NCBI GenBank assembly: GCA_946480015.1
Contig: CAMLIL010000015.1
Coordinates: forward strand, 1-64,000
DNA: 64,000 bases
Direction: 5' to 3'
From: an uncultured Oxalobacteraceae bacterium
Lineage (GTDB): Bacteria > Pseudomonadota > Gammaproteobacteria > Burkholderiales > Burkholderiaceae
Part shown: in pieces, positions 1 to 64,000 of the stretch
How the letters are laid out: every line of letters starts with the position of its first letter
Position numbering within the stretch: position 1 is the first letter of the stretch
The notes under the pieces: generated by a model
Told to the model about the DNA's origin: nothing
Database searches by the model: none
Seen by the model: only the letters and a program-made list of their open reading frames with translations
Made by a program: the position numbers and the translations under genes

Positions 1-1769
1 TCGGCGTCACCGCCGAGTACCTGAACTCGGCCGACCAGATCCAGATCAAGATGGCCCAGGGCGCCAAGCCTGGCGAAGGCGGCCAGCTGCCAGGCCACAA
101 GGTATCGGAATACATCGCTTCGCTGCGCTTCTCGGTGCCGGGCGTGGGTCTGATTTCGCCACCGCCGCACCACGACATCTACTCGATCGAAGATCTGGCC
201 CAGCTGATCCACGACCTGAAGAACGCCAATCCGCGCGCCTCGATCTCGGTCAAGCTGGTGTCGGAAGTCGGTATCGGTACCGTGGCTGCCGGTGTCACCA
301 AGGCCAAGGCCGACCACGTGGTGGTGGCCGGTACCGACGGTGGTACCGGTGCCTCGCCGCTGTCGTCGGTCAAGCACGCCGGTACCCCTTGGGAACTGGG
401 CCTGGCTGAAACCCAGCAAACCCTGGTCCTGAACGGTCTGCGCAGCCGTATCCGCGTGCAGGCCGACGGCCAGATGAAAACCGGCCGCGACGTCGTCATC
501 GCCGCCATGCTGGGCGCCGACGAGATCGGTTTCGCGACCGCGCCGCTGGTCGTGGAAGGCTGCATCATGATGCGCAAGTGCCATCTGAACACCTGCCCGG
601 TCGGCGTGGCCACGCAAGATCCTGTCCTGCGCGCCAAGTTCTCGGGCAAGCCTGAGTACGTCGTCAACTACTTCTTCTTCGTCGCCGAAGAAGCGCGCCA
701 GCTGATGGCGCAGCTGGGCATCCGCAGCTACGACGAGCTGATCGGCCGCGCCGACCTGCTCGACAAGTCGAAGGCGATCGCCCACTGGAAAGCCCAGGGC
801 CTGGACTTCTCGAACATTTTCTATCAGCCGAAGGTCGACACCCAGCTGGCCCTGTACCACAACGAGTTCCAGGAACACGGCCTGGAAAACGCGCTCGATC
901 ACAAGCTGATCGCGCAAGCCAAGGCCGCGCTGGAAAAAGGCGAGCGCGTCTCGTTCATCTCGCCGGTGAAAAACCTCAACCGCACCGTCGGCACCATGCT
1001 GTCGGGCCAAGTGGCGCAGCGCTACGGCCACGCCGGTCTGCCGGACGACACCATCCACATCCAGCTGCAAGGCACCGCGGGCCAGTCGGCCGGCGCCTTC
1101 CTGGCCCATGGCGTGACGATCGATCTGGTCGGCGAAGGCAACGACTACGTCGGCAAGGGCTTGTCGGGCGGGCGCATCATCGTGCGTCCGAACACCGAGT
1201 TCCGCGGCTGGGCGGTGAACAACATCATCGTCGGCAACACCGTGCTGTACGGCGCGATTGCCGGTGAAGCTTTCTTCAACGGCGTGGCCGGCGAACGCTT
1301 CGCCGTGCGTAACTCGGGCGCCACCGCCGTGGTCGAAGGCGTGGGCGACCACGGCTGCGAATACATGACCGGCGGCACCGTGGTCGTGCTGGGCACCACC
1401 GGCCGCAACTTCGCGGCCGGCATGTCGGGCGGCGTGGCGTACGTCTACGATCCGGACGGCGACTTCGAGAAGAAGTGCAACACCGCCATGGTGGCGCTGG
1501 AGCGCGTGGTCAGCAGCAAGGAGCAAGGTCCGGTATCGAGCTGGCACAGCCAGAGCCGCAACAGCGAGCGCGAGTCCGACGAAGCGATCCTCAAGCGCCT
1601 GGTCGAACGTCACTTCAAGCACACCGGCTCGACCCGCGCGCGCTTCCTGCTGGACGACTGGGCAACCGGCCGCAGCAAGTTTGTCAAAGTCTTCCCGACC
1701 GACTACAAACGCGCCCTGGAAGAGATGCACTCCAGCATGGAAGAAGCCGCTGAACAAGCCGCGGCCTAA
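1..1769 (+). CDS. gltB: Glutamate synthase large subunit, C-terminal part (5' end outside window)
   Basis: The large subunit of NADPH-dependent glutamate synthase transfers the glutamine amide nitrogen to 2-oxoglutarate in the cytoplasm. The reading frame is open from base 1, so the N-terminal amidotransferase domain lies upstream. The visible part holds the end of the FMN-binding synthase domain ([12 protein letters not shown]), the 3Fe-4S cysteine cluster [15 protein letters not shown] (C-x5-C-x4-C), and the C-terminal GXGXG beta-helix ([15 protein letters not shown]). It ends at TAA 1767-1769. gltD follows after 26 bp, so the two subunits are co-transcribed. Identification is secure from the motifs and the gltD neighbour. 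Confidence 0.97.
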
Positions 1770-1795
1770 GCAGAACAGAACTAAGGAAAAATATC

Positions 1796-3259
<1,464 letters not shown>

Positions 3260-3276
3260 GCGAGCGCTTCGGCAAT

Positions 3277-3313
3277 AAAACGCAGCGATCCGCGAGGACG
3301 CTGCGTTTTTTTT
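3277..3313 (+). terminator. Rho-independent terminator after gltBD
   Basis: AACGCAGCG (3279-3287) pairs with CGCTGCGTT (3299-3307) around an 11-base loop, followed by an uninterrupted T tract to 3313. It lies 17 bp after the gltD stop. Confidence 0.9.
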
Positions 3314-3842
3314 GGCCCCGCGCACCCGCTCGAATCAACAGGGCGGGAATGTTTTCGATAACACCAGCTTGGCGGTGGGATCGCTTCCATTTAGGTGTTG
3401 TAATTTGACGACTTATCGTTGCACAAGCACGAACACCGTGTCATTCTGTGACTGCCTCACGCATGACTATTTCGGCAACGTGAATAAAGATATTACCGAT
3501 GTTTTGCCCCATGTTCCGCCTATCGGGCACGGTAACGCTATCGATGAGCAGGGATGACGGGCAGCCAAAATCGTCGCGCTGCCCGCAACTGGAATGACGA
3601 TATGGCCCGTATCGAATCACGCAATCTTTGATTACGCCCGGTAAAGAACGGGAACGCGGCTGTCCGCAAACAATGCAATACCATTCACGCAACATTGTTG
3701 ACAAGCCAAGGCAATGCCAATACACTGAATGGTCGCGCTATCATAAAACCCCATGATTGCTCGATCGCGATTCAGCCGGACAGCCACCAATCCGATTTAA
3801 CCACGATAAAAGACAAGAATACAGGTCGACGAGGAGAGCCGC

Positions 3843-3893
3843 ATGAAAACGTTGTCAAAGCACCTTATCCCCATGCGCGAGGCGCGCCACTAG
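3843..3893 (+). CDS. Possible 16-aa leader peptide
   Basis: An ATG preceded by GAGGAG (3831-3836) opens a 16-codon frame, MKTLSKHLIPMREARH, ending in TAG. It has no recognisable family. Its only support is the good ribosome-binding site and its place in the long leader of the receptor gene, ahead of a terminator-like hairpin. It may simply be chance. Confidence 0.25.
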   Translation: MKTLSKHLIPMREARH

Positions 3894-4047
3894 ACCCCGC
3901 CCACGCTGCGCGGCCGGCTTTTCGCCGGCCATCGCCACATCGGTAGCAAGAAACCTCGAACACGCCAATTCCGACGGGATTGACCGCGCGTGCGGCGGCA
4001 CGCGCGCGTCCGCAGCACCCCGGGCAGCACCGCAGCACAGCAAGAAA

Positions 4048-4072
4048 CGACGCCATGTTTGATGGCGTTTTT
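4048..4072 (+). terminator. Terminator-like hairpin in the leader of the TonB receptor gene
   Basis: ACGCCAT (4050-4056) pairs with ATGGCGT (4062-4068) around a 5-base loop and runs into five Ts. It lies within the presumed 5' untranslated region, 70 bp ahead of the receptor start. It could attenuate that gene, or end a transcript from upstream if the receptor promoter is further downstream. Confidence 0.4.
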
Positions 4073-4142
4073 AGTAGTGCCACCACCGGCATCGCGCCAG
4101 TTCATCGGGCGGAGCCGGAACGATAGCTAGAGAGGAGAAGCA

Positions 4143-7139
4143 GTGCGTAATCATAATAAAGATGTTGCCGTTCAGCCGAAGACCCAACAACGGTTGATCG
4201 CCCTTGCCGTCGCCAGCGCTTGCGCGGCATTCGCGCCGGCCAACGCCCAAACCACCGGCGCCGCCCCGGCCGAGGAACCACAGAAGGTCGTGGTGACCGG
4301 TATCCGTGCCGCCATGCAGTCGACCATGAATCTGAAGCGCAGCGCCGACGGTTTCGTCGACGGTATCGTCGCTGAAGACATCGGTAAATTCCCCGATACC
4401 AACCTGGCGGAATCGCTGCAGCGGATCTCGGGCGTGTCGATCGACCGTAACCTGGGCGAAGGCTCGCGGGTGACCGTGCGCGGTGTCGGCCCCGACCTGA
4501 ACATGGTGCTGCTCAACGGCCGTCAGATGCCGACCTCGGCAATCGATAACCTGAACGGCCGTTCCTTCGACTTCGCCAACCTGGCATCCGAATCGATCTC
4601 CCAGATCCAGGTGTACAAGTCAAGCCGTGCCGACACCCCGCCGGGCGGCATTGGCGCGACCATCAACATCATGACCGCCCGTCCGTTCGACCGGCCTGGC
4701 ATGCAAGCCTCGGTCGGCGTGAAAGGCGTGTACGACGAATCCGTAAAGAATCTGCCAGCTGGCAACAAAACCGGCAACGCGCTCACCCCTGAACTGTCGG
4801 GCATCTACAGCAACACCTTCGGCATGTTCGGCGTCGCCGTGTCCGGCAGCTACCAGGAACGCAATCTGGGCGTCAACTCCGCCTCGCTGCCGAACGGCTG
4901 GGTCGGCCCGACCCTGGGCTCGGACACCACCAACGTCGAGGCCCTGACCGCGGGCGCGGCAGGCATCACCAACAAGCCGAAAGCCGGCGATATCTATCTG
5001 CGTCCGCAGAATATGAACTACACCACGCGCGGCACCCACCGCGAGCGGACCAACGGCCAGCTGACCCTGCAGTTCAAGCCGAACAATGACCTGATCACCA
5101 CGCTGGACTACACCTATTCGCAGAACAAGGTGCACAGCAAGTACAACGAGATGAGCGTCTGGTTCAACAACGGCCCATCGAGCGGCGCATGGACCAATGG
5201 CCCGCTGGCCTCGCCGCTGGTGTTCGCCACCAATATCCGGGACCGCGACAAGCCGGGTGACCCCGCCGCGCCGGAAGACCTGTCCAACAACGGCGGTGAC
5301 TACGGCACCAAGTCGACCAACGGTTCGACCGGTTTCAATGCGCAGTGGAAAGTCTCCCCGGCCCTGAAACTGAACTTCGACGCCCACCATTCGACCGCCG
5401 TGTCGGAGCGCGACAGCCCGTTCGGCACCAACAACGATATGGGTACCGCGACGTTCAACCGCGCCACCACCTCGGTGGACTTCACCAGTTACATGCCGGT
5501 GCTGACGGTCGGCACCGTGGGCACCAGCCCGCACCAGGTGACTGGCTCGTGGTTTCAGGACGGCTACCAGAAAATGCAGATCGACCAGCTCCAGCTGGGC
5601 GGACGCCTGTCGCTGCTGGAATCGTCGACCCTGAACTTCGGCCTGGCCACGACCAAGGCCAAGAACCGCTCGCTGTTCAAGCAGGTGCAACAAAATGGCT
5701 GGGGCGGCGCCGGCGACAAGACCCAGGATCAGGGCCTGTGGAAGGAATCGGGCCTGGGAGGCTACTTCAGCGAGCTGGGCGGCAGCAGCGATTCGAGGCT
5801 GCTGCCGCAGTTCTACACGTTCGACCTGGCCGCCATGCGCGCCGCGGCGATCAAGAGCACCGGCGCGCCGGCCGATTTCACGCCGACTTTGCAGAATCCG
5901 GACTGGGAACGCCTGACCACGGAGAAGAGCAAGTCGCTGTATCTGCAGCTCAATACCGAGTGGGAACTGGCCGGCATGCCGGCGCACACCGGCGTGGGCG
6001 TGCGTTACGAGAAGACCGACGTCGTCTCGAGCACCCTGTCGACGGTCCCGCAGTCGATCGACTGGGTCTCGCAGAACGAGCTGAACCTCAACTCGGGCGG
6101 CAGCGCCTATGTGGTGGGCACCGGCAGCTACAAGCACGTGCTGCCTAGCCTGGACTTCGACATCGATCCGCGTTCGGACACCAAACTGCGTGCCAGCTAC
6201 GGTGAAACCATCGGCCGTCCGATGTACGACCAGATCATCGCCAGCACCACGCTGTCGAACAGCCTGGGCGTGACCGGCGTAACCGGCAATGCCGGCAATC
6301 CGGCCTTGAAACCAGTCAAGTCGAAGAACCTGGACTTCTCTGCCGAGTGGTACTACAGCAAGCAGAGCATGGTCTCGGTCGGCCTGTTCAACAAGAAGCT
6401 GGACAACTACGCCGGTAACCGCGTGGTGCAGGGCACGGCCAACGTGACGACGCCGATCGGCGGCAAGTACTGGAACCAGGCCATCGCCCCTACCGGCGGC
6501 GCATGCTCGATCGACAACACCACCTGTATCCGCAACTATATCTTCCGCAACTTCAACGGTCAGCTGGGCGTTGCCGCCAAGTCGCTCACGCCAAACAGCT
6601 TCGGCGTCATCGAAGGCACGATCACCGGTATCGCCGGCGATCCCCTGGTGCCGACCCGCGTGACCACCCCGGTGAACGAGAAGAGCGACACCCTCAAGGG
6701 CGTCGAGTTCAATGTCCAGCACATGTTCGAGAACACCGGCTTCGGCATCCAGGCCAACTACACCAAGGTTAAATCGGGCCTGGAGTTCAACAACCTGGGC
6801 ACCACCGACCAGTTTGCGCTGGTAGGTCTGTCCGACTCCGCCAACCTGGTCGGTATCTACGAAGATGCCAACTGGACCGTCCGTGCCGCATACAACTGGC
6901 GTGACAAGTTCCTCGTCACCCCGGCCGACAGCGGTCGTTCGAACCCACGCTACACCGACGCCTACGGTCAGCTGGACCTGAGCGTTGGCTACAACATCAG
7001 CAAGAACCTGTCGGTCCAGTTCGAAGGCATCAACCTGACCAACGAAACCGTGCGCCAGTACGGCCGCAGCGAAACCATGGCCCTGTACGTTGCCCAGTCC
7101 GGTCCGCGTTACATGCTGTCGGGGCGCTACAAGTTCTGA
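4143..7139 (+). CDS. TonB-dependent receptor (Caulobacter-type, carbohydrate-uptake-like)
   Basis: A 998-aa outer-membrane receptor that would import a ligand using the TonB/ExbBD energy system. It starts at GTG 4143 after a strong GAGAGGAGAAG site. A signal peptide (hydrophobic stretch LIALAVASACAAFAPANA, about residues 17-34) is followed by the TonB-box-like VVVTGIRAAM and a plug domain (DIGKFPDTNLAESLQRISGV, VRGVGPDLNMVLLNGRQMP). The long beta-barrel ends in ...SGRYKF with the terminal Phe typical of outer-membrane proteins. The ligand is unknown. The downstream cupin and halogenase genes match a cassette often found beside receptors of this class, where sugar substrates have been proposed. 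Confidence 0.93.
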   Translation: MRNHNKDVAVQPKTQQRLIALAVASACAAFAPANAQTTGAAPAEEPQKVVVTGIRAAMQSTMNLKRSADGFVDGIVAEDIGKFPDTNLAESLQRISGVSIDRNLGEGSRVTVRGVGPDLNMVLLNGRQMPTSAIDNLNGRSFDFANLASESISQIQVYKSSRADTPPGGIGATINIMTARPFDRPGMQASVGVKGVYDESVKNLPAGNKTGNALTPELSGIYSNTFGMFGVAVSGSYQERNLGVNSASLPNGWVGPTLGSDTTNVEALTAGAAGITNKPKAGDIYLRPQNMNYTTRGTHRERTNGQLTLQFKPNNDLITTLDYTYSQNKVHSKYNEMSVWFNNGPSSGAWTNGPLASPLVFATNIRDRDKPGDPAAPEDLSNNGGDYGTKSTNGSTGFNAQWKVSPALKLNFDAHHSTAVSERDSPFGTNNDMGTATFNRATTSVDFTSYMPVLTVGTVGTSPHQVTGSWFQDGYQKMQIDQLQLGGRLSLLESSTLNFGLATTKAKNRSLFKQVQQNGWGGAGDKTQDQGLWKESGLGGYFSELGGSSDSRLLPQFYTFDLAAMRAAAIKSTGAPADFTPTLQNPDWERLTTEKSKSLYLQLNTEWELAGMPAHTGVGVRYEKTDVVSSTLSTVPQSIDWVSQNELNLNSGGSAYVVGTGSYKHVLPSLDFDIDPRSDTKLRASYGETIGRPMYDQIIASTTLSNSLGVTGVTGNAGNPALKPVKSKNLDFSAEWYYSKQSMVSVGLFNKKLDNYAGNRVVQGTANVTTPIGGKYWNQAIAPTGGACSIDNTTCIRNYIFRNFNGQLGVAAKSLTPNSFGVIEGTITGIAGDPLVPTRVTTPVNEKSDTLKGVEFNVQHMFENTGFGIQANYTKVKSGLEFNNLGTTDQFALVGLSDSANLVGIYEDANWTVRAAYNWRDKFLVTPADSGRSNPRYTDAYGQLDLSVGYNISKNLSVQFEGINLTNETVRQYGRSETMALYVAQSGPRYMLSGRYKF

Positions 7140-7195
7140 TCGCCGCTTCGCGGTGGGCCGGCAGGGTGTGAGCCTGGCTGGCCCCCGCATGGCTC

Positions 7196-7226
7196 GGGCC
7201 GCTGCGGTTTGCGGCCCCGCTTTTTT
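7196..7226 (+). terminator. Rho-independent terminator after the TonB receptor
   Basis: GGGCCGC (7196-7202) pairs with GCGGCCC (7211-7217), followed by CGC and six Ts. It would separate the receptor transcript from the cupin/halogenase pair that begins about 50 bp later. Confidence 0.8.
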
Positions 7227-7276
7227 GGACTGTGCAACAATATCCGTCATCAATTGTACGAAGGGCCAAGCCTTCC

Positions 7277-8281
7277 ATGGCGACCGCATTACCCGAGATC
7301 ACCCTGGCGCCCGGCGCCACGCTCAATCACGCCCAGCTCACCTCGACCCAGCCGTATGTGATCCGCGCACTGGGCGCCGCCTGGCCGCTCGTGCAGGCCG
7401 CGCGCGCCTCCAGCCAGGATGCCAGCGCCTACCTGCGCCGCTTCTACCAGGGCGCGCCCGTTACCGCCTGGGTGGGCGGGCCCGAGATCGACGGCCGCTT
7501 TTTCTATAACGAGGACCTGACCGGCTTCAATTACGCGCCGCGCCGCGCGCGCCTGGAACAGGTGCTCGACGAACTGCTGGCCTGCGCCGGCATGGAGCGC
7601 GCGCCGGCCATTTATGTCGGCTCGACCATGATCGACGCCAGCCTGCCCGGCCTGCGCGCCGAGAACGCGCTCGACCTCGGCGCGCGCGATCCGCTGGCCA
7701 GCATCTGGATCGGCAACCGCACGCGCGTCTGCGCGCACTACGACCTGCCCGACAATATCGCCTGCGTGGCGGCCGGGCGCCGCCGTTTCACGCTGTTTCC
7801 GCCCGACCAGATCGGCAACCTGTACATGGGCCCGCTCGACTTCAACCCGGCCGGCCAGGCCATTTCGATGGTCGACCTGGCCAGGCCGGACCTGCAGCGC
7901 TATCCCCGCTTCGCCCAAGCGCAGGCGCAGGCGCTGGTGGCCGAACTGGACGCGGGCGACGCCATTTTCATCCCCAGCATGTGGTTCCACGACGTCGCCG
8001 CGCTCACGCCCTTCAACATCCTGGTCAACTACTGGTGGCGCCAGTCGCCGGCCTGGATGGACACGCCGCAAAACACCCTGATGCATGCGCTGCTGAGCAT
8101 GCGCGAGCTGCCGCCCGAACAGCGCCGGATCTGGAAAGGCCTGTTCGAGCACTACGTCTTCGGCAGCGACGGCAGCGAAGCGGACCATCTTGCGCCCGCG
8201 GCGCGGCGCATCCTCGCCCCGCTCGACGCCGACGCGGCGCGCAGCCTGCGCGCCTTTCTTCTCAACCGACTCAATCGTTAA
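7277..8281 (+). CDS. Cupin/JmjC-like (Cupin_8 type) protein
   Basis: A 334-aa cytoplasmic protein of the cupin_8/JmjC-like fold, related to Fe(II)/2-oxoglutarate oxygenases. The metal-binding triad appears intact: His154 and Asp156 in CAHYDLPDN, and His238 in PSMWFHDVAAL. I chose ATG 7277; an in-frame GTG at 7232 would add 15 residues but overlaps the tail of the terminator region. Such proteins recur next to TonB receptors and tryptophan-halogenase-like genes in Caulobacter and Xanthomonas relatives. The stop is 8 bp before the halogenase start, so the two are co-transcribed. The substrate is not known. Confidence 0.85.
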   Translation: MATALPEITLAPGATLNHAQLTSTQPYVIRALGAAWPLVQAARASSQDASAYLRRFYQGAPVTAWVGGPEIDGRFFYNEDLTGFNYAPRRARLEQVLDELLACAGMERAPAIYVGSTMIDASLPGLRAENALDLGARDPLASIWIGNRTRVCAHYDLPDNIACVAAGRRRFTLFPPDQIGNLYMGPLDFNPAGQAISMVDLARPDLQRYPRFAQAQAQALVAELDAGDAIFIPSMWFHDVAALTPFNILVNYWWRQSPAWMDTPQNTLMHALLSMRELPPEQRRIWKGLFEHYVFGSDGSEADHLAPAARRILAPLDADAARSLRAFLLNRLNR

Positions 8282-8289
8282 GGTGCACC

Positions 8290-9789
8290 GTGCAAGCCAC
8301 CCGCCCGTCCCACCATCAACCCGTGCGCCGCGTGATCATCGCCGGCGGCGGCACCGCCGGCTGGATGTCGGCCGCCATGCTGTCCAAATCGCTGGGCAAG
8401 CTCCTCGACATCACGCTGGTCGAATCGGACGACATCGGCACCGTGGGGGTGGGCGAGGCGACCATCCCGACCATGATCACCTTCCACAAGCTGCTGGAAC
8501 TGAACGAAGCGCAGTTCATGGCCGCCACCAACGCCACCTTCAAGCTGGGCATCAGCTTCGAGCACTGGCGCGAGCCCGGCCATCGCTACATCCACTCGTT
8601 CGGCGAAACCGGGATCGACCACTGGACCGCCGGCTTCCAGCATTTCTGGCACAAGGGCCGCGAGCGCGGCCTGGCCGGCGAGTACGGCCACTACTGCCTC
8701 GAACTGCGCGCCGCCGAGAAGGAGCGCTTCGCCCACCTGCCCGACGATGGCCTGAACTACGCCTACCATCTGGATGCCGGCGCCTACGCGCGCTACCTGC
8801 GCAGCTTCAGCGAAGGGTTCGGGGTGCGCCGGGTCGAGGGCAGGATCGGCACGGTCAACACCGACCCGGACAGCGGCCACATCGCCTCCCTGACCATGGC
8901 CGACGGCAGCGTGCTCGAGGGCGACCTGTTCATCGACTGCACCGGCTTTCGTTCGCTGCTGCTGGGCGAGGCCCTGGGCGTGCCGTACCAGGACTGGTCC
9001 GAGCTGCTGCTGTGCGACACCGCGCTGGCCGTGCAGACCGAATCGACCGGGCGCATGGTGCCCTACACCCGCTCGATCGCCCACGGTGCCGGCTGGCAAT
9101 GGCAGATTCCGCTCCAGAGCCGGGTCGGCAACGGCCTGGTTTACAGCAGCCGCTACCTGGACGACGACAGCGCCCGCCAGACCCTGCTCGGCAATCTCGA
9201 CAGTAAAGCGCTGTTCGAACCGCGCCTGATCCGCTTCAAGCCGGGCCAGCGCGCCCAGACCTGGAAGGGCAACTGCATCGCGCTGGGCCTGTCGAGCGGC
9301 TTTCTCGAGCCGATCGAATCGACCAGCATCCACCTGGTCTCGCGCAACCTGATCCGCCTGATGCAACTGTTTCCGACCAATGGCATCAGCGCGGCCGACA
9401 TCGAGGAATACAACCGCCAGAACAGCGAGGAAATGACGCACATCCGCGACTTCATCATCCTGCACTACCACCTGACGAACCGCCACGACACGCCGTTCTG
9501 GCGCGCCTGCCGCGACATGCAGGTGCCGCCCACGCTGCGCCACCGGCTCGCGCTGTTCGGCGCGACCGGGCGCGTGTTCCGCGAGGAAAAGGAGTTGTTC
9601 GCCGAAAACTCCTGGATCCAGGTGATGCTCGGCCAGGGCTTGATGCCGGCCAGCCACCACCGCAGCGCCGACCTGATGCCGGACCAGGAATTGAAGAGTT
9701 TCCTCGACAATATCCGCGCCCGGGTCGAGAGCGTGGCCGAGCAGCTGCCGCCGCACAAGGATTACGTGCGGCGCTACTGCGCGGGCTAG
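8290..9789 (+). CDS. Flavin-dependent tryptophan-halogenase family protein
   Basis: A 499-aa FADH2-dependent halogenase-like protein. The N-terminal FAD motif GGGTAGW is at 19-25. The family-specific W-x-W-x-I-P motif is intact at 269-274. Lys85 (in FKLG) matches the catalytic lysine of PrnA, and Glu343 (in EPIESTS) matches its active-site glutamate. GTG 8290 is chosen because it gives family length and has AAGG 7 bp upstream; the frame stays open upstream only as read-through of GC-rich sequence. It is coupled to the cupin gene. Whether it halogenates free Trp or another acceptor, or works at all in vivo, cannot be read from the sequence. Confidence 0.9.
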   Translation: MQATRPSHHQPVRRVIIAGGGTAGWMSAAMLSKSLGKLLDITLVESDDIGTVGVGEATIPTMITFHKLLELNEAQFMAATNATFKLGISFEHWREPGHRYIHSFGETGIDHWTAGFQHFWHKGRERGLAGEYGHYCLELRAAEKERFAHLPDDGLNYAYHLDAGAYARYLRSFSEGFGVRRVEGRIGTVNTDPDSGHIASLTMADGSVLEGDLFIDCTGFRSLLLGEALGVPYQDWSELLLCDTALAVQTESTGRMVPYTRSIAHGAGWQWQIPLQSRVGNGLVYSSRYLDDDSARQTLLGNLDSKALFEPRLIRFKPGQRAQTWKGNCIALGLSSGFLEPIESTSIHLVSRNLIRLMQLFPTNGISAADIEEYNRQNSEEMTHIRDFIILHYHLTNRHDTPFWRACRDMQVPPTLRHRLALFGATGRVFREEKELFAENSWIQVMLGQGLMPASHHRSADLMPDQELKSFLDNIRARVESVAEQLPPHKDYVRRYCAG

Positions 9790-9796
9790 GCCCGGC

Positions 9797-9817
9797 GGGC
9801 CGGCACAGCGCCGGCCC
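9797..9817 (+). terminator. GC-rich hairpin after the halogenase
   Basis: GGGCCGGC (9797-9804) and GCCGGCCC (9810-9817) form a perfect 8-bp stem with a 5-base loop, 8 bp after the halogenase stop. No T tract follows, so it may be an RNA 3'-end stabiliser rather than a true terminator. Confidence 0.4.
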
Positions 9818-10073
9818 GGTGCGAAAACGAAGTAAAACTTTGTAAGCATGCTGCCACGCACCAATTTACAACAGGCAACTTTGGCGCTGTTTGATAGAAT
9901 TGCCTGTGATCAATTGGTAAACTAATCAAGCACTTATGCGTGCATATATCTGACCCGTCGTTCAGTAGTGTTGTTTTATCGCGTCGCCTACCCTGCCGGG
10001 ATGGCCCTGGCGCCAGCAGAGATTGCCCTTTCTGCACTACAATACGGGATTCCAAAATACGACAACCCCCACA

Positions 10074-10877
10074 GTGACGAACCTGGTAGAGATACGCGAT
10101 TTACAGTTTGCCTACGGCGAAAGGACGATCCTGTCGAACCTGCGCATGGACTTCCCGCGCGGGAAGGTGGTGGCGGTCATGGGCGGCTCGGGTTGCGGAA
10201 AAACCACCGTGCTGCGTCTGATTGGCGGCCAGATCCGCCCGCAGAAGGGTTCCGTGCGCGTGGCCGGTGAAGTCGTGCACGAGCTCGATATCGACCATCT
10301 GTACCGCCTGCGCCGCAAGATGGGCATGCTGTTCCAGTTCGGCGCGCTGTTTACCGACCTGTCGGTGTTCGACAACGTGGCCTTCCCCATGCGCGAACAC
10401 ACCGACCTGCCGGAAGAACTGATCCGCGACCTGGTGCTGATGAAGCTGAACGCGGTGGGCCTGCGCAACGCCGCCAAACTCAAGCCGGCCGAGATTTCCG
10501 GCGGCATGGCGCGCCGCGTGGCCGTGGCCCGCGCCATCGCGCTCGATCCGGAACTGATCATGTACGACGAACCTTTCGCCGGCCTCGATCCGATTTCCAT
10601 GGGCGTGACCGCCAACCTGATCCGCACCCTGAACGACGCGCTCGGCTCGACCTCGATCCTGGTCTCGCACGACGTCCACGAATGCTTCGCCATCGCCGAC
10701 TATGTGTACTTCATGTCCGCAGGCAAGATCGTGGCGCAAGGCACGCCGGCCGACATGCGCGTCTCGGAAGACCCTTACGTGAAACAATTCGTCCATGCCG
10801 CCCCGGACGGTCCGGTGCCCTTCCACTATCCGGGCAAGTCGCTGGCCGACGACCTGGGACTGGGAGCCCAGCCATGA
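10074..10877 (+). CDS. mlaF: Phospholipid transport ABC ATPase MlaF
   Basis: ATPase of the inner-membrane MlaFEDB complex, which moves phospholipids between the inner membrane and the periplasmic carrier MlaC to keep the outer membrane asymmetric. It has Walker A (GGSGCGKTT), signature (ISGGMARR) and Walker B (LIMYDEPFAGLDP). GTG 10074 (giving VTNLVEIRDL, 267 aa) fits the family N-terminus; a TTG at 10023 would add 17 unlikely residues. No clear ribosome-binding site is visible. Its stop overlaps the mlaE start (ATGA). Confidence 0.93.
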   Translation: MTNLVEIRDLQFAYGERTILSNLRMDFPRGKVVAVMGGSGCGKTTVLRLIGGQIRPQKGSVRVAGEVVHELDIDHLYRLRRKMGMLFQFGALFTDLSVFDNVAFPMREHTDLPEELIRDLVLMKLNAVGLRNAAKLKPAEISGGMARRVAVARAIALDPELIMYDEPFAGLDPISMGVTANLIRTLNDALGSTSILVSHDVHECFAIADYVYFMSAGKIVAQGTPADMRVSEDPYVKQFVHAAPDGPVPFHYPGKSLADDLGLGAQP

Positions 10878-11659
10878 TCGTCAAGGCCCTTGCCGCGATC
10901 GGCGCCACCTTGCGCGAAGCCATCGCCAGCGTCGGCTTCGCCACCCGCTCGTTTTTCAATCTGCTGGGCGTGTCGCCCGGGGCGCTGCGCCGTCCCGCCC
11001 TGATTTCCGAGCAAATCCATTTCATCGGCAATTACTCGCTCGTCATCATCATCGTGTCCGGCCTGTTCGTCGGCATGGTGCTGGGCCTGCAGGGCTACAT
11101 CACCCTGACCCCGTACGGCGCGGAACAAAAGCTTGGCCAGGTGGTCGCATTGGCATTGGTGCGCGAACTCGGACCGGTGGTCACCGCCCTGCTGTTCGCC
11201 GGCCGCGCCGGCACTTCGCTGACTGCGCAGATCGGTTTGATGAAAGCCGGGGAACAATTGTCGGCGATGGAAATGATGGCCATCAATCCGATCCAGCGGG
11301 TGCTGGCGCCGCGCTTCTGGGCCGGCGTCATCGCCATGCCGATCCTGGCGACCATTTTCAGCGCGGTCGGCGTGATCGGCGGCTACCTGGTCGGCGTCAA
11401 GCTGATCGGCGTGGACGAGGGCGCCTTCTGGTCGCAGATGCAAGCCAATGTGGATGTGCGCGCCGACGTGTTCAACGGCGTGATCATCAAGAGCCTGGTG
11501 TTCGGCATTGCCGTGACCTTCACGGCACTGTTCCAGGGCTACCAGGCCCAGCCGACGCCGGAAGACGTCTCGCGCGCCACCACGCGCACCGTCGTGATCG
11601 CGTCGCTGATGGTGTGGGGGCTGGACTTCCTGCTCACCGCCCTGATGTTCAACCACTAG
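10874..11659 (+). CDS. mlaE: Phospholipid transport permease MlaE
   Basis: A 261-aa integral-membrane permease of the Mla phospholipid transporter. The start overlaps the mlaF stop by 4 bp. Hydrophobic segments and the family signature region (ALALVRELGPVVTALLFAGR and AGTSLTAQIGLM) are clear. mlaD follows after 55 bp. Confidence 0.95.
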   Translation: MIVKALAAIGATLREAIASVGFATRSFFNLLGVSPGALRRPALISEQIHFIGNYSLVIIIVSGLFVGMVLGLQGYITLTPYGAEQKLGQVVALALVRELGPVVTALLFAGRAGTSLTAQIGLMKAGEQLSAMEMMAINPIQRVLAPRFWAGVIAMPILATIFSAVGVIGGYLVGVKLIGVDEGAFWSQMQANVDVRADVFNGVIIKSLVFGIAVTFTALFQGYQAQPTPEDVSRATTRTVVIASLMVWGLDFLLTALMFNH

Positions 11660-11714
11660 TTTTTGAATCCGGCAGCCGCGCGCTGCCGACCATACAAGCG
11701 TTAGGAAAAATAAT

Positions 11715-12188
11715 ATGCATCGCAAATCGATAGACGTCTGGGTTGGCCTGTTTGTCGTGCTCGGCTTGGCGGCACTGGTGTTTCTGGCCCTCAAGGCCGG
11801 CAACATGAGTACCCTGTCGTTCGGCAAGACTTACGCGATCACCGGCAAGTTCGACAATATTGGCGGCCTCAAGCCGCAGGCGCCGGTCAAGAGCGCCGGT
11901 GTGGTGGTGGGCCGGGTCGGCGATATCAAGTTTGATGACAAGAGCTACCAGGCGCTGGTAACCTTGGAACTTGAGACCGGCTATAAATTCCCCAAAGATA
12001 GCTCGTTGAAAATCCTGACCGCTGGCCTGCTCGGTGAGCAATATATCGGCATCGAAGCTGGCGGCGACACCAACAATCTGGTCAATGGCGACCGGATTAG
12101 CCGTACCCAATCTGCCGCCGTGCTGGAAGACCTGATCAATCGGTTTATCTACAGCAAGGCGGCCGAAGGAAAGGAAGAGAGCAAATGA
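11715..12188 (+). CDS. mlaD: Phospholipid transport MCE-domain protein MlaD
   Basis: A 157-aa protein anchored by one N-terminal transmembrane helix (about residues 8-27), with a periplasmic MCE domain (KSAGVVVGRVGDI; LTAGLLGEQYIGIEAGG). It forms the hexameric ring that carries lipid across the periplasmic side of MlaE. AGGAAAAA precedes the ATG. The stop overlaps the mlaA start by 4 bp. Confidence 0.95.
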   Translation: MHRKSIDVWVGLFVVLGLAALVFLALKAGNMSTLSFGKTYAITGKFDNIGGLKPQAPVKSAGVVVGRVGDIKFDDKSYQALVTLELETGYKFPKDSSLKILTAGLLGEQYIGIEAGGDTNNLVNGDRISRTQSAAVLEDLINRFIYSKAAEGKEESK

Positions 12189-13033
12189 ATAACAACAACG
12201 GCAGTCCCGGCCGAGCGCGCCCCTGGCGCGCCCTGGTCCTCGCCGCAGCCGCCCTGAGCCTGGCCGGCTGCGCCTCCACCAACCCCAAAGACCCGTTCGA
12301 GAAGTTCAACCGCGGGGTGTTCGCCTTCAACGATGCGGTCGACCAGCATGCCTTGAAACCGGCCGCCACCGTCTACAAGCAGGTCACGCCCTCGTTCGTG
12401 CAGACCGGGGTGAACAATTTCTTCGGCAATCTGGCGGACGTGTGGAGTTCGGCCAATAACTTAATGCAAGGCAAGGGCGAGGCCGGCATGTCCGATTTCG
12501 CCCGCGTGATGATCAATACCAGCTTCGGCATCGGCGGCCTGTTCGATGTGGCCTCCGAAGCCGGCCTGCCCAAGCACATTGAAGACTTCGGCCAGACCCT
12601 GGGCTATTGGGGCGTGCCCGCCGGTCCGTACTTGATGTTGCCGATTCTCGGCCCATCGACGGTCCGTGACACGGCAGGTTTGCCGCTGGACATCGCGGCC
12701 GATCCATGGATTCACGTCATGCCAGTCAGCACCCGCAATACGGGCACGGTGGTGCGCGTGGTCGATCAGCGCGCTGTATTGCTGGACGCCTCGAATCTGC
12801 TGGAAGAAGCGGCGCTGGACCGGTACGAATTCATCCGGGACGGTTACCTGCAGCGCCGCCAGAACAAGATTTTCGATGGCGAAACGTCGCGCAAGAAAGC
12901 CAGGGAAGCGGCCAGGGAAGCCTCCGCCGATGCCGTGAACTCGGACGCCAGAAGCATCCGCGCAGCCTATGCCGATGACGACGCACCGGCGACGCCGGCG
13001 ACGCCGGTGTCATCCGAAACGGCCGCCAAGTAG
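12185..13033 (+). CDS. mlaA: Outer-membrane lipoprotein MlaA (VacJ)
   Basis: A 282-aa VacJ-family lipoprotein that extracts mislocalised phospholipids from the outer leaflet and hands them to MlaC. The N-terminal signal ends in a lipobox (LAGCAS). The VacJ core is visible: DPFEKFNRGVFAFND, FGNLADVWSSANNLMQGK, and LGYWGVPAGPYLMLPILGPS. The C-terminal tail is rich in Ala, Asp and Pro. The gene sits between mlaD and mlaC, unlike E. coli where mlaA is elsewhere. Confidence 0.95.
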   Translation: MNNNNGSPGRARPWRALVLAAAALSLAGCASTNPKDPFEKFNRGVFAFNDAVDQHALKPAATVYKQVTPSFVQTGVNNFFGNLADVWSSANNLMQGKGEAGMSDFARVMINTSFGIGGLFDVASEAGLPKHIEDFGQTLGYWGVPAGPYLMLPILGPSTVRDTAGLPLDIAADPWIHVMPVSTRNTGTVVRVVDQRAVLLDASNLLEEAALDRYEFIRDGYLQRRQNKIFDGETSRKKAREAAREASADAVNSDARSIRAAYADDDAPATPATPVSSETAAK

Positions 13034-13103
13034 TTAACCCCTGCAGAGCCCCCGCGGAATCAGCGGGTTGCAGTTCGGAAAACCAACTCACTCAAGAGAG
13101 CTT

Positions 13104-13751
13104 ATGAAACTGATCAAACACATTTTCACCGCCGCCGTCGCGACCGTGGCCTTTGCCGCGGCCGGCGCCTTCGCCGCCCCGCCTGCCAACGAAGCGCCGG
13201 ACGCGCTCGTCAAACGCATTTCCAGCGATGTCATCGACACCGCCAAGAACGACAGGGAAATTCAGGCGGGCAACCAGAAACGCGTGATGGACCTGGTCGA
13301 AACCAAGATCCTGCCTTACGTCGACTTCCAGCGCATGACCGCCCTGGCCGCCGGCCGTTTCTGGCGCGAAGCCACGCCGGAACAGCAAAAGCAGCTGGCC
13401 AACGAGTTCCGCACCCTGCTGATCTTCACCTACTCGGGCGCGCTGTCGCAGATCAAGAACGAAACCGTGGAATTCAAGCCGCTGCGCGCCGACCCGGCCG
13501 ACCAGGAAGTCGAAGTGCGTTCGCAGGTCAACATGACCCGCGGCGAGCCGATCACCCTGAACTACCGCCTGGCCAAATCGCCTTCCGGCTGGAAGATTTT
13601 CGACATCAACGTGCTGGGCGCGTGGCTGGTGGAAACCTACAAGGGCAATTTCGCCTCTGAAATCAGCAAGTCGGGCATCGATGGCCTGATCAAGTCGCTG
13701 GCCGAGCGCAACAAGAAGCTCGCCGCCAAGCCGATCAAGCCTGCCAAGTAA
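13104..13751 (+). CDS. mlaC: Periplasmic phospholipid-binding protein MlaC
   Basis: A 215-aa soluble periplasmic lipid shuttle between MlaA and MlaFEDB. The signal peptide (KHIFTAAVATVAFAAAGAFA) precedes a Tol_Tol_Ttg2 domain (LPYVDFQRMTALAAGRFWR; GWKIFDINVLGAWLVETYK). ATG 13104 follows AGAGAG and yields the signal peptide directly; earlier in-frame codons only add unrelated residues. Confidence 0.94.
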   Translation: MKLIKHIFTAAVATVAFAAAGAFAAPPANEAPDALVKRISSDVIDTAKNDREIQAGNQKRVMDLVETKILPYVDFQRMTALAAGRFWREATPEQQKQLANEFRTLLIFTYSGALSQIKNETVEFKPLRADPADQEVEVRSQVNMTRGEPITLNYRLAKSPSGWKIFDINVLGAWLVETYKGNFASEISKSGIDGLIKSLAERNKKLAAKPIKPAK

Positions 13752-13769
13752 AAGGTCAACCGCGACGCC

Positions 13770-14063
13770 ATGGGCCTGAATAATCTCGACAACATCGACA
13801 CCCTGACGGTGGCCAACGCCAGAACGGCGCTGGCCCAGGGCGTGGCGGCGATCAAGGCCGGCAAGACCGTGTTCGACCTCGGATCGGTCAAGCAGGCCGA
13901 TTCCTCGGCCGTGGCGGTATTGCTTGCCTGGCAGCGCGCGGCCCGCAAGGCCGGCGCCGCCCTGTCCTACATCAACGTTCCTTCCAGCCTCACCAGCCTG
14001 GCCGCGCTCTACGGCGTGGACAGCTTCCTGGTCGATACCCCGGCCAATCTGCAGCACCATTGA
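13770..14063 (+). CDS. mlaB: STAS-domain protein MlaB
   Basis: A 97-aa STAS-domain subunit that binds and stabilises the MlaF ATPase. The family core VFDLGSVKQADSSAVAVLL shows the conserved Asp-Ser pair. It starts 18 bp after mlaC and closes the Mla operon. Confidence 0.88.
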   Translation: MGLNNLDNIDTLTVANARTALAQGVAAIKAGKTVFDLGSVKQADSSAVAVLLAWQRAARKAGAALSYINVPSSLTSLAALYGVDSFLVDTPANLQHH

Positions 14064-14217
14064 TCCCGATCCAGGCGCGCGGCCTACAAGCCGCCGCCTG
14101 CGCCCCTGCCGCCGAACGCTCGCGCCGGCTCTGCCTTACCCGATTTCCCCTATAATTCAATGTTTAAGCGCAAGGTATAGCGATGCTGTCTATACATGCG
14201 GCCAGCCCGGAAAAAGC

Positions 14218-15125
<908 letters not shown>

Positions 15126-15129
<4 letters not shown>

Positions 15130-15893
15130 ACGTATTCTCCATCGGTTTCCGCACCCTGTTCTACAAGGAGATGCTGCGCTTCTGGAAGGTCGCCACCCAG
15201 ACGGTGGCCGCGCCGATTCTGACCGCGATGCTCTACCTGCTGATCTTCGGCCACGTGCTTGAAGGCAGCGTCGTGATGCTCGAAGGCGTGAGCTACACCG
15301 CCTTCCTGATTCCCGGGCTGGTGATGATGAGCGTGCTGCAAAACGCCTTTGCCAATTCCTCGTCCTCGCTGATCCAGTCCAAGATCACCGGCAACCTGGT
15401 ATTCATTTTGCTGCCGCCGCTGTCGCACTGGGAAATCCTGTCGGCCTACGTGCTGGCCTCGGTGGTGCGCGGGCTGGCCGTGGGCGCCGGCGTGTTCGTC
15501 ACCACCGCCTGGTTCGCCCACCTGAGCTTTGCCCAGCCGCTGTGGATCGCCGTGTTCGCCCTGCTGGGCGCGGCCATCCTCGGCACCATGGGCGTCATCG
15601 CCGGCATCTGGGCCGAAAAATTCGACCAGCTGGCCGCCTTCCAGAACTTCCTGATCATGCCAGCGACGTTTTTGGCCGGCGTGTTCTATTCGATCAAGAC
15701 ACTGCCGCCGTTCTGGCTCGCGGTCTCGCACGCCAACCCATTTTTCTACATGATCGACGGCTTCCGCCACGGCTTCTTCGGCCAGTCCGACGTGGCGCCC
15801 TGGACCAGCCTGGGCATCGTCGCGGCCTTCTTCGCGCTGCTCGCGGCGATCGCCATCAATCTGCTCAAGCGCGGCTACAAGCTGCGCCACTAA
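15126..15893 (+). CDS. ABC-2 type exporter permease (YadH-like)
   Basis: A 255-aa membrane protein with about six hydrophobic segments and an ABC-2 domain ending in GFRHGFFGQSDV, close in layout to E. coli YadH. It is translationally coupled to the preceding ATPase (ATGA overlap). bolA/ibaG follows after 10 bp. Confidence 0.88.
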
Positions 15894-15903
15894 GGAACAC
15901 ACC

Positions 15904-16140
15904 ATGCCTACTACTCCACAAGCGATCCACGGCTACATCGCCGCCGGCCTGGAATGCAGCCACCTCGAAGTCGACGGCGACGGCCAGCACTTCACCGCCC
16001 TGATCGTCTCGCCGGCGTTCGCCGGCAAGCGTCCGATCCAGCGCCACCAGCTGGTCTACGCCGCGCTGGGCGACCGCATGCGCGAAGAGATCCACGCGCT
16101 GTCGATGAAGACACTCACCCCGGAAGAATATCAAGGCTAA
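15904..16140 (+). CDS. BolA/IbaG family protein
   Basis: A 78-aa BolA-fold protein. The family motif around GKRPIQRHQLVYAALGDRM, with its conserved His, is clear. BolA-like proteins bind monothiol glutaredoxins and Fe-S clusters. The position just before murA is the same as E. coli ibaG, so IbaG is the likely subtype. AAGGAACACACC precedes the ATG. Confidence 0.88.
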   Translation: MPTTPQAIHGYIAAGLECSHLEVDGDGQHFTALIVSPAFAGKRPIQRHQLVYAALGDRMREEIHALSMKTLTPEEYQG

Positions 16141-16149
16141 AGGACAGAC

Positions 16150-17403
16150 ATGGACCAGCTACAGATCGTCGGAGGCAAGCGCCTCAATGGCGACATCACC
16201 ATCTCCGGCGCCAAGAACGCCGCGCTGCCGATCCTGTGCGCCGGCCTGCTCACGGCCGGCGACCTGGAACTGTCGAACGTGCCGCGCCTGCATGACGTCA
16301 AGACCATCCTCAAAATCCTCGGCAAGACCGGCCTGACGGTCCAGCAGGTCGAGGACGAGAAAGTGGTCCTCAACGGCAGCAAGATCGACACCTTGGAAGC
16401 GCCGTACGAGCTGGTGAAAACCATGCGCGCCTCGATCCTGGTGCTCGGCCCGCTGCTGGCGCGCTTCGGCGAAGCCAAGGTGTCGCTGCCGGGCGGCTGC
16501 GCGATCGGCTCGCGTCCGGTGGACCAGCACATCAAGGGGCTGCAGGCGCTGGGCGCCGAGATCCGCATCGAAGGCGGCTACATCTACGCCAAGTGCAAGA
16601 AGCTGCAGGGCGCGCGCATCCACACCGACATGATCACCGTCACCGGCACCGAGAACCTGCTGATGGCCGCCACCCTGGCCGAAGGCGAAACGGTGCTGGA
16701 AAACGCCGCGCGCGAGCCGGAAGTGACGGACCTGGCCAACCTGCTGGTCAAGATGGGCGCGAAGATCGAAGGCATCGGCACCGACCGCCTGGTGATCCAG
16801 GGCGTGCCGGAACTGCACGGCGCCAGCCACGCGGTGATCTCCGACCGCATCGAAGCGGTCACCTTCCTGTGCGCGGTGACGGCCACCGGCGGCGACATCA
16901 TGCTCAAGCACACCCGCACCGACATTTTCGACGTGGCCATCGACAAGCTGCGCGACATGGGCCTGGCCATGACCTATGGCCCGGACTGGATCCGCGGCCA
17001 GATGGAAGGCCGTCCCAAGCCGGTGTCGTTCCGCACCACCGAATACCCGGGCTTTCCGACCGACATGCAGGCCCAGTTCATGGCCGTCAACACCATCGCC
17101 TCGGGAACCAGCCGCGTCACCGAGACGATTTTCGAGAACCGCTTCATGCACGTGCAGGAGATGAACCGCCTGGGCGCGGCCATCCAGACCGAGGGCAATA
17201 CCGCCTTCATCCGCGGCGTGGACAAGCTGATCGGCGCGCCGGTGATGGCGACCGACCTGCGCGCGTCCGCTTCGCTGGTGATCGCCGCCATGGCCGCCGA
17301 AGGCACCACGATCATCGACCGCATCTACCACCTCGACCGCGGTTACGACCGCATGGAAGTCAAGCTCTCCAACGTCGGCGCCGATATCGTCCGACTCAAA
17401 TAA
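16150..17403 (+). CDS. murA: UDP-N-acetylglucosamine 1-carboxyvinyltransferase
   Basis: A 417-aa cytoplasmic enzyme for the first committed step of peptidoglycan synthesis, adding enolpyruvate from PEP to UDP-GlcNAc. The catalytic cysteine loop [15 protein letters not shown] is present, meaning the usual fosfomycin-sensitive Cys form. Other signatures are GAKNAALPI near the N-terminus and [15 protein letters not shown] near the C-terminus. It starts 9 bp after bolA and is followed 10 bp later by hisG. Confidence 0.97.
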
Positions 17404-17413
17404 AGAACCAGCA

Positions 17414-18070
17414 ATGAGCAACTCGCAACTGATTTTGGCGCTGTCCAAAGGCCGCATTTTCGACGACACCCTGCCGCTGCTGGAGGCTGCCGGCATCGAG
17501 GTGCTGGAAAACCCCGAGACCTCGCGCAAGCTGATCCTGGCCACCAACGATCCCGGCGTGCGCGTGCTGATCGTGCGCGCCTCCGACGTGCCGACCTATG
17601 TGCAGTACGGCGCGGCCGACTTCGGCGTGGCCGGCAAGGACGTGCTGCTCGAGCATGGCGGCGAAGGCCTGTACCAGCCGATCGACCTGAACATCGCCAA
17701 GTGCCGCATGTCGGTGGCGGTCAACGCCGGCTTCGACTACGAGACCGCGGTGCGCCAGGGCGCGCGCCTGCGCGTGGCCACCAAGTTCGTCAACACCGCG
17801 CGCGAGCACTTCGCCGCCAAGGGCGTGCACGTCGACCTGATCAAGCTGTACGGCTCGATGGAACTGGCCCCGCTGGTCGGGCTGTCGGACGCCATCGTCG
17901 ACGTGGTCTCCACCGGCAGCACGCTGCGCGCCAACAACCTGGTCGAAGTCGAAGAGATCATGGACATCTCCTCGCGCCTGGTGGTCAACCAGGCCGCGCT
18001 GAAACTCAAGCGCGAGCGCCTGCAACCGATCCTCGACGCCTTCGAGCGCGCCTCCAAATTAAATAAATAA
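17414..18070 (+). CDS. hisG: ATP phosphoribosyltransferase, short form
   Basis: A 218-aa first enzyme of histidine synthesis (ATP + PRPP). Its length shows the short HisG_S form, which normally needs the regulatory subunit HisZ; no hisZ is present in the window. Motifs seen are [20 protein letters not shown] and the PRPP-binding [14 protein letters not shown]. It heads the his cluster, 10 bp after murA. Confidence 0.96.
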
Positions 18071-18084
18071 GCAAGCAAACAGCC

Positions 18085-19401
18085 ATGTCTCTCCAGATCC
18101 GCAAGCTCGATTCCACCCAGCCCGACTTCAAACAGCGTCTCGACACGCTGCTCGCCTTCGAAGCGTCCACCGACGACGCCATCGAAACGGCCGTGGCCAA
18201 GATCCTGCATGAGGTGAAAACCCGTGGCGACGCCGCGGTGCTGGAGTACACCAACCGCTTCGACCGCAGCAATGCCGCCAGCATGGCCGCGTTCGACCTG
18301 ACCGGCCAGCAACTGCGGGATGCCTTGGATGGCCTGCCCGCCGCCCAGCGCGAAGCCCTGCAAACGGCCGCCGAACGCATCCGCGTGTTCCACGAACGCC
18401 AGAAGCAGCAATTGCAGGGCTTCAGCTACACCGAGGCCGATGGCACGGTCCTGGGCCAGCGCATCACGCCGCTGGACCGGGTCGGCATCTACGTCCCGGG
18501 CGGCAAAGCGGCCTATCCCTCGTCGGTGCTGATGAACGCGATTCCGGCCCAGGTCGCCGGCGTGGAAGAAATCATCATGGTGGTGCCGGCCCCGGATGGC
18601 GTGAAGAACCAGATGGTGCTGGCCGCGGCGGCCATTGCCGGCGTCACGCGCGTGATCACCATCGGCGGCGCCCAGGCGGTCGGCGCGCTGGCCTACGGCA
18701 CCGAGACGATTCAAGCGGTCGACAAGATCGTCGGCCCAGGCAACGCCTACGTGGCCGCCGCCAAGCGCCGCGTGTTCGGCACCGTCGGCATCGACATGAT
18801 CGCCGGCCCTTCCGAAATCCTGGTGCTGTGCGACGGCACCACCGATCCGGACTGGGTGGCGATGGACCTGTTCTCGCAGGCCGAGCACGACGAACTGGCC
18901 CAGGCCATCATGCTGTGCCCCGACGCCGCCTACATCGCCAGTGTTGAAGCGAGCATCCACAAGCTGCTGCCGGACATGCCGCGCGCCGACACCATCCGCA
19001 CCTCGATGAGCGACCGCGGCGCGTTGATCAAGGTGCGCAGCATGGAAGAAGCCTGCGCCATCGCCAGCGACATCGCCGCCGAGCACCTGGAAATCAGCGC
19101 CGACAACCCGCAGCAATGGGCCGACCGGATCCGCCACGCCGGCGCCATGTTCCTCGGCCGCTTCTCGTCCGAGTCGCTGGGCGACTACTGCTGCGGCCCG
19201 AACCACGTGCTGCCGACCTCGCGCACGGCGCGCTTCTCCTCGCCGCTGGGCGTGTACGACTTCCAGAAACGCTCGTCGATCCTGCACGTGAGCGAAGCCG
19301 GCGCGCAAACGCTGGGCAAGGTCGCCGCCACCCTGGCCTACGGCGAAGGCTTGCAGGCGCACGCGCGCAGCGCCGAACTGCGTCTGAAACCGAGCGCATG
19401 A
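18085..19401 (+). CDS. hisD: Histidinol dehydrogenase
   Basis: A 438-aa zinc enzyme that oxidises L-histidinol to histidine in the last two steps of the pathway. Signatures include [19 protein letters not shown] and the zinc/catalytic region [20 protein letters not shown] and GPNHVLPTS follow. The stop overlaps the start of a DNA methyltransferase gene (ATGA), an unusual neighbour. Confidence 0.97.
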
Positions 19402-20219
19402 GCAGCTGGGTCAATCAGGTGTTCTGCGAGGACGCCTTGAGCGGGCTGGCGCGCATCCCGGACGGCTCCATTGACCTGATCCTGACCGACCCGCCCTACA
19501 ACCTGGGCAAGGATTACGGCAATGGCTCCGACCAGATGGACGATGGCGACTACCTGGCCTGGACCGAGCAGTGGATCGATGCCGCCCTGCCCAAGCTCAA
19601 ACCCAACGGCAGCCTGTACATCTTCCTGACCTGGCGTTTTTCGCCGGAGATCTTCGTGATGCTGAAAAAGCGCATGACGATGATGAACGAGATCATCTGG
19701 GACCGCCGGGTGCCGTCGATGGGCGGCAGCATCAGGAGCTTTTCGTCGGTGCACGACACCATCGGCTTTTTCGTGCGCCGCAAGGATTACTACTTCGACC
19801 TGGACGCCGTGCGCATTCCGTACGACGCCGAGACCAAGAAGGCCAGGTCGCGCTCGATTTTCGTCGGCGCCAAGTGGCTGGAGGTCGGCTACAACCCGAA
19901 AGACCTGTGGAGCGTGTCGCGCCTGCACCGCGAGCATCCCGAGCGGGTCGAGCATCCGACCCAGAAGCCTCTGGAGATCATCGAGCGCATGGTCAAGGCC
20001 TCGTGTCCGCCCGACGGCGTGGTGCTCGACCCCTTCATGGGCAGCGGCACCACCGCCCTGGCGGCGCGGCGCTGCGGACGCAACTTCACCGGCTTCGAAC
20101 TGAACCCCGGCTACTGCGCCGTGATACGCGAGCGCCTTGAGGCGCCGGAACCTGCGCTGACGAAAAAGAACGCCAAACGCAAACTGAAAGAGCAACCATG
20201 TCCTTCATCGACAACCTGA
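19398..20219 (+). CDS. Site-specific DNA methyltransferase (N6-adenine/N4-cytosine, beta class), inside the his operon
   Basis: A 273-aa AdoMet-dependent DNA methyltransferase of the N6_N4_Mtase family. DPPY (31-34, catalytic motif IV) comes before the AdoMet motif DPFMGSGTT (211-219), the order of beta-class enzymes and of E. coli YhdJ. HPTQKP, conserved in this family, is also present. The target sequence cannot be read from the gene. The start overlaps the hisD stop by 4 bp and the end overlaps hisC by 22 bp, so it is translated within the his operon. No restriction endonuclease is nearby, so it looks like an orphan. The Lys-rich tail ([12 protein letters not shown]) falls in the hisC-overlapping part. 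Confidence 0.92.
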
Positions 20220-21286
20220 TCGCCAACGTCATCCGTCCCGAGATCATCGCCGACCTGCCCTACAAGGTGCCGGACGCGGGCGGCTTCGTCAAACTCGACG
20301 CGATGGAGAATCCCTATCCGCTGCCGCAGCACCTGCGCGCGGAACTGGGCCGCCGCCTGGCCGACGCGGTGCTGAACCGCTATCCGGTGCCCAGCTACGC
20401 CACCCTGAAGGAACGCATCCGCGCCAGGATGGGGGTGCCGGCCGGTTACGACGTCATCCTCGGTAACGGCTCGGACGAAAACATCTCGATGATGCTGATG
20501 GCCGTCTCCGGCGGCGCACGCCACCCGGCCATTCTGGCCCCGGCGCCCGGATTCGTGATGTTCGAACGCTCGGCCATGCTGGCCGGCGCCAGCTTCGTCC
20601 CGGTGCAGCTGCGCGACGACATGACGCTCGACCAGCAGGCCATGCTGGCCGCCATCGCCGAGCACAAGCCGGCAATCACCTTCCTGGCCTACCCGAACAA
20701 CCCGACCGGCACGCTGTACCAGCCGGAAGACATGGTCGAGATCATCCGCGCCGTGGGCGAGACCGGCATCGTGGTGGTGGACGAAGCCTACGGCCCGTTC
20801 GCCCGCACCAGCTTCATGGAGCGCCTGCCGGAATTCGAGAACATGGTGGTGATGCGCACCGTATCGAAGCTCGGCCTGGCCGGCATCCGCCTGGGCTATA
20901 TGGCGGCGGCGCCGAAACTGCTGGAACAGTTCGAAAAAGTGCGGCCTCCTTACAACGTCAATGTGCTGACCCAGATCGCCGCCGAATTCGCGCTCGACCA
21001 TATCGAGGTGCTTAACGACCAGGCCGCGCAACTGGTCGCCGCACGAGAGCAATTGCGGGCCGAGTTGTCGGCCTTGCCACGGGTGACCGTCTTCCCATCC
21101 GCCGCCAATTTCCTGCTGTTACGCGTGCCGGATGCCGACGCTTCCTGCGCGAAACTCCTGGCAAATAAGGTGATGGTGAAAAATGTGAGTAAAATGCACG
21201 GACTGGCTAATTGCATTCGTGTCACCGTAAGCACGCCTGAAGAAAACACTGCATTTCTCAATGCCCTGAAGGCATCATTGAACTAA
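20198..21286 (+). CDS. hisC: Histidinol-phosphate aminotransferase
   Basis: A 362-aa PLP enzyme converting imidazole-acetol phosphate to histidinol phosphate. PLP-fold motifs are [21 protein letters not shown] and [14 protein letters not shown] with the Schiff-base lysine. The start lies 22 bp inside the methyltransferase gene, preceded by AAAGAGCAACC. Confidence 0.95.
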
Positions 21287-21320
21287 TCGCATCAGCCAAA
21301 CCAGTACATCGAGCAAGCCC

Positions 21321-21911
21321 ATGACCCGCACCGCAGAAATTACCCGTAACACCAACGAGACGCAGATTCGCGTCGCCATCAATCTTGACGGTACCGGCAA
21401 GCAAAAGCTCAACACCGGCGTGCCTTTCCTGGACCACATGCTGGACCAGATCGCGCGCCACGGCCTGTTCGATCTGGAAGTCGAGTGCGTGGGCGATCTG
21501 CACATCGACGCCCACCACACGGTCGAAGACACCGGCATCACGCTGGGCATGGCGGTGGCCAAGGCCATCGGCGACAAGAAAGGCATCGTTCGCTACGGCC
21601 ACTCGTACGTGCCGCTGGACGAAGCGCTGTCGCGCGTGGTGATCGATTTCTCCGGCCGTCCCGGCCTGGAAATGCACGTGCCCTGGACGCGCGCCATGAT
21701 CGGCACCTTCGACGTCGACCTGACGCTGGAATTTTTCCGCGGCTTCGTCAACCACGCGCTGGTGACGCTGCACATCGATAACCTGCGCGGCAGCAACGCC
21801 CACCACCAGTGCGAAACGGTGTTCAAGGCATTCGGCCGCGCGCTGCGCATGGCGACTTCGCTCGACGAGCGGGCCGCCGGCACCATCCCTTCGACCAAAG
21901 GCAGCCTGTAA
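21321..21911 (+). CDS. hisB: Imidazoleglycerol-phosphate dehydratase
   Basis: A 196-aa monofunctional dehydratase, without the histidinol-phosphatase domain fused in enterobacteria. The metal-binding His motifs [14 protein letters not shown] ([10 protein letters not shown]) and [18 protein letters not shown] are present. Confidence 0.96.
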
Positions 21912-21938
21912 GCGTCGACGAACAAACCCTGTAAAGCT

Positions 21939-22577
21939 ATGAATAAAATTGTTGTGGTCGACTACGGCATGGGCAACCTGCGCTCGGTAGCGCAAGCCCT
22001 GCGCGCGGTCGCTCCCGAAGCCGACGTGAAAATCTCCGGCGACGCCGCCGACATCGACGGCGCCGACCGCATCGTCCTGCCGGGCCAGGGCGCGATGCGC
22101 GACTGCATGCGCAGCCTGCGCGAGTCCGGCGTTCAGGAAGCGCTGCTGCGCGCCGCCAAGAGCCGTCCGATGATGGGCGTGTGCGTGGGCGAGCAGATGC
22201 TGTTCGACGTCAGCGAAGAAGGCGACACGCCCGGCCTGGGTCTCTTGCCCGGCAAGGTGGTGCGCTTCCAGCTCGAAGGCCGCGTGCAGCCCGACGGCTC
22301 GCGCTTCAAGGTGCCGCAGATGGGCTGGAACCGGGTGCGCCAGGTGCGTGCGCACGCGCTGTGGGAAGGGGTCGGCAACGACAGCTATTTCTACTTCGTG
22401 CACAGCTACTACGTGCAGCCGGCCGATGCTTCACTGGTGGCGGCGGAAACCGACTACGGCGCGCCGTTCTGCTGCGCGGTGGCCAGGGACAACCTGTTCG
22501 CCACCCAGTTCCACCCCGAGAAAAGCGCGGCCGCCGGCCTGCGCGTGTACCAGAATTTCGTCAACTGGAAACCTTGA
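21939..22577 (+). CDS. hisH: Imidazole glycerol phosphate synthase glutaminase subunit
   Basis: A 212-aa class I glutamine amidotransferase that supplies ammonia to HisF. The nucleophile Cys is in [10 protein letters not shown], and the His-Glu pair in [11 protein letters not shown]. It is 27 bp after hisB. Confidence 0.96.
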
Positions 22578-22615
22578 GTTTCCTCGTTTTACTTTCAACT
22601 TAACCGACACCGATC

Positions 22616-23395
22616 ATGCTGCTCATTCCTGCCATCGACCTCAAAGACGGTCACTGCGTTCGCCTGAAACAGGGCGATATGGAACTCGCCACCGTTTTTT
22701 CAGAAGATCCCGCCGAAATGGCGCTGCACTGGCTCAAGCAGGGCGCCCGCCGCCTGCATCTGGTCGACCTGAACGGCGCCTTCGCCGGCAAGCCGAAGAA
22801 CGAGTCGGCCGTCAAATCGATCCTGCAGGTGGTGCAGGAATTCGCGGTCGATAACGACATCGACGAGATCCCCGTCCAGCTGGGCGGCGGCATCCGCGAC
22901 CTCGACACCATCGAACGCTATCTGGACGACGGCATCACCTACATCATCGTCGGCACCGCCGCGGTGAAGAACCCGGGCTTCCTGCACGACGCCTGCGGCG
23001 CCTTCCCGGGCCACATCATCGTCGGCCTGGACGCCAAGGACGGCAAGGTCGCCACCGACGGCTGGAGCAAAATGTCCGGCCACGAAGTGATCGACCTGGC
23101 GCAGAAATTCGAAGCCTACGGCGTGGAATCGATCATCTACACCGACATCGGCCGCGACGGCATGATGGGCGGGATTAACATCGACGCCACCGTCAAGCTG
23201 GCCCAGTCGGTGCGCATCCCCATCATCGCCTCGGGCGGCCTGCACAACCTGGGCGACGTCGAAGCCCTGTGCGCGGTGCAGGACGAAGGCATTGAAGGCG
23301 TTATCTGCGGCCGTTCGATCTACGAAGGCACGATCAACCTGGAACAGGCGCAGGCACGCGCCGACGAACTGACCGAAGGCGATTTGGCCGTTTAG
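22616..23395 (+). CDS. hisA: ProFAR isomerase
   Basis: A 259-aa (beta-alpha)8 barrel isomerase. The N-terminal catalytic Asp is in [19 protein letters not shown], and phosphate-binding motifs are GGGIRDL and GRDGMMGG. It lies 38 bp after hisH. Confidence 0.96.
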
Positions 23396-23422
23396 GCCGG
23401 ATCCGGCCTGAGAAAGCACACC

Positions 23423-24184
23423 ATGCTTGCAAAACGAATCATTCCCTGCCTGGACGTGACCGATGGACGGGTCGTCAAGGGCGTCAATTTCACCGAGCTG
23501 CGCGACGCCGGCGACCCGGTTGAAATCGCGCGCCGCTACGACCAGCAGGGCGCCGACGAAATCACCTTCCTCGACATCACCGCGTCAAGCGACGGGCGCG
23601 ACCTGATCCTGCACATCATCGAAGCGGTCGCCTCGACGGTGTTCATTCCGCTCACCGTCGGCGGCGGCGTGCGCAAGGTCGAAGACGTGCGCCGACTGCT
23701 CAACGCCGGCGCCGACAAGGTATCGATGAATACCTCAGCCGTGACCAATCCCGACCTGGTGTTCGAGGCATCGCAAAAGCACGGCTCGCAATGCATCGTG
23801 GTGGCGATCGACGCCAAGCAGACCGCGCCCGGCAAGTGGGAAGTCTTCACCCATGGCGGACGCAAGGCCACCGGCCTGGATGCGGTGGCGTGGGCGCAAA
23901 AGATGGAACAGCTGGGCGCCGGCGAAATCCTGCTGACCAGCATGGACCGCGACGGCACCAAGGTCGGCTTCGACCTCGGCCTGACGGCGGCGGTATCGAA
24001 CGCCATCAACATCCCGGTGATCGCTTCAGGCGGCGTGGGCGGCCTGCAAGACCTGGCCGATGGCGTGCGCATCGGCAAGGCCGACGCGGTGCTGGCCGCC
24101 AGCATTTTCCACTACGGGCAGCACACCGTTCAGGAAGCCAAGCGCTTCATGGCGGCGCAGGGCATTCCGATGCGCCTGGACTGA
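23423..24184 (+). CDS. hisF: Imidazole glycerol phosphate synthase cyclase subunit
   Basis: A 253-aa barrel cyclase that works with HisH and yields IGP plus AICAR. Catalytic Asp residues are in [16 protein letters not shown] and [12 protein letters not shown]. Phosphate loops are GGGVRKVED and [11 protein letters not shown]. Confidence 0.97.
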
Positions 24185-24199
24185 ACCACGAAAGAAATT

Positions 24200-24658
24200 A
24201 TGGCCACTACTGTTACTGGTGCCGCAAGCGGCAGCGCAGCCAACGCTAAATGGCTCAAGAAAGTGAAGTGGGACGAGCACGGCCTGGTGCCGGTGATCGC
24301 CCAGGAAGCCGGCAGCGGCGACGTGCTGATGTTCGCCTGGATGAACCGCGACGCGCTGGCCAGGACGGTCGAACTGGGCGAAGCGGTGTACTGGAGCCGC
24401 TCGCGCAAGAAGCTCTGGCACAAGGGTGAAGAATCCGGCCACGTGCAAAAGGTGCTGGAAGTGCGCCTGGACTGCGACGAGGACGTGGTGCTGCTCAAGA
24501 TCGAGCAGGCCGGCGGCATCGCCTGCCACACCGGCCGCCATTCCTGCTTCTTCCAGAAATTCGCCGGCGACGCCAAGGATGGCGACTGGCAGGTGACCGA
24601 CCCGGTGCTGCAGGATCCGGATACGATTTACACCAAATCGAAGAAAAAGAAACCATGA
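24200..24658 (+). CDS. hisI: Phosphoribosyl-AMP cyclohydrolase
   Basis: A 152-aa zinc enzyme opening the adenine ring of PR-AMP. Motifs are [19 protein letters not shown], the metal site [10 protein letters not shown] and [11 protein letters not shown]. The first 12 or so residues (Ala/Thr/Gly-rich) extend beyond the usual start. It overlaps hisE by 4 bp, so HisI and HisE are separate proteins here. Confidence 0.95.
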
Positions 24659-24996
24659 GCGTCACTTTAGCCCGCATCGCCGAGACGCTGGCCGCACGCA
24701 AGCCCGACAACGGCGGCGACCCGGCCACGTCCTACGTCGCCAAGCTGTTTTCCAAAGGCGACGACGCCATCCTCAAGAAGATCGGCGAAGAAATGACCGA
24801 GCTGGTCATGGCCGCCAAGGATGCCCGCGTGTCCGGCGACAACAGCGACCTCATCTACGAATGCGCCGACCTGTGGTTCCACACCATGGTGCTGCTGGCC
24901 AAGTTCGACTTGACGCCACAACAAGTGATCGACGAACTGGCGCGGCGCGAAGGCTTGTCCGGCCTTGCCGAAAAAGCCAGCCGCAGCGCAAGCTGA
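24655..24996 (+). CDS. hisE: Phosphoribosyl-ATP pyrophosphatase
   Basis: A 113-aa all-alpha NTP pyrophosphohydrolase acting at step two of the pathway. The MazG-like metal motif [16 protein letters not shown] is present, followed by [16 protein letters not shown]. It is the last his gene; hinT begins 17 bp later. Confidence 0.95.
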
Positions 24997-25013
24997 ACCA
25001 ACCCGGAGCTCCC

Positions 25014-25382
25014 ATGGATAACTGCCTGTTTTGCAAGATCGCCGCCAAGCAAATTCCATCGAGCATCGTCTACGAAGACGATGAATTGCTGGCATTCAAG
25101 GATATTCATCCGGCAGCGCCGGTGCACCTGCTCATCATTCCGAAAACGCACGTGGACACCCTGTCGGACACCGGCGACGGCCACGCCGCCGTGCTGGGCC
25201 GCATGCTGGGCCTGGCGCGCAGCCTTGCCAAAGACCATCATATCGACGTCAGAACCGGCCCGGACGGCAGCCGTTCGGGTGGATTCAAGACCCTGATTAA
25301 CAGTGGTCCGGATGGCGGCCAGGAAGTGTATCACTTGCACCTGCACATGTACGGCGGTCCGCGTCCCTGGAAAGGCCAGTAA
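25014..25382 (+). CDS. HIT-family purine nucleotide hydrolase (HinT-like)
   Basis: A 122-aa histidine-triad protein. The catalytic triad HLHLHMYGG is at the C-terminus, and CLFCKIAAKQIPS begins the fold. HinT proteins cleave nucleoside phosphoramidates. The placement between hisE and tatA is common in Burkholderiales. ATG 25014 follows CGGAG. Confidence 0.93.
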   Translation: MDNCLFCKIAAKQIPSSIVYEDDELLAFKDIHPAAPVHLLIIPKTHVDTLSDTGDGHAAVLGRMLGLARSLAKDHHIDVRTGPDGSRSGGFKTLINSGPDGGQEVYHLHLHMYGGPRPWKGQ

Positions 25383-25496
25383 GACCGGGACACGCGGCGA
25401 CGCATGACGTAAAATACCTGCGTATGCAATTCATGCTGCTGTAAGGAATGGCAGCGATAATGTGGTGTTGCGGCAACACTGCACAAGGAGAAAAGA

Positions 25497-25718
25497 ATGG
25501 GTGGAATGAGCATTTGGCACTGGGTCATCGTGCTGGTCGTGGTCATGCTGGTATTCGGCACCAAGAAAATCGGCAACATGGGCAGCGATATCGGCAAGGC
25601 CGTCAAAGGCTTCAAGGATGGCGTGCGTGGCGAGGAAGACAAGCCCAACGCCGCGCCATCGCAGGTGGCCGACAAGTCCACTATCGATGTCGAGACGAAA
25701 GAAAAGACCCGGTCGTGA
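25497..25718 (+). CDS. tatA: Sec-independent translocase TatA
   Basis: A 73-aa protein with a short N-terminal membrane helix ([17 protein letters not shown]), the FG-hinge and an amphipathic helix ([14 protein letters not shown]). It forms the Tat translocation pore for folded proteins. AAGGAGAAAAGA precedes the ATG. Confidence 0.95.
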
Positions 25719-25743
25719 TGCCAGCTGTGGCTGGTGACGCTTT

Positions 25744-26226
25744 ATGATCGATTTAGGCTTATCCAAACTTGCCCTCATCGGCGTTGTTGCGCTGGTGGTG
25801 ATCGGTCCTGAAAAGCTGCCCAAGGTGGCGCGCATGGCCGGGAGCCTGTACGGCCGTGCCCAGCGTTACCTGCACGAGGTCAAGACCGAAGTCAGCCGCG
25901 AAATCGAGCTCGACGAGCTGCGCAATCTGCAGAAGGAAGTGCAGGAAACGGCGCAGTCGATCAAGGACAACGTTGAAAGTTCGATCCAGCAGAATCTGGA
26001 CGATGCCGAGGCGGCATGGCGCGATCTGCCTTCATGCGTTGCGCCGGCCAGCATGGCCGACATCGAGCGCAAGGCCAAGGATTTCCGCCGCAAGAAGCTG
26101 GTGCGCAACTCGGCGATTCCCAACTGGTACAAGCAGCGCAACGGCGGCAAGACCCATGTCTTGTCGGGCGCGGCGCGCGTCAAGAAATTCCGCCCGCGGG
26201 GCGGCTCCACCTCTTCGTTCTTCTAA
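25744..26226 (+). CDS. tatB: Sec-independent translocase TatB
   Basis: A 160-aa Tat receptor component. It has an N-terminal helix (LSKLALIGVVALVVIGPEKLP) with the conserved Glu-Lys-Leu-Pro hinge, and a long charged amphipathic helix. Its stop is directly followed by the tatC start. Confidence 0.95.
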   Translation: MIDLGLSKLALIGVVALVVIGPEKLPKVARMAGSLYGRAQRYLHEVKTEVSREIELDELRNLQKEVQETAQSIKDNVESSIQQNLDDAEAAWRDLPSCVAPASMADIERKAKDFRRKKLVRNSAIPNWYKQRNGGKTHVLSGAARVKKFRPRGGSTSSFF

Positions 26227-26985
26227 ATGACAGATACATCCGCGGGCGAAGAGACCTTCATCTCCCACCTGGTTGAACTGCGCAACCGCCTGGTCAGGGC
26301 ATCGATCGGCATTGCCATCGTGTGTGCGGCCCTGATGCTGTGGCCCGGCCCCGCCAAGGTCTACGACATCATCGCCATGCCGATGGTGAAAGCGCTTCCG
26401 GCCGGTTCGAAAATGATCGCCACCGGCGTCATCGCGCCCTTCCTGGTGCCGATGAAAGTGACCTTGCTGATCGCCTTCATCCTCGCCCTGCCCTGGGTGT
26501 TTTACCAGATCTGGGCCTTCGTCGCGCCCGGCCTGTACGCGCACGAAAAGCGCCTGGTGCTGCCGCTGGTGATTTCGTCCTCGCTGCTGTTCATGGCCGG
26601 GGTGGCGTTCTGCTACTTCTTCGTGTTCAGACGGGTATTCGCCTTCATCGGCGAGTTTGCGCCCACCTCGGTCGCGGTCACGCCCGATATCGAGAACTAC
26701 CTCGACTTCGTCATGTCGATGTGCCTGGCCTTCGGCGCGACGTTCGAGGTGCCGGTGGTGGTGGTAATTCTGGTGCGCATGGGCATTGTCAGCGTAGAAA
26801 AACTCAAGTCGGTGCGCCCGTATGCGATCGTCGGCGCCTTCGTCATCGCCGCCGTCGTTACCCCGCCGGACGTGGTCAGCCAGCTGGCCCTGGCCGTGCC
26901 GATGGTGGCATTGTTCGAGCTGGGCCTGCTGGTGGCGCCGATCTTCGTGCGGGTGACCCAGGCGCCGGAAGAGCCGGCGCAGTAA
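26227..26985 (+). CDS. tatC: Sec-independent translocase TatC
   Basis: A 252-aa six-helix membrane protein that recognises twin-arginine signal peptides together with TatB. Family motifs are SHLVELRNRLVRA, FYQIWAFVAPGLY and the glutamate-bearing FGATFEVPVV. The tatC stop and a following terminator close the long his-tat cluster. Confidence 0.96.
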   Translation: MTDTSAGEETFISHLVELRNRLVRASIGIAIVCAALMLWPGPAKVYDIIAMPMVKALPAGSKMIATGVIAPFLVPMKVTLLIAFILALPWVFYQIWAFVAPGLYAHEKRLVLPLVISSSLLFMAGVAFCYFFVFRRVFAFIGEFAPTSVAVTPDIENYLDFVMSMCLAFGATFEVPVVVVILVRMGIVSVEKLKSVRPYAIVGAFVIAAVVTPPDVVSQLALAVPMVALFELGLLVAPIFVRVTQAPEEPAQ

Positions 26986-27006
26986 CCGGAAGCGTACGAC
27001 TACCCT

Positions 27007-27032
27007 AAGGGCCCGCCACAAGCGGGCCTTTT
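27007..27032 (+). terminator. Rho-independent terminator after tatC
   Basis: GGCCCGC (27010-27016) pairs with GCGGGCC (27022-27028), followed by TTTT and preceded by AA. It also faces the end of the convergent GH51 gene and could serve both directions. Confidence 0.85.
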
Positions 27033-27067
27033 GCTATCGATGCCGGGTTGGCCTGAGGCGTGCCATC

Positions 27068-28678
27068 TTATTCCTGCACGGCGAGGACCGCGACTGACTT
27101 CGGCGGCAGCAGGAGGCGCAGCTTGCCCTTGTCGACCCCGGCCCGCAACGGCGCAGGCAACACCGTCGTCGGCGACGCGAAGCTGTTATGGGCATCCATC
27201 GCATCGGCCGTCAGCACGCTGCCGCTGGCGGCTTGGGCTGTGGCGCCCGCTAACTCGACGCGGACCGCTACCGCATGGTGCGGATCGGTATTGACGAGGG
27301 ACAGGTACAGCTTGCCATCCTTGGCGCGCGCCGCCGAGGCGCTGACCGCCGGGATGGCGGCGCTGCCCAGGCGGTAGTGCGGATTGTTGGCGAGGATGAC
27401 CGGCAACGCGGCCGCATCCTGGAACGGCACGTGCATCTTGAACGCGTAATACGTCGGGGTCAGCACCATCCGGTCGCCTTCCGCCAGGATCATGGCCTGC
27501 AGCACGTTCACCATCTGGGCGATGTTGGTCATACTGACGCGGTTGGCATGGGCGTGGAAGATGTGAAAATGCAGGGCGGCGACGAGCGCGTCCCGCAGCG
27601 AATTTTGCTGCTGCAAAAAGCGCGGGGGCGTTCCAGGCGTCGGGTCGTACCAGGTGCCCCATTCGTCGACGACCAGGGTCAATTTTTTCCGCGGATCGTT
27701 TTGTTCCAGCTTGCTGACGTTGCTGGCGACCAGCTCGCCCATATGGAGCGCGTCTTGCAGGGTCGACATCCACTGGCCCTCGTTAAAGCCGGTGGCCGCG
27801 CCCTTGCTGGGTCCACCGCGACCGGGCACCGTGTAGTAGTGCAAGCTGATCGCGCTCGCGGGGGCGCGGAGATGCCTGCTCAGGTAGTCCGTCCACACGA
27901 CGTCGCCATCCAGGCCGCCGCCTGCGACCAGTTTCGGCGTGGTGGTTTGGTCATGCGTGCCGGCGAAGGTCGCATGGTGGTTGTACAGATTGGAAAAATG
28001 GGCCGGGGTCATATTACCGCCGCACCCCCAGTTCTCATTGCCGATCCCAAAGAACGCCAGCTTGAAGGGCTTGGGGTGCCCGTTGCGCGCGCGCAGGCGC
28101 GCCAGTGCCGATGGCCCCTCGGCTGTCATGTATTCGATCCACTCGGCCGTCTCGCCTGGCGAGCCGGTGCCCACGTTGCCATTCACGTAGGCCTCGGCCC
28201 CGATCAGATCGATCAGGTCGAAAAATTCATGCGTGCCTACGGCGTTGTTGTCGACCACCCCGCCCCAGTTCGTGTTCACCATGACGGGACGCTGGTCGCG
28301 CGGACCGATGCCGTCGCGCCAGTTGTACTCGTCGGCAAAGCAGCCCCCCGGCCAGCGCACCACTGGCACGCGCAGATCCTTGAGCGCGTCCACCACGTCC
28401 TTGCGCCAGCCCCTGATGTTCGGGATGGTTGAGGCCGGGCCAACCCACATGCCGCCGTAAATGCCGCTGCCGAGATGCTCGGCAAACTGGCCATAGATGT
28501 TCTTGTTGATGACGGCGCCCGGCCGCGTGCTGTCGACCGTGACGGCCACTTCGGGGACGGCAAGCGCCGCCCGCGCGGCCAGCAGGCACAGGCAGGCTAT
28601 CGCGCCCTGGACCCATGCCCTTGTTCGCCTGCTTTGCTCGACAGCGCCCGGCCGGCCCGCTCCCGTGGGCTTATTCAT
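27068..28678 (-). CDS. Secreted alpha-L-arabinofuranosidase, GH51
   Basis: A 536-aa GH51 enzyme that releases terminal arabinofuranose from arabinan, arabinoxylan or arabino-oligosaccharides. The N-terminus has a long charged stretch then a signal-like hydrophobic run (AIACLCLLAARAALA). The active site is complete: acid/base Glu215 in GIGNENWGCGG, nucleophile Glu339 in LVVDEWGTWY, substrate residues in GQFAEHLG and SLHYYTVPG. The ATG overlaps the end of the upstream inactive-looking paralogue by 8 bp, so both are translated from one mRNA. It lies downstream of a TonB receptor on the same strand, as in a polysaccharide-utilisation operon. Confidence 0.93.
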   Translation of the reverse strand: MNKPTGAGRPGAVEQSRRTRAWVQGAIACLCLLAARAALAVPEVAVTVDSTRPGAVINKNIYGQFAEHLGSGIYGGMWVGPASTIPNIRGWRKDVVDALKDLRVPVVRWPGGCFADEYNWRDGIGPRDQRPVMVNTNWGGVVDNNAVGTHEFFDLIDLIGAEAYVNGNVGTGSPGETAEWIEYMTAEGPSALARLRARNGHPKPFKLAFFGIGNENWGCGGNMTPAHFSNLYNHHATFAGTHDQTTTPKLVAGGGLDGDVVWTDYLSRHLRAPASAISLHYYTVPGRGGPSKGAATGFNEGQWMSTLQDALHMGELVASNVSKLEQNDPRKKLTLVVDEWGTWYDPTPGTPPRFLQQQNSLRDALVAALHFHIFHAHANRVSMTNIAQMVNVLQAMILAEGDRMVLTPTYYAFKMHVPFQDAAALPVILANNPHYRLGSAAIPAVSASAARAKDGKLYLSLVNTDPHHAVAVRVELAGATAQAASGSVLTADAMDAHNSFASPTTVLPAPLRAGVDKGKLRLLLPPKSVAVLAVQE

Positions 28679-30191
28679 CGACCGCCACCACGGTCAAGGA
28701 CTTGGACGGCAGCGTGAGGCGCAGTTGGCCATGCGCAACGCTCACCGGGACCGGCACTGGCGCCACCACGCTGTAGTCCGCCTCCATGGCAGGGCCCGTG
28801 AGCACGCTGGCGCTGGCGTCGGCAGGCACGGCGCCGGCAAATTGCACTGCGGCCGCCACCGCCTGCTTCGGATTGGCATTCACGAGGGATAGGTAGAGCT
28901 TGCCATCCTTGCCGCGCGCGGCCGAAACGCTGACCGCCGGGATCGACAGCTTGCCCATGGTGTAGCGGGGAGTGTGGTCGAGCCGCACCGGCAGCGCAGT
29001 CGCGCCCTGGAACGGCACATGCATGCGGAACGCGTGATAGGTCGGCGTCAGCGCCAGCTGCGCCCCGTCCGCCAGGATCATCGCCTGGGGCGAGTTCAAT
29101 GGGGCGGCAAAACTGGCCATGCTGACGCGATCGGCATGAGCGTGCAGCACGTGAAAGTGCAAGGCCGCCGCCAGCGCATCGCGCAGCGTGATCGGCCGCA
29201 CAGCGTCATCCCGGCCGGACTCGGTTGCCGGGTCGCCTCGCGTGCTCCAACCGGCAATGACGAGGGACAGCTTGCGCGCGGGATCGTTCTTGTCCAATCG
29301 GGCGATATTGCTGGCGATGAACGCGTCCATCTTCGAGGCCCGCCGCAGGGTCGACATCCAGCCGGCCTCGCCGGCATCTGCCGCCCCATCCCGGCCATCG
29401 CCTCCCGCGGCATCGTGCGCACCGATGGCGTCCCGGTAATCGCGCACGCGTTTCTTCCTGCTGAGTTCATCGGTCCAGTCGGGCCCGTTGCCGTTGGCAA
29501 TGAGCGTGGGTGGATGCCCGCTCTTTCCCCGGATGAAGACGGCGAACTGGTTGTACAGGTCGGCATAGTATTGCGCCGTCATGTTACCCCCGCAGCCCCA
29601 CGGCGCCTGGCCGACGCCGACGAAGCGCGCCTTGAATGGCTGCGGGTGGCCATGCTGCGCGCGCAATTGGCCGAGCGTCGATCCGCCGTCCGCCCCCAGG
29701 TATTCGACCCATTCGGCCGCTTCGCGCGCCGAGCCTGTGCCCACATTCGCGCTGACATAAGCGCTCGAACCGGCCAGCTCGGCCAGGTCGAAGAATTCGT
29801 GCGTACCAACGCTGTTATCGTCGGCACCCCGGCTGCCATCGGCCGCGCGCCGAAGCGGGCGCTGTTCGCGCGCGCCCACACCGTCGCGCCAGTGGTAATT
29901 GTCCGCCTGGCACCCGGCCGGCCAGCGCAGCACCGGCACGTGCAGGCGCTGCAGGGCCTCGAGCATGTCCAGGCGCCAGCCACGGATGTTCGGCACCGTG
30001 GACTCGGGCCCGACCCACAAGGCGCCGGCCTCGCCCGCACGGCCGCTGCCGACCGTCTGGCCATACAGTTCCGCGTGGATGACCGCGCCCGGGCGCGCCG
30101 CCTGGACCAGGACGTTCACCCTCTGTGCGGACCAGGCGGCACCTGCTGCGAGCAGGCCGGCGGCCATCATACAAAGTTGCAGATACTTCAC
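28671..30191 (-). CDS. GH51-like paralogue lacking both catalytic glutamates
   Basis: A 506-aa tandem paralogue of the following GH51 enzyme with a clear signal peptide (MKYLQLCMMAAGLLAAGAAWSA). The scaffold is well kept (VPNIRGWRLDMLEALQRLHV, RWPAGCQADNYHWRDGVG, FFDLAELAG, ALHFHVLHAHADRVSM). The acid/base position reads GQAPWGCGG (Ala196 for Glu) and the nucleophile position reads VIAGWSTRG (Gly314 for Glu). The substrate Glu of FAEHLG and the SLHYY motif are also gone. The frame is intact with no stops, so it looks like a maintained pseudoenzyme, perhaps a binding protein or a partner of the active GH51. Hydrolysis by the GH51 mechanism is not expected. Confidence 0.88.
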   Translation of the reverse strand: MKYLQLCMMAAGLLAAGAAWSAQRVNVLVQAARPGAVIHAELYGQTVGSGRAGEAGALWVGPESTVPNIRGWRLDMLEALQRLHVPVLRWPAGCQADNYHWRDGVGAREQRPLRRAADGSRGADDNSVGTHEFFDLAELAGSSAYVSANVGTGSAREAAEWVEYLGADGGSTLGQLRAQHGHPQPFKARFVGVGQAPWGCGGNMTAQYYADLYNQFAVFIRGKSGHPPTLIANGNGPDWTDELSRKKRVRDYRDAIGAHDAAGGDGRDGAADAGEAGWMSTLRRASKMDAFIASNIARLDKNDPARKLSLVIAGWSTRGDPATESGRDDAVRPITLRDALAAALHFHVLHAHADRVSMASFAAPLNSPQAMILADGAQLALTPTYHAFRMHVPFQGATALPVRLDHTPRYTMGKLSIPAVSVSAARGKDGKLYLSLVNANPKQAVAAAVQFAGAVPADASASVLTGPAMEADYSVVAPVPVPVSVAHGQLRLTLPSKSLTVVAVDE

Positions 30192-30242
30192 AGAACTTCC
30201 CTATGCGACTGATGCGGCGTGCACCGATCAAAGCGTTCGACA

Positions 30243-30290
30243 CCGGCCGCGCGAGGCGGCCGGCGAAAAGCGCCGCGACGGCGCTTGCCT
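30243..30290 (-). other. Two GC-rich hairpins between the TonB receptor and GH51 genes
   Basis: CCGGCCGC (30243-30250) pairs with GCGGCCGG (30256-30263), and AAGCGCC pairs with GGCGCTT just beside it (about 30268-30286). They lie between the receptor stop and the GH51-like gene. Neither has a T tract on the transcribed strand, so they probably modulate mRNA decay or partial termination rather than end the operon. Confidence 0.4.
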
Positions 30291-30296
30291 TCCGGC

Positions 30297-33260
30297 TTAG
30301 AACTTGTAGCGCAAGCCAAGGCTGAAGGTACGGCCATTGGCAAAGCCCTGGTTCTGCAGGCTGGTCTCACGGTAGAGCGCTTCACCGACGTAGCGGTTCG
30401 GCGCCTCATCCATGATGTTCGACGCATTGAACGACACGGTGGCATGGTCGTTGATCGTGTAGTTGAGCGCGGCATCGAGCAAGCCGTAAGCCTTGACATA
30501 ACTGGTGTTGAACGGCGAGGCCGCGTTGACGTCGCCGAGCTGCTGCGACGAGCGCCAGGTGTAGACGAGGCGCGCCGAGAACGAGTTGTCCTCGTACATG
30601 ACCGACATGCTCGAGCTGTTCTTGGACACGAACGGCAGCGGGGTGGAAATGATCCGCTGCACGGCGAGGGTACCGGCGTTGACCGGGTTCGAGGTGTCGA
30701 CGTAGGTGTACGAGCCGGACACGCCGAAGTTCTTCAACCAGCTGACCTCGCGATCGAAGAACCACTGGCCGGACAATTCCACGCCGCGCGCGTACCCCTT
30801 CTCGCCATTGACCTTGCGCGAGATCATATACTGACCGTTGCTGCAGCCATTGCTCGTCGTGCCCGCGTAGGCCGGCGCAAAACGCAGCGTCTGGCATTCC
30901 CCGACGCTGTTGAAGAAGCCCTTGATCTTCTTGTCGAACAGGGCAAAGGCCACATAATTGGTCGGGCTGAAGTAGCGCTCGAGCGAGAGATCGAGGGAGT
31001 CGGCCAATTGCGGCTTCAGGTCCGGGTTGCCCACGCTGCCCGTGCCATCGCCGTTGGCATTAACGAAGGGATTCAGGTCGCCCGTCAGGGGACGCGTCAT
31101 GCCACGCCCGTAGCCGAAGCGCAACATGAAATCCTTGGACAAATCATATGTCGCGTTCAACGAGGGCAGCGCGTTGGTGTACGAGGTCGATTTGATATTC
31201 TCGACCAGGCTGCCGGGCGTGGCGGCGGTCTGGTCGGCGACCCGCGCCGTGGCTTGCACCTGGGTGCGCACCACGCGTACCCCGACCGAGCCCTTCAGGC
31301 GTTCGTCCAGCGCGGAGAACTCGCTCGAGACATAGCCGGCCAGGGTCTTCTCGTCGATGTTGCGACGCGCGGCCGCGATCTCGGGATAGCTGCCCTCGAG
31401 TGGCATGCCGGCCAGCGGGAACTGGTCCCTGACCTGGTTGCCCAGCAGGGCATCCGGCGAGTACACCACGTAGCCGCCGGCAAAGCCTGTGTCGCCGCGC
31501 AGGTAGTTGGTCGGCGCCGATTGCAGGACCCCGGGCATGCTGCCGACGCGGATCGCGTTCGACTGGCTGGCGGTCAGCGCCAGGCCATCGGTGGTCAGGG
31601 GACGGCTGCCAAAGCCGTTGTAGGCGCGGTACAGGCTATTTTGCGTGGCATATCGGGTACCGAACTTCAGCCGGCTGAAAAATCCTTCCTCCAGCGCATA
31701 GGCGCCATCGAGCGCGAGCGCGACGCCGTCGTCCTTCCAGGTCTGGTAGGTGGCGGGACTGTACCATTGGAAGACGAAGTTGTTCGGATCGGACAGGCTC
31801 GGGCCGCTGAACGCGACCTGGTGCGGATCGACGTCGGCCTGGCGCGTCACATCCCACGACAGTCCGCTCACGGTGGCCATCTCGACCCTGCGGTTGTCCT
31901 GCTTTTGCGTGGATTTGATGTAGGACACGTCGCCCTTGAGCGAGAGGGCCGGCGTCGGGTTCCATTCGACACCGGCAGCCGTGGACCAGGTGACATAAGG
32001 GCGGTGCTCATCGCCGCCCCATGGACGGATCGTCGAGTTCATGAAGGTCCCGCTCACCATGCGCTGGGTGGTCAGCACGTCGTTGCTGCCGCCGTTGTAG
32101 TTGCGGTTGGCCAGGTCTTCGGTAATGGCGAACGGAGCCGTTTTCAGGTTGCGCACGTTGGCGCCCTGGTCCACAAAGAGGAAACGGTAATTCTGGTGGT
32201 ACAGATAGGAGGTGTAGTTACCATCCACGTAGAAGCGCAGGGTGTTGTTCACGCGGTAATCGGCGGCCAGGTTCAGCCCTTTCCGCTCACGCAGGATGCT
32301 TTCCTGGAACACGTTCGGTCCCACCGTCGGGGTGGAGATGATGTTGCCAATCTGCTCGGCGGTCAGGCCTGCCGTGTTCGGCATGTTAGCCCCGACGGTC
32401 GACGAGGTGGGCAGCGCCGGCACGTTGGCCAGGTAGCTGACGTCGCTGCGGCCGACATACGCGGCCATCGGCTGGCCCGGACTGTTGCTGGTGTTGCCAG
32501 CGGCCAGGTTGGCATATTCGGCGCTGTCGCCGCGCACCATGCGCCGATAGTCGGGGCCGCGGCCGGCCGGCGTGTTGTCGGAACGGCCCGCACTCTTCTG
32601 GTAGGCGATTGCGGCCATGACACCGATACGCGAGCCGCCGCCCAGGTCGAAGCGGTTGGCGATCAAGCCAAACAGCTCCGGATCGTTCTTCTTCTCCATG
32701 TCGTTGTAACGCATATTGGCGTTCAGCGCGGCAGTGAAGGTCTTGAAATCGCTGGGATTGCGGGTGCGGATATTGACCAGGCCGCCGATGCCGCCTTCGA
32801 TGTGCTCGGCGGATGGGTTCTTGTACACATCCACGCCGGCGATCATGCCGGGAATGGCGCCCTCGATGTTGAATTCGCGGCTGCCGGCGGTGAAGTAGGA
32901 GCGGCCATTCAGGTGCGAGGCGGTCTGGTTGGACAGGCCGCGGATGGTGATGCCGGAACCGGCGCCGGCCGGGGACGCGCCCTCGCCGCCATAGCGGTAG
33001 CCCTGCACGCCGGGAATCCGCGTCAAGGTCTCGGCAACGTTGGGATCGGGCAGCTTGCCGATGTCTTCGGCGGTGATCGAGTCCACCACCTCCATGGCGT
33101 CCCGCTTGATGGCCAGGGACGAACGCGCACTGGCTTTCAGCCCTGTGACGACGACGACCGCAGGTTCGGCCTCCTGGGCCACGGCATTGGGCGCGAAGGC
33201 TTGGGCGACCGCCATGGCTGCGCCGGTAACCTTCAGGGATATCATCAGCTTCTTGTTCAT
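30297..33260 (-). CDS. TonB-dependent receptor of the arabinoside locus
   Basis: A 987-aa outer-membrane receptor. It starts at ATG 33260 after AAGGAGACG. A signal peptide (residues 1-28, ending AFAPNAVAQ) leads to the TonB-box-like VVVVTGLKASARSSL, then the plug (DIGKLPDPNVAETLTRIPGV, ITIRGLSNQTASHLNGRSYF, EHIEGGIGGLVNIRTRNP) and a beta-barrel ending LGLRYKF. Downstream on the same strand come the two GH51-family genes, so the ligand is inferred to be an arabinose-containing oligosaccharide. The upstream gap holds two palindromic LacI-type operators. Confidence 0.93.
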   Translation of the reverse strand: MNKKLMISLKVTGAAMAVAQAFAPNAVAQEAEPAVVVVTGLKASARSSLAIKRDAMEVVDSITAEDIGKLPDPNVAETLTRIPGVQGYRYGGEGASPAGAGSGITIRGLSNQTASHLNGRSYFTAGSREFNIEGAIPGMIAGVDVYKNPSAEHIEGGIGGLVNIRTRNPSDFKTFTAALNANMRYNDMEKKNDPELFGLIANRFDLGGGSRIGVMAAIAYQKSAGRSDNTPAGRGPDYRRMVRGDSAEYANLAAGNTSNSPGQPMAAYVGRSDVSYLANVPALPTSSTVGANMPNTAGLTAEQIGNIISTPTVGPNVFQESILRERKGLNLAADYRVNNTLRFYVDGNYTSYLYHQNYRFLFVDQGANVRNLKTAPFAITEDLANRNYNGGSNDVLTTQRMVSGTFMNSTIRPWGGDEHRPYVTWSTAAGVEWNPTPALSLKGDVSYIKSTQKQDNRRVEMATVSGLSWDVTRQADVDPHQVAFSGPSLSDPNNFVFQWYSPATYQTWKDDGVALALDGAYALEEGFFSRLKFGTRYATQNSLYRAYNGFGSRPLTTDGLALTASQSNAIRVGSMPGVLQSAPTNYLRGDTGFAGGYVVYSPDALLGNQVRDQFPLAGMPLEGSYPEIAAARRNIDEKTLAGYVSSEFSALDERLKGSVGVRVVRTQVQATARVADQTAATPGSLVENIKSTSYTNALPSLNATYDLSKDFMLRFGYGRGMTRPLTGDLNPFVNANGDGTGSVGNPDLKPQLADSLDLSLERYFSPTNYVAFALFDKKIKGFFNSVGECQTLRFAPAYAGTTSNGCSNGQYMISRKVNGEKGYARGVELSGQWFFDREVSWLKNFGVSGSYTYVDTSNPVNAGTLAVQRIISTPLPFVSKNSSSMSVMYEDNSFSARLVYTWRSSQQLGDVNAASPFNTSYVKAYGLLDAALNYTINDHATVSFNASNIMDEAPNRYVGEALYRETSLQNQGFANGRTFSLGLRYKF

Positions 33261-33335
33261 TTACTTCGTCTCCTTCATTTAGGACCTGGATGGGTTGCAT
33301 GTGCGCGACCCGGTTTTATTTTTTGCAAGAGGTCT

Positions 33336-33347
33336 GTTAACGTTAAC
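33336..33347. promoter_or_regulatory. LacI-family operator, perfect palindrome
   Basis: GTTAACGTTAAC is a perfect 12-bp palindrome with the central CpG typical of LacI-family operators, 76-87 bp upstream of the TonB receptor start. Similar cores recur in the second regulatory gap near 37400-37660. Confidence 0.7.
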
Positions 33348-33491
33348 GGACCGGCCGACAGCTGGACCGGCGGCCTGCTCCACAAGCCGCTTGCCGCCAT
33401 CGCGCGCCAAACCGATTGGCCGTCACCACAGCGCGCAGGCCCAACCCACTTTCCCCGGGCAATACCCAAATCGAGGCAGTTGCGCGGGACC

Positions 33492-33503
33492 GGTAACGTT
33501 AAC
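33492..33503. promoter_or_regulatory. LacI-family operator
   Basis: GGTAACGTTAAC differs from the perfect palindrome at 33336 by one base and lies 156 bp from it. Two sites at this distance could allow looping by a tetrameric regulator. Confidence 0.65.
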
Positions 33504-33647
33504 AATTAGGGACCAAAAAATAATGACGGCAGTCAAGTTATCGATATCATTGTACGTCCGCCGTTCGCTGCCTGTCTAACGAAACTTACCCACATCGTAG
33601 TTAATTTGCGACACGATAAATTCATGCGCCGGCCATGACTGCGCAGA

Positions 33648-34685
33648 TCAAGCCCGCGCACTGGTAGATTCACGCACTTCCAGCCCATACGGCATCAGGC
33701 GCTGTTGCGGCATGGGCAGGCGCCCGGCGCGGCGCTCGCGGATCTGTTCCACGACGAGGTCGACGGCGTTGCGCGCCATGCCGCCAATAGGCTGGTGAAT
33801 CGTGGTCAGCGCCGGCCAGATGGCGGTCGATACCGGGGTATCGTCGAAGCCGCAGATGGACAAATCATCCGGCAGGTGCAGATGCATCCCGTGCGCCACC
33901 GCGACCGCCGCGGCCGCCATGTCGTCATTGCAGGCAAAGATCGCACTGGGGCGGGTCGGCTGCGACAGCAGTTCGCGTGCCGCCACCAGGCCCGAACGGT
34001 AGGTAAACATGCCCTGGGCAACGCGTTGCGCCGGCACCGGCAGACTGGCCGCCTGCATGACGTCCATGAAGGCCTTGTAGCGCAACTGGGCAGGCGTATG
34101 CTCGGGATCGCCTTTGATGAAGCCGATGTCGGTATGGCCGAGTGACAGGAGGTATTCGGTCATCGTGCGCCCGCCCTCGTAGTCGTCGATGCGCACGGCC
34201 GAGACGCGCAGGGAGGGACGCGCCGTCGCAACGGCAACGAAAGGCACGCCCAGCTGCTCCAGCTGCTTGAGCACCGGCAGGCAGTCGCACAGCGGAGGTG
34301 GCACCAGGATCCCGTCCACCCCCGATCCCATCAGCTGGTCGATGGCGGCGCGCTGGCTGCTCGGCTCCTGGCAATGCTGCACGACCAGTTCCGCGCCATT
34401 CAGGCTGCACTGGCTCGTCGCGCCGGCCAGGAAGGTGCTCTGAAAGGCCGGGCTCGGGTTGCTCGACAACAGACCAATGCGCAGCGTTCCCACCCGCGCG
34501 GCGCGGGCGGCGACATTGACCTGATAGTTCAGGCGTTCGATCACTTGCAGGACCTTCTCGCGTGTCTGGGGACTGACGTGATTGCGCCCATTGATGACCC
34601 GCGACACGGTCATCAGGGACACGCCCGCTTCCCGCGCCACGTCGTGCAAGGTCGCACCGCTGCGATCGTTCTGGTTGGATTTCAT
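33648..34685 (-). CDS. LacI-family transcriptional regulator
   Basis: A 345-aa repressor. The N-terminal helix-turn-helix is ATLHDVAREAGVSLMTVSRVINGRNHV. A periplasmic-binding-protein-like sugar domain follows (IGLLSSNPSPAF, AIFACNDDMAAAAVAVAHG, ICGFDDTPVSTAIWPALTTIHQP). It is a close paralogue of the LacI protein encoded at 36181-37233. It lies upstream of and on the same strand as the TonB receptor and probably controls the arabinoside genes and the divergent symporter. Confidence 0.93.
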   Translation of the reverse strand: MKSNQNDRSGATLHDVAREAGVSLMTVSRVINGRNHVSPQTREKVLQVIERLNYQVNVAARAARVGTLRIGLLSSNPSPAFQSTFLAGATSQCSLNGAELVVQHCQEPSSQRAAIDQLMGSGVDGILVPPPLCDCLPVLKQLEQLGVPFVAVATARPSLRVSAVRIDDYEGGRTMTEYLLSLGHTDIGFIKGDPEHTPAQLRYKAFMDVMQAASLPVPAQRVAQGMFTYRSGLVAARELLSQPTRPSAIFACNDDMAAAAVAVAHGMHLHLPDDLSICGFDDTPVSTAIWPALTTIHQPIGGMARNAVDLVVEQIRERRAGRLPMPQQRLMPYGLEVRESTSARA

Positions 34686-34939
34686 GTTGCCGGATGGTGA
34701 GGTAGCCGGCGCGCCGGCCGGCAGGCGCGCATGATTGTTATCGATATCCGGTCATTCTACCCCAGTTTTGCGCTCATCATTGGCCGGCGCCGCCCGGGCA
34801 GGTCGCCGGAGCCGGTCTGTTCACCCCATAGTAAACACTGTATGGTTACGACTTTTCGCAGACTGGCCCGGTGGCAGCGTGCGCCAGCCCTGACCGGCGC
34901 TGGCCTGCCGGAAACGCAACCGCTGCCGCCCGCTTCGAC

Positions 34940-36235
34940 ATGACCAGCAAGCAGTCCCACTACCGTTTCCTGTGCAGCTACATGTTCGGGTATTTCTTTG
35001 CCCAGGCGATGAGCGTGTCCCTGCTTGCGCTCTGGCTGCGCTCGACGCTGCAATTGAACGGCACCGAAACCGGCATCGTATTTTCGGCCAACTTCACCGC
35101 CGCCATGTGCGCGCAGCCCGTCTACGGTTTTCTGTCCGATAAGGCCGGCATGCGCAAGCACGTCCTGTGGGTGGTGGCGGTCCTGTGCATGCTGTCCGCC
35201 CCCTTCCTGGTCCATGTCTACAGCCCGCTGCTCAAGAGCCATCTCCTGCTGGGCGCGGCGCTGGGCGGCATCTATCTTGGCATTACCTTCATCGCCGGCG
35301 GCTACGCGGTCGAGTCCTACGTCGACCGCGTCGGCCGCGCCTATGGTTTCGAATACAGCCGGGTGCGGATGTTCGGTTCGCTCGGGTTTGCCAGCGCCGC
35401 TTCCTTCAGTGGACGCCTGTTCAATGCCGACCCGAACGTCAACCTCTACCTGGCCTCGACAGCCGGCGCCGCCTTGCTGGCCATCCTGCTGATGTGGCGC
35501 ATGCCGGCGCACGGCGCGGCGCACAGCCAGCCCCCGCGGGTCAGCCTGGCCGATTCGCTGGGCGTGCTGCGCGACCGGCACTTCTGGCGCTTCATGGTGT
35601 TTGTGCTGTCGGTGACGAATATCTACCTGGTGTACGACCAGCAGTTCCCCAGTTATTTCGCGAGCATGTTCCCGACCCGGGAAGAAGGCGCCGCCATGTA
35701 CGGATACCTGAACTCGCTGCAAGTCTTTATTGAAGCGGGCGGCCTGTTCCTGGCCCCGCTGCTGGTACGGCGCACGGGCGCAAAGAATGGCTTGCTGCTG
35801 GCCGGTGCCATCATGCTGATCCGGATCGCAGGTTCCAGCCTGGCGGCCGGCCCCGTGTCGATTTCCTGCATGCGCTTGCTGCATTCGGTCGAACAGCCGA
35901 TCATCCTGGTCTCGGTGTTCCGCTACATCGCCTGCCACTTCGACAGCCGCCTGGCATCAACCGTGTACATGGTGGGCTGGAGCTTTGGCCACTCGATTGG
36001 CCTGTCCATGCTGTCCCCGCTCGTCGGTAAGTGCTACGATCTGTTCGGTTTTCAGCAAGTCTATCTGCTGCTGGCCGCACTCGGCCTCGTGTTCCTGGTC
36101 CTGTCGGCGTGGGGCCTGGAAGCCACGCCCGCGGAGGTTCCCGACGCAAGCGCTCCATGCGGCGGCCCGCCTGGCAGCGTTCACGCGCCGGGGTGGATTT
36201 CCGCGTCCGACGACAGACGAGGCACCAAACTGTAG
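34940..36235 (+). CDS. Oligosaccharide:H+ symporter, LacY/CscB family
   Basis: A 431-aa MFS transporter of the OHS family. ATG 34940 gives the same N-terminal length as E. coli CscB; a GTG at 34871 adds an unlikely hydrophilic tail. The loop motif GFLSDKAGMRKH is clear. LacY's functional residues are mostly matched: Glu126 (AVESYVDR), Arg144 (EYSRVRMFG), Arg302 (IMLIRIAGSS), His322 and Glu325 (LLHSVEQP). The LacY Glu269 region reads YGYLNSLQVFIEAG, the pattern of sucrose permease CscB, with the acidic residue shifted. It would bring a di- or oligosaccharide across the inner membrane after uptake by the TonB receptor. The 3' end overlaps the convergent LacI gene by 55 bp. Confidence 0.92.
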   Translation: MTSKQSHYRFLCSYMFGYFFAQAMSVSLLALWLRSTLQLNGTETGIVFSANFTAAMCAQPVYGFLSDKAGMRKHVLWVVAVLCMLSAPFLVHVYSPLLKSHLLLGAALGGIYLGITFIAGGYAVESYVDRVGRAYGFEYSRVRMFGSLGFASAASFSGRLFNADPNVNLYLASTAGAALLAILLMWRMPAHGAAHSQPPRVSLADSLGVLRDRHFWRFMVFVLSVTNIYLVYDQQFPSYFASMFPTREEGAAMYGYLNSLQVFIEAGGLFLAPLLVRRTGAKNGLLLAGAIMLIRIAGSSLAAGPVSISCMRLLHSVEQPIILVSVFRYIACHFDSRLASTVYMVGWSFGHSIGLSMLSPLVGKCYDLFGFQQVYLLLAALGLVFLVLSAWGLEATPAEVPDASAPCGGPPGSVHAPGWISASDDRRGTKL

Positions 36236-37233
36236 GGCAGCAGCCAGTGCTCCACAACGTCCGGCTGGCCCCGGCGACGGCGATGGATCTGCGCGCAAAC
36301 AAGCTCAATTGCAACACGTCCCATGTCTCCAAGCGGCTGGTGCACAGTGCTCAAGTTGGGCCAGACCGTGGTGGCCAGCGGAGTATCGTCAAATCCGCAT
36401 ACGACCAAATCGTGTGGAACGTCAAGCAGCAGCCCATGGGCGACCGCCACCACGGCGGCCGCCATGTCGTCATTGGATGCAAAAATGGCGCTCGGCCGCC
36501 GGCTTTGGCCCAGGAGGTGGCGCGCCGCGGTCAGACCGGAGCGGTAGGTGAACATCCCATCCGCGACCCACTCGGCATGCACGTCCAGCGAAGCCGCCTC
36601 CATCGCGTCGACATATGCCCGATAGCGCAATTGGGCCGGGCTGTGCGCAGGGTCGCCCTTGATAAACGCGATGTCCCGGTGCCCCAGCGAGATCAGGTAG
36701 CGCATCATCGACAGGGCGGCCTCATAGTCGTCGATGCGCACCGCCGAAGTGGACGCGTTGGGATGCGCAGTGGCAACGGCCACGGTTGGCATGTCCAGAT
36801 CGGCCAGCAACTCCAGCACGGCTGGACAGTCGCACAGCGGCGGAGTCAGTACGATCCCGCTGACTTTGTTCGTGAGCAGCCGGTCGATGGCAGCACGCCA
36901 ATCATGCTGGCCGGAGCACGTCTCCAATATCAGCTGCGACGCGCTTAAGCTGCACTGATCCGTCGCCCCGACGAGCAGATCGGCCAGACACGCGGTGCTT
37001 GAATTACTGTAGAGCAGCCCGATGCGCAGGCTGCCGACCCGTGCAGCGCGTGCAACGACGTTCACTTCATACTTCAGCTCCTCGATGGCGGCAGTCACGC
37101 GCTCGCGAATTGCCTCGCCGACGCGCTGGTTGCCATTGATGACCCGCGACACCGTCATTGGCGACACCTTGGCCAGGCTGGCCACGTCATACAAAGTGAC
37201 GCCAGGCCGGGATGAGGGTTGCTTTTCAGTCAT
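36181..37233 (-). CDS. LacI-family transcriptional regulator (paralogue)
   Basis: A 350-aa repressor with HTH VTLYDVASLAKVSPMTVSRVIN and an effector domain (IGLLYSNSSTACLADL, AIFASNDDMAAAVVAVAHG, VCGFDDTPLATTVWPNLSTVHQP). It is very similar along its whole length to the protein from 33648-34685, so the two arose by duplication around the symporter gene. Its end overlaps the symporter 3' end. Confidence 0.92.
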   Translation of the reverse strand: MTEKQPSSRPGVTLYDVASLAKVSPMTVSRVINGNQRVGEAIRERVTAAIEELKYEVNVVARAARVGSLRIGLLYSNSSTACLADLLVGATDQCSLSASQLILETCSGQHDWRAAIDRLLTNKVSGIVLTPPLCDCPAVLELLADLDMPTVAVATAHPNASTSAVRIDDYEAALSMMRYLISLGHRDIAFIKGDPAHSPAQLRYRAYVDAMEAASLDVHAEWVADGMFTYRSGLTAARHLLGQSRRPSAIFASNDDMAAAVVAVAHGLLLDVPHDLVVCGFDDTPLATTVWPNLSTVHQPLGDMGRVAIELVCAQIHRRRRGQPDVVEHWLLPYSLVPRLSSDAEIHPGA

Positions 37234-37388
37234 CGCTTGAGCCGAACCGTGGGGCCGGCAGGAAAAATAATAGGAACACCCGTTTTCTCAGGCTGCGCTC
37301 TGGCAACCGGCGCGCTCAACCGTTTCGCGGCCGCCATGGCCGACCAGCGCGAACATCGTCAATCAGATATCAGCCGCGCCCGGGAATA

Positions 37389-37400
37389 GTTAACGATACC
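37389..37400. promoter_or_regulatory. Degenerate LacI-family operator
   Basis: GTTAACGATACC matches the GTTAACGTTAAC palindrome at 9 of 12 positions, 156 bp upstream of the minus-strand LacI start. Confidence 0.4.
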
Positions 37401-37520
37401 ACTTTTGCGCAAAATATACACAGGATAAATCTGCCGTGACAAATCCCGTTTCCGCGCTCACCAAGAGTGGGAAAGGAACCGATTGGCTCGATTTTCCCGA
37501 TTGGCTTATGAGGACGATAT

Positions 37521-37534
37521 TGGTAACGTAACCA
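37521..37534. promoter_or_regulatory. LacI-family operator
   Basis: TGGTAACGTAACCA is a 14-bp near-palindrome (only the central pair of arms is imperfect) with the same TAACG core as the sites upstream of the TonB receptor. Confidence 0.55.
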
Positions 37535-37651
37535 TTTCAGTGCGCGGGCGCGCTATCCTCCGGCAACAGACCACGGAAGCTGGAGCATCGACAACGCAGT
37601 ATTGGTACCGTTCTCACGGCCATTTACCGGTTGAAAGCGCGGCAGGGTCGT

Positions 37652-37663
37652 GCTAACGTTAAC
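37652..37663. promoter_or_regulatory. LacI-family operator next to the third LacI gene
   Basis: GCTAACGTTAAC lies 37-48 bp upstream of the ATG at 37700, where a bound repressor would block transcription of the gene. Autoregulation is inferred. Confidence 0.6.
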
Positions 37664-37699
37664 AAGGCCTTTCGCCACAGGAACCCTCCACGACACTCG

Positions 37700-38761
37700 A
37701 TGACAAAATCCAAGCCGCAGCATGTTCCTTCCTCGGTCACCCTGCATGACGTAGCCGCCAAGGCAGGCGTCTCAGCAATGACCGCTTCGCGCGCGATCAG
37801 CGGGGAGGGCGCGGTATCGCGGCGCAGCAAGCACAAGGTGATGGCGGCGGCCGACGCCCTGGGCTACATGCCCAATATCTCGGCTCGCTTGATGCGGGGC
37901 GCGCGCTCCAACGTCCTTGGCATCATGCTCAACGACTTCACGTCCCCTCACCTGAACGCCATCGTGATGGAGATCAGCAAGGCCGTACGTAGCCACAACC
38001 GCGATCTGGTTATCTACAACATGTTCTACACCAACGAGGCGCCACGCGAGGGCGCGAGCGTGAACTTGCTTGGTGGCGTGTGCGACGGCTTCCTGGTCCT
38101 GCAAGGCATCACGGACAATCTGCTGCGGGTGCTCGAAAAGAGCGCCAAGCCGATTGTCCTCATGAACTTCTGGCGCACGCCCACCAGCCTGCCCGTGGTA
38201 CGCGCCGACAATTTCATCAGCGCCCGTGACGCCGTCCGCCACTTGATTGAACTGGGCCACAGGCGCATCGCGTACATTGGCGGAACGAACAATTCCGGCC
38301 AGAACATTCAGCGCCTGCAAGGCTACTTGGCCGCGATGGCCGAGGTGGGCATTGAGCCTGCGCCGGAATGGCAGGAAACCGGCAATTTCAGTCACCTGGC
38401 CGGACTGGAAGCGGGAAAGCGGCTGTTGAGCCTGCCCGAGCGGCCCACTGCCATATTTGCCGCCAGCGACACGATGGCCTTTGGCGTCATGGAAGCGGCC
38501 CGCGGTTTCAGCCTGCGCCTGCCTGAGGAACTGTCCATTGTCGGGTATGACGACATCGAGGCAGCCGCGCTTGCCGATCCCCCGCTGACCAGCATTCGCC
38601 CTCCCCTGCAACGCTTGGCCGAAGCGAGCGTGCAGGAATTGCTCGCGCGGGTCGAGCATTCACCGCAGCAGCACTCCTGCATTGAACTTCCAAGCCAGGT
38701 CATGATTCGCGCGTCGACGGCGCCATATCGCCCCACCCCGGCGGCGGGTAAGCGCCCCTGA
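37700..38761 (+). CDS. LacI-family transcriptional regulator (third, divergent subtype)
   Basis: A 353-aa regulator with HTH VTLHDVAAKAGVSAMTASRAISGEGAV and a GntR/CcpA-like effector domain (NVLGIMLNDFTSPHLNAIVM, AIFAASDTMAFGVMEAARG, IVGYDDIEAAALADPPLTSIRPP). It differs clearly from the other two LacI proteins here. ATG 37700 is chosen because upstream in-frame sequence carries the operator at 37652. Confidence 0.92.
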   Translation: MTKSKPQHVPSSVTLHDVAAKAGVSAMTASRAISGEGAVSRRSKHKVMAAADALGYMPNISARLMRGARSNVLGIMLNDFTSPHLNAIVMEISKAVRSHNRDLVIYNMFYTNEAPREGASVNLLGGVCDGFLVLQGITDNLLRVLEKSAKPIVLMNFWRTPTSLPVVRADNFISARDAVRHLIELGHRRIAYIGGTNNSGQNIQRLQGYLAAMAEVGIEPAPEWQETGNFSHLAGLEAGKRLLSLPERPTAIFAASDTMAFGVMEAARGFSLRLPEELSIVGYDDIEAAALADPPLTSIRPPLQRLAEASVQELLARVEHSPQQHSCIELPSQVMIRASTAPYRPTPAAGKRP

Positions 38762-38873
38762 AGGCTGTATCGCCGAGGTAGACGCGCCGGCACCACGAAA
38801 GTGGCGAAAAGGCGATATACCTTCTGCCAGGTTTGGATGCACAATAGGCACACTGTTTTCCCATGGAGAGTGC

Positions 38874-39422
38874 ATGTCGACGTCGTTCCCGAGCACGCAG
38901 TTCACGCTGATGGCCAGCTACAACCAGTGGATGAACGAAAAACTGTACGAGGCCGCCGCCAAACTGCCGGAAGCGGAGCTGACGGCGAACCGCGGGGCTT
39001 TCTTCGGATCGCTGACCGGCACCCTCAATCACCTGGTCATCGCCGACACCATCTGGCTGCAGCGCTTCACCGCACACCCGGCGCCGTTTCGCGCGCTCGA
39101 TGCGGTGCGGGTACTGCCCACGCCGACCGCGCTGGCGGCCGACGAGCTGCCCGCGCTGCCGCTGCTGTTCGAACGCCGCCGCCTGCTCGACTTCGTCATC
39201 AAGGAGTGGATCGAGGAGATCGCCGATGCCGACTATGAGCGGGTGGTCCAGTACAAAACCATGAAGGGCGTGGCGGGCGCCAAGCGGCTGGCCACGCTGC
39301 TGCTGCATTTTTTTAATCACCAGACCCATCACCGCGGCCAGGCCAGCACGCTGCTGTCCCAGGCCGGCGTGGACCTGGGCATCACCGACCTGCTGGTACT
39401 GATTCCCAACGACGAGCTTTAA
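38874..39422 (+). CDS. DinB-family metal-binding protein
   Basis: A 182-aa four-helix-bundle protein of the DinB/YfiT-like family. The putative metal-binding histidines are in LNHLVIAD and in FFNHQTHHRGQ. Family members include thiol transferases and DNA-damage-induced proteins of unknown role. TGGAGAGTGC precedes the ATG. It is a stand-alone gene convergent with the DJ-1/PfpI gene. Confidence 0.88.
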   Translation: MSTSFPSTQFTLMASYNQWMNEKLYEAAAKLPEAELTANRGAFFGSLTGTLNHLVIADTIWLQRFTAHPAPFRALDAVRVLPTPTALAADELPALPLLFERRRLLDFVIKEWIEEIADADYERVVQYKTMKGVAGAKRLATLLLHFFNHQTHHRGQASTLLSQAGVDLGITDLLVLIPNDEL

Positions 39423-39453
39423 GGGGACCGCTGCGGTTTTTCGAGGTCCCCTT
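39421..39453. terminator. Shared hairpin between convergent genes
   Basis: AAGGGGACC (39421-39429) is exactly complementary to GGTCCCCTT (39445-39453). The two arms overlap the TAA stops of the DinB gene and of the minus-strand DJ-1/PfpI gene, so one hairpin ends both transcripts. No strong T tract follows on either side. Confidence 0.6.
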
Positions 39454-40078
39454 AACGCCAGTCGTATTCCATCTGGCGCGCGGTTGCCTCGGCCCAGCGC
39501 GCGCCCAGCGCCCGCTCGACCAGGTGCAGGCTCATGCCGATGCCGGCCGAGATGCCAGCCGACGTAACGATGCGGCCATTGTCCACATACGGCACATCGC
39601 TGCGCACATCGAGATCCGGCAGCATCTGCTTGAGCAGCGGGATATCCTCCCAATGCGTGGTGGCGGCCAGGCCGTCGAGCATCCCCAGCTTGCCGAGCAT
39701 GAAGGCGCCCGTGCACACCGACGCGACCACCGTTGCACCGCGCGCCGCCGCGCCGATCCAGCCCAGGGTAGGCGCATCGTCCAGCACCCCGGTTACGACG
39801 CCGCCCGGCACGATCAATACGTCGATGGCGCCGGCATTGGCGAAATCGCGGTGCGGGAGCACGCCCATGCCGTGACGCGCGGTGACGGGACCAGGGCCTG
39901 CGCCGATCAACGATACGCGGAACGGCGCTTGCCCCAGCTCCTTGGCAGCGATGCGTGCGGCGACCGAAAACACTTCGAACGGCCCGGCGAAGTCGAGTAC
40001 TTCGACATCGGGAAACACCAGAATGCCAACGTGGAGTTGGCCCGCGCTGGCGTGGCGCGTGGCGAGAAGGTCTGACAT
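39452..40078 (-). CDS. DJ-1/PfpI family protein (isonitrile-hydratase-like)
   Basis: A 208-aa class I glutamine-amidotransferase-like fold protein. The nucleophile elbow is VASVCTGAFMLGKLGMLDG with its Cys, followed by ATTHWE. The N-terminal Glu/Asp region VEVLDFAGPFEVFSVA is typical of the PfpI/InhA group, also found fused to AraC regulators; here there is no DNA-binding domain. Function (hydratase, glyoxalase or chaperone) is not decided by sequence. Confidence 0.85.
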   Translation of the reverse strand: MSDLLATRHASAGQLHVGILVFPDVEVLDFAGPFEVFSVAARIAAKELGQAPFRVSLIGAGPGPVTARHGMGVLPHRDFANAGAIDVLIVPGGVVTGVLDDAPTLGWIGAAARGATVVASVCTGAFMLGKLGMLDGLAATTHWEDIPLLKQMLPDLDVRSDVPYVDNGRIVTSAGISAGIGMSLHLVERALGARWAEATARQMEYDWR

Positions 40079-40178
40079 ACAGGGCTCCAGAGAAGGTTAC
40101 GTCACAGGATGCGTCATAAGCGCCCCGGGCGCCAGCGGCGGAAAGGACAGCTTTCCCGCCTTTCCGCCAAACCGCTTT

Positions 40179-42074
40179 CTACTGCATCAGCTCGCGGATC
40201 ACGTGCACGGGCGCGCTGCCGTAGCTCAGGAATTGCTCATTGAAATCCTTGAGCACGAAGCGCGGGCCGAGGGCCTGCTTGCGTTGCTCGCGCAGCTCCA
40301 TGATGTCGCTGTAGCCGCTGAAGTAGCTGGTCAGCTGCACCGAGCTGACCTGCACGCGGCGCCATTTTTCCTGCGCTTCCGTGCGGGTCTGGAAGGCATG
40401 GCGGGTCAGCATGTCCATCGCCTCGGCTTCGCTCATGCCCAGCACGTGCACGGAGTAGTCAAGGATGGTGTTGGTGACGCTGCGCAGGTTCCACTTCGAG
40501 TACATCAGCCACATTTCGGGCGCGTTGTCGCCGTAGCCGGACTCAAGCATCATGCGCTCGCCGTACAAAGCCCAGCCTTCGATCATGGCGCCATTGCCGA
40601 ACAGGGACTTGATCAGCGACGGCGACTTGTTGGCATACACCTGCTGTACATAGTGACCCGGAATGGCTTCGTGAATGTTCAGGATCTGCAGCGTCCAGTT
40701 GTTGTACTCGCGCAGGCTGCTCTCGGCCTGTTCGTCCGACAGGCCATCGAGCGGCGTCACGTTGTAGTAGGTGCGCTCCTTCGGGCGATACGGGCCGGGC
40801 GCGTCGACGCTGGCGCCGGCCACGCCGCGCTGGTACAGCGGCGTCTCGCGCACCACCAGCGCCTTGTTGGGATCGAGCGTGAGCAGGTCGTGCTGCACCA
40901 CCCAGTCCTGCAGCACCGGAATCTGGCGCTTGATCTCGGCCACGAACTGCTCGCGCGGCACGTGGTTGGCCGAGAGCCGGTCGATGACCATGGCGATTTT
41001 TGCGATCCGGTCGACCGGCTTGACGGCCGTGCCCATGTGCTTGGGCCAGAGCTCGTCCGCCAGGGCATCCATGCGGGCCAGCAGTTCTTCGCGCGCGACC
41101 AAGGCCTTTTGATACATCTGCTCGGCGCTCACGCCGGCCTGGATGTCGTAACCGAACTTTTGCTCGTACAGCGCCTTACCCAGGCGGAACGAGCGCGCAG
41201 TGCCTGCGGCCTGCTGCTGTTTATCGAGGTCGGTGAGGAAGTCGATATAGCCGATCAGCGCATTGCCCGCAGCCGCGATACGGCCGGCAAACAGGTTTTT
41301 TTCGCCCTGGTTGAGAATGGAGTCCTGTGCCGCCTTGCCAAGATCGGCCAGCACCACCATCACGCCCGGGGCCTGCTGCAGCGCCAGTTCGATGTGTTCG
41401 TGGGTCGGGTTGACGATACTGGCCTGCGCGGCCTGGTAGTAGGCCGGTACATTGGCCAGGCGTTTGAGCACGGTGCGCAGGCGCTGCGCCTTGGAGGCGT
41501 ATTCGGAGCCGAGAATCAGGTCGAGCGGCTTGGCGATGTTGTAGACCGCCGGGTTCCATTCGAATTCGCGCAAGGTGGTCAGGCGCCAGCGGTCGCCCTG
41601 CAGTTTGTTCTGCAGCAGGGCCAGGTCGGTGCGCTGGCGCGTCGACAGCTGCTGCCCATCGAGTCGGCCGAATTTTTGCAGCCACTCGTCGATAAAGGCC
41701 AGCTGCTGGGTGCGCGTGGCCGCGCTCGGGATGGTCATGCTGGCGGCGCCGTCGTATTTACCGGCCTCGATTGCATCCTCGGGATACAGGCGCCACAACG
41801 CGGTGAGGAACTGCATGCTCATGATGTTGAACTGACGGTCCTGCCTGCGCTCGGCGATGGCCGGTTCGGAGTGCGCCGCCGCGGTGGGACGGGCGGCAGC
41901 CGCCGGCGCGGCCGCGCCTTTCTTTCTGCCTTTTTTGGCGGGCGCCTTGCCCTTGGACGCCTTGACGGCATGGGTCTTGGCCGCGCCGGCGTGCTTCTTC
42001 GGCTTGGCGGCGCTCGCCGGTGCCAGCGCGAAGGCGCTCAGCACCAGCGCCAGCGCGATCTTTGATTTCATCAT
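40179..42074 (-). CDS. Secreted DUF885 family protein
   Basis: A 631-aa DUF885 protein with a signal peptide (KIALALVLSAFALAPASA) and a Lys/Ala-rich linker (about residues 22-55) before the domain. The metallopeptidase-like signature HEAIPGHYVQQVY carries a zinc-binding His-Glu...His arrangement, and GWALYGERMMLESGY is the second family motif. Members are presumed periplasmic or lipoprotein peptidases; the substrate is unknown. It is transcribed alone. Confidence 0.85.
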   Translation of the reverse strand: MMKSKIALALVLSAFALAPASAAKPKKHAGAAKTHAVKASKGKAPAKKGRKKGAAAPAAAARPTAAAHSEPAIAERRQDRQFNIMSMQFLTALWRLYPEDAIEAGKYDGAASMTIPSAATRTQQLAFIDEWLQKFGRLDGQQLSTRQRTDLALLQNKLQGDRWRLTTLREFEWNPAVYNIAKPLDLILGSEYASKAQRLRTVLKRLANVPAYYQAAQASIVNPTHEHIELALQQAPGVMVVLADLGKAAQDSILNQGEKNLFAGRIAAAGNALIGYIDFLTDLDKQQQAAGTARSFRLGKALYEQKFGYDIQAGVSAEQMYQKALVAREELLARMDALADELWPKHMGTAVKPVDRIAKIAMVIDRLSANHVPREQFVAEIKRQIPVLQDWVVQHDLLTLDPNKALVVRETPLYQRGVAGASVDAPGPYRPKERTYYNVTPLDGLSDEQAESSLREYNNWTLQILNIHEAIPGHYVQQVYANKSPSLIKSLFGNGAMIEGWALYGERMMLESGYGDNAPEMWLMYSKWNLRSVTNTILDYSVHVLGMSEAEAMDMLTRHAFQTRTEAQEKWRRVQVSSVQLTSYFSGYSDIMELREQRKQALGPRFVLKDFNEQFLSYGSAPVHVIRELMQ

Positions 42075-42205
42075 TGCTTTTGCCTCTTCACGATACCTTG
42101 TCAGGGGCGGTACGCGCGGTACGGCCCGAGGGGCGCCAGATTAGCACCATCTCATCCATTGCGCATCTTTGTCACAAATCGATGCAGATGAGCTCAGCTT
42201 AAATG

Positions 42206-42691
42206 CTAATCGATTATACCGGCGCGTATCATGTCCTGATGGCGCGCCGAGAGCACGGCGGCGGCATGCTTGCCGTTGGCAATATTGGTCAGCACGATTT
42301 CGCTCGACTTGGTGAAGCGGTGGCCAATGCGCACCGTGTAGGAGCCGGTGACCCAGCTCCAGAAGCTTTGGAAGAAGGTGGCTTCGTCCATGTCGCGCCA
42401 TTTGACGCCGGTGACGCCTTTTTTCCAGGGCAGCACGCCGGAATAGGCCCACACGCCGATGTCGTCGTAGTACAGCTGAACGCTGCGCACCAGCAGGAAG
42501 CGGTAGCCGACGATCAGCGCGGAGAACACCAGCACCACTGCGGCGGCAAGCTCGTTGACCATGAAGGCCAGCGGCAGGGCGCCGAAGAACAGCACCAGCG
42601 CCAGCACCACGATGCCGGCATAGGCCACCCAGGATTTGACGCCGACGACCTCGGCATGCGGGGAAATGGTCACTGCATTGTCTTGTTCCAT
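42206..42691 (-). CDS. Small membrane protein with two transmembrane helices
   Basis: A 161-aa protein with two hydrophobic helices near the N-terminus (AYAGIVVLALVLFFGALPLAF and AAAVVLVFSALIVGYRFLLV), then a cytoplasmic beta-rich part (VQLYYDDIGVWAYSGVLPWKKG) resembling bacterial PH-like domains. ATG 42691 is preceded at 5 bp by GAGGAG; a GTG two codons earlier is possible. It follows the SNF2 helicase gene by 15 bp on the same strand and is probably in its operon. Function unknown. Confidence 0.75.
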   Translation of the reverse strand: MEQDNAVTISPHAEVVGVKSWVAYAGIVVLALVLFFGALPLAFMVNELAAAVVLVFSALIVGYRFLLVRSVQLYYDDIGVWAYSGVLPWKKGVTGVKWRDMDEATFFQSFWSWVTGSYTVRIGHRFTKSSEIVLTNIANGKHAAAVLSARHQDMIRAGIID

Positions 42692-42706
42692 GTGCACTCC
42701 TCGAAA

Positions 42707-45700
42707 TTAGCGAAGTCCATCCTCCAGCATGCGCAGCATATCGGATGGCGACATGCGCGCCGACATGTCGCTGCCTTCGAGCAGGCCGTCGGCCAGATCG
42801 CGCTTGTGCTTGTGCAGCTCCACGATGCCTTCCTCGATGGTGTGGCGGGCAACCAGGCGGTAGATCGTCACCGGGCGCTGCTGCCCCATGCGGTGCGCGC
42901 GGTCCGACGCCTGGTCTTCCACCGCCGGGTTCCACCACGGGTCCATGTGGATCACATAATCGGCCGCGGTGAGGTTGATGCCCACGCCGCCGGCCTTCAG
43001 GCTGATCAGGAATACGTCGCCCTGGCCGGCCTGGAAGGCGTCGACACGCTTTTTCCGCTCCTGCATCGGGGTCGATCCGTCCAGGTACTGGTAGCCGATG
43101 CCGCGCGCATCCAGGTGCTGGCGGATCAGGGTCAGGTGGTCGACGAACTGGCTGAACACCAGCACCTTGTGGCGGTTTTCCAGCAGGCCTTCAAGCAGCT
43201 CGGAGAACACCGTCAGCTTGCTGCTCCGGAGCTTGAGTTCGGGAGCGACCAGCGCCGGATTGCAGCAGGCGCGGCGCAGCTTCATCATCTCGGCCAGGAT
43301 CTGGATCGACTTCTGGCTTTCGGGCGCTTCCAGCGCGGCCAGGTTCTGCAGCGCGTCGCGCCGCAGCGTTTCGTACAGCGCCGTCTCTTCCTCGGTCAGC
43401 TCGACCGGCAGTACGATCTCGGTGCGCGGCGGCAGTTCGGACAGCACCTGGGCCTTGGTGCGGCGCAGGATGAAGGGCTGGATCAGGCGCTTCAGGCGCG
43501 AGCGCGCGCCGGCCTCGGCGCGCTTGTCCTGGGCCTTTTCGATCGGCCCGGAAAAGCGCAGCCTGAACTGGTCGCTGGTGCCGAGCAGGCCGGGATTGAT
43601 GAACCTGAACAGGTTCCACAGCTCGCCCAGGTGATTTTCCAGCGGCGTGCCGGTGGCGGCCATGCGGAAGTCGCCCTGCAGCGCCATCACGGCCTGCGAG
43701 CGCTTGGTGGCGGTGTTCTTGATGGCCTGGGCCTCGTCGAGCACGATGGTGGTCCAGCGGCGCTTGGCGAACTGCGCCGCTTCCAGCTGCAGCAGACCGT
43801 AGCTGACGATCACCAGGTCGAAGGGCTCGGCCTCGTCGATCGCGGCGGCGCGGTCGCCACTGCCGAACAGCTTGACGTTCAGGGTCGGCGCAAAGCGCGC
43901 CGCTTCGCTCATCCAGTTGGTGCACACCGAGGTCGGCGCCACCACCAGCGTCGGTCCCTGCGGCGCGCGCAGCAGGATCAGGGCCAGCGCCTGCAGGGTT
44001 TTACCGAGGCCCATGTCGTCGGCCAGGCAGGCGCCCACGCCCCAGTGGGCCAGCCGCGCCAGCCATTCGAAGCCTTCGCGCTGGTAGTCGCGCAGCTCGG
44101 CCTGCAGGGTGCTGGGCAGCTCGGGCACGAAGGCGGTGGTGTCGGCCATTCGCGCCAGGTGCTCGCGCCAGGCCTTGTCGGCCTCGACCCCGCCCGCGTC
44201 GCCGGCCAGCTCTTCCAGCGCGAAGCTGGCCAGCGGATGCACGCGTACGCCGTCGCCATGTTCGCTGCCGAACGAGGACAATTCCATCAGGCGGCGGTGC
44301 AATTCGTTCGTCAGTGCCATGAACTGGTTGTCGCCCAGCGCCACGAAGCGTCCGCGGCTGCCCTTGAGCATGCCGAGCAGTTCGCGCAAGTCCATCACCT
44401 TGTTCTCGTCGATCTGCACTTCGCCGCTGACGGCGAACCAGTCCTTGTCGCGCTTGATCTTCAGGCGCATCGATTTCGATTCGGCCTTCCTGGTGACGCG
44501 GAAGGCTTCCCCTTCGGGCCACGCCAGCACCACTTTGGCCGGGTCCTGTTCCTGCAGCTGGGCCAGCAGTTCCAGGCAGTCGAGCGGCTGCCCGAGCAGC
44601 CACTCGCCGTGGTCGGACTCGCCCTGTTCGAGCGCGTGGCAGGCGCCGACCAGCTGGCGCTCGGCTTCGCGTTCGGCGTTCAGGTCGCGCCGCGCTTCGG
44701 TGCGCACGCCGTTCACGTCGGCGATCAGGCTTTCCGCGCCCGACCCGGGCGCGTAATACGCTCCCGCATCCGGCAGCGGCCGCACCAGGATCTGCATGCG
44801 CAGGCCTTGCTGGTAGGAGGTCAGATGCACATGCAGGCGCCGGTCGGCCTCGACCTTTTCGGTGTCGGCCGCGCTGCCGCCAATGTCGGACTGCACGGTA
44901 ACGATCGACGAGATCGCGCTGATCGCCTTGAGTACGCGGGTTTCCGCTTCCAGCGGCACCACCAGCCCACTGCCGACGATGGCGCCGATGCGGCGGTGCT
45001 CTTCGGTGATGCGCACCACGCGCAGGCGGTTGGCCGATTCGCGCGAGACGCACACGTCATCGCTGCCGCTTTCCACCGGTGGATTCATGCTGATGATGAC
45101 TTTCCCGCCCTTGGCCTTGACCAGCAGTTCGGGTTCGCCCGGCAGCAGTTCGACGCGGGTGCCGGGATCGTCCATCCAGAACAGCAGCGGATGGCCGACC
45201 AGTGCGGCGACGGCCAGGTCGGGATCGAGCTCGAAGCGGGTGCCGCCGCCGCTGTAGTAGCGGTAGGGCTTGGCCAGGGCCACGACATTCAGGTCCTGCG
45301 CCGTGAGGAAATCCATTTCGCCGCCATCCTCGGACAGGCGCTTGAGCGCCACCATGCGGCCACGGCTCCAGCCACCCTGCGCATCGCGCTTCTGTTCGCG
45401 CGCTTCCACCTCCTGGATGCCGTAGTTCGCATCGTATTTAAGCATCCACACCAGGCGCGATTCGCGCACCACTTCCACGTTCGCGGCCGGCTGCAGATTG
45501 ATCAGGGCATTGAGCTGGCGCTCCCACGGCTCTTCGCGCTCGAACCATTGCGTCATGTCGGCGAAGCGGTGCTTCTGGCGCAGCGAAATGCCGCGCTGCT
45601 CGTGCGACACGGCGCCCAGGCGCCCGAGCAGCGACGCCAGCTGCGCCGACAGCAGGTCAAAGCCGGCACTCTCCGACGCGTCGAGCATCTCTTCCAGCAC

Positions 45701-46837
45701 GGCGCGCTTGTCGTGCAACTGCGGCAGCGCCAGCCAGTAGTGCAGCAGGGCGCGGAACAGTACCGGCTGCAGCGCGCTTTCCCAATTGCGCGAGGGGAGC
45801 ACGTCGACGTCGACGGTGCCGCCGCGGATCTGGCGCAGCATGCTCAGTTGCTGGTACACGGCGGTGTCGTGGCTTTGCACCGCGCGGCTTGTAATGTCGA
45901 GATAGGCGTCGAGCGCCTTGTGGTGCTTCGGGTCGCCGCTCCTCAGCATGGCCAGTGCGTACAGGTGCCCGCCCAGGCCGGGGAAGCACATCTTGCGTTT
46001 GCCGGTTTCGCGCCGCAGGGTCTTGAGCGCCTGCTCGAAGCCGTCGATGGCGGGCAGATGATCGTCGCGCAGCACCTGCACCACGCTGGTGTAGAACTGC
46101 GCCAGCGAGCCATCGAGCTCGGGCAGCATGCGCAGCGCGTCGTCGAGCCGGCCGCACAGGATCAGGTGTTCGGTCATCACCGCGCGCAGCGCCATCGATG
46201 CCGCGCCTCTTGCGAGGTGGCGCTCGGCATGGGTGCGCACCGTGGGCGCGTGCGCCGGTTCGCGCTGGCTGTGCTCGACCAGCACGGTCAGCACTTCGTC
46301 GCGCAGCTCAGGGTGAATGCGCGCGAACAGGTCGGGTTCGAACGGCCGTCCGGCGATTTCCACCAGCGGATGCAGGTAGGCCGCCTCGTGGCAGCTCAGG
46401 CAGGCCGACAGCAGCGGCCCCACCACCTGGGGCGGATTGCCGCCCGCCAGCGCCATGCGCAGCAAGGCCACGCCCTGGCGATAGCTGCGCAGCACCACCG
46501 CGCCTTCCCAGTTGACCCGCACCGGCATCAGCTCGTAATAGGCCTGCGAAAGGGCGTTGAAAACGCCGCCATGCATCGCTTCGCGCAGGGCCGGCCAGCT
46601 CACGTCGGGATGGGCGCTGTAGCCGCGGCCGGCATGTTCGTTGACCATGCCGCGCACGCGCAGGTGGGTCAGGTCGGCCGCCAGCTGTTCGTCGTCGTCG
46701 CGGATTCTGGCGCCCTTGAGCAGCTCGTGCAGACGCTTGCGCCCGGTGGGTTCGCCAAGGATCGCGAGCGAGGCGACGATCAGTTTCTGGTACTGCCCGA
46801 CCGCGTCGAACTGTGCGCGCAAGCCTTCCAGCGACAT
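42707..46837 (-). CDS. SNF2-family helicase with long N-terminal extension
   Basis: A 1376-aa protein. The SNF2 ATPase occupies about the last 480 residues: Walker A DDMGLGKTLQ (Lys946), DEAQ box (1034-1037), and helicase C motifs LDGSTPMQERKKR, SLKAGGVGINLTAADYV and ASDRAHRMGQQRPV. The first roughly 870 residues are alpha-helical-looking and have no domain I recognise by eye. SNF2 proteins of this type (RapA/HepA-like or DEAD/DEAH ATP-dependent helicases) remodel protein-DNA or protein-RNA complexes. ATG 46837 overlaps the stop of the S9 peptidase (TAATG), so the two are coupled. A longer frame upstream is only shadow of that gene. Confidence 0.9.
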   Translation of the reverse strand: MSLEGLRAQFDAVGQYQKLIVASLAILGEPTGRKRLHELLKGARIRDDDEQLAADLTHLRVRGMVNEHAGRGYSAHPDVSWPALREAMHGGVFNALSQAYYELMPVRVNWEGAVVLRSYRQGVALLRMALAGGNPPQVVGPLLSACLSCHEAAYLHPLVEIAGRPFEPDLFARIHPELRDEVLTVLVEHSQREPAHAPTVRTHAERHLARGAASMALRAVMTEHLILCGRLDDALRMLPELDGSLAQFYTSVVQVLRDDHLPAIDGFEQALKTLRRETGKRKMCFPGLGGHLYALAMLRSGDPKHHKALDAYLDITSRAVQSHDTAVYQQLSMLRQIRGGTVDVDVLPSRNWESALQPVLFRALLHYWLALPQLHDKRAVLEEMLDASESAGFDLLSAQLASLLGRLGAVSHEQRGISLRQKHRFADMTQWFEREEPWERQLNALINLQPAANVEVVRESRLVWMLKYDANYGIQEVEAREQKRDAQGGWSRGRMVALKRLSEDGGEMDFLTAQDLNVVALAKPYRYYSGGGTRFELDPDLAVAALVGHPLLFWMDDPGTRVELLPGEPELLVKAKGGKVIISMNPPVESGSDDVCVSRESANRLRVVRITEEHRRIGAIVGSGLVVPLEAETRVLKAISAISSIVTVQSDIGGSAADTEKVEADRRLHVHLTSYQQGLRMQILVRPLPDAGAYYAPGSGAESLIADVNGVRTEARRDLNAEREAERQLVGACHALEQGESDHGEWLLGQPLDCLELLAQLQEQDPAKVVLAWPEGEAFRVTRKAESKSMRLKIKRDKDWFAVSGEVQIDENKVMDLRELLGMLKGSRGRFVALGDNQFMALTNELHRRLMELSSFGSEHGDGVRVHPLASFALEELAGDAGGVEADKAWREHLARMADTTAFVPELPSTLQAELRDYQREGFEWLARLAHWGVGACLADDMGLGKTLQALALILLRAPQGPTLVVAPTSVCTNWMSEAARFAPTLNVKLFGSGDRAAAIDEAEPFDLVIVSYGLLQLEAAQFAKRRWTTIVLDEAQAIKNTATKRSQAVMALQGDFRMAATGTPLENHLGELWNLFRFINPGLLGTSDQFRLRFSGPIEKAQDKRAEAGARSRLKRLIQPFILRRTKAQVLSELPPRTEIVLPVELTEEETALYETLRRDALQNLAALEAPESQKSIQILAEMMKLRRACCNPALVAPELKLRSSKLTVFSELLEGLLENRHKVLVFSQFVDHLTLIRQHLDARGIGYQYLDGSTPMQERKKRVDAFQAGQGDVFLISLKAGGVGINLTAADYVIHMDPWWNPAVEDQASDRAHRMGQQRPVTIYRLVARHTIEEGIVELHKHKRDLADGLLEGSDMSARMSPSDMLRMLEDGLR

Positions 46838-48789
46838 TATCGGTTCACCAGGTTGTCGATGGCGACCGGCGCATCGGCGGCGTCGCCGCACAGGCCGAAC
46901 ACGCGCAGATAGAAATACAGTTCCGCCTCCAGGGTGCGCACGATGCTGTCGGCCTTGCGGAAGCCATGGCCTTCGCCTTCGAGCGTCATGTAGGCCACCG
47001 GCACGCCGTTGGCGCGCAGCGCCTCGACCATCACTTCGGACTGCTGCGGCGGCACCACCTTGTCGTCCAGACCCTGGAAGAAAATCATCGGGCGGCGCAG
47101 CTGTTCGGTGTGATTGCTGGGCGAACGCAGCAGGTACAGCGCCTGCGCTTCGGCTTTGGGCGCGATCAGGTATTCGTTGTAGTGCGACTCGAACTTGTGC
47201 GAGTCGGCGTCCAGGCCGGCCAGGTCGGCCACGCCGTAGTAGCTGGCGCCGGCCTTGAACACGTCGTGGAAGGTCAGCGCGCACAGGGTCGTGAGGCCGC
47301 CGGCGCTGCTGCCGCGGATGATCAGGCGCTCGGGATCGACCACGCCGCGCGTGGCCAGGTAACGTGCGCCGGCCACGCAGTCCTCGACGTCGATCACGCC
47401 CCACTGGCCTTTGAGGGCGTCGCGGTAGGCGCGTCCGAAGCCGCTGCTGCCGCCGTAATTCACGTCAAGCACCGCGAAGCCACGGCTGGTCCAGTATTGC
47501 GTGGCCAGCTTGAGGGTGTTGCTGGCCATGCCGGTCGGTCCGCCATGGCCGATCACCATCAGCGGCGGACGGCTGTCCGGGGCCGGCACCACGTCGCTAT
47601 TGGTGGGCGGGTAGTAAAAGGCGTGGGCGACGCGGTTGCCGCTGGTGGGGTAGGAGATCGATTCCGGCACCGACAGATAGCCTTCGGCGGGCAGACCGGC
47701 AATCGAGCGGGCCAGCACGGTGCGCTCGCCGCCGGCCAGACCGATGCGGGCGACTTCGAGCGCGATGGTCGGCGCGCCGCCCAGCACCACGGCGCTGGCG
47801 CCGGCCACGCGCAATTCGCGGATCTCCTGGTAGGGATTGGCCACGATGGTGAATTTGCCACTGGCGGCATCCATCTGCGCCAGCCGGCTGACGCCATGCT
47901 CTATATAGCTGCAGACGATGTCGCCGTCCGGGCGGAAGCCGTACAGCGCGCCGCCGAAGCTCCAGTGCGGCACGCCGAATTCGGCGGCGCGCTCGGCCAG
48001 GTTGCGCAGTGCGCCGCCTGCTTCGCGCCGGTACAGATTCCACCAGCCGCTGCGGTCGGATACGAAGTGCAGCACGCCGGCCGGCGACCATTCGGGCTGG
48101 CAGACCGATTCTTCGGCGCCGCCGGCGACCAGCTGCGGGGTGTCCAGCGTGCCGTCGGCGCGCACCGCGGCGATCCACAGCTCGGTGCCCTGCCACGGCA
48201 TGCGCGGATGGTCCCACGACAGCCAGGCCAGGGTGGCGCCGTCCGGCGACAGGCGCGGGGCGGCGTAGAAATCGCTCCCTTGCACCAGCACCGTGCGGGC
48301 ACCGTCGAGGCCGACCGCGCACAGCGTATTGACAGGATACGGAGCGGCGCCGCGGTGGTCTTCGCACACGGCGACCAGGCGGCTGCGCCGGGCATCGAGC
48401 ACGAAGTCGGCGTAGCGCAGCGCCGCATCGACGCTGAACGCGCGCGGGGCGGCGCCATCCTCGATGACGTACAGGCCGTTGTCGGGCTGATTGGAAAAGT
48501 AGACCGTGCCGCCGGCGACATGGCAGGCGCCGCCGCCGTACTCGTGCACGCGGGTGCGCACGTTGAACGGGGCCGGCGTCAGTTCGACGACGCTGTCGCC
48601 GCGCTGGCGCAGCAGGGTGGTGCGTCCGCCTTCGCCGGGACGCCCCTCCAGCCAGTAGATATCGGCGCCGTCGACGGCCAGTTGCGACAACGGCAAGGAA
48701 CCGGCAGCAACCACCTGCGCACCGATGGGGGACGGCCACAGGCCGTGTACGGCAACAGGTTTGTCGCTATTTTCTAAATGCGATGTCAT
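46837..48789 (-). CDS. S9 family peptidase (prolyl-oligopeptidase type)
   Basis: A 650-aa serine peptidase with an N-terminal beta-propeller (repeated W-x-hydrophobic blades, e.g. [20 protein letters not shown]) and a C-terminal alpha/beta-hydrolase. Nucleophile Ser495 lies in [10 protein letters not shown]. The Asp ([10 protein letters not shown]) and His (GEGHGFRK) of the triad are present. No signal peptide is visible, so it is cytoplasmic. It is the first gene of an operon with the SNF2 helicase, divergent from hemE. Confidence 0.9.
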
Positions 48790-48920
48790 GGGAGCGCTCG
48801 CGCGGCAAGCCGAATGGGGGAAAGCAGGATTTTACCCGTCCCGGGCGGCGCGTGCCATGGCGTGCGCGGCGGGCCGGGGATGCGATAATAGCCGTTTATT
48901 TTCGCTTCCGATTGCCGTCC

Positions 48921-50003
48921 ATGCCACAATTCGCTCCGCTCAAGAATGACACCTTCCTGCGCGCGCTGCTGCGCCAGCCGACCGATTACACGCCGGTGTG
49001 GCTGATGCGCCAGGCGGGCCGCTACCTGCCGGAATACCGCGCCACGCGCGAGCGCGCCGGCTCCTTCATGGGCCTGGCCACGAATCCGGACCTGGCCACG
49101 GAAGTGACGCTGCAGCCGATCGACCGCTACGCGCTGGACGCGTCGATCCTGTTTTCCGACATCCTGACGGTGCCGGACGCGATGGGACTGGGCCTGTATT
49201 TCGTCGAAGGCGAAGGCCCCAAGTTCGAGCGTCCTCTGCGTACCGAAGCCGACATCATGGCGCTGCGCTCGCCCGACATGGACTCGCTCGACTACGTGTT
49301 CAAGGCGGTGACCTCGATCCGCACGGCCCTGGACGGGCGCGTTCCGCTGATCGGCTTTTCCGGCAGCCCGTGGACCTTGGCCTGCTATATGGTCGAGGGC
49401 GGCGGCTCCAAGGAATTCCACACGATCAAAAAGATGCTGTACAACCGCCCGGACCTGATGCATCACATCCTGGCGACCAATGCCAGCGCGGTGGCCGAGT
49501 ACCTCAACGCCCAGATCGACGCGGGCGCGCAAGCCGTGATGATTTTCGATTCGTGGGGCGGGGCGCTGGCCGACGGAGCCTACCAGACCTTCTCGCTGCA
49601 ATACATGCAGCAGGTGATCGGCCAGCTCAAGCGCGAGAAAGACGGCGTGCGCATCCCGGCGGTGGTGTTCACCAAGGGCGGCGGCCTGTGGCTGGACCAG
49701 ATCGCCGACATCGGCGCGGACGCGGTCGGCCTGGACTGGACCGTCAACCTCGGCCAGGCGCGCGCCCTGGTCGGCCATAAGGTGGCCCTGCAGGGCAATC
49801 TTGACCCGGCCATCCTGTTCGCCACGCCGGAGCAGATCCGCGCCGAGGTCGAGGCCAGCCTGACCAGCTACGGCAAGCCGTCCGATGGCGCCGGCCACGT
49901 CTTTAACCTGGGCCATGGCATTTCACAATTCACGCCGCCGGAATCGGTGACTGCAATGGTCGATGCCGTGCATGAATTCAGCCGCAAACAGCGCGCCGCA
50001 TAA
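48921..50003 (+). CDS. hemE: Uroporphyrinogen decarboxylase
   Basis: A 360-aa enzyme that decarboxylates the four acetate side chains of uroporphyrinogen III in haem synthesis. The N-terminal signature [20 protein letters not shown] and the second signature [20 protein letters not shown] are intact. ATG 48921 matches the family start. It is followed by a 713-bp gap rich in DnaA boxes, then priA. Confidence 0.97.
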
Positions 50004-50141
50004 GCCTGGAAATAGTTGCCGGATCGCCAGCTTTCTATGCGCAGCGGGATGCAGCGATGCGAAATGGAAAATCCAACTTATGCACAGATTTCAGATGTGA
50101 AAGTGTCATCTGCGCATAAGATGCTGTTCAAAATCACAATA

Positions 50142-50163
50142 TTTTAAGCTATTGATTTTGAAG
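50142..50163 (+). repeat. AT-rich direct repeat, copy A
   Basis: TTTTAAG-NNNN-TGATTTT-N-AAG, matching 17 of 22 bases with the copy at 50533-50554. It sits in an AT-rich stretch on the hemE side of the central DnaA boxes. Confidence 0.45.
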
Positions 50164-50532
50164 CAGTTTTTATTATTTCTTGCTGAGTTGCTCAAGCATT
50201 GGGCAGCGATTCTCCAGAGGGAGCCGGGCGAATACCGGTCATTGTCCACAAAGTTATCCACAGAAAATGTGGATAATGAAAAAAAGCCCTTGGTTTACCG
50301 GCACTTAGCTGAATTCTTGAGGTATTACATGAGGTTGCTGCTGCGTCTCATGATTTTTTGATATGCAATATCGACGAAATGCATCCGGACCGCATGGCTG
50401 CTTTGGTCAGGCCGCTTTATTCCATTTTCACGCGGGAAGCACGCTGAAAAGAAGGTGGCGGGAAGTAAAAAATCGTTACTTATGCACAGAAGCGCATTAA
50501 AAAATGTGTTTTCCTGTCCACTAGGGCGGGAT

Positions 50533-50554
50533 TTTTAAGTAGCTGATTTTAAAG
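50533..50554 (+). repeat. AT-rich direct repeat, copy B
   Basis: Second copy of the TTTTAAG...TGATTTT...AAG element, on the priA side of the central DnaA boxes. The pair could mark duplex-unwinding segments. Confidence 0.45.
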
Positions 50555-50716
50555 ATAAAATTTTCCCGGATTGGTCGCCGCGCGGCCCCAGGTTTGCGCT
50601 GCCTCAAATGCTGAGCTTACGGCTGAGCAGGTTGTTCACAAAGTTGTCCACAGTTTGACCCGTCCGCTGGGGACAAGTGCGCAAGTGCTGCGATCCCGGC
50701 GATTTCTCGCTCAACA

Positions 50717-52747
50717 ATGGCTCAAATGGCGTACTGCATTCTCCACATCGCGCTCGATACTCCGCTCAATAGCTGCTTCGACTACCGCTGGCCGTGCGCG
50801 CCCGGCGAGGAGCCGTTGGCGGGCCAGCTGGCCCTGGTCAATTTCGGCAATCGCGAAGTGGTCGGACTCATCGTCGAGATCCGTGGGCATACCGAAGTCC
50901 CGCCCGACAAGCTGAAAAACGCGCTGGCCGTGCGCGGCCAGCTGGCGCCGCTGCCGCCCGCGTGGATCGAGCTGGCCGCGTTCGCCGCCGACTATTATCA
51001 GCGCCCGCTCGGCGAGGTGGCCCTGCCCGGCCTGCCGAAGAACCTGCGCGTTTTGACGACGGTGGCGCTGGACCGCGCGCTCAAGAAACTGGCCAAGCCG
51101 ATGCCCGCGCACGACGCCACACCGGCCGGCATGCCGGCGCTGAACGGCGCGCAGCAGGAAGCGGCCGACGCCATCGGCGGCGCGCAAGGCTTTACGCCGC
51201 TGCTGCTGTACGGCGTGACCGGCAGCGGCAAGACCGAAGTGTATTTGCAGGCCTGCGCCCAGGTGCTGGCGCGCGAGGCGGACAGCCAGATCCTGATCCT
51301 GGTCCCCGAGATCAACCTGACCCCTCAGCTGGAAGGCAATATCCGCGCGCGCTTTCCCGGCGTGATGCTGGCCACCCTGCATAGCAGCCTGTCGGAAGGC
51401 GAACGCAGTTTGCACTGGCTGGCCGCGCACCAGGGCCAGGCCCGCATCGTGCTCGGCACGCGCCTGGCGATCCTGGCCTCGCTGCCGCACCTGAAGCTGA
51501 TCGTCATCGACGAAGAGCACGACCCTTCGTACAAGCAGCAGGAAGGCTTGCGCTATTCGGCGCGCGACCTGGCCGTATGGCGCGCGCGCCAGCTCGGCAT
51601 ACCGGTGGTGCTGGGATCGGCCACGCCGTCGCTGGAGAGCTGGCACCACGCCGGCTCCGGCCGCTACCGCAAGCTCGAACTGCGCGAGCGCGCCGTCAAG
51701 GACGCGGTGCTGCCGCGCGTGAAGCTGCTGGACATGGAGCGCGACAAGCCGGTCGACGGGCTCACCTCGCACCTGGTGGCGGCGCTGCGCCAGCGCCTCG
51801 AACGGGGCGAACAGTCGCTGCTGTTTTTGAACCGGCGCGGCTATGCGCCGGTGATCTGCTGCGAAGCCTGCGGCTGGATCAGCGACTGCACCCGCTGCAC
51901 CTCGTTCATGGTGCTGCACAAACCCGAACACCGGCTGCGCTGCCACCACTGCAGCCTGGAGATGCGCATTCCGCGCCATTGCCCGACCTGCGGCAACGTC
52001 GACCTGCAGCCACTGGGACGCGGCACCCAGCGGGTCGAGGAAGGCTTGCAGCAGATGTTCCCGCAGGCGCGCATCCTGCGCATCGACGCCGACTCGACGC
52101 GCCTGAAGGGCAGTGCGCAGGCGGCCTTCGATACGGTGCACCGGGGCGAGGTCGATATCCTGATCGGCACCCAGATGGTCGCCAAGGGACACGACTTCAA
52201 GAAGCTGACCCTGGTCGGCATCCTCAATCCCGATACCGCGCTGTTCTCGCAGGATTACCGCGCCAGCGAGCGCCTGTTCGCCCAGCTGATGCAGGTGGCC
52301 GGGCGGGCCGGGCGGGCCGCGCGCAACGAGGGCGGCAGCGCCAGCGAAGTGCTGATCCAGTCGCGCTATGTGGCCCATCCGCTGTATGCGGCGCTGGTGC
52401 GGCACGATTACGACAGTTTCGCCAGCTCCCTTCTGGCCGAGCGCCGCCAGGCCGGGCTGCCGCCTTACATGTATCAGGCGCTGCTGCGCGCCGAAGCGCG
52501 CGAGCTGGCCATCGCCATCGAATTTCTGGAAGCGGCGCGCGACTGCATCGAGCAGGATGGCATCACCATCAACGATCCGATCCCGATGACCATGACGCGC
52601 GTGCACAACGTCGACCGTGCGCAGCTGCTGGTGGAAAGCGCTTCGCGCCCGGCCCTGCAAGCATTCCTGAAAGAGTGGCTGGCGCGCCTGCGCGAGATGA
52701 AGAGCCGGGTCAAGTGGTCGCTGGAAGTGGACCCGCTGGATATTTGA
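50717..52747 (+). CDS. priA: Primosomal protein N' (replication restart helicase)
   Basis: A 676-aa 3'-5' helicase that reloads the replisome at stalled forks. The N-terminal DNA-binding domain is followed by Walker A (GVTGSGKTEVY), DEEHD, and the paired zinc-binding cysteines (CCEACGWISDCTRC and CHHCSLEMRIPRHCPTC). The C-terminal helicase has QMVAKGHDF and QVAGRAGRA. ATG 50717 is used; ATG 50726 is an alternative three codons on. The coding sequence is complete and marks the left edge of the accessory island. Confidence 0.95.
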   Translation: MAQMAYCILHIALDTPLNSCFDYRWPCAPGEEPLAGQLALVNFGNREVVGLIVEIRGHTEVPPDKLKNALAVRGQLAPLPPAWIELAAFAADYYQRPLGEVALPGLPKNLRVLTTVALDRALKKLAKPMPAHDATPAGMPALNGAQQEAADAIGGAQGFTPLLLYGVTGSGKTEVYLQACAQVLAREADSQILILVPEINLTPQLEGNIRARFPGVMLATLHSSLSEGERSLHWLAAHQGQARIVLGTRLAILASLPHLKLIVIDEEHDPSYKQQEGLRYSARDLAVWRARQLGIPVVLGSATPSLESWHHAGSGRYRKLELRERAVKDAVLPRVKLLDMERDKPVDGLTSHLVAALRQRLERGEQSLLFLNRRGYAPVICCEACGWISDCTRCTSFMVLHKPEHRLRCHHCSLEMRIPRHCPTCGNVDLQPLGRGTQRVEEGLQQMFPQARILRIDADSTRLKGSAQAAFDTVHRGEVDILIGTQMVAKGHDFKKLTLVGILNPDTALFSQDYRASERLFAQLMQVAGRAGRAARNEGGSASEVLIQSRYVAHPLYAALVRHDYDSFASSLLAERRQAGLPPYMYQALLRAEARELAIAIEFLEAARDCIEQDGITINDPIPMTMTRVHNVDRAQLLVESASRPALQAFLKEWLARLREMKSRVKWSLEVDPLDI

Positions 52748-53032
52748 CTGCGGTGGCTGACAGAACGCCTTGTCGGTCAGCAGCAGGAAGCCACGAGCAT
52801 CCTCCAGCTTGTAGATCAGGCGCATGACGTCATCCATGCGCTCCCAGTTTTGCGCGGTATCGAGGTGAGCCACTGGCGATGGAGGGTAGTTCTTCATTGT
52901 GCACCCCAGCAGCTTCTTGAGTGCAGCGACCGGCCATGCCAATCTGCTATTGATACGGATAGTCCGCAGAGTAGTCACTACACCAATCAGCACCAGAAAG
53001 CGAAAGGATCTTTCCGCTTTACAGTAATGCAA
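52748..53032 (-). pseudogene. Possible truncated gene remnant abutting priA
   Basis: A minus-strand frame from about 52897 reads MKNYPPSPVAHLDTAQ then NWERMDDVMRLIYKLEDARG and LLLTDKAFCQ. It has natural-looking composition and then runs straight into antisense priA with no stop, as if its 3' part had been lost at this junction. The frame may extend upstream to 53032. No family was recognised. The rest of the 510-bp priA-53258 gap holds a small inverted repeat (AAAGCG...CGCTTT, about 52996-53019) and AT-rich sequence. Confidence 0.3.
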
Positions 53033-53168
53033 CCAAGCGAATCACCCTGTCGCGATTTAACTTGGAAACATCCTGTGCAAGCAATTATTACTTACAGGAT
53101 GATTGTAGGCAATGATCAATAAAAATGTCAACAGTGAAATATTTTTATGAGGATCATAATAGACATTG

Positions 53169-53198
53169 TTGACGCAAGTCGAGATGGTTGGGCTAAAT
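53169..53198 (+). promoter_or_regulatory. Candidate sigma70 promoter of the PD-(D/E)XK gene
   Basis: TTGACG (53169-53174) and CTAAAT (53193-53198), spaced 18 bp, lie 60 bp upstream of the GTG at 53258. Only this pair in the AT-rich leader has near-consensus form and spacing. Confidence 0.35.
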
Positions 53199-53257
53199 GA
53201 AACACATACCCGGCACTGCATAGTAGGAATCTTTAAACCGAATAGAGGAAGGGTTTC

Positions 53258-55234
53258 GTGAGTAAGTTTTATGACAAAGTTAAACGCGGCGGCGTGGTTG
53301 GTCCCCGCAAGCGGGGCTTCACTTTAGAAGATTGGTGGAAAGCGTATGATGAATTAGCGTCCGAGGATAAGCGCGATACGCTCTTGTACATATCAGGAAA
53401 GCATATTCACACAAAGCTATCGGCTATACGCAATACGCTTGCCCAATCTTCGTTGTCTAGTCTATCTAAAACAACTCGCACTAAGGCACTCATTTCAGCA
53501 GCCAATCATCAGCTTGAAAGCATGGAGCTACAGATAAGGCGACGGACTGAGGAGGATGCAGGCAGCGGCACTGCAACATTGGATATTAGAACTTTAGCGA
53601 GCACCCAACTTACACTAGCTAATGGCAAAAGCTACAACGTAGAGGCCGTGCTCGGCGGAATGCTAGATGGTGTGGTGATTCCAATAAGAGCAGCGCTTGC
53701 GACAGGGCGCAGCGACGTAGACGACAGTTTTGATGCCGTCAATTGGGGTCACGTCTCGCATGAGATTAACCTTGGTATGCTCTACGACCAAACTGAGAAT
53801 TTGTGGGAAGATTGTATCTGGAACACCTACATAATAGGAGGTGCACGCGAAAACATTCTGGCGATGCCCCTTGATCTGGACGCAAAACTCGGTACGCACG
53901 CTGCGGCCGCCCGAAAACTTGCGTTGGGGATTGAGTCGTTCTCTTATGCCAGACAAGCTATTCAGCTACTAGGCATTCGCGCACTCCCGACAAGAATCAA
54001 GGAAGTGCTTGCGGTAGTGAACGAAGGCGGCCAACAGCAGATTCAACTAGGGCGCAACGAACTCGCCCCCCATAGCCAAACTATGCTGTTTGCGTTACGA
54101 ACAATGGCATGTCCTCCATATTACGACTCTTTGATAGATCAAAAACAGTCAGGCCTCGGAGGAGCTAGCCTTTCGCAGTTGTTTGACGTATGGATGCTGG
54201 TTTCTCAAGCAGCAACCCGTTTATGGGAGGAAACTTCATCAGCTTATTTGCCAGAACTGCCGCCCCTGACAGATGAAGTATGTAACATGCAGGATTACAT
54301 TCCTTTTTTCGATATCGATGTACTCATCAAGGCAGCGCATGAGGCTACAGGAGTTCCGGTCACGCAAGTAAAGGCTGTTATTGACTTTCTGACTTTTCAG
54401 GGGGAAAGGAATCAAGAATTCTTCACACAACCTTTAGTGTTTACAGGGGAGAAGTCAAAGTTGTACCCCATCTTCGGCGCGATAGCTATGGCGCCAAATT
54501 TGCGATATGTGCTTGAATGCTGGATGGCTCAGCTAAAGGTAAAGCTCGATGAACGAGGGTTAGTGTTCGAAGCCCACATTCGTTCTGAAATCGCCGAAGC
54601 GATCAAAGGTTCGCCAATGTTGTCGAAGCTAGCAAAATTCATATCGGAGGATTACACATTTAGATGTAAGGATGGGGCATTTGGACAAATCGATGCAATA
54701 TTTTGCATTGGCTCACACGTCTTTGTCCTTGAAGCGAAATGCATTCTAGAGCCAACCGACTCAACATCCATAGGGACACATCGTCTTGCCATTGAACATG
54801 CCGCCGAACAAGCGAGAACTCGCGTAAAATTAATTGACCAGCATCGCGAAGAATTTCGAGCTGACGTAAAGCAATTTGGCTGGAGCCTTCCGTCTCATTT
54901 CCACATTCATCCGCTTATCGCTGTGAGTACGATTGCTCATGTAGGCGTTCCTTTGGATGGAGTTCCGGTCGTAGACGAGTACGTTTTGCGTAAATTCTTT
55001 GCAGGAGGTTATGAGGACGTCGGCCTAGACACAAGTGATTTTTCTGTCGCTGAACGCATTTTCAGGCCGTTTTATGCCGATGCAACAGAAGCCGAAGCAA
55101 GTGCAGCTGATTATTTCAAGCAGCCACCACAGTTACTGCAGTATTCGGACGCTCTACGGCTTCGAGACGTCCCGATATATGCGGCGGCTGAGGATGATTG
55201 GAGCGGTATGTTAGTCGACTATGAACAAAGTTAG
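53258..55234 (+). CDS. Large protein with C-terminal PD-(D/E)XK nuclease-like domain
   Basis: A 658-aa protein, starting at GTG after AGGAAGG. The N-terminal about 450 residues show no domain I recognise. The C-terminal part carries a PD-(D/E)XK core: Asp479 in GQIDAIF, then a beta-strand and Glu492-Ala-Lys494 in VFVLEAKC, followed by a helix with Gln (HAAEQARTRVKLI), as in NERD and restriction-like nucleases. No signal peptide or membrane helix is present, so it should act in the cytoplasm. Lower GC and different codon use from priA indicate transfer. It stands alone on the plus strand at the edge of an island with a reverse transcriptase and an IS element. A single-gene defence nuclease is plausible but not shown. 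Confidence 0.75.
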   Translation: MSKFYDKVKRGGVVGPRKRGFTLEDWWKAYDELASEDKRDTLLYISGKHIHTKLSAIRNTLAQSSLSSLSKTTRTKALISAANHQLESMELQIRRRTEEDAGSGTATLDIRTLASTQLTLANGKSYNVEAVLGGMLDGVVIPIRAALATGRSDVDDSFDAVNWGHVSHEINLGMLYDQTENLWEDCIWNTYIIGGARENILAMPLDLDAKLGTHAAAARKLALGIESFSYARQAIQLLGIRALPTRIKEVLAVVNEGGQQQIQLGRNELAPHSQTMLFALRTMACPPYYDSLIDQKQSGLGGASLSQLFDVWMLVSQAATRLWEETSSAYLPELPPLTDEVCNMQDYIPFFDIDVLIKAAHEATGVPVTQVKAVIDFLTFQGERNQEFFTQPLVFTGEKSKLYPIFGAIAMAPNLRYVLECWMAQLKVKLDERGLVFEAHIRSEIAEAIKGSPMLSKLAKFISEDYTFRCKDGAFGQIDAIFCIGSHVFVLEAKCILEPTDSTSIGTHRLAIEHAAEQARTRVKLIDQHREEFRADVKQFGWSLPSHFHIHPLIAVSTIAHVGVPLDGVPVVDEYVLRKFFAGGYEDVGLDTSDFSVAERIFRPFYADATEAEASAADYFKQPPQLLQYSDALRLRDVPIYAAAEDDWSGMLVDYEQS

Positions 55235-55597
55235 GCGAATCCGCAATTAGGGAACGAGGTCGCCGCATAAAGCCGCCGCTAAATTGACTACCAATCGCAC
55301 TACCTTTCGAAAACGTCTTACATCCGCCCTTACATAGGACATAAAAACAACAAAGCCCGGTCCATTGGACCTGGCTAAGTTATTGATTTTATTGGTAGGC
55401 CCTCTCGGAGTCGAACCGCGCACCAAAGGATTATGAGTCCGTTAAACAAAAGGCTGGAAACCAAAGCAAGTCTTTGAATTTAAAACAAATTCCTTGCCAT
55501 CCGCCGCTAAAAATAGCGTACAGGCAGGACCAGAATTGGACCAGATAGCTGGCGGCAGACCGGACGGTGAACGGACACCGGCCTACAGCCAGCCACT
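55235..55597. other. Intergenic region with tRNA-derived sequence
   Basis: This 363-bp gap separates the plus-strand nuclease-like gene from the minus-strand 120-aa gene. Apart from the tRNA fragment at 55393-55446 it has only a short GC-rich inverted repeat near 55354-55372 (GCCCGGTCC...GGACCTGGC). No gene seen. Confidence 0.5.
55393..55446 (-). pseudogene. 3' half of a CAU-anticodon tRNA (attachment-site-like remnant)
   Basis: On the minus strand this reads as a tRNA from the anticodon stem to the CCA end. It has anticodon loop CTCATAA (CAT at 55433-55435), variable loop TGGTG, T-loop with GGTTCGACTCC, acceptor 3' strand AGGGCCT, discriminator A and CCA. The D-arm and 5' acceptor strand are absent, and the stems have mismatches, so it is not a functional tRNA. 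Integrative elements commonly carry the 3' part of a tRNA gene as their attachment site. A related anticodon-arm sequence occurs at 61974-61993. Confidence 0.65.
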
Positions 55598-55960
55598 TTA
55601 GTCTTCGGTATTTGTGGACGGGTCGCTCAGATCCAAGATCAAGCCGTGGCTCTCCGCACCCCCAACAAGGCGATCGTGCTCATACTGATCAGGATTCAGA
55701 CTTACTGAAAAGCCGCGCTTCCTCATTTCGGTTAACGACCGCGCGTTAGCTTCGTCGCCAAAATCGCCCGGCTTGCGCACATATTCTGAGACCACATGCT
55801 CAGCATGGTCAACGATTTTCTGATCCTTGACTGACAAACTCTGATACAAATATGGCGAATTAACAGCGTCCCCTTCGAAGTCTCCCTCCGGGATCGTAAT
55901 ATTTTTGAAAGCTTGAAGAGCCTCTGTGACATCATTAATTGTAGGCTTAGGTAAGAACAT
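55598..55960 (-). CDS. Hypothetical 120-aa protein
   Basis: Unrecognised acidic soluble protein starting MFLPKPTINDVTEALQAF, with AAAGGAA at a good distance before the ATG. No membrane segment or known motif. It lies 72 bp after the 348-aa gene on the same strand, so both are probably co-transcribed. Small acidic proteins in islands can be immunity or antitoxin proteins, but nothing here proves that. Confidence 0.6.
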   Translation of the reverse strand: MFLPKPTINDVTEALQAFKNITIPEGDFEGDAVNSPYLYQSLSVKDQKIVDHAEHVVSEYVRKPGDFGDEANARSLTEMRKRGFSVSLNPDQYEHDRLVGGAESHGLILDLSDPSTNTED

Positions 55961-56032
55961 GGAAATTCCTTTCGGTTAAACATTGCGCATGATTGGTTAG
56001 GGCTTGCGGCTCGGTGCAGTTACAGGACGTCA

Positions 56033-57079
56033 TTAAAATGCATCTTGGGAAAATTTCTTGGTAACTGGATCAAACCCCCGCTCAACAGCAATCTCAAAAT
56101 AGTGCGCCGCCATCGCCATGTCAGGCGGGATTACGCCTGAGAACTCATCCTGAGCCATACCGGGTTTAAGAGGCAAATAATAGTGAGAGGTAATCAACGC
56201 AGCTGGGCCGCTTCCGTACTTGGCGGCGTCGTGGTAGGATTTGAAGGCGAACAATCGCTCCCCATGCAAATCACTCTCTGCGTACAGTTGCCCCTGCAAA
56301 GTGTAAAAATCAACGCGGCTTTCATCCTCCAAGAAAACATCGTCGCCCGCATCCAAGGCTTTGGCGACAAATTTACAAAGACTTTTAGCGCGCACCAAGT
56401 TTTGTTCAGCCCCCCATCCGTTGCGCAAGGCTCTTGCCAAATTGACCTTGACATAGTGAAGAGGGGTCTCACTCAGCATCTCCAGCAAAGCTACGCCAAG
56501 TTTGGCACGAGGTCCGGTCTTTTGATTTACCAAGCGAATAGCCAGAGGGCCGATGTACAGTGGCAGCGCCTTGTTGGTAGGCCCGATGCTAGCTTTAATT
56601 GCGCAGCGAAACAATTCCAAGTCATCTTCGGTAGGCAACTCGCCCACGAGCTCATACATAAGAAGCAAGAAAAATGCTTGAAGAGGGACCCCCGCATTCC
56701 GCAGCTCATTGATCTTGTCAACGTCCAAGGCAGGGCTTTGTGGTCTTGCAGCGGTGGGCTGCCAATTCGCAATGAGCTCATCTACACGTTCTAACTGGAC
56801 ATCGTGCTTCAGGCTGTACTCGGTCAAGCGCCTGGCCTCGCGCTCGCGGCGATCCCTCAATTCAGACGCTGTACATTCTTCATCCCAGGACGACTCTGGA
56901 AAATCAGAAAGACCGACGTTAGCAGACCAAGTACGGTAGTCCACTTCAGCTAAAACATAGCTGGTCGCATCTTTGAAATTAAAAGTGTCAGGGACTGAAG
57001 TGCCCTGTGCTGACAAACATTCGCGGAGACGCTTCGATATACGCGCGAATAGAGTTTTTGACTTAATGTTGAATTTCAT
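56033..57079 (-). CDS. Hypothetical 348-aa protein, possible Sel1/TPR-like repeats
   Basis: Begins MKFNIKSKTLFARISKRL. The C-terminal half contains short helical repeats with Sel1-like spacing (AFKSYHDAAKYGSGPAALITS; AAHYFEIAVERGFDP; LVRAKSLCKFVAKAL), suggesting a protein-interaction scaffold. The N-terminal half is charged (RDRREREARRLTEYSL) and unrecognised. The island location and lower GC suggest acquisition with its neighbours. Confidence 0.6.
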   Translation of the reverse strand: MKFNIKSKTLFARISKRLRECLSAQGTSVPDTFNFKDATSYVLAEVDYRTWSANVGLSDFPESSWDEECTASELRDRREREARRLTEYSLKHDVQLERVDELIANWQPTAARPQSPALDVDKINELRNAGVPLQAFFLLLMYELVGELPTEDDLELFRCAIKASIGPTNKALPLYIGPLAIRLVNQKTGPRAKLGVALLEMLSETPLHYVKVNLARALRNGWGAEQNLVRAKSLCKFVAKALDAGDDVFLEDESRVDFYTLQGQLYAESDLHGERLFAFKSYHDAAKYGSGPAALITSHYYLPLKPGMAQDEFSGVIPPDMAMAAHYFEIAVERGFDPVTKKFSQDAF

Positions 57080-57328
57080 ATCGGCTCCCGGCGGGCAAGC
57101 ATAGGCAGCCCGCCAAAAAAGTTAAGGCGGGGAATGCACGCTTTAGCCGCGAGGCCGAGGGTGGTGATTGAATTACCCTACAAAAATCGTACCACGGGCG
57201 CCCCTCCGGCGTCAATTACAACCTTAGCGAGGTGACAGTACACGGGGCAAAATGTGCTTCCGAATCAGTCAGACATCTTGACATCGGCAGCAGCCTGCAT
57301 GCCGACCGATGATTATGCAATGGGTCGG

Positions 57329-58534
57329 CTAGGACTTACGGGGCAAGCCTAAAAAAGCTCTTGCATCCGCACCGATTTCCGAGAGCTTGATCCCCAAGCC
57401 CGTTCCATAGACCGTACGTAACGCCTTGTGTTCCGCCTTTCGCAACTCAAGCTGCACGTCGTCAATGTTCGCGCACATGTCATAAGCGCCAAGGTAGCCG
57501 TCCCGCTTGGCTGCAATGGTCTGCCCTAGTGTGCGAAGCGTGATGTTCCTACTGAGCAGCTGCTTGATGTTGCTAAAGCCAAGCAGCTCCTGCTTCAGAC
57601 GCAGCAGCTGGGCATCTGCCAACCTCAACTCATAGCCAGCCGCCGCCGGCGCAAGCTCTAGCCCAAGGAACTCAGCTGGATGATGAGGAGAATAAATCAC
57701 CGATTTGGACCCTGGGCCGAGAGCCGGAACGTCTAAGCCGATTTTGTTGAACTCACTTTTGCAAAAAGCTGCGACCTGATTGCATTCGCTTTCGTCCCTG
57801 CAAAGGAAGATCAAATCGTCGGCATACCGAACAGCACTAGCGCCTGATTGCTCAACTTTTTGGTCGAAATCGACCAAGAGCAGATTCGAGAAGAACGGAG
57901 ACAGAGGCATCCCTTGCCGTACCCCCAGCCCACGCTTAATTCCGAGCTTGGCGATGTCGGCAGCGACTGCTCGACTGGGCGAATCAACTTCACATTCCAA
58001 CGCGGTGAACAGCAAGACATGCAACGACCGCTCCTTAATCAGCTTCTTGATGGCATTTTGCAGATCAGCACGTGGGATTGAATCGAAGAATGCGGTAATG
58101 TCGGTTTTGTATACCCAGGATCTCTCGCGGCGCGATGCGCAAGCGATATCTGCCGCCATGTGAACACTGCGCCCTTTGATAAACCCGAAGCTGATGTTAT
58201 TCGCCAGCTTCACGGCATACCTATCTCCGAGGTACGCGGCCAACGCACCTTGAACGATCCGATCCCGTACGGTCGGAACGCAAATCAAGCGCTTTTTGCC
58301 ACTCGGTTTAGGGACCAAGTACGGCTTCAAAGGTGAAAATGAAAACTTGCGCTCACGGATGTCGCGAGCCAGACGAACCAGATGGCCCTTTGCATCAAGA
58401 TGGAAGTCATTGATCGACTGGCCATCGACACCAGTGGTGTTGCGAGACAGGAGTTTTGTTTTCTTGTAGAGATGCTTCCACACAGCACTGAGCGTCGCGT
58501 GGGAAAGTACTTGGTCGTATGCAGTCGAGCCCAT
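57329..58534 (-). CDS. Reverse transcriptase (non-intron, unknown-group or group-II-like)
   Basis: A 401-aa RNA-directed DNA polymerase. The RT0 motif TTGVDGQSINDF, fingers (VPKPSGKKRLICVPTVRDRIVQ), motif A KTDITAFFDSIP (Asp145), motif 4 RQGMPLSPFFSN and catalytic RYADDLIF (Asp239, Asp240) are all present. No maturase X domain or HNH endonuclease follows, so this is not a typical group II intron protein. The motif is QGxxxSP, not the SQ form of diversity-generating retroelements, and retron hallmarks are not seen. ATG 58534 is chosen because TGA of the upstream ORF is one base before it (TGAAATG), implying coupled translation. Defence-associated RT families have this compact shape; the exact group needs a profile search. 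Confidence 0.85.
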   Translation of the reverse strand: MGSTAYDQVLSHATLSAVWKHLYKKTKLLSRNTTGVDGQSINDFHLDAKGHLVRLARDIRERKFSFSPLKPYLVPKPSGKKRLICVPTVRDRIVQGALAAYLGDRYAVKLANNISFGFIKGRSVHMAADIACASRRERSWVYKTDITAFFDSIPRADLQNAIKKLIKERSLHVLLFTALECEVDSPSRAVAADIAKLGIKRGLGVRQGMPLSPFFSNLLLVDFDQKVEQSGASAVRYADDLIFLCRDESECNQVAAFCKSEFNKIGLDVPALGPGSKSVIYSPHHPAEFLGLELAPAAAGYELRLADAQLLRLKQELLGFSNIKQLLSRNITLRTLGQTIAAKRDGYLGAYDMCANIDDVQLELRKAEHKALRTVYGTGLGIKLSEIGADARAFLGLPRKS

Positions 58535-58535
58535 T

Positions 58536-59120
58536 TCAGGTGTGCCGCTGGCGTTGACCCCCCCCGAGCCAGCGGAAAAAGCCACCGTCGGCAGAGTCTT
58601 GGCTGAGAGCCTCTTGCGAGTCGTCCAAGCCGCTGACACCGCCGCTAACGCTCACGCGATTGCTCGCCTTTGCGCCATTTTGCCGCATGGTAACGTGCAG
58701 CGCAACCTGCATAGATGCATGAGGCACACCGTCCACCCAACCACCAGCCACCGAAATGCGAATCATACTCGTTTGCATTCTCAACACCCCCAGTTCACTA
58801 CAACAATTGAACAAAAAGCACGCGGTAGTCGCGATTAAAAGCCATCGCTTCCACCAAGACGGGGCAGAATGCAAAACGTTCTCACGCTTCGACGTTTGCG
58901 GCGCGCCCGCGCCTTTGCTCCTTGACTGCCCCGCACGTTTCTTATTCGCCTTCCCAACTAAATCGGGAGTAGAAGACGAAACACCAGGACAGCCGTCGGC
59001 AGAGTCTTGGCTGAGAGCCTCTTGCGAGTCGTCCAAGCCGCTGACACCGCCGCTAACGCTCACGCGATTGCTCGCCTTTGCGCCATTAGGCCGCATGGTA
59101 ACGTGCAGCGCAACCTGCAT
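58536..59120 (-). CDS. Unknown ORF upstream of the RT, carrying two in-frame 140-bp repeats
   Basis: A 194-codon frame that ends one base before the RT start. Its first and last parts are nearly identical, because the 140-bp direct repeats lie 408 bp apart (a multiple of three). Each repeat encodes MQVALHVTMRxNGAKAS followed by NRVSVSGGVSGLDDSQEA. Between them lie a basic stretch (GKANKKRAGQSRSKG) and a hydrophobic segment (WWKRWLLIATTACFLFNCC), possibly a membrane anchor. An internal ATG at 58712 would give a 58-aa product. It may be a genuine protein or only a transcribed RNA template region; it has no family I recognise. Confidence 0.45.
   Translation of the reverse strand: MQVALHVTMRPNGAKASNRVSVSGGVSGLDDSQEALSQDSADGCPGVSSSTPDLVGKANKKRAGQSRSKGAGAPQTSKRENVLHSAPSWWKRWLLIATTACFLFNCCSELGVLRMQTSMIRISVAGGWVDGVPHASMQVALHVTMRQNGAKASNRVSVSGGVSGLDDSQEALSQDSADGGFFRWLGGGQRQRHT
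58585..58724 (-). repeat. 140-bp direct repeat, RT-proximal copy
   Basis: Identical to the copy at 58993-59132 except at 58680-58681. On the RT-coding strand this copy has AA (codon CAA, Gln) where the other has CT (codon CCT, Pro). It lies immediately upstream of the RT start. Confidence 0.95.
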
Positions 59121-59132
59121 AGATGCATGAGG
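58993..59132 (-). repeat. 140-bp direct repeat, RT-distal copy
   Basis: Matches 138 of 140 bases of the RT-proximal copy, in the same orientation, with a 268-bp unique spacer between them. Its ATG at 59120 opens the upstream ORF. Confidence 0.95.
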
Positions 59133-59228
59133 GCGCTACCACTCGGCAATTTTACCTTAAGTCAACGGTGACATGCGCGTTTCAACTGGCGCCGGTATTT
59201 CGTGTGGATAGATAGTCGCAGCATTGCT

Positions 59229-59490
59229 TCAAGAGCGACCGAGCAAAAAAGCCTGATCCTCAGGCCTAAGTGCAGCCAGCCACGACGTAATCACTAGAGA
59301 TTGATCATCGGGCTGGTTTGGCTCCTCAGCCAGCAAATCGCCCACCGTGGTTGCCAAAACAGCGGCCATCCGCTCAAGCGTAACCAACGATGGTATGTGC
59401 TTGGCACGCTCGAAGCGCGATACCGTTTCGGTGTCTAGGCCTAGTCGCTCTGCAACTTGGGCCTGCGTAAGTCCAACCTCGTGGCGACGG
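59229..59490 (-). pseudogene. XRE-family regulator, 5' end removed by IS21-type insertion
   Basis: The minus-strand frame ending at TGA 59229-59231 encodes a helix-turn-helix: RHEVGLTQAQVAERLGLDTE then TVSRFERAKHIPSLVTLERM, and a short C-terminal tail ending FLLGRS. The frame runs into the IS21-like left end around 59475-59503 with no start codon of its own, so the first 15 or so residues are lost. It is on the RT strand and just upstream of the repeats, so it may once have controlled the RT cassette. Confidence 0.7.
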
Positions 59491-59503
59491 GTCGATCTGA
59501 CCG

Positions 59504-60307
59504 TTAGAACGGTTCGTCGGGAGGCGCTCCTTTCCCGGCCTTGCGCTTTTGCTCACGGGCCTTGATGCGTCCTTTCGCGGCCATGCTGCTGTGCTGGAAG
59601 CGGTACGATTCGTTGCCCGTTTCGACGATATGGCAGTGGTGGGTCAGTCGGTCCAACAGTGCCGTGGTCATCTTGGCATCCCCAAATACGCTCGACCATT
59701 CGGCGAAGCTCAGATTTGTCGTGATGACGACGCTGGTGTGCTCGTAGAGCTTTGAGAGCAGGTGGAACAGCAAGGCGCCACCGGCCTGGCTAAACGGCAA
59801 ATATCCGAGTTCGTCGAGGATCACCAGATCCGTGCGCATCAGCGACAGGGCGATCCGTCCCGCCTTGCCTTCGCGCTTCTCCCGCTCCAGCAGGTTGACC
59901 AAGTCGACCGTCGAGTAAAACCGGACCCGCTTACCCTTCGACGCGATGCCCGACACCGCGATGGCGGTGGCGAGGTGGGTCTTGCCCGTACCGGGTCCGC
60001 CAATCAGTACGGCGTTCTGCGCCGTATCGGTAAATGTCAGCGTGGCCAGTTGCCGAACCAGTGCCTGATCGACTTTCGATGAATCGAAGTCGAAGCCGGC
60101 CAGATCTCGGTGGACGGGGAACTTAGCCGCCGTCATTTGGTGGCTGACCGAACGCATTGCACGATCCGTATGCTCGGCGCGCAGCAGATGCTCGATGAGC
60201 CACTTGGAAGACGCCACCGAGTCCTCGCCTTGCGCCAGCAAGTCCGTCCAGGCTCCGACCATGCCATGCAGGCGCAAGTCCTTGAGTTCGTTCGCGACGT
60301 CACGCAT
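59504..60307 (-). CDS. istB: IS21 helper ATPase IstB
   Basis: A 267-aa AAA+ ATPase that assists the IstA transposase. Walker [14 protein letters not shown] and Walker [13 protein letters not shown] are intact. ATG 60307 ([16 protein letters not shown]) overlaps the istA stop by 8 bp. The gene looks complete, unlike its partner. Confidence 0.93.
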
Positions 60308-61834
60308 GGTCGACCTCCACCGCACCGTTCGCCACGTCGTCTTCCATGGCACGCAGGCTGTCGTAGCGGCTGGTATTGGCCACTGGCGCCTCCTTCAGTT
60401 GCAGGCTCGTTTCCACGCTCGCCGGCGGCGGTGTGGCATTGAGCCGCGCCAGCACGTTCTCGACATGCTCGGCGCTGAGCACGCCGGACTCGATCACCAG
60501 TTCCACCGCCACCAGCACCGCTGGCAAGCCCGCCGTGGGCACAGCGGCCAATACCTGGGCCATCAGACGGTCGCCGCCCGCGTGCCGCATCAGGCCCTGC
60601 TTGAGCTGCATCAGCGGCGCCGGCAGGTCGGCGAGCGGCGCGCCGTTGCGCAGCGCTCCTGGCTTGCGCTCGACCAGCGGAATATAGTGCTGCCAGTCGT
60701 AGCGCACGCAGCCACGCTCGGCAAGCCGCTCATGGCTGGCGACGGTCGCATCGCCGGCGACGATGCTCACCCGCGCCGGATACAGGCGCACGCTGACCAT
60801 CTGCCCTGCCAGTTCGCAGGGCACCGAATAGCGATTGCGCTGCACGGTGACCAGGCAGGTGCTCGACACGCGCGCCGGTTTCTCCACATAGCCGTCGAAC
60901 GGGGTGGGCATGGGCATCATCTGCGCCTGCTCCTGTTCGAGCATGTCGGCCACGCTCATGGCCGGATATTCCGGGTGGCGCAGTTCGCCCATAGCGCGCG
61001 GCAGCGCTCGCCCAGCCAGGCATTGAGCTCGGCGAATGAGCTGAACTTGCTGCTCTGCGCATCGAGCCAGATGCGGCGTCGGCTGTCCTGCACGTTCTTC
61101 TCGACCACGCCTTTCTCCCAACCCGAGGCGCGGTTGCAGAAGTCGGGATCGAACAGGTAATGCGAACACATCGAGGCAAAGCGCGCATTGACGATGCGCC
61201 CCTTGCCCTTGTTGACCTTGTCGACTGCCGTTTTCATGTTGTCGTAGATGCCGCGCCGGCTGACGCCGCCCAGAGCCGCGAAGGAGCGAGTGTGCGCGTC
61301 GAACAGCATCTCATGGCCTTGACTCGGGTAGGCCGTCAGCCAGAACGCCCGGCTGGCGCATAGCTTGAGGTGCGACACCTGGATGCGCCGGTAGATGCCG
61401 CCGATGACCAGACCTTCCTCGCTCCAGTCGAACTGGAATGCCTCACCCAGCTCGAAGGCCAGGGGCACGAAGGCGTGCGGCGCCTTGCCTTCGCTGCCGC
61501 GCCAGTCTCAGATGAAATCGGTGACGCGGCTGTAGCTGCCTGGATAGCCGCTGGCCGTGATTTGGGCGAACAAGGCCTTGGCGCTGCGCCGGTTCTGTTT
61601 GATGCGGTGCGAGTCGGCCTTGAGCGCTTGTTCCAGCGCGGCGTGGTAGGGACTCAGCCTAGTCGGCTTCTGCTCTCGCTGATAGCGCGGCGACGACACG
61701 TCCTCTCCGGGAACCCTGACCCATTTGCGCAGCGTATTGCGGGACAGTCCCGTGCGCTTCGAGATTTCGCGCAGCGATAGCTTGTCGCGCAAATACATCC
61801 GTCGAACCTTGCCTAACATTTTCATGGTGATCAC
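60300..61834 (-). pseudogene. istA: IS21 transposase IstA, disrupted by a nonsense codon and a frameshift
   Basis: The N-terminal HTH (LSLREISKRTGLSRNTLRKW) starts at 61834 (GTG; ATG 61825 is possible). The frame is stopped by TGA at 61508-61510, between SRVTDFI and DWRGSEGKAP, most simply a CGA-to-TGA change. It continues in the same frame through the DDE core (FQFDWSEEG, ASGWEKGVVEKNVQ) until about 60988-60990. There the reading shifts from RCRALW to GELRHPEYPAM in another frame, consistent with loss of one G in a short run. The C-terminal part then runs to TGA at 60300. Transposition in cis is unlikely. Confidence 0.85.
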
Positions 61835-61940
61835 CTTTTTATCTCCTGCCCAAAAATTAGGCGGGAGTAGTAGAACACCTGGGTCAATTTTCAGTCGGCA
61901 GAAGGCCTAAAGGTGGGTCAGTTTTCGGTCGGCCTCAACA

Positions 61941-62363
61941 CAACTTCCCTTTATGCACCTTTTCGATACACAAGGTTTATGAGACCGTTAAACAGTAGAC
62001 CTAGCACCGGGTTTTGCAGCGGGCCTTAGAGGCTGGATGTGTTGCAAAGCCGCCTCCAAAGGCTCGGGTTAGCCGCACGCGACTATTCAGCTCTCATAGA
62101 AGCAAACTTGAAGAAGGCAGTCAAAATTTCGTTGATCTGATCAAAGAGATCGCTCACCTCGATCGCCAGTTCTTCGAATATCAGCGCCTTCGTGCGGCCT
62201 CGCAAAGCGGCCGAGTTGTCTCGCCACCAGTCCCTCTTCGCCCCCGTGCCACTCGTCGGCACTCGTCGGCACTCTGCATATTGACAACCATTTTATGAGT
62301 TTATTGGTAAGTATGCTATAACGACAACCTTTCGTTTTCACCTTATCCCTTCAGGAGTATCCT
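61941..62363. other. Intergenic region between the IS element and the T6SS genes
   Basis: This 423-bp stretch contains a second tRNA-like anticodon-arm segment (61974-61993) and a short tandem ACTCGTCGGC repeat near 62246-62270. AT-rich sequence with TTGACA at 62281-62286 may hold the promoter of the PAAR operon, though no well-spaced -10 was found. A 94-codon plus-strand frame (62014-62298) has no support. Confidence 0.45.
61974..61993 (-). repeat. Second copy of the tRNA anticodon-arm sequence
   Basis: Matches 18 of 20 bases with 55428-55447. The two differences fall at paired positions of the anticodon stem (A:T replaced by T:A), so the stem is kept. It could be the other attachment half-site of an element spanning about 55.4-62.0 kb. 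Confidence 0.5.
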
Positions 62364-62780
62364 ATGAGCAGACCCCTCATCGTATTGGGTGATAAAACCA
62401 GTCATGGCGGCACGGTCATCAGCGCGGATCTCACCTTTGACATCAACGGCAAGTGCGTCGCGCGTGTCGGCGACATGACAGTGTGCCCAAAGTGCAAGGG
62501 GATTTTCGCCATCACGTCCGGACCAGACGACCTGGTGGACGGCTTCGGCAACGGATACGCGCGGCATATGGACTCGACCGCTTGCGGCGCAAAGCTGATT
62601 TCCGGTCAAATAACTACGACCTGGTCGGACATATCGTCAATGGGCGACCCTGCTGCCGATGATAAGGCCGAGGCGCTGGCTGCGGCGTCCCAGATCGCGG
62701 CCGCCACACCATCAGGCGTCTGCCTGGACTGCCTGCTGAAGGCAGCGGCCATCGGCAGCGCGACTGTGGTGCGCGAGTGA
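62364..62780 (+). CDS. PAAR-domain protein (T6SS spike tip)
   Basis: A 138-aa protein with an N-terminal PAAR fold (IVLGDKTSHGGTVIS, VARVGDMTVCPKCKG, STACGAKLISGQ). PAAR proteins cap the VgrG spike of type VI secretion and carry effectors. The C-terminal about 40 residues (DCLLKAAAIGSATVV) extend past the domain. TCAGGAGTATCCT precedes the ATG. The stop overlaps the next gene's GTG. Confidence 0.88.
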   Translation: MSRPLIVLGDKTSHGGTVISADLTFDINGKCVARVGDMTVCPKCKGIFAITSGPDDLVDGFGNGYARHMDSTACGAKLISGQITTTWSDISSMGDPAADDKAEALAAASQIAAATPSGVCLDCLLKAAAIGSATVVRE

Positions 62781-63280
62781 AGGCGCCGAACGATATGGCG
62801 GAGCGCCTCGCCCAGCTACACCAGACCATGTCCGCGTTGAGACTCTATGCACTTGTCGACGGCGCGCAGTACCGCGCGCGGGTCGGCGAACCACTGGCGG
62901 CTGAGGAAGGCTTCTATTCATTGTTCGCCGGCACAGCGGACGCGCCCTTGGCCCATGCCGGGCCTTGGCTGGTCGATGCGGCGCAAGCAAGCGACGCATT
63001 GATTGATGCCTTGGCCGAGCTGGAACAGGTTTCCCCCGCCGTCACATGGCTGATCGCCCCGCAAGATCTCGAAGGCCTCGCGCAGCTACTTCAATTGCAG
63101 CTCGACGTCGAATTGCCGGACGGGCGCACCGCGTTGCTACGCTTCTGGGATCCACGTGTGTTGGTCACCTTGGCCGAGGTGCTCGACTCGGTCCAGCGTG
63201 ACGCGTTCTTCGCGCACATTCACGAATGGCATCTGCTGCATAAAGGCCAGCGAGCATGGATAGGGAGGCGGCATGCTTAA
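62777..63280 (+). CDS. DUF4123 protein (T6SS effector adaptor)
   Basis: A 167-aa DUF4123-family protein. Such proteins (Tap/TEC) load specific effectors onto VgrG or PAAR. Family-typical segments are LYALVDGAQY, GPWLVDA, VTWLIAPQDLEGLAQLLQLQ and LLRFWDPRVLVTL. The GTG start overlaps the PAAR stop by 4 bp, and the end overlaps the next gene by 8 bp. Confidence 0.87.
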   Translation: MKAPNDMAERLAQLHQTMSALRLYALVDGAQYRARVGEPLAAEEGFYSLFAGTADAPLAHAGPWLVDAAQASDALIDALAELEQVSPAVTWLIAPQDLEGLAQLLQLQLDVELPDGRTALLRFWDPRVLVTLAEVLDSVQRDAFFAHIHEWHLLHKGQRAWIGRRHA

Positions 63281-63620
63281 GCTCAGTGACGAGCAGTGGC
63301 TCCAACTCAACTCGCGTGACTCGTTTCAGTTCGTTACCGCAGTGTGCGACCAGTTCCTTGCCAAGCGGCCTGACATGTGGGACCGGCCTGGCCACGCGGC
63401 AGTGCAGGGTCGAATGCAGGCAGCGCATGACTACGCGGCCCGTATAGGATTGACCTCCACACCGCATATCGTGCGTCTGATGTATCTCGAGGCGGATGCG
63501 CCGGGCATTCACGAAGACCCGTTGGTCAATGCATACCTGCGCAAGTCCGGCACGGCGCCAGAACAACGGCTCGACGACCTGCTCGCGGTGGTGAACAAGA
63601 AGCTTGGAAGGGAGCATTAA
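63273..63620 (+). CDS. Unknown small protein in T6SS effector cassette
   Basis: A 115-aa soluble protein (MLKLSDEQWLQLNSRDSFQF) without a motif I recognise. It is translationally coupled on both sides (8-bp overlap with DUF4123, TAATG with the toxin gene). It is therefore probably part of the loading machinery for the toxin; immunity genes normally follow the toxin instead. Confidence 0.75.
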   Translation: MLKLSDEQWLQLNSRDSFQFVTAVCDQFLAKRPDMWDRPGHAAVQGRMQAAHDYAARIGLTSTPHIVRLMYLEADAPGIHEDPLVNAYLRKSGTAPEQRLDDLLAVVNKKLGREH

Positions 63621-64000
63621 TGGCAGCTCTTGCAATCCCAACGATTGAAACGGTCGCGGCACGCGTTCTCATGTTGCTGGGTGTCGGCGCGGCAGCCGGT
63701 GCTGTGGATGAGGCGGCGCATAAGCGGCAAAAAGAAGCGGATCAGGCCAGATCTACGCCAATTGCACGCGCAGACGCTCAGACGAAGGCAAAGGAAAAAT
63801 GCAAGGAGTGCCCGCCTGATACAGGCGCTCCCTTCAATCGGTCCACGGCGGGCTGGTCGGAGACGTCGATAGCCTACCAAGTGCGCATAGCTGGACTTCC
63901 GGTCGGCGCGGGCTTCATCACGGAGTGGATGTTTGGTGGCGTGAGTTTCGACGGTTTCGACTCCAGTCAGTGCATGCTAAAGGAAGCGAAGGCCAAGTAC
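63620..64000 (+). CDS. Tox-REase-5 nuclease toxin, N-terminal part (3' end outside window)
   Basis: 127 codons are visible. After an Ala-rich N-terminus (VLMLLGVGAAAGAVDEAAH) and a charged linker comes a Tox-REase-5-like domain: KCKECPPDTGAPF, AYQVRIAGLP, EWMFGGVSFDGFD and LKEAKAKY. The restriction-fold active site is visible as Asp111 and Glu122-Ala-Lys124. With PAAR and DUF4123 upstream it is best read as a T6SS DNase effector; its immunity gene should follow beyond base 64000. Confidence 0.85.
   Translation, partial: MAALAIPTIETVAARVLMLLGVGAAAGAVDEAAHKRQKEADQARSTPIARADAQTKAKEKCKECPPDTGAPFNRSTAGWSETSIAYQVRIAGLPVGAGFITEWMFGGVSFDGFDSSQCMLKEAKAKY

Follow-up and report, generated by a model that had tools for sequence, protein, structure and literature searches.

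Two near-identical direct repeats lie upstream of a stand-alone reverse transcriptase (RT) gene in the window, the whole 64,000-nt stretch of DNA that was analyzed, and the same kind of pair is found in 10 of the 11 distinct RT loci compared (window included), across RT identities of 36–86%. The twin-repeat layout is a feature of the RT family and no local accident. Judged from the sequences, the locus probably represents a small RT-plus-RNA system, most likely for phage defense, that would be built as RNA copy 1, membrane-peptide ORF, RNA copy 2, and RT.

Organization of the locus

57329..58534, minus strand: RT, 401 aa, group II intron-like fold, QGMPLSP and YADD motifs intact
58536..59120, minus strand: ORF1, 194 aa, one frame through R1, spacer, and R2
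58545..58575, minus strand: possible hairpin CCGCUGGC/GCCAGCGG immediately upstream of the RT start, read by eye
58585..58724, minus strand: RT-proximal repeat copy R2, from direct repeat comparison; covariance-model match by construction
58679..58681, minus strand: R2 slot, read as AAA on the coding strand and immediately preceded by GCGGC
58785..58841, minus strand: spacer-encoded hydrophobic segment LLIATTACFLFNCCSELGV of ORF1, with a shuffle p of 0.10 in the window alone
58993..59132, minus strand: RT-distal repeat copy R1, from direct repeat comparison; covariance-model match by construction
59087..59089, minus strand: R1 slot, read as CTA on the coding strand and immediately preceded by GCGGC
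59149..59154, minus strand: TAAAAT, candidate −10 element upstream of R1, aligned by eye

The two copies (140 nt each, 408 apart) are identical at 138/140 positions (99%), and their mismatches are confined to two adjacent bases. On the coding strand the order is R1, spacer, R2, and RT, and a single base separates the ORF1 stop from the RT start (TGA-A-ATG). An earlier sequence-only reading had described an ORF with in-frame 140-bp repeats, placed one base before a compact RT with YADD and QGxxxSP motifs. This description stands, with the RT start refined to the ATG at 58534, near which most relatives among the matches listed begin. A longer RT frame from the GTG at 58639 (436 aa) would overlap R2.

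The possible hairpin before the RT is missing from the minimum-energy fold predicted for this part of the window; several relatives have hairpins with a different sequence at the matching pre-RT place, as read by eye from sequence and folds. TANNAT occupies the alignment columns of the candidate −10 element in four relatives (L001, L006, L007, and L008). The promoter scan gave no sigma-70 type match at 59149..59154, and promoter and terminator scans were no better than shuffles.

Reverse transcriptase

The RT is stand-alone and intact, is neither a UG17/DRT10 RT nor that of a diversity-generating retroelement (DGR), and has no intron RNA around it among Rfam matches at E ≤ 1 in window positions 55000–61500. 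RVT_1 is its sole domain match in Pfam. Classification with RT-family profiles, as the earlier reading had proposed, rules out UG17/DRT10 membership, as the window RT reaches 134 bits in a partial match (other RTs among the matches listed, 124–152 bits) against 511 bits for L018, a full-length UG17 match. The scores for the Drt2 RT family (55.8 bits, cutoff 390) and the RT/maturase model TIGR04416 (160.9 bits, cutoff 300) are likewise below threshold. Among the VIA-align matches listed, the fold is nearest to group II intron and G2L4 RTs; DRT10 is absent from the 50 matches listed, which is no evidence of a difference. DGR RTs carry the SQ form of the motif, unlike the QGMPLSP seen here.

A decayed or cryptic group II intron would suit the fold. 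Both this and a recent local duplication without function are very improbable: Rfam matches at E ≤ 1 in 55000–61500 include no intron RNA, purifying selection on the RT is strong (dN/dS about 0.03 between window and L001), and the repeat pair is kept across genera, a conservation that contradicts both. With this locus, the candidate defense RTs gain a group II intron-like lineage that lies outside the PADLOC UG families.

Conservation of the repeat pair

Within the family, the pair is present in L001 (Janthinobacterium sp. GW456P, the sole genome-scan match; spacing 408, RT identity 86%), L006 (405, 85%), L007 (408, 57%), L008 (402, 52%), the two Acinetobacter plasmids L009 and L010 (399, 45–46%), and the viral contigs L012, L013, and L014 (453, 381, and 452; 36–40%). 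Further records (L002–L005, L015–L017, L036, and L038–L040) are repeats of loci already counted and were excluded from the 11. Copies within a locus are 97–99% identical, and the sequence between distant loci varies completely; the repeats of L012/L014 and of L013 are quite unlike those of the window, yet the copies agree at 98–99% per locus. Because the pair recurs at the matching place in nine other loci, three of them with unlike repeat sequence, the layout is beyond chance. The one locus without such a pair within 1.5 kb upstream of the RT is an Acetobacter plasmid (L011, RT identity 35%). Searching homologous RTs for upstream repeats, a check named in the sequence-only reading, returned a conserved pair instead of the strain-specific duplication with repeat-free relatives that this reading had set against its own proposal.

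Downstream of the RT relative on the Acetobacter plasmid, an array with a 10-nt period lies at L011:5970–6450. L014 (IMGVR_UViG_2843940340_000001) is a relative of L012 with a partial RT match, in which the twin repeats are intact and the ORF1 frame is broken, perhaps by decay or sequencing error.

In a contrast set of 20 RT loci chosen by UG17 score, repeats of at least 59 nt at a spacing above 300 occurred only in L036, which is the L001 place, and in L030, which belongs to a second RT family treated below. Genome sampling for close RTs gave 4/392, 1/399, 1/398, 1/62, 1/40, and 1/15 matches; after the first sample the single match was the centre itself or G001, and only three genomes were added overall. 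This scattered occurrence, with three further genomes in 392 carrying a close RT, also suits a defense role. Sampling for the L030 RT gave 1/210, the match being L030 itself. Plasmid DNA searched with the window locus yielded no match. RTs are present in 42 phage records, all below 60% identity and none covering 80% of the query. Viral scans with the RTs of the window, L009, L030, and L042 found no relatives, those with the L012 and L013 RTs returned already known places only, and a layout-pattern scan of viral contigs found none.

Concerted evolution and the slot

The copies evolve in concert within each locus except at one place, the slot, which consists of one to three differing bases directly after GGC (offsets 0–3). 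The slot differs between the copies in 10/10 loci in an alignment anchored on this GGC, on which positional equivalence depends for L012–L014. Two bases differ in the window, L006, and L013, three in L001 and L009/L010, and one each in L007, L008, L012, and L014. Other differences between copies sit near the ends, at offsets −43, −38, and 82 in L008, before −34 and at 88 in L009/L010, and at 87, 88, and 89 in L012, L013, and L014, respectively. Outside the slot, changes between loci are common to both copies: 18/18 positions between window and L007, 1/1 between window and L006, and 14 positions shared by the R1 and R2 lists of 15 and 16 between window and L008.

Searches with the ORF1 sequence and alignment collected 34 proteins, including that of the window. 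The duplication is present in 31, at a distance of 129–137 aa, and the remaining three are shorter (117–150 aa). The slot is covered by 22 proteins (P0128 counted by eye), and the copies differ there in 20, with no difference at the amino-acid level in P0124 and P0137. One mismatch elsewhere in the repeat was seen in 6/31 (P0131, P0133, P0134, P0143, P0144, and P0150).

The slot is not hypervariable, since the two Acinetobacter plasmids share one version of it, and so do the window and L006, although the RT genes of the latter two stand at an estimated dS of 2.6, near saturation. This stability bears on a DGR with template and variable repeats, one of two interpretations offered in the sequence-only reading. 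A pair of nearly identical repeats next to an RT, each about 140 nt long, fits a DGR in length and position, and the slot of R1 differs only where R2 has an adenine in the window, L001, L006, L007, and L008. The adenine-only rule fails, however, in L009, L010, L012, L013, and L014, many other adenines are unchanged, and the RT carries another motif. A DGR is therefore highly unlikely; QGxxxSP had already been taken to argue against a canonical one in the sequence-only reading. Homogenized copies that are kept unequal at one slot across bacterial groups represent a natural experiment pointing at functional nucleotides.

Constraint on the repeats and predicted RNA structure

Between window and L001, dS is 2.45 in the RT versus 0.10 in R1, 0 in R2, and 0.22 in the spacer. 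Between window and L007, the repeats show pS of 0.14–0.17 and pN of 0.17, and the RT pS of 0.87 and pN of 0.32. The repeats are constrained as nucleic acid, because their synonymous sites are far better kept than those of the RT in the five closest loci (window, L001, L006, L007, and L008). Repeat pN is about equal to pS for most differing pairs of these loci, and the repeat amino acids are not specially protected among them. Constraint exceeding that of the RT is limited to the five closest loci and does not extend to Acinetobacter: against L009, repeat nucleotide identity (0.45–0.48) is no better than that of the RT (0.48–0.53), with repeat pS of 0.64–0.70 and a lower pN of 0.47–0.51, and RT pN of 0.37–0.41.

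The repeats likely have an RNA function, and their predicted structure is provisional in its details. In a consensus fold of 12 copies, 93.7% of the cells that should pair do so, whereas shuffles reach 88.5% and slid controls no more than 46.6%; 5/29 pairs are changed on both sides, in rows that are related and with a structure taken from the same alignment. A covariance model from which L013 had been left out recovered the two copies of that locus where its repeats lie (E 8e-6 and 0.0055). It missed L012 and L014 and gave no match in the DRT10 locus L018 or in L030; a match in L011 (E 0.0014) lies away from the expected place and is probably spurious. Single copies fold ordinarily, with z of −0.52, −0.86, +1.26 (L008), −0.97, −1.18, and −1.49 in six loci, somewhat below five RT-stretch controls (+2.29, +0.42, −0.68, −0.44, and −0.07). 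A flank-pairing test was supportive in 1/12 copies, and the slot is clearly unpaired in some predicted folds only. Short A-B-A′ patterns were seen by eye, without a null, in some copies only, and no pattern is consistent across loci.

ORF1 and its spacer peptide

Searches of Pfam, NCBIfam, PADLOC, and PHROGs gave no match for the ORF1 of the window within the limits chosen; below the Pfam threshold, there are weak matches only. A SLATT domain was not found at Pfam E ≤ 5, a search in which HMMER filters drop most weak matches, in the ORF1 of the window (P0121), L009, L012, L013, P0131, and P0140. The spacer frame is open in 8/8 loci tested, each with a hydrophobic segment. The chance of an open spacer in dinucleotide shuffles and the shuffle p of the best hydrophobic segment are, respectively, 0.0345 and 0.0995 in the window, 0.0305 and 0.0565 in L001, 0.04 and 0.108 in L006, 0.028 and 0.03 in L007, 0.064 and 0.026 in L008, 0.0085 and 0.036 in L009, 0.002 and 0.16 in L012, and 0.309 and 0.006 in L013. 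The ORF1 stop abuts or overlaps the RT start in 6/6 loci computed, and inspection of L012 and L013 shows the same. Of the six start codons at R1, three are ATG, two are CTG, and one is TTG. Spacer dN is below dS among window, L001, and L006. We infer that a small membrane peptide may be made from ORF1 and that translation of the RT may be coupled to that of ORF1, which suggests an RNA that would double as coding sequence for a membrane peptide.

ORF1 could also be an ordinary membrane protein with a duplicated domain, selected as such, whose halves are kept alike by gene conversion. The open spacers with their hydrophobic segments (shuffle p 0.006–0.16), the stops at the RT start, the selection on the spacer, and a repeat pN below pS in the comparison with Acinetobacter all agree with this explanation. 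It is nevertheless unlikely, given that repeat pN nearly equals pS for most differing pairs of the five closest loci, that the synonymous sites of the repeats are under much stronger constraint there than those of the RT, and that the start codon varies. Moreover, gene conversion acts inside each locus and would not alone make different loci diverge more slowly.

A similar layout in a second RT family

In L030, an unclassified RT locus, the RT is preceded by two copies of a 59+25-nt element at spacings of 321/308, and copy 1 carries an extra 13 nt. L042, a P. aeruginosa plasmid, harbors a perfect 132-nt repeat before its RT at a spacing of 376, with a TIR-domain protein nearby. The L042 RT is 38.6% identical to that of L030 and 27% to that of the window over 273 residues. 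Both loci contain a short ORF (MQKRA..., L030:952–1356 and L042:2419–2926) that starts in the spacer, enters copy 2, and has a hydrophobic stretch; this stretch ends in LAC, which we take to be lipobox-like. No frame runs through both copies in either locus, and the L042 copies lack an internal slot. The two loci speak for a recurrent layout of RNA, membrane peptide, RNA, and RT; the slot rule is not repeated in them.

These loci also weaken an explanation by long-range template jumping, in which R2, spacer, and R1 would be copied and the nascent cDNA would re-anneal from R1 to the identical R2, giving 381–453-nt concatemers that form a stop-less gene like neo of DRT2. Precedents are the A-B-A′ logic of DRT10 and the stop-less concatemers of DRT2, as given in the available parts of the respective reports (PMC12632851; PMC11100668), and the unit is a multiple of three and stop-free in one frame in 9/10 loci, the frame being broken in L014. 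However, multiples of three are already required for ORF1 to read through the two copies in frame, the spacing is 452 in L014, and the second family has spacings of 376 and 321/308 with no frame through both copies. Template jumping leaves the slot and the roughly 140 nt kept identical unexplained, and it is improbable.

Relation to described systems and proposed mechanism

In the available parts of its report, DRT10 (UG17) comprises an RT, a SLATT membrane protein, and an ncRNA (137 nt in Eco3DRT10) and produces telomerase-like tandem repeats; the template comes after a stable stem-loop and is read over and over, and the authors propose that the cDNA modulates the SLATT protein (PMC12632851). 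The family studied here shares with DRT10 the order of RNA, membrane protein, and RT, a similar RNA length, a defense setting, and a slot that follows a predicted stem in several copies, as the DRT10 template follows its stem-loop. It differs in its UG17 score, in having two RNA copies instead of one, in the absence of a SLATT match in Pfam, and in a membrane ORF that overlaps the RNA copies. DRT2 combines an RT with an ncRNA and makes the stop-less neo gene via concatemers with a unit of 120 nt, according to the parts of PMC11100668 that were available. DRT2 and the present family both have an RNA upstream of the RT and an open frame in the repeat unit, whereas the present loci have another RT, twin genomic copies, and a unit of 381–453 nt, and concatemers are a hypothesis only. 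From G2L4 and GsI-IIC RTs the window RT is set apart by the missing intron RNA, its length of 401 aa, and its tie to twin repeats and defense genes (G2L groups, PMC4244168). The RNA-using defense RTs DRT2, DRT3, DRT9, and DRT10 are described with one RNA in the available parts of PMC11100668, PMC13213688, and PMC12632851 (see also PMC13174585 for DRT3, PMC12483538 for DRT9, and the overview of DRTs including both in PMC13213688). No description of twin RNAs with an RT was recognized in the open-access literature searched, which does not establish absence from print.

Copies that are kept equal probably share a binding partner, the RT being the simplest candidate; as the slot is kept unequal, the two copies probably act differently there. 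Each repeat would thus form a structured RNA to which the RT binds. By comparison with the repeatedly read DRT10 template behind its stem-loop, the slot is placed in or at the edge of the copied stretch, and the two RNAs would give two cDNA versions. In a variant, only one copy would serve as template, with the other as its non-equivalent partner. The cDNA may control the small membrane peptide, as proposed for cDNA and SLATT in DRT10, and RT translation would be coupled to translation through copy 2. Alternatively, one copy could be the template and the other a decoy or a regulator of RT translation, or concatemers could be synthesized as in DRT2. The most specific form of the RT-plus-RNA reading is a twin-template immune system, in which one RT uses two near-identical RNAs held the same except at the slot to make two defined cDNAs, the copies also encode the ends of a membrane effector, and the twin layout occurs in at least two RT families. 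In this full form it is a tentative proposal, possible rather than probable.

Genomic setting

Ten neighboring genes in the loci of relatives were picked by look, a selection that is not exhaustive, and scored against PADLOC, where nine matched and one (L040:10699–12000) matched nothing. The matches are PDC-S06 in L001, TIR-NLR in L038 (the L006 place), PDC-S21 and PtuA/PtuB-like in L039 (the L007 place), Dsr2 and a TnsB-like transposase in L040 (the L008 place), AbiEi-like in L009, and a methyltransferase in L013; all but the transposase and the methyltransferase are defense matches. The chosen neighbors in five loci (L001, L038, L039, L040, and L009) thereby match known or candidate defense genes; two neighbors in the window that were tested against PADLOC gave no match. 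With these genes and with repeats kept alongside the RT family, the templating RNA of a defense RT, the other interpretation of the sequence-only reading, fits best, as does its suggestion of an undescribed RT arrangement.

At L040:1713–6724, TniQ/TnsD- and TnsB-like genes adjoin the RT locus and Dsr2, and a Tn7-like element may carry the system there as cargo. Directly upstream of the locus in the window, minus-strand ORFs at 59504–61834 resemble by eye an IS21-type istB/istA pair, and ORFs at 62364–63280 resemble by eye a PAAR protein and a DUF4123-like adaptor of type VI secretion.
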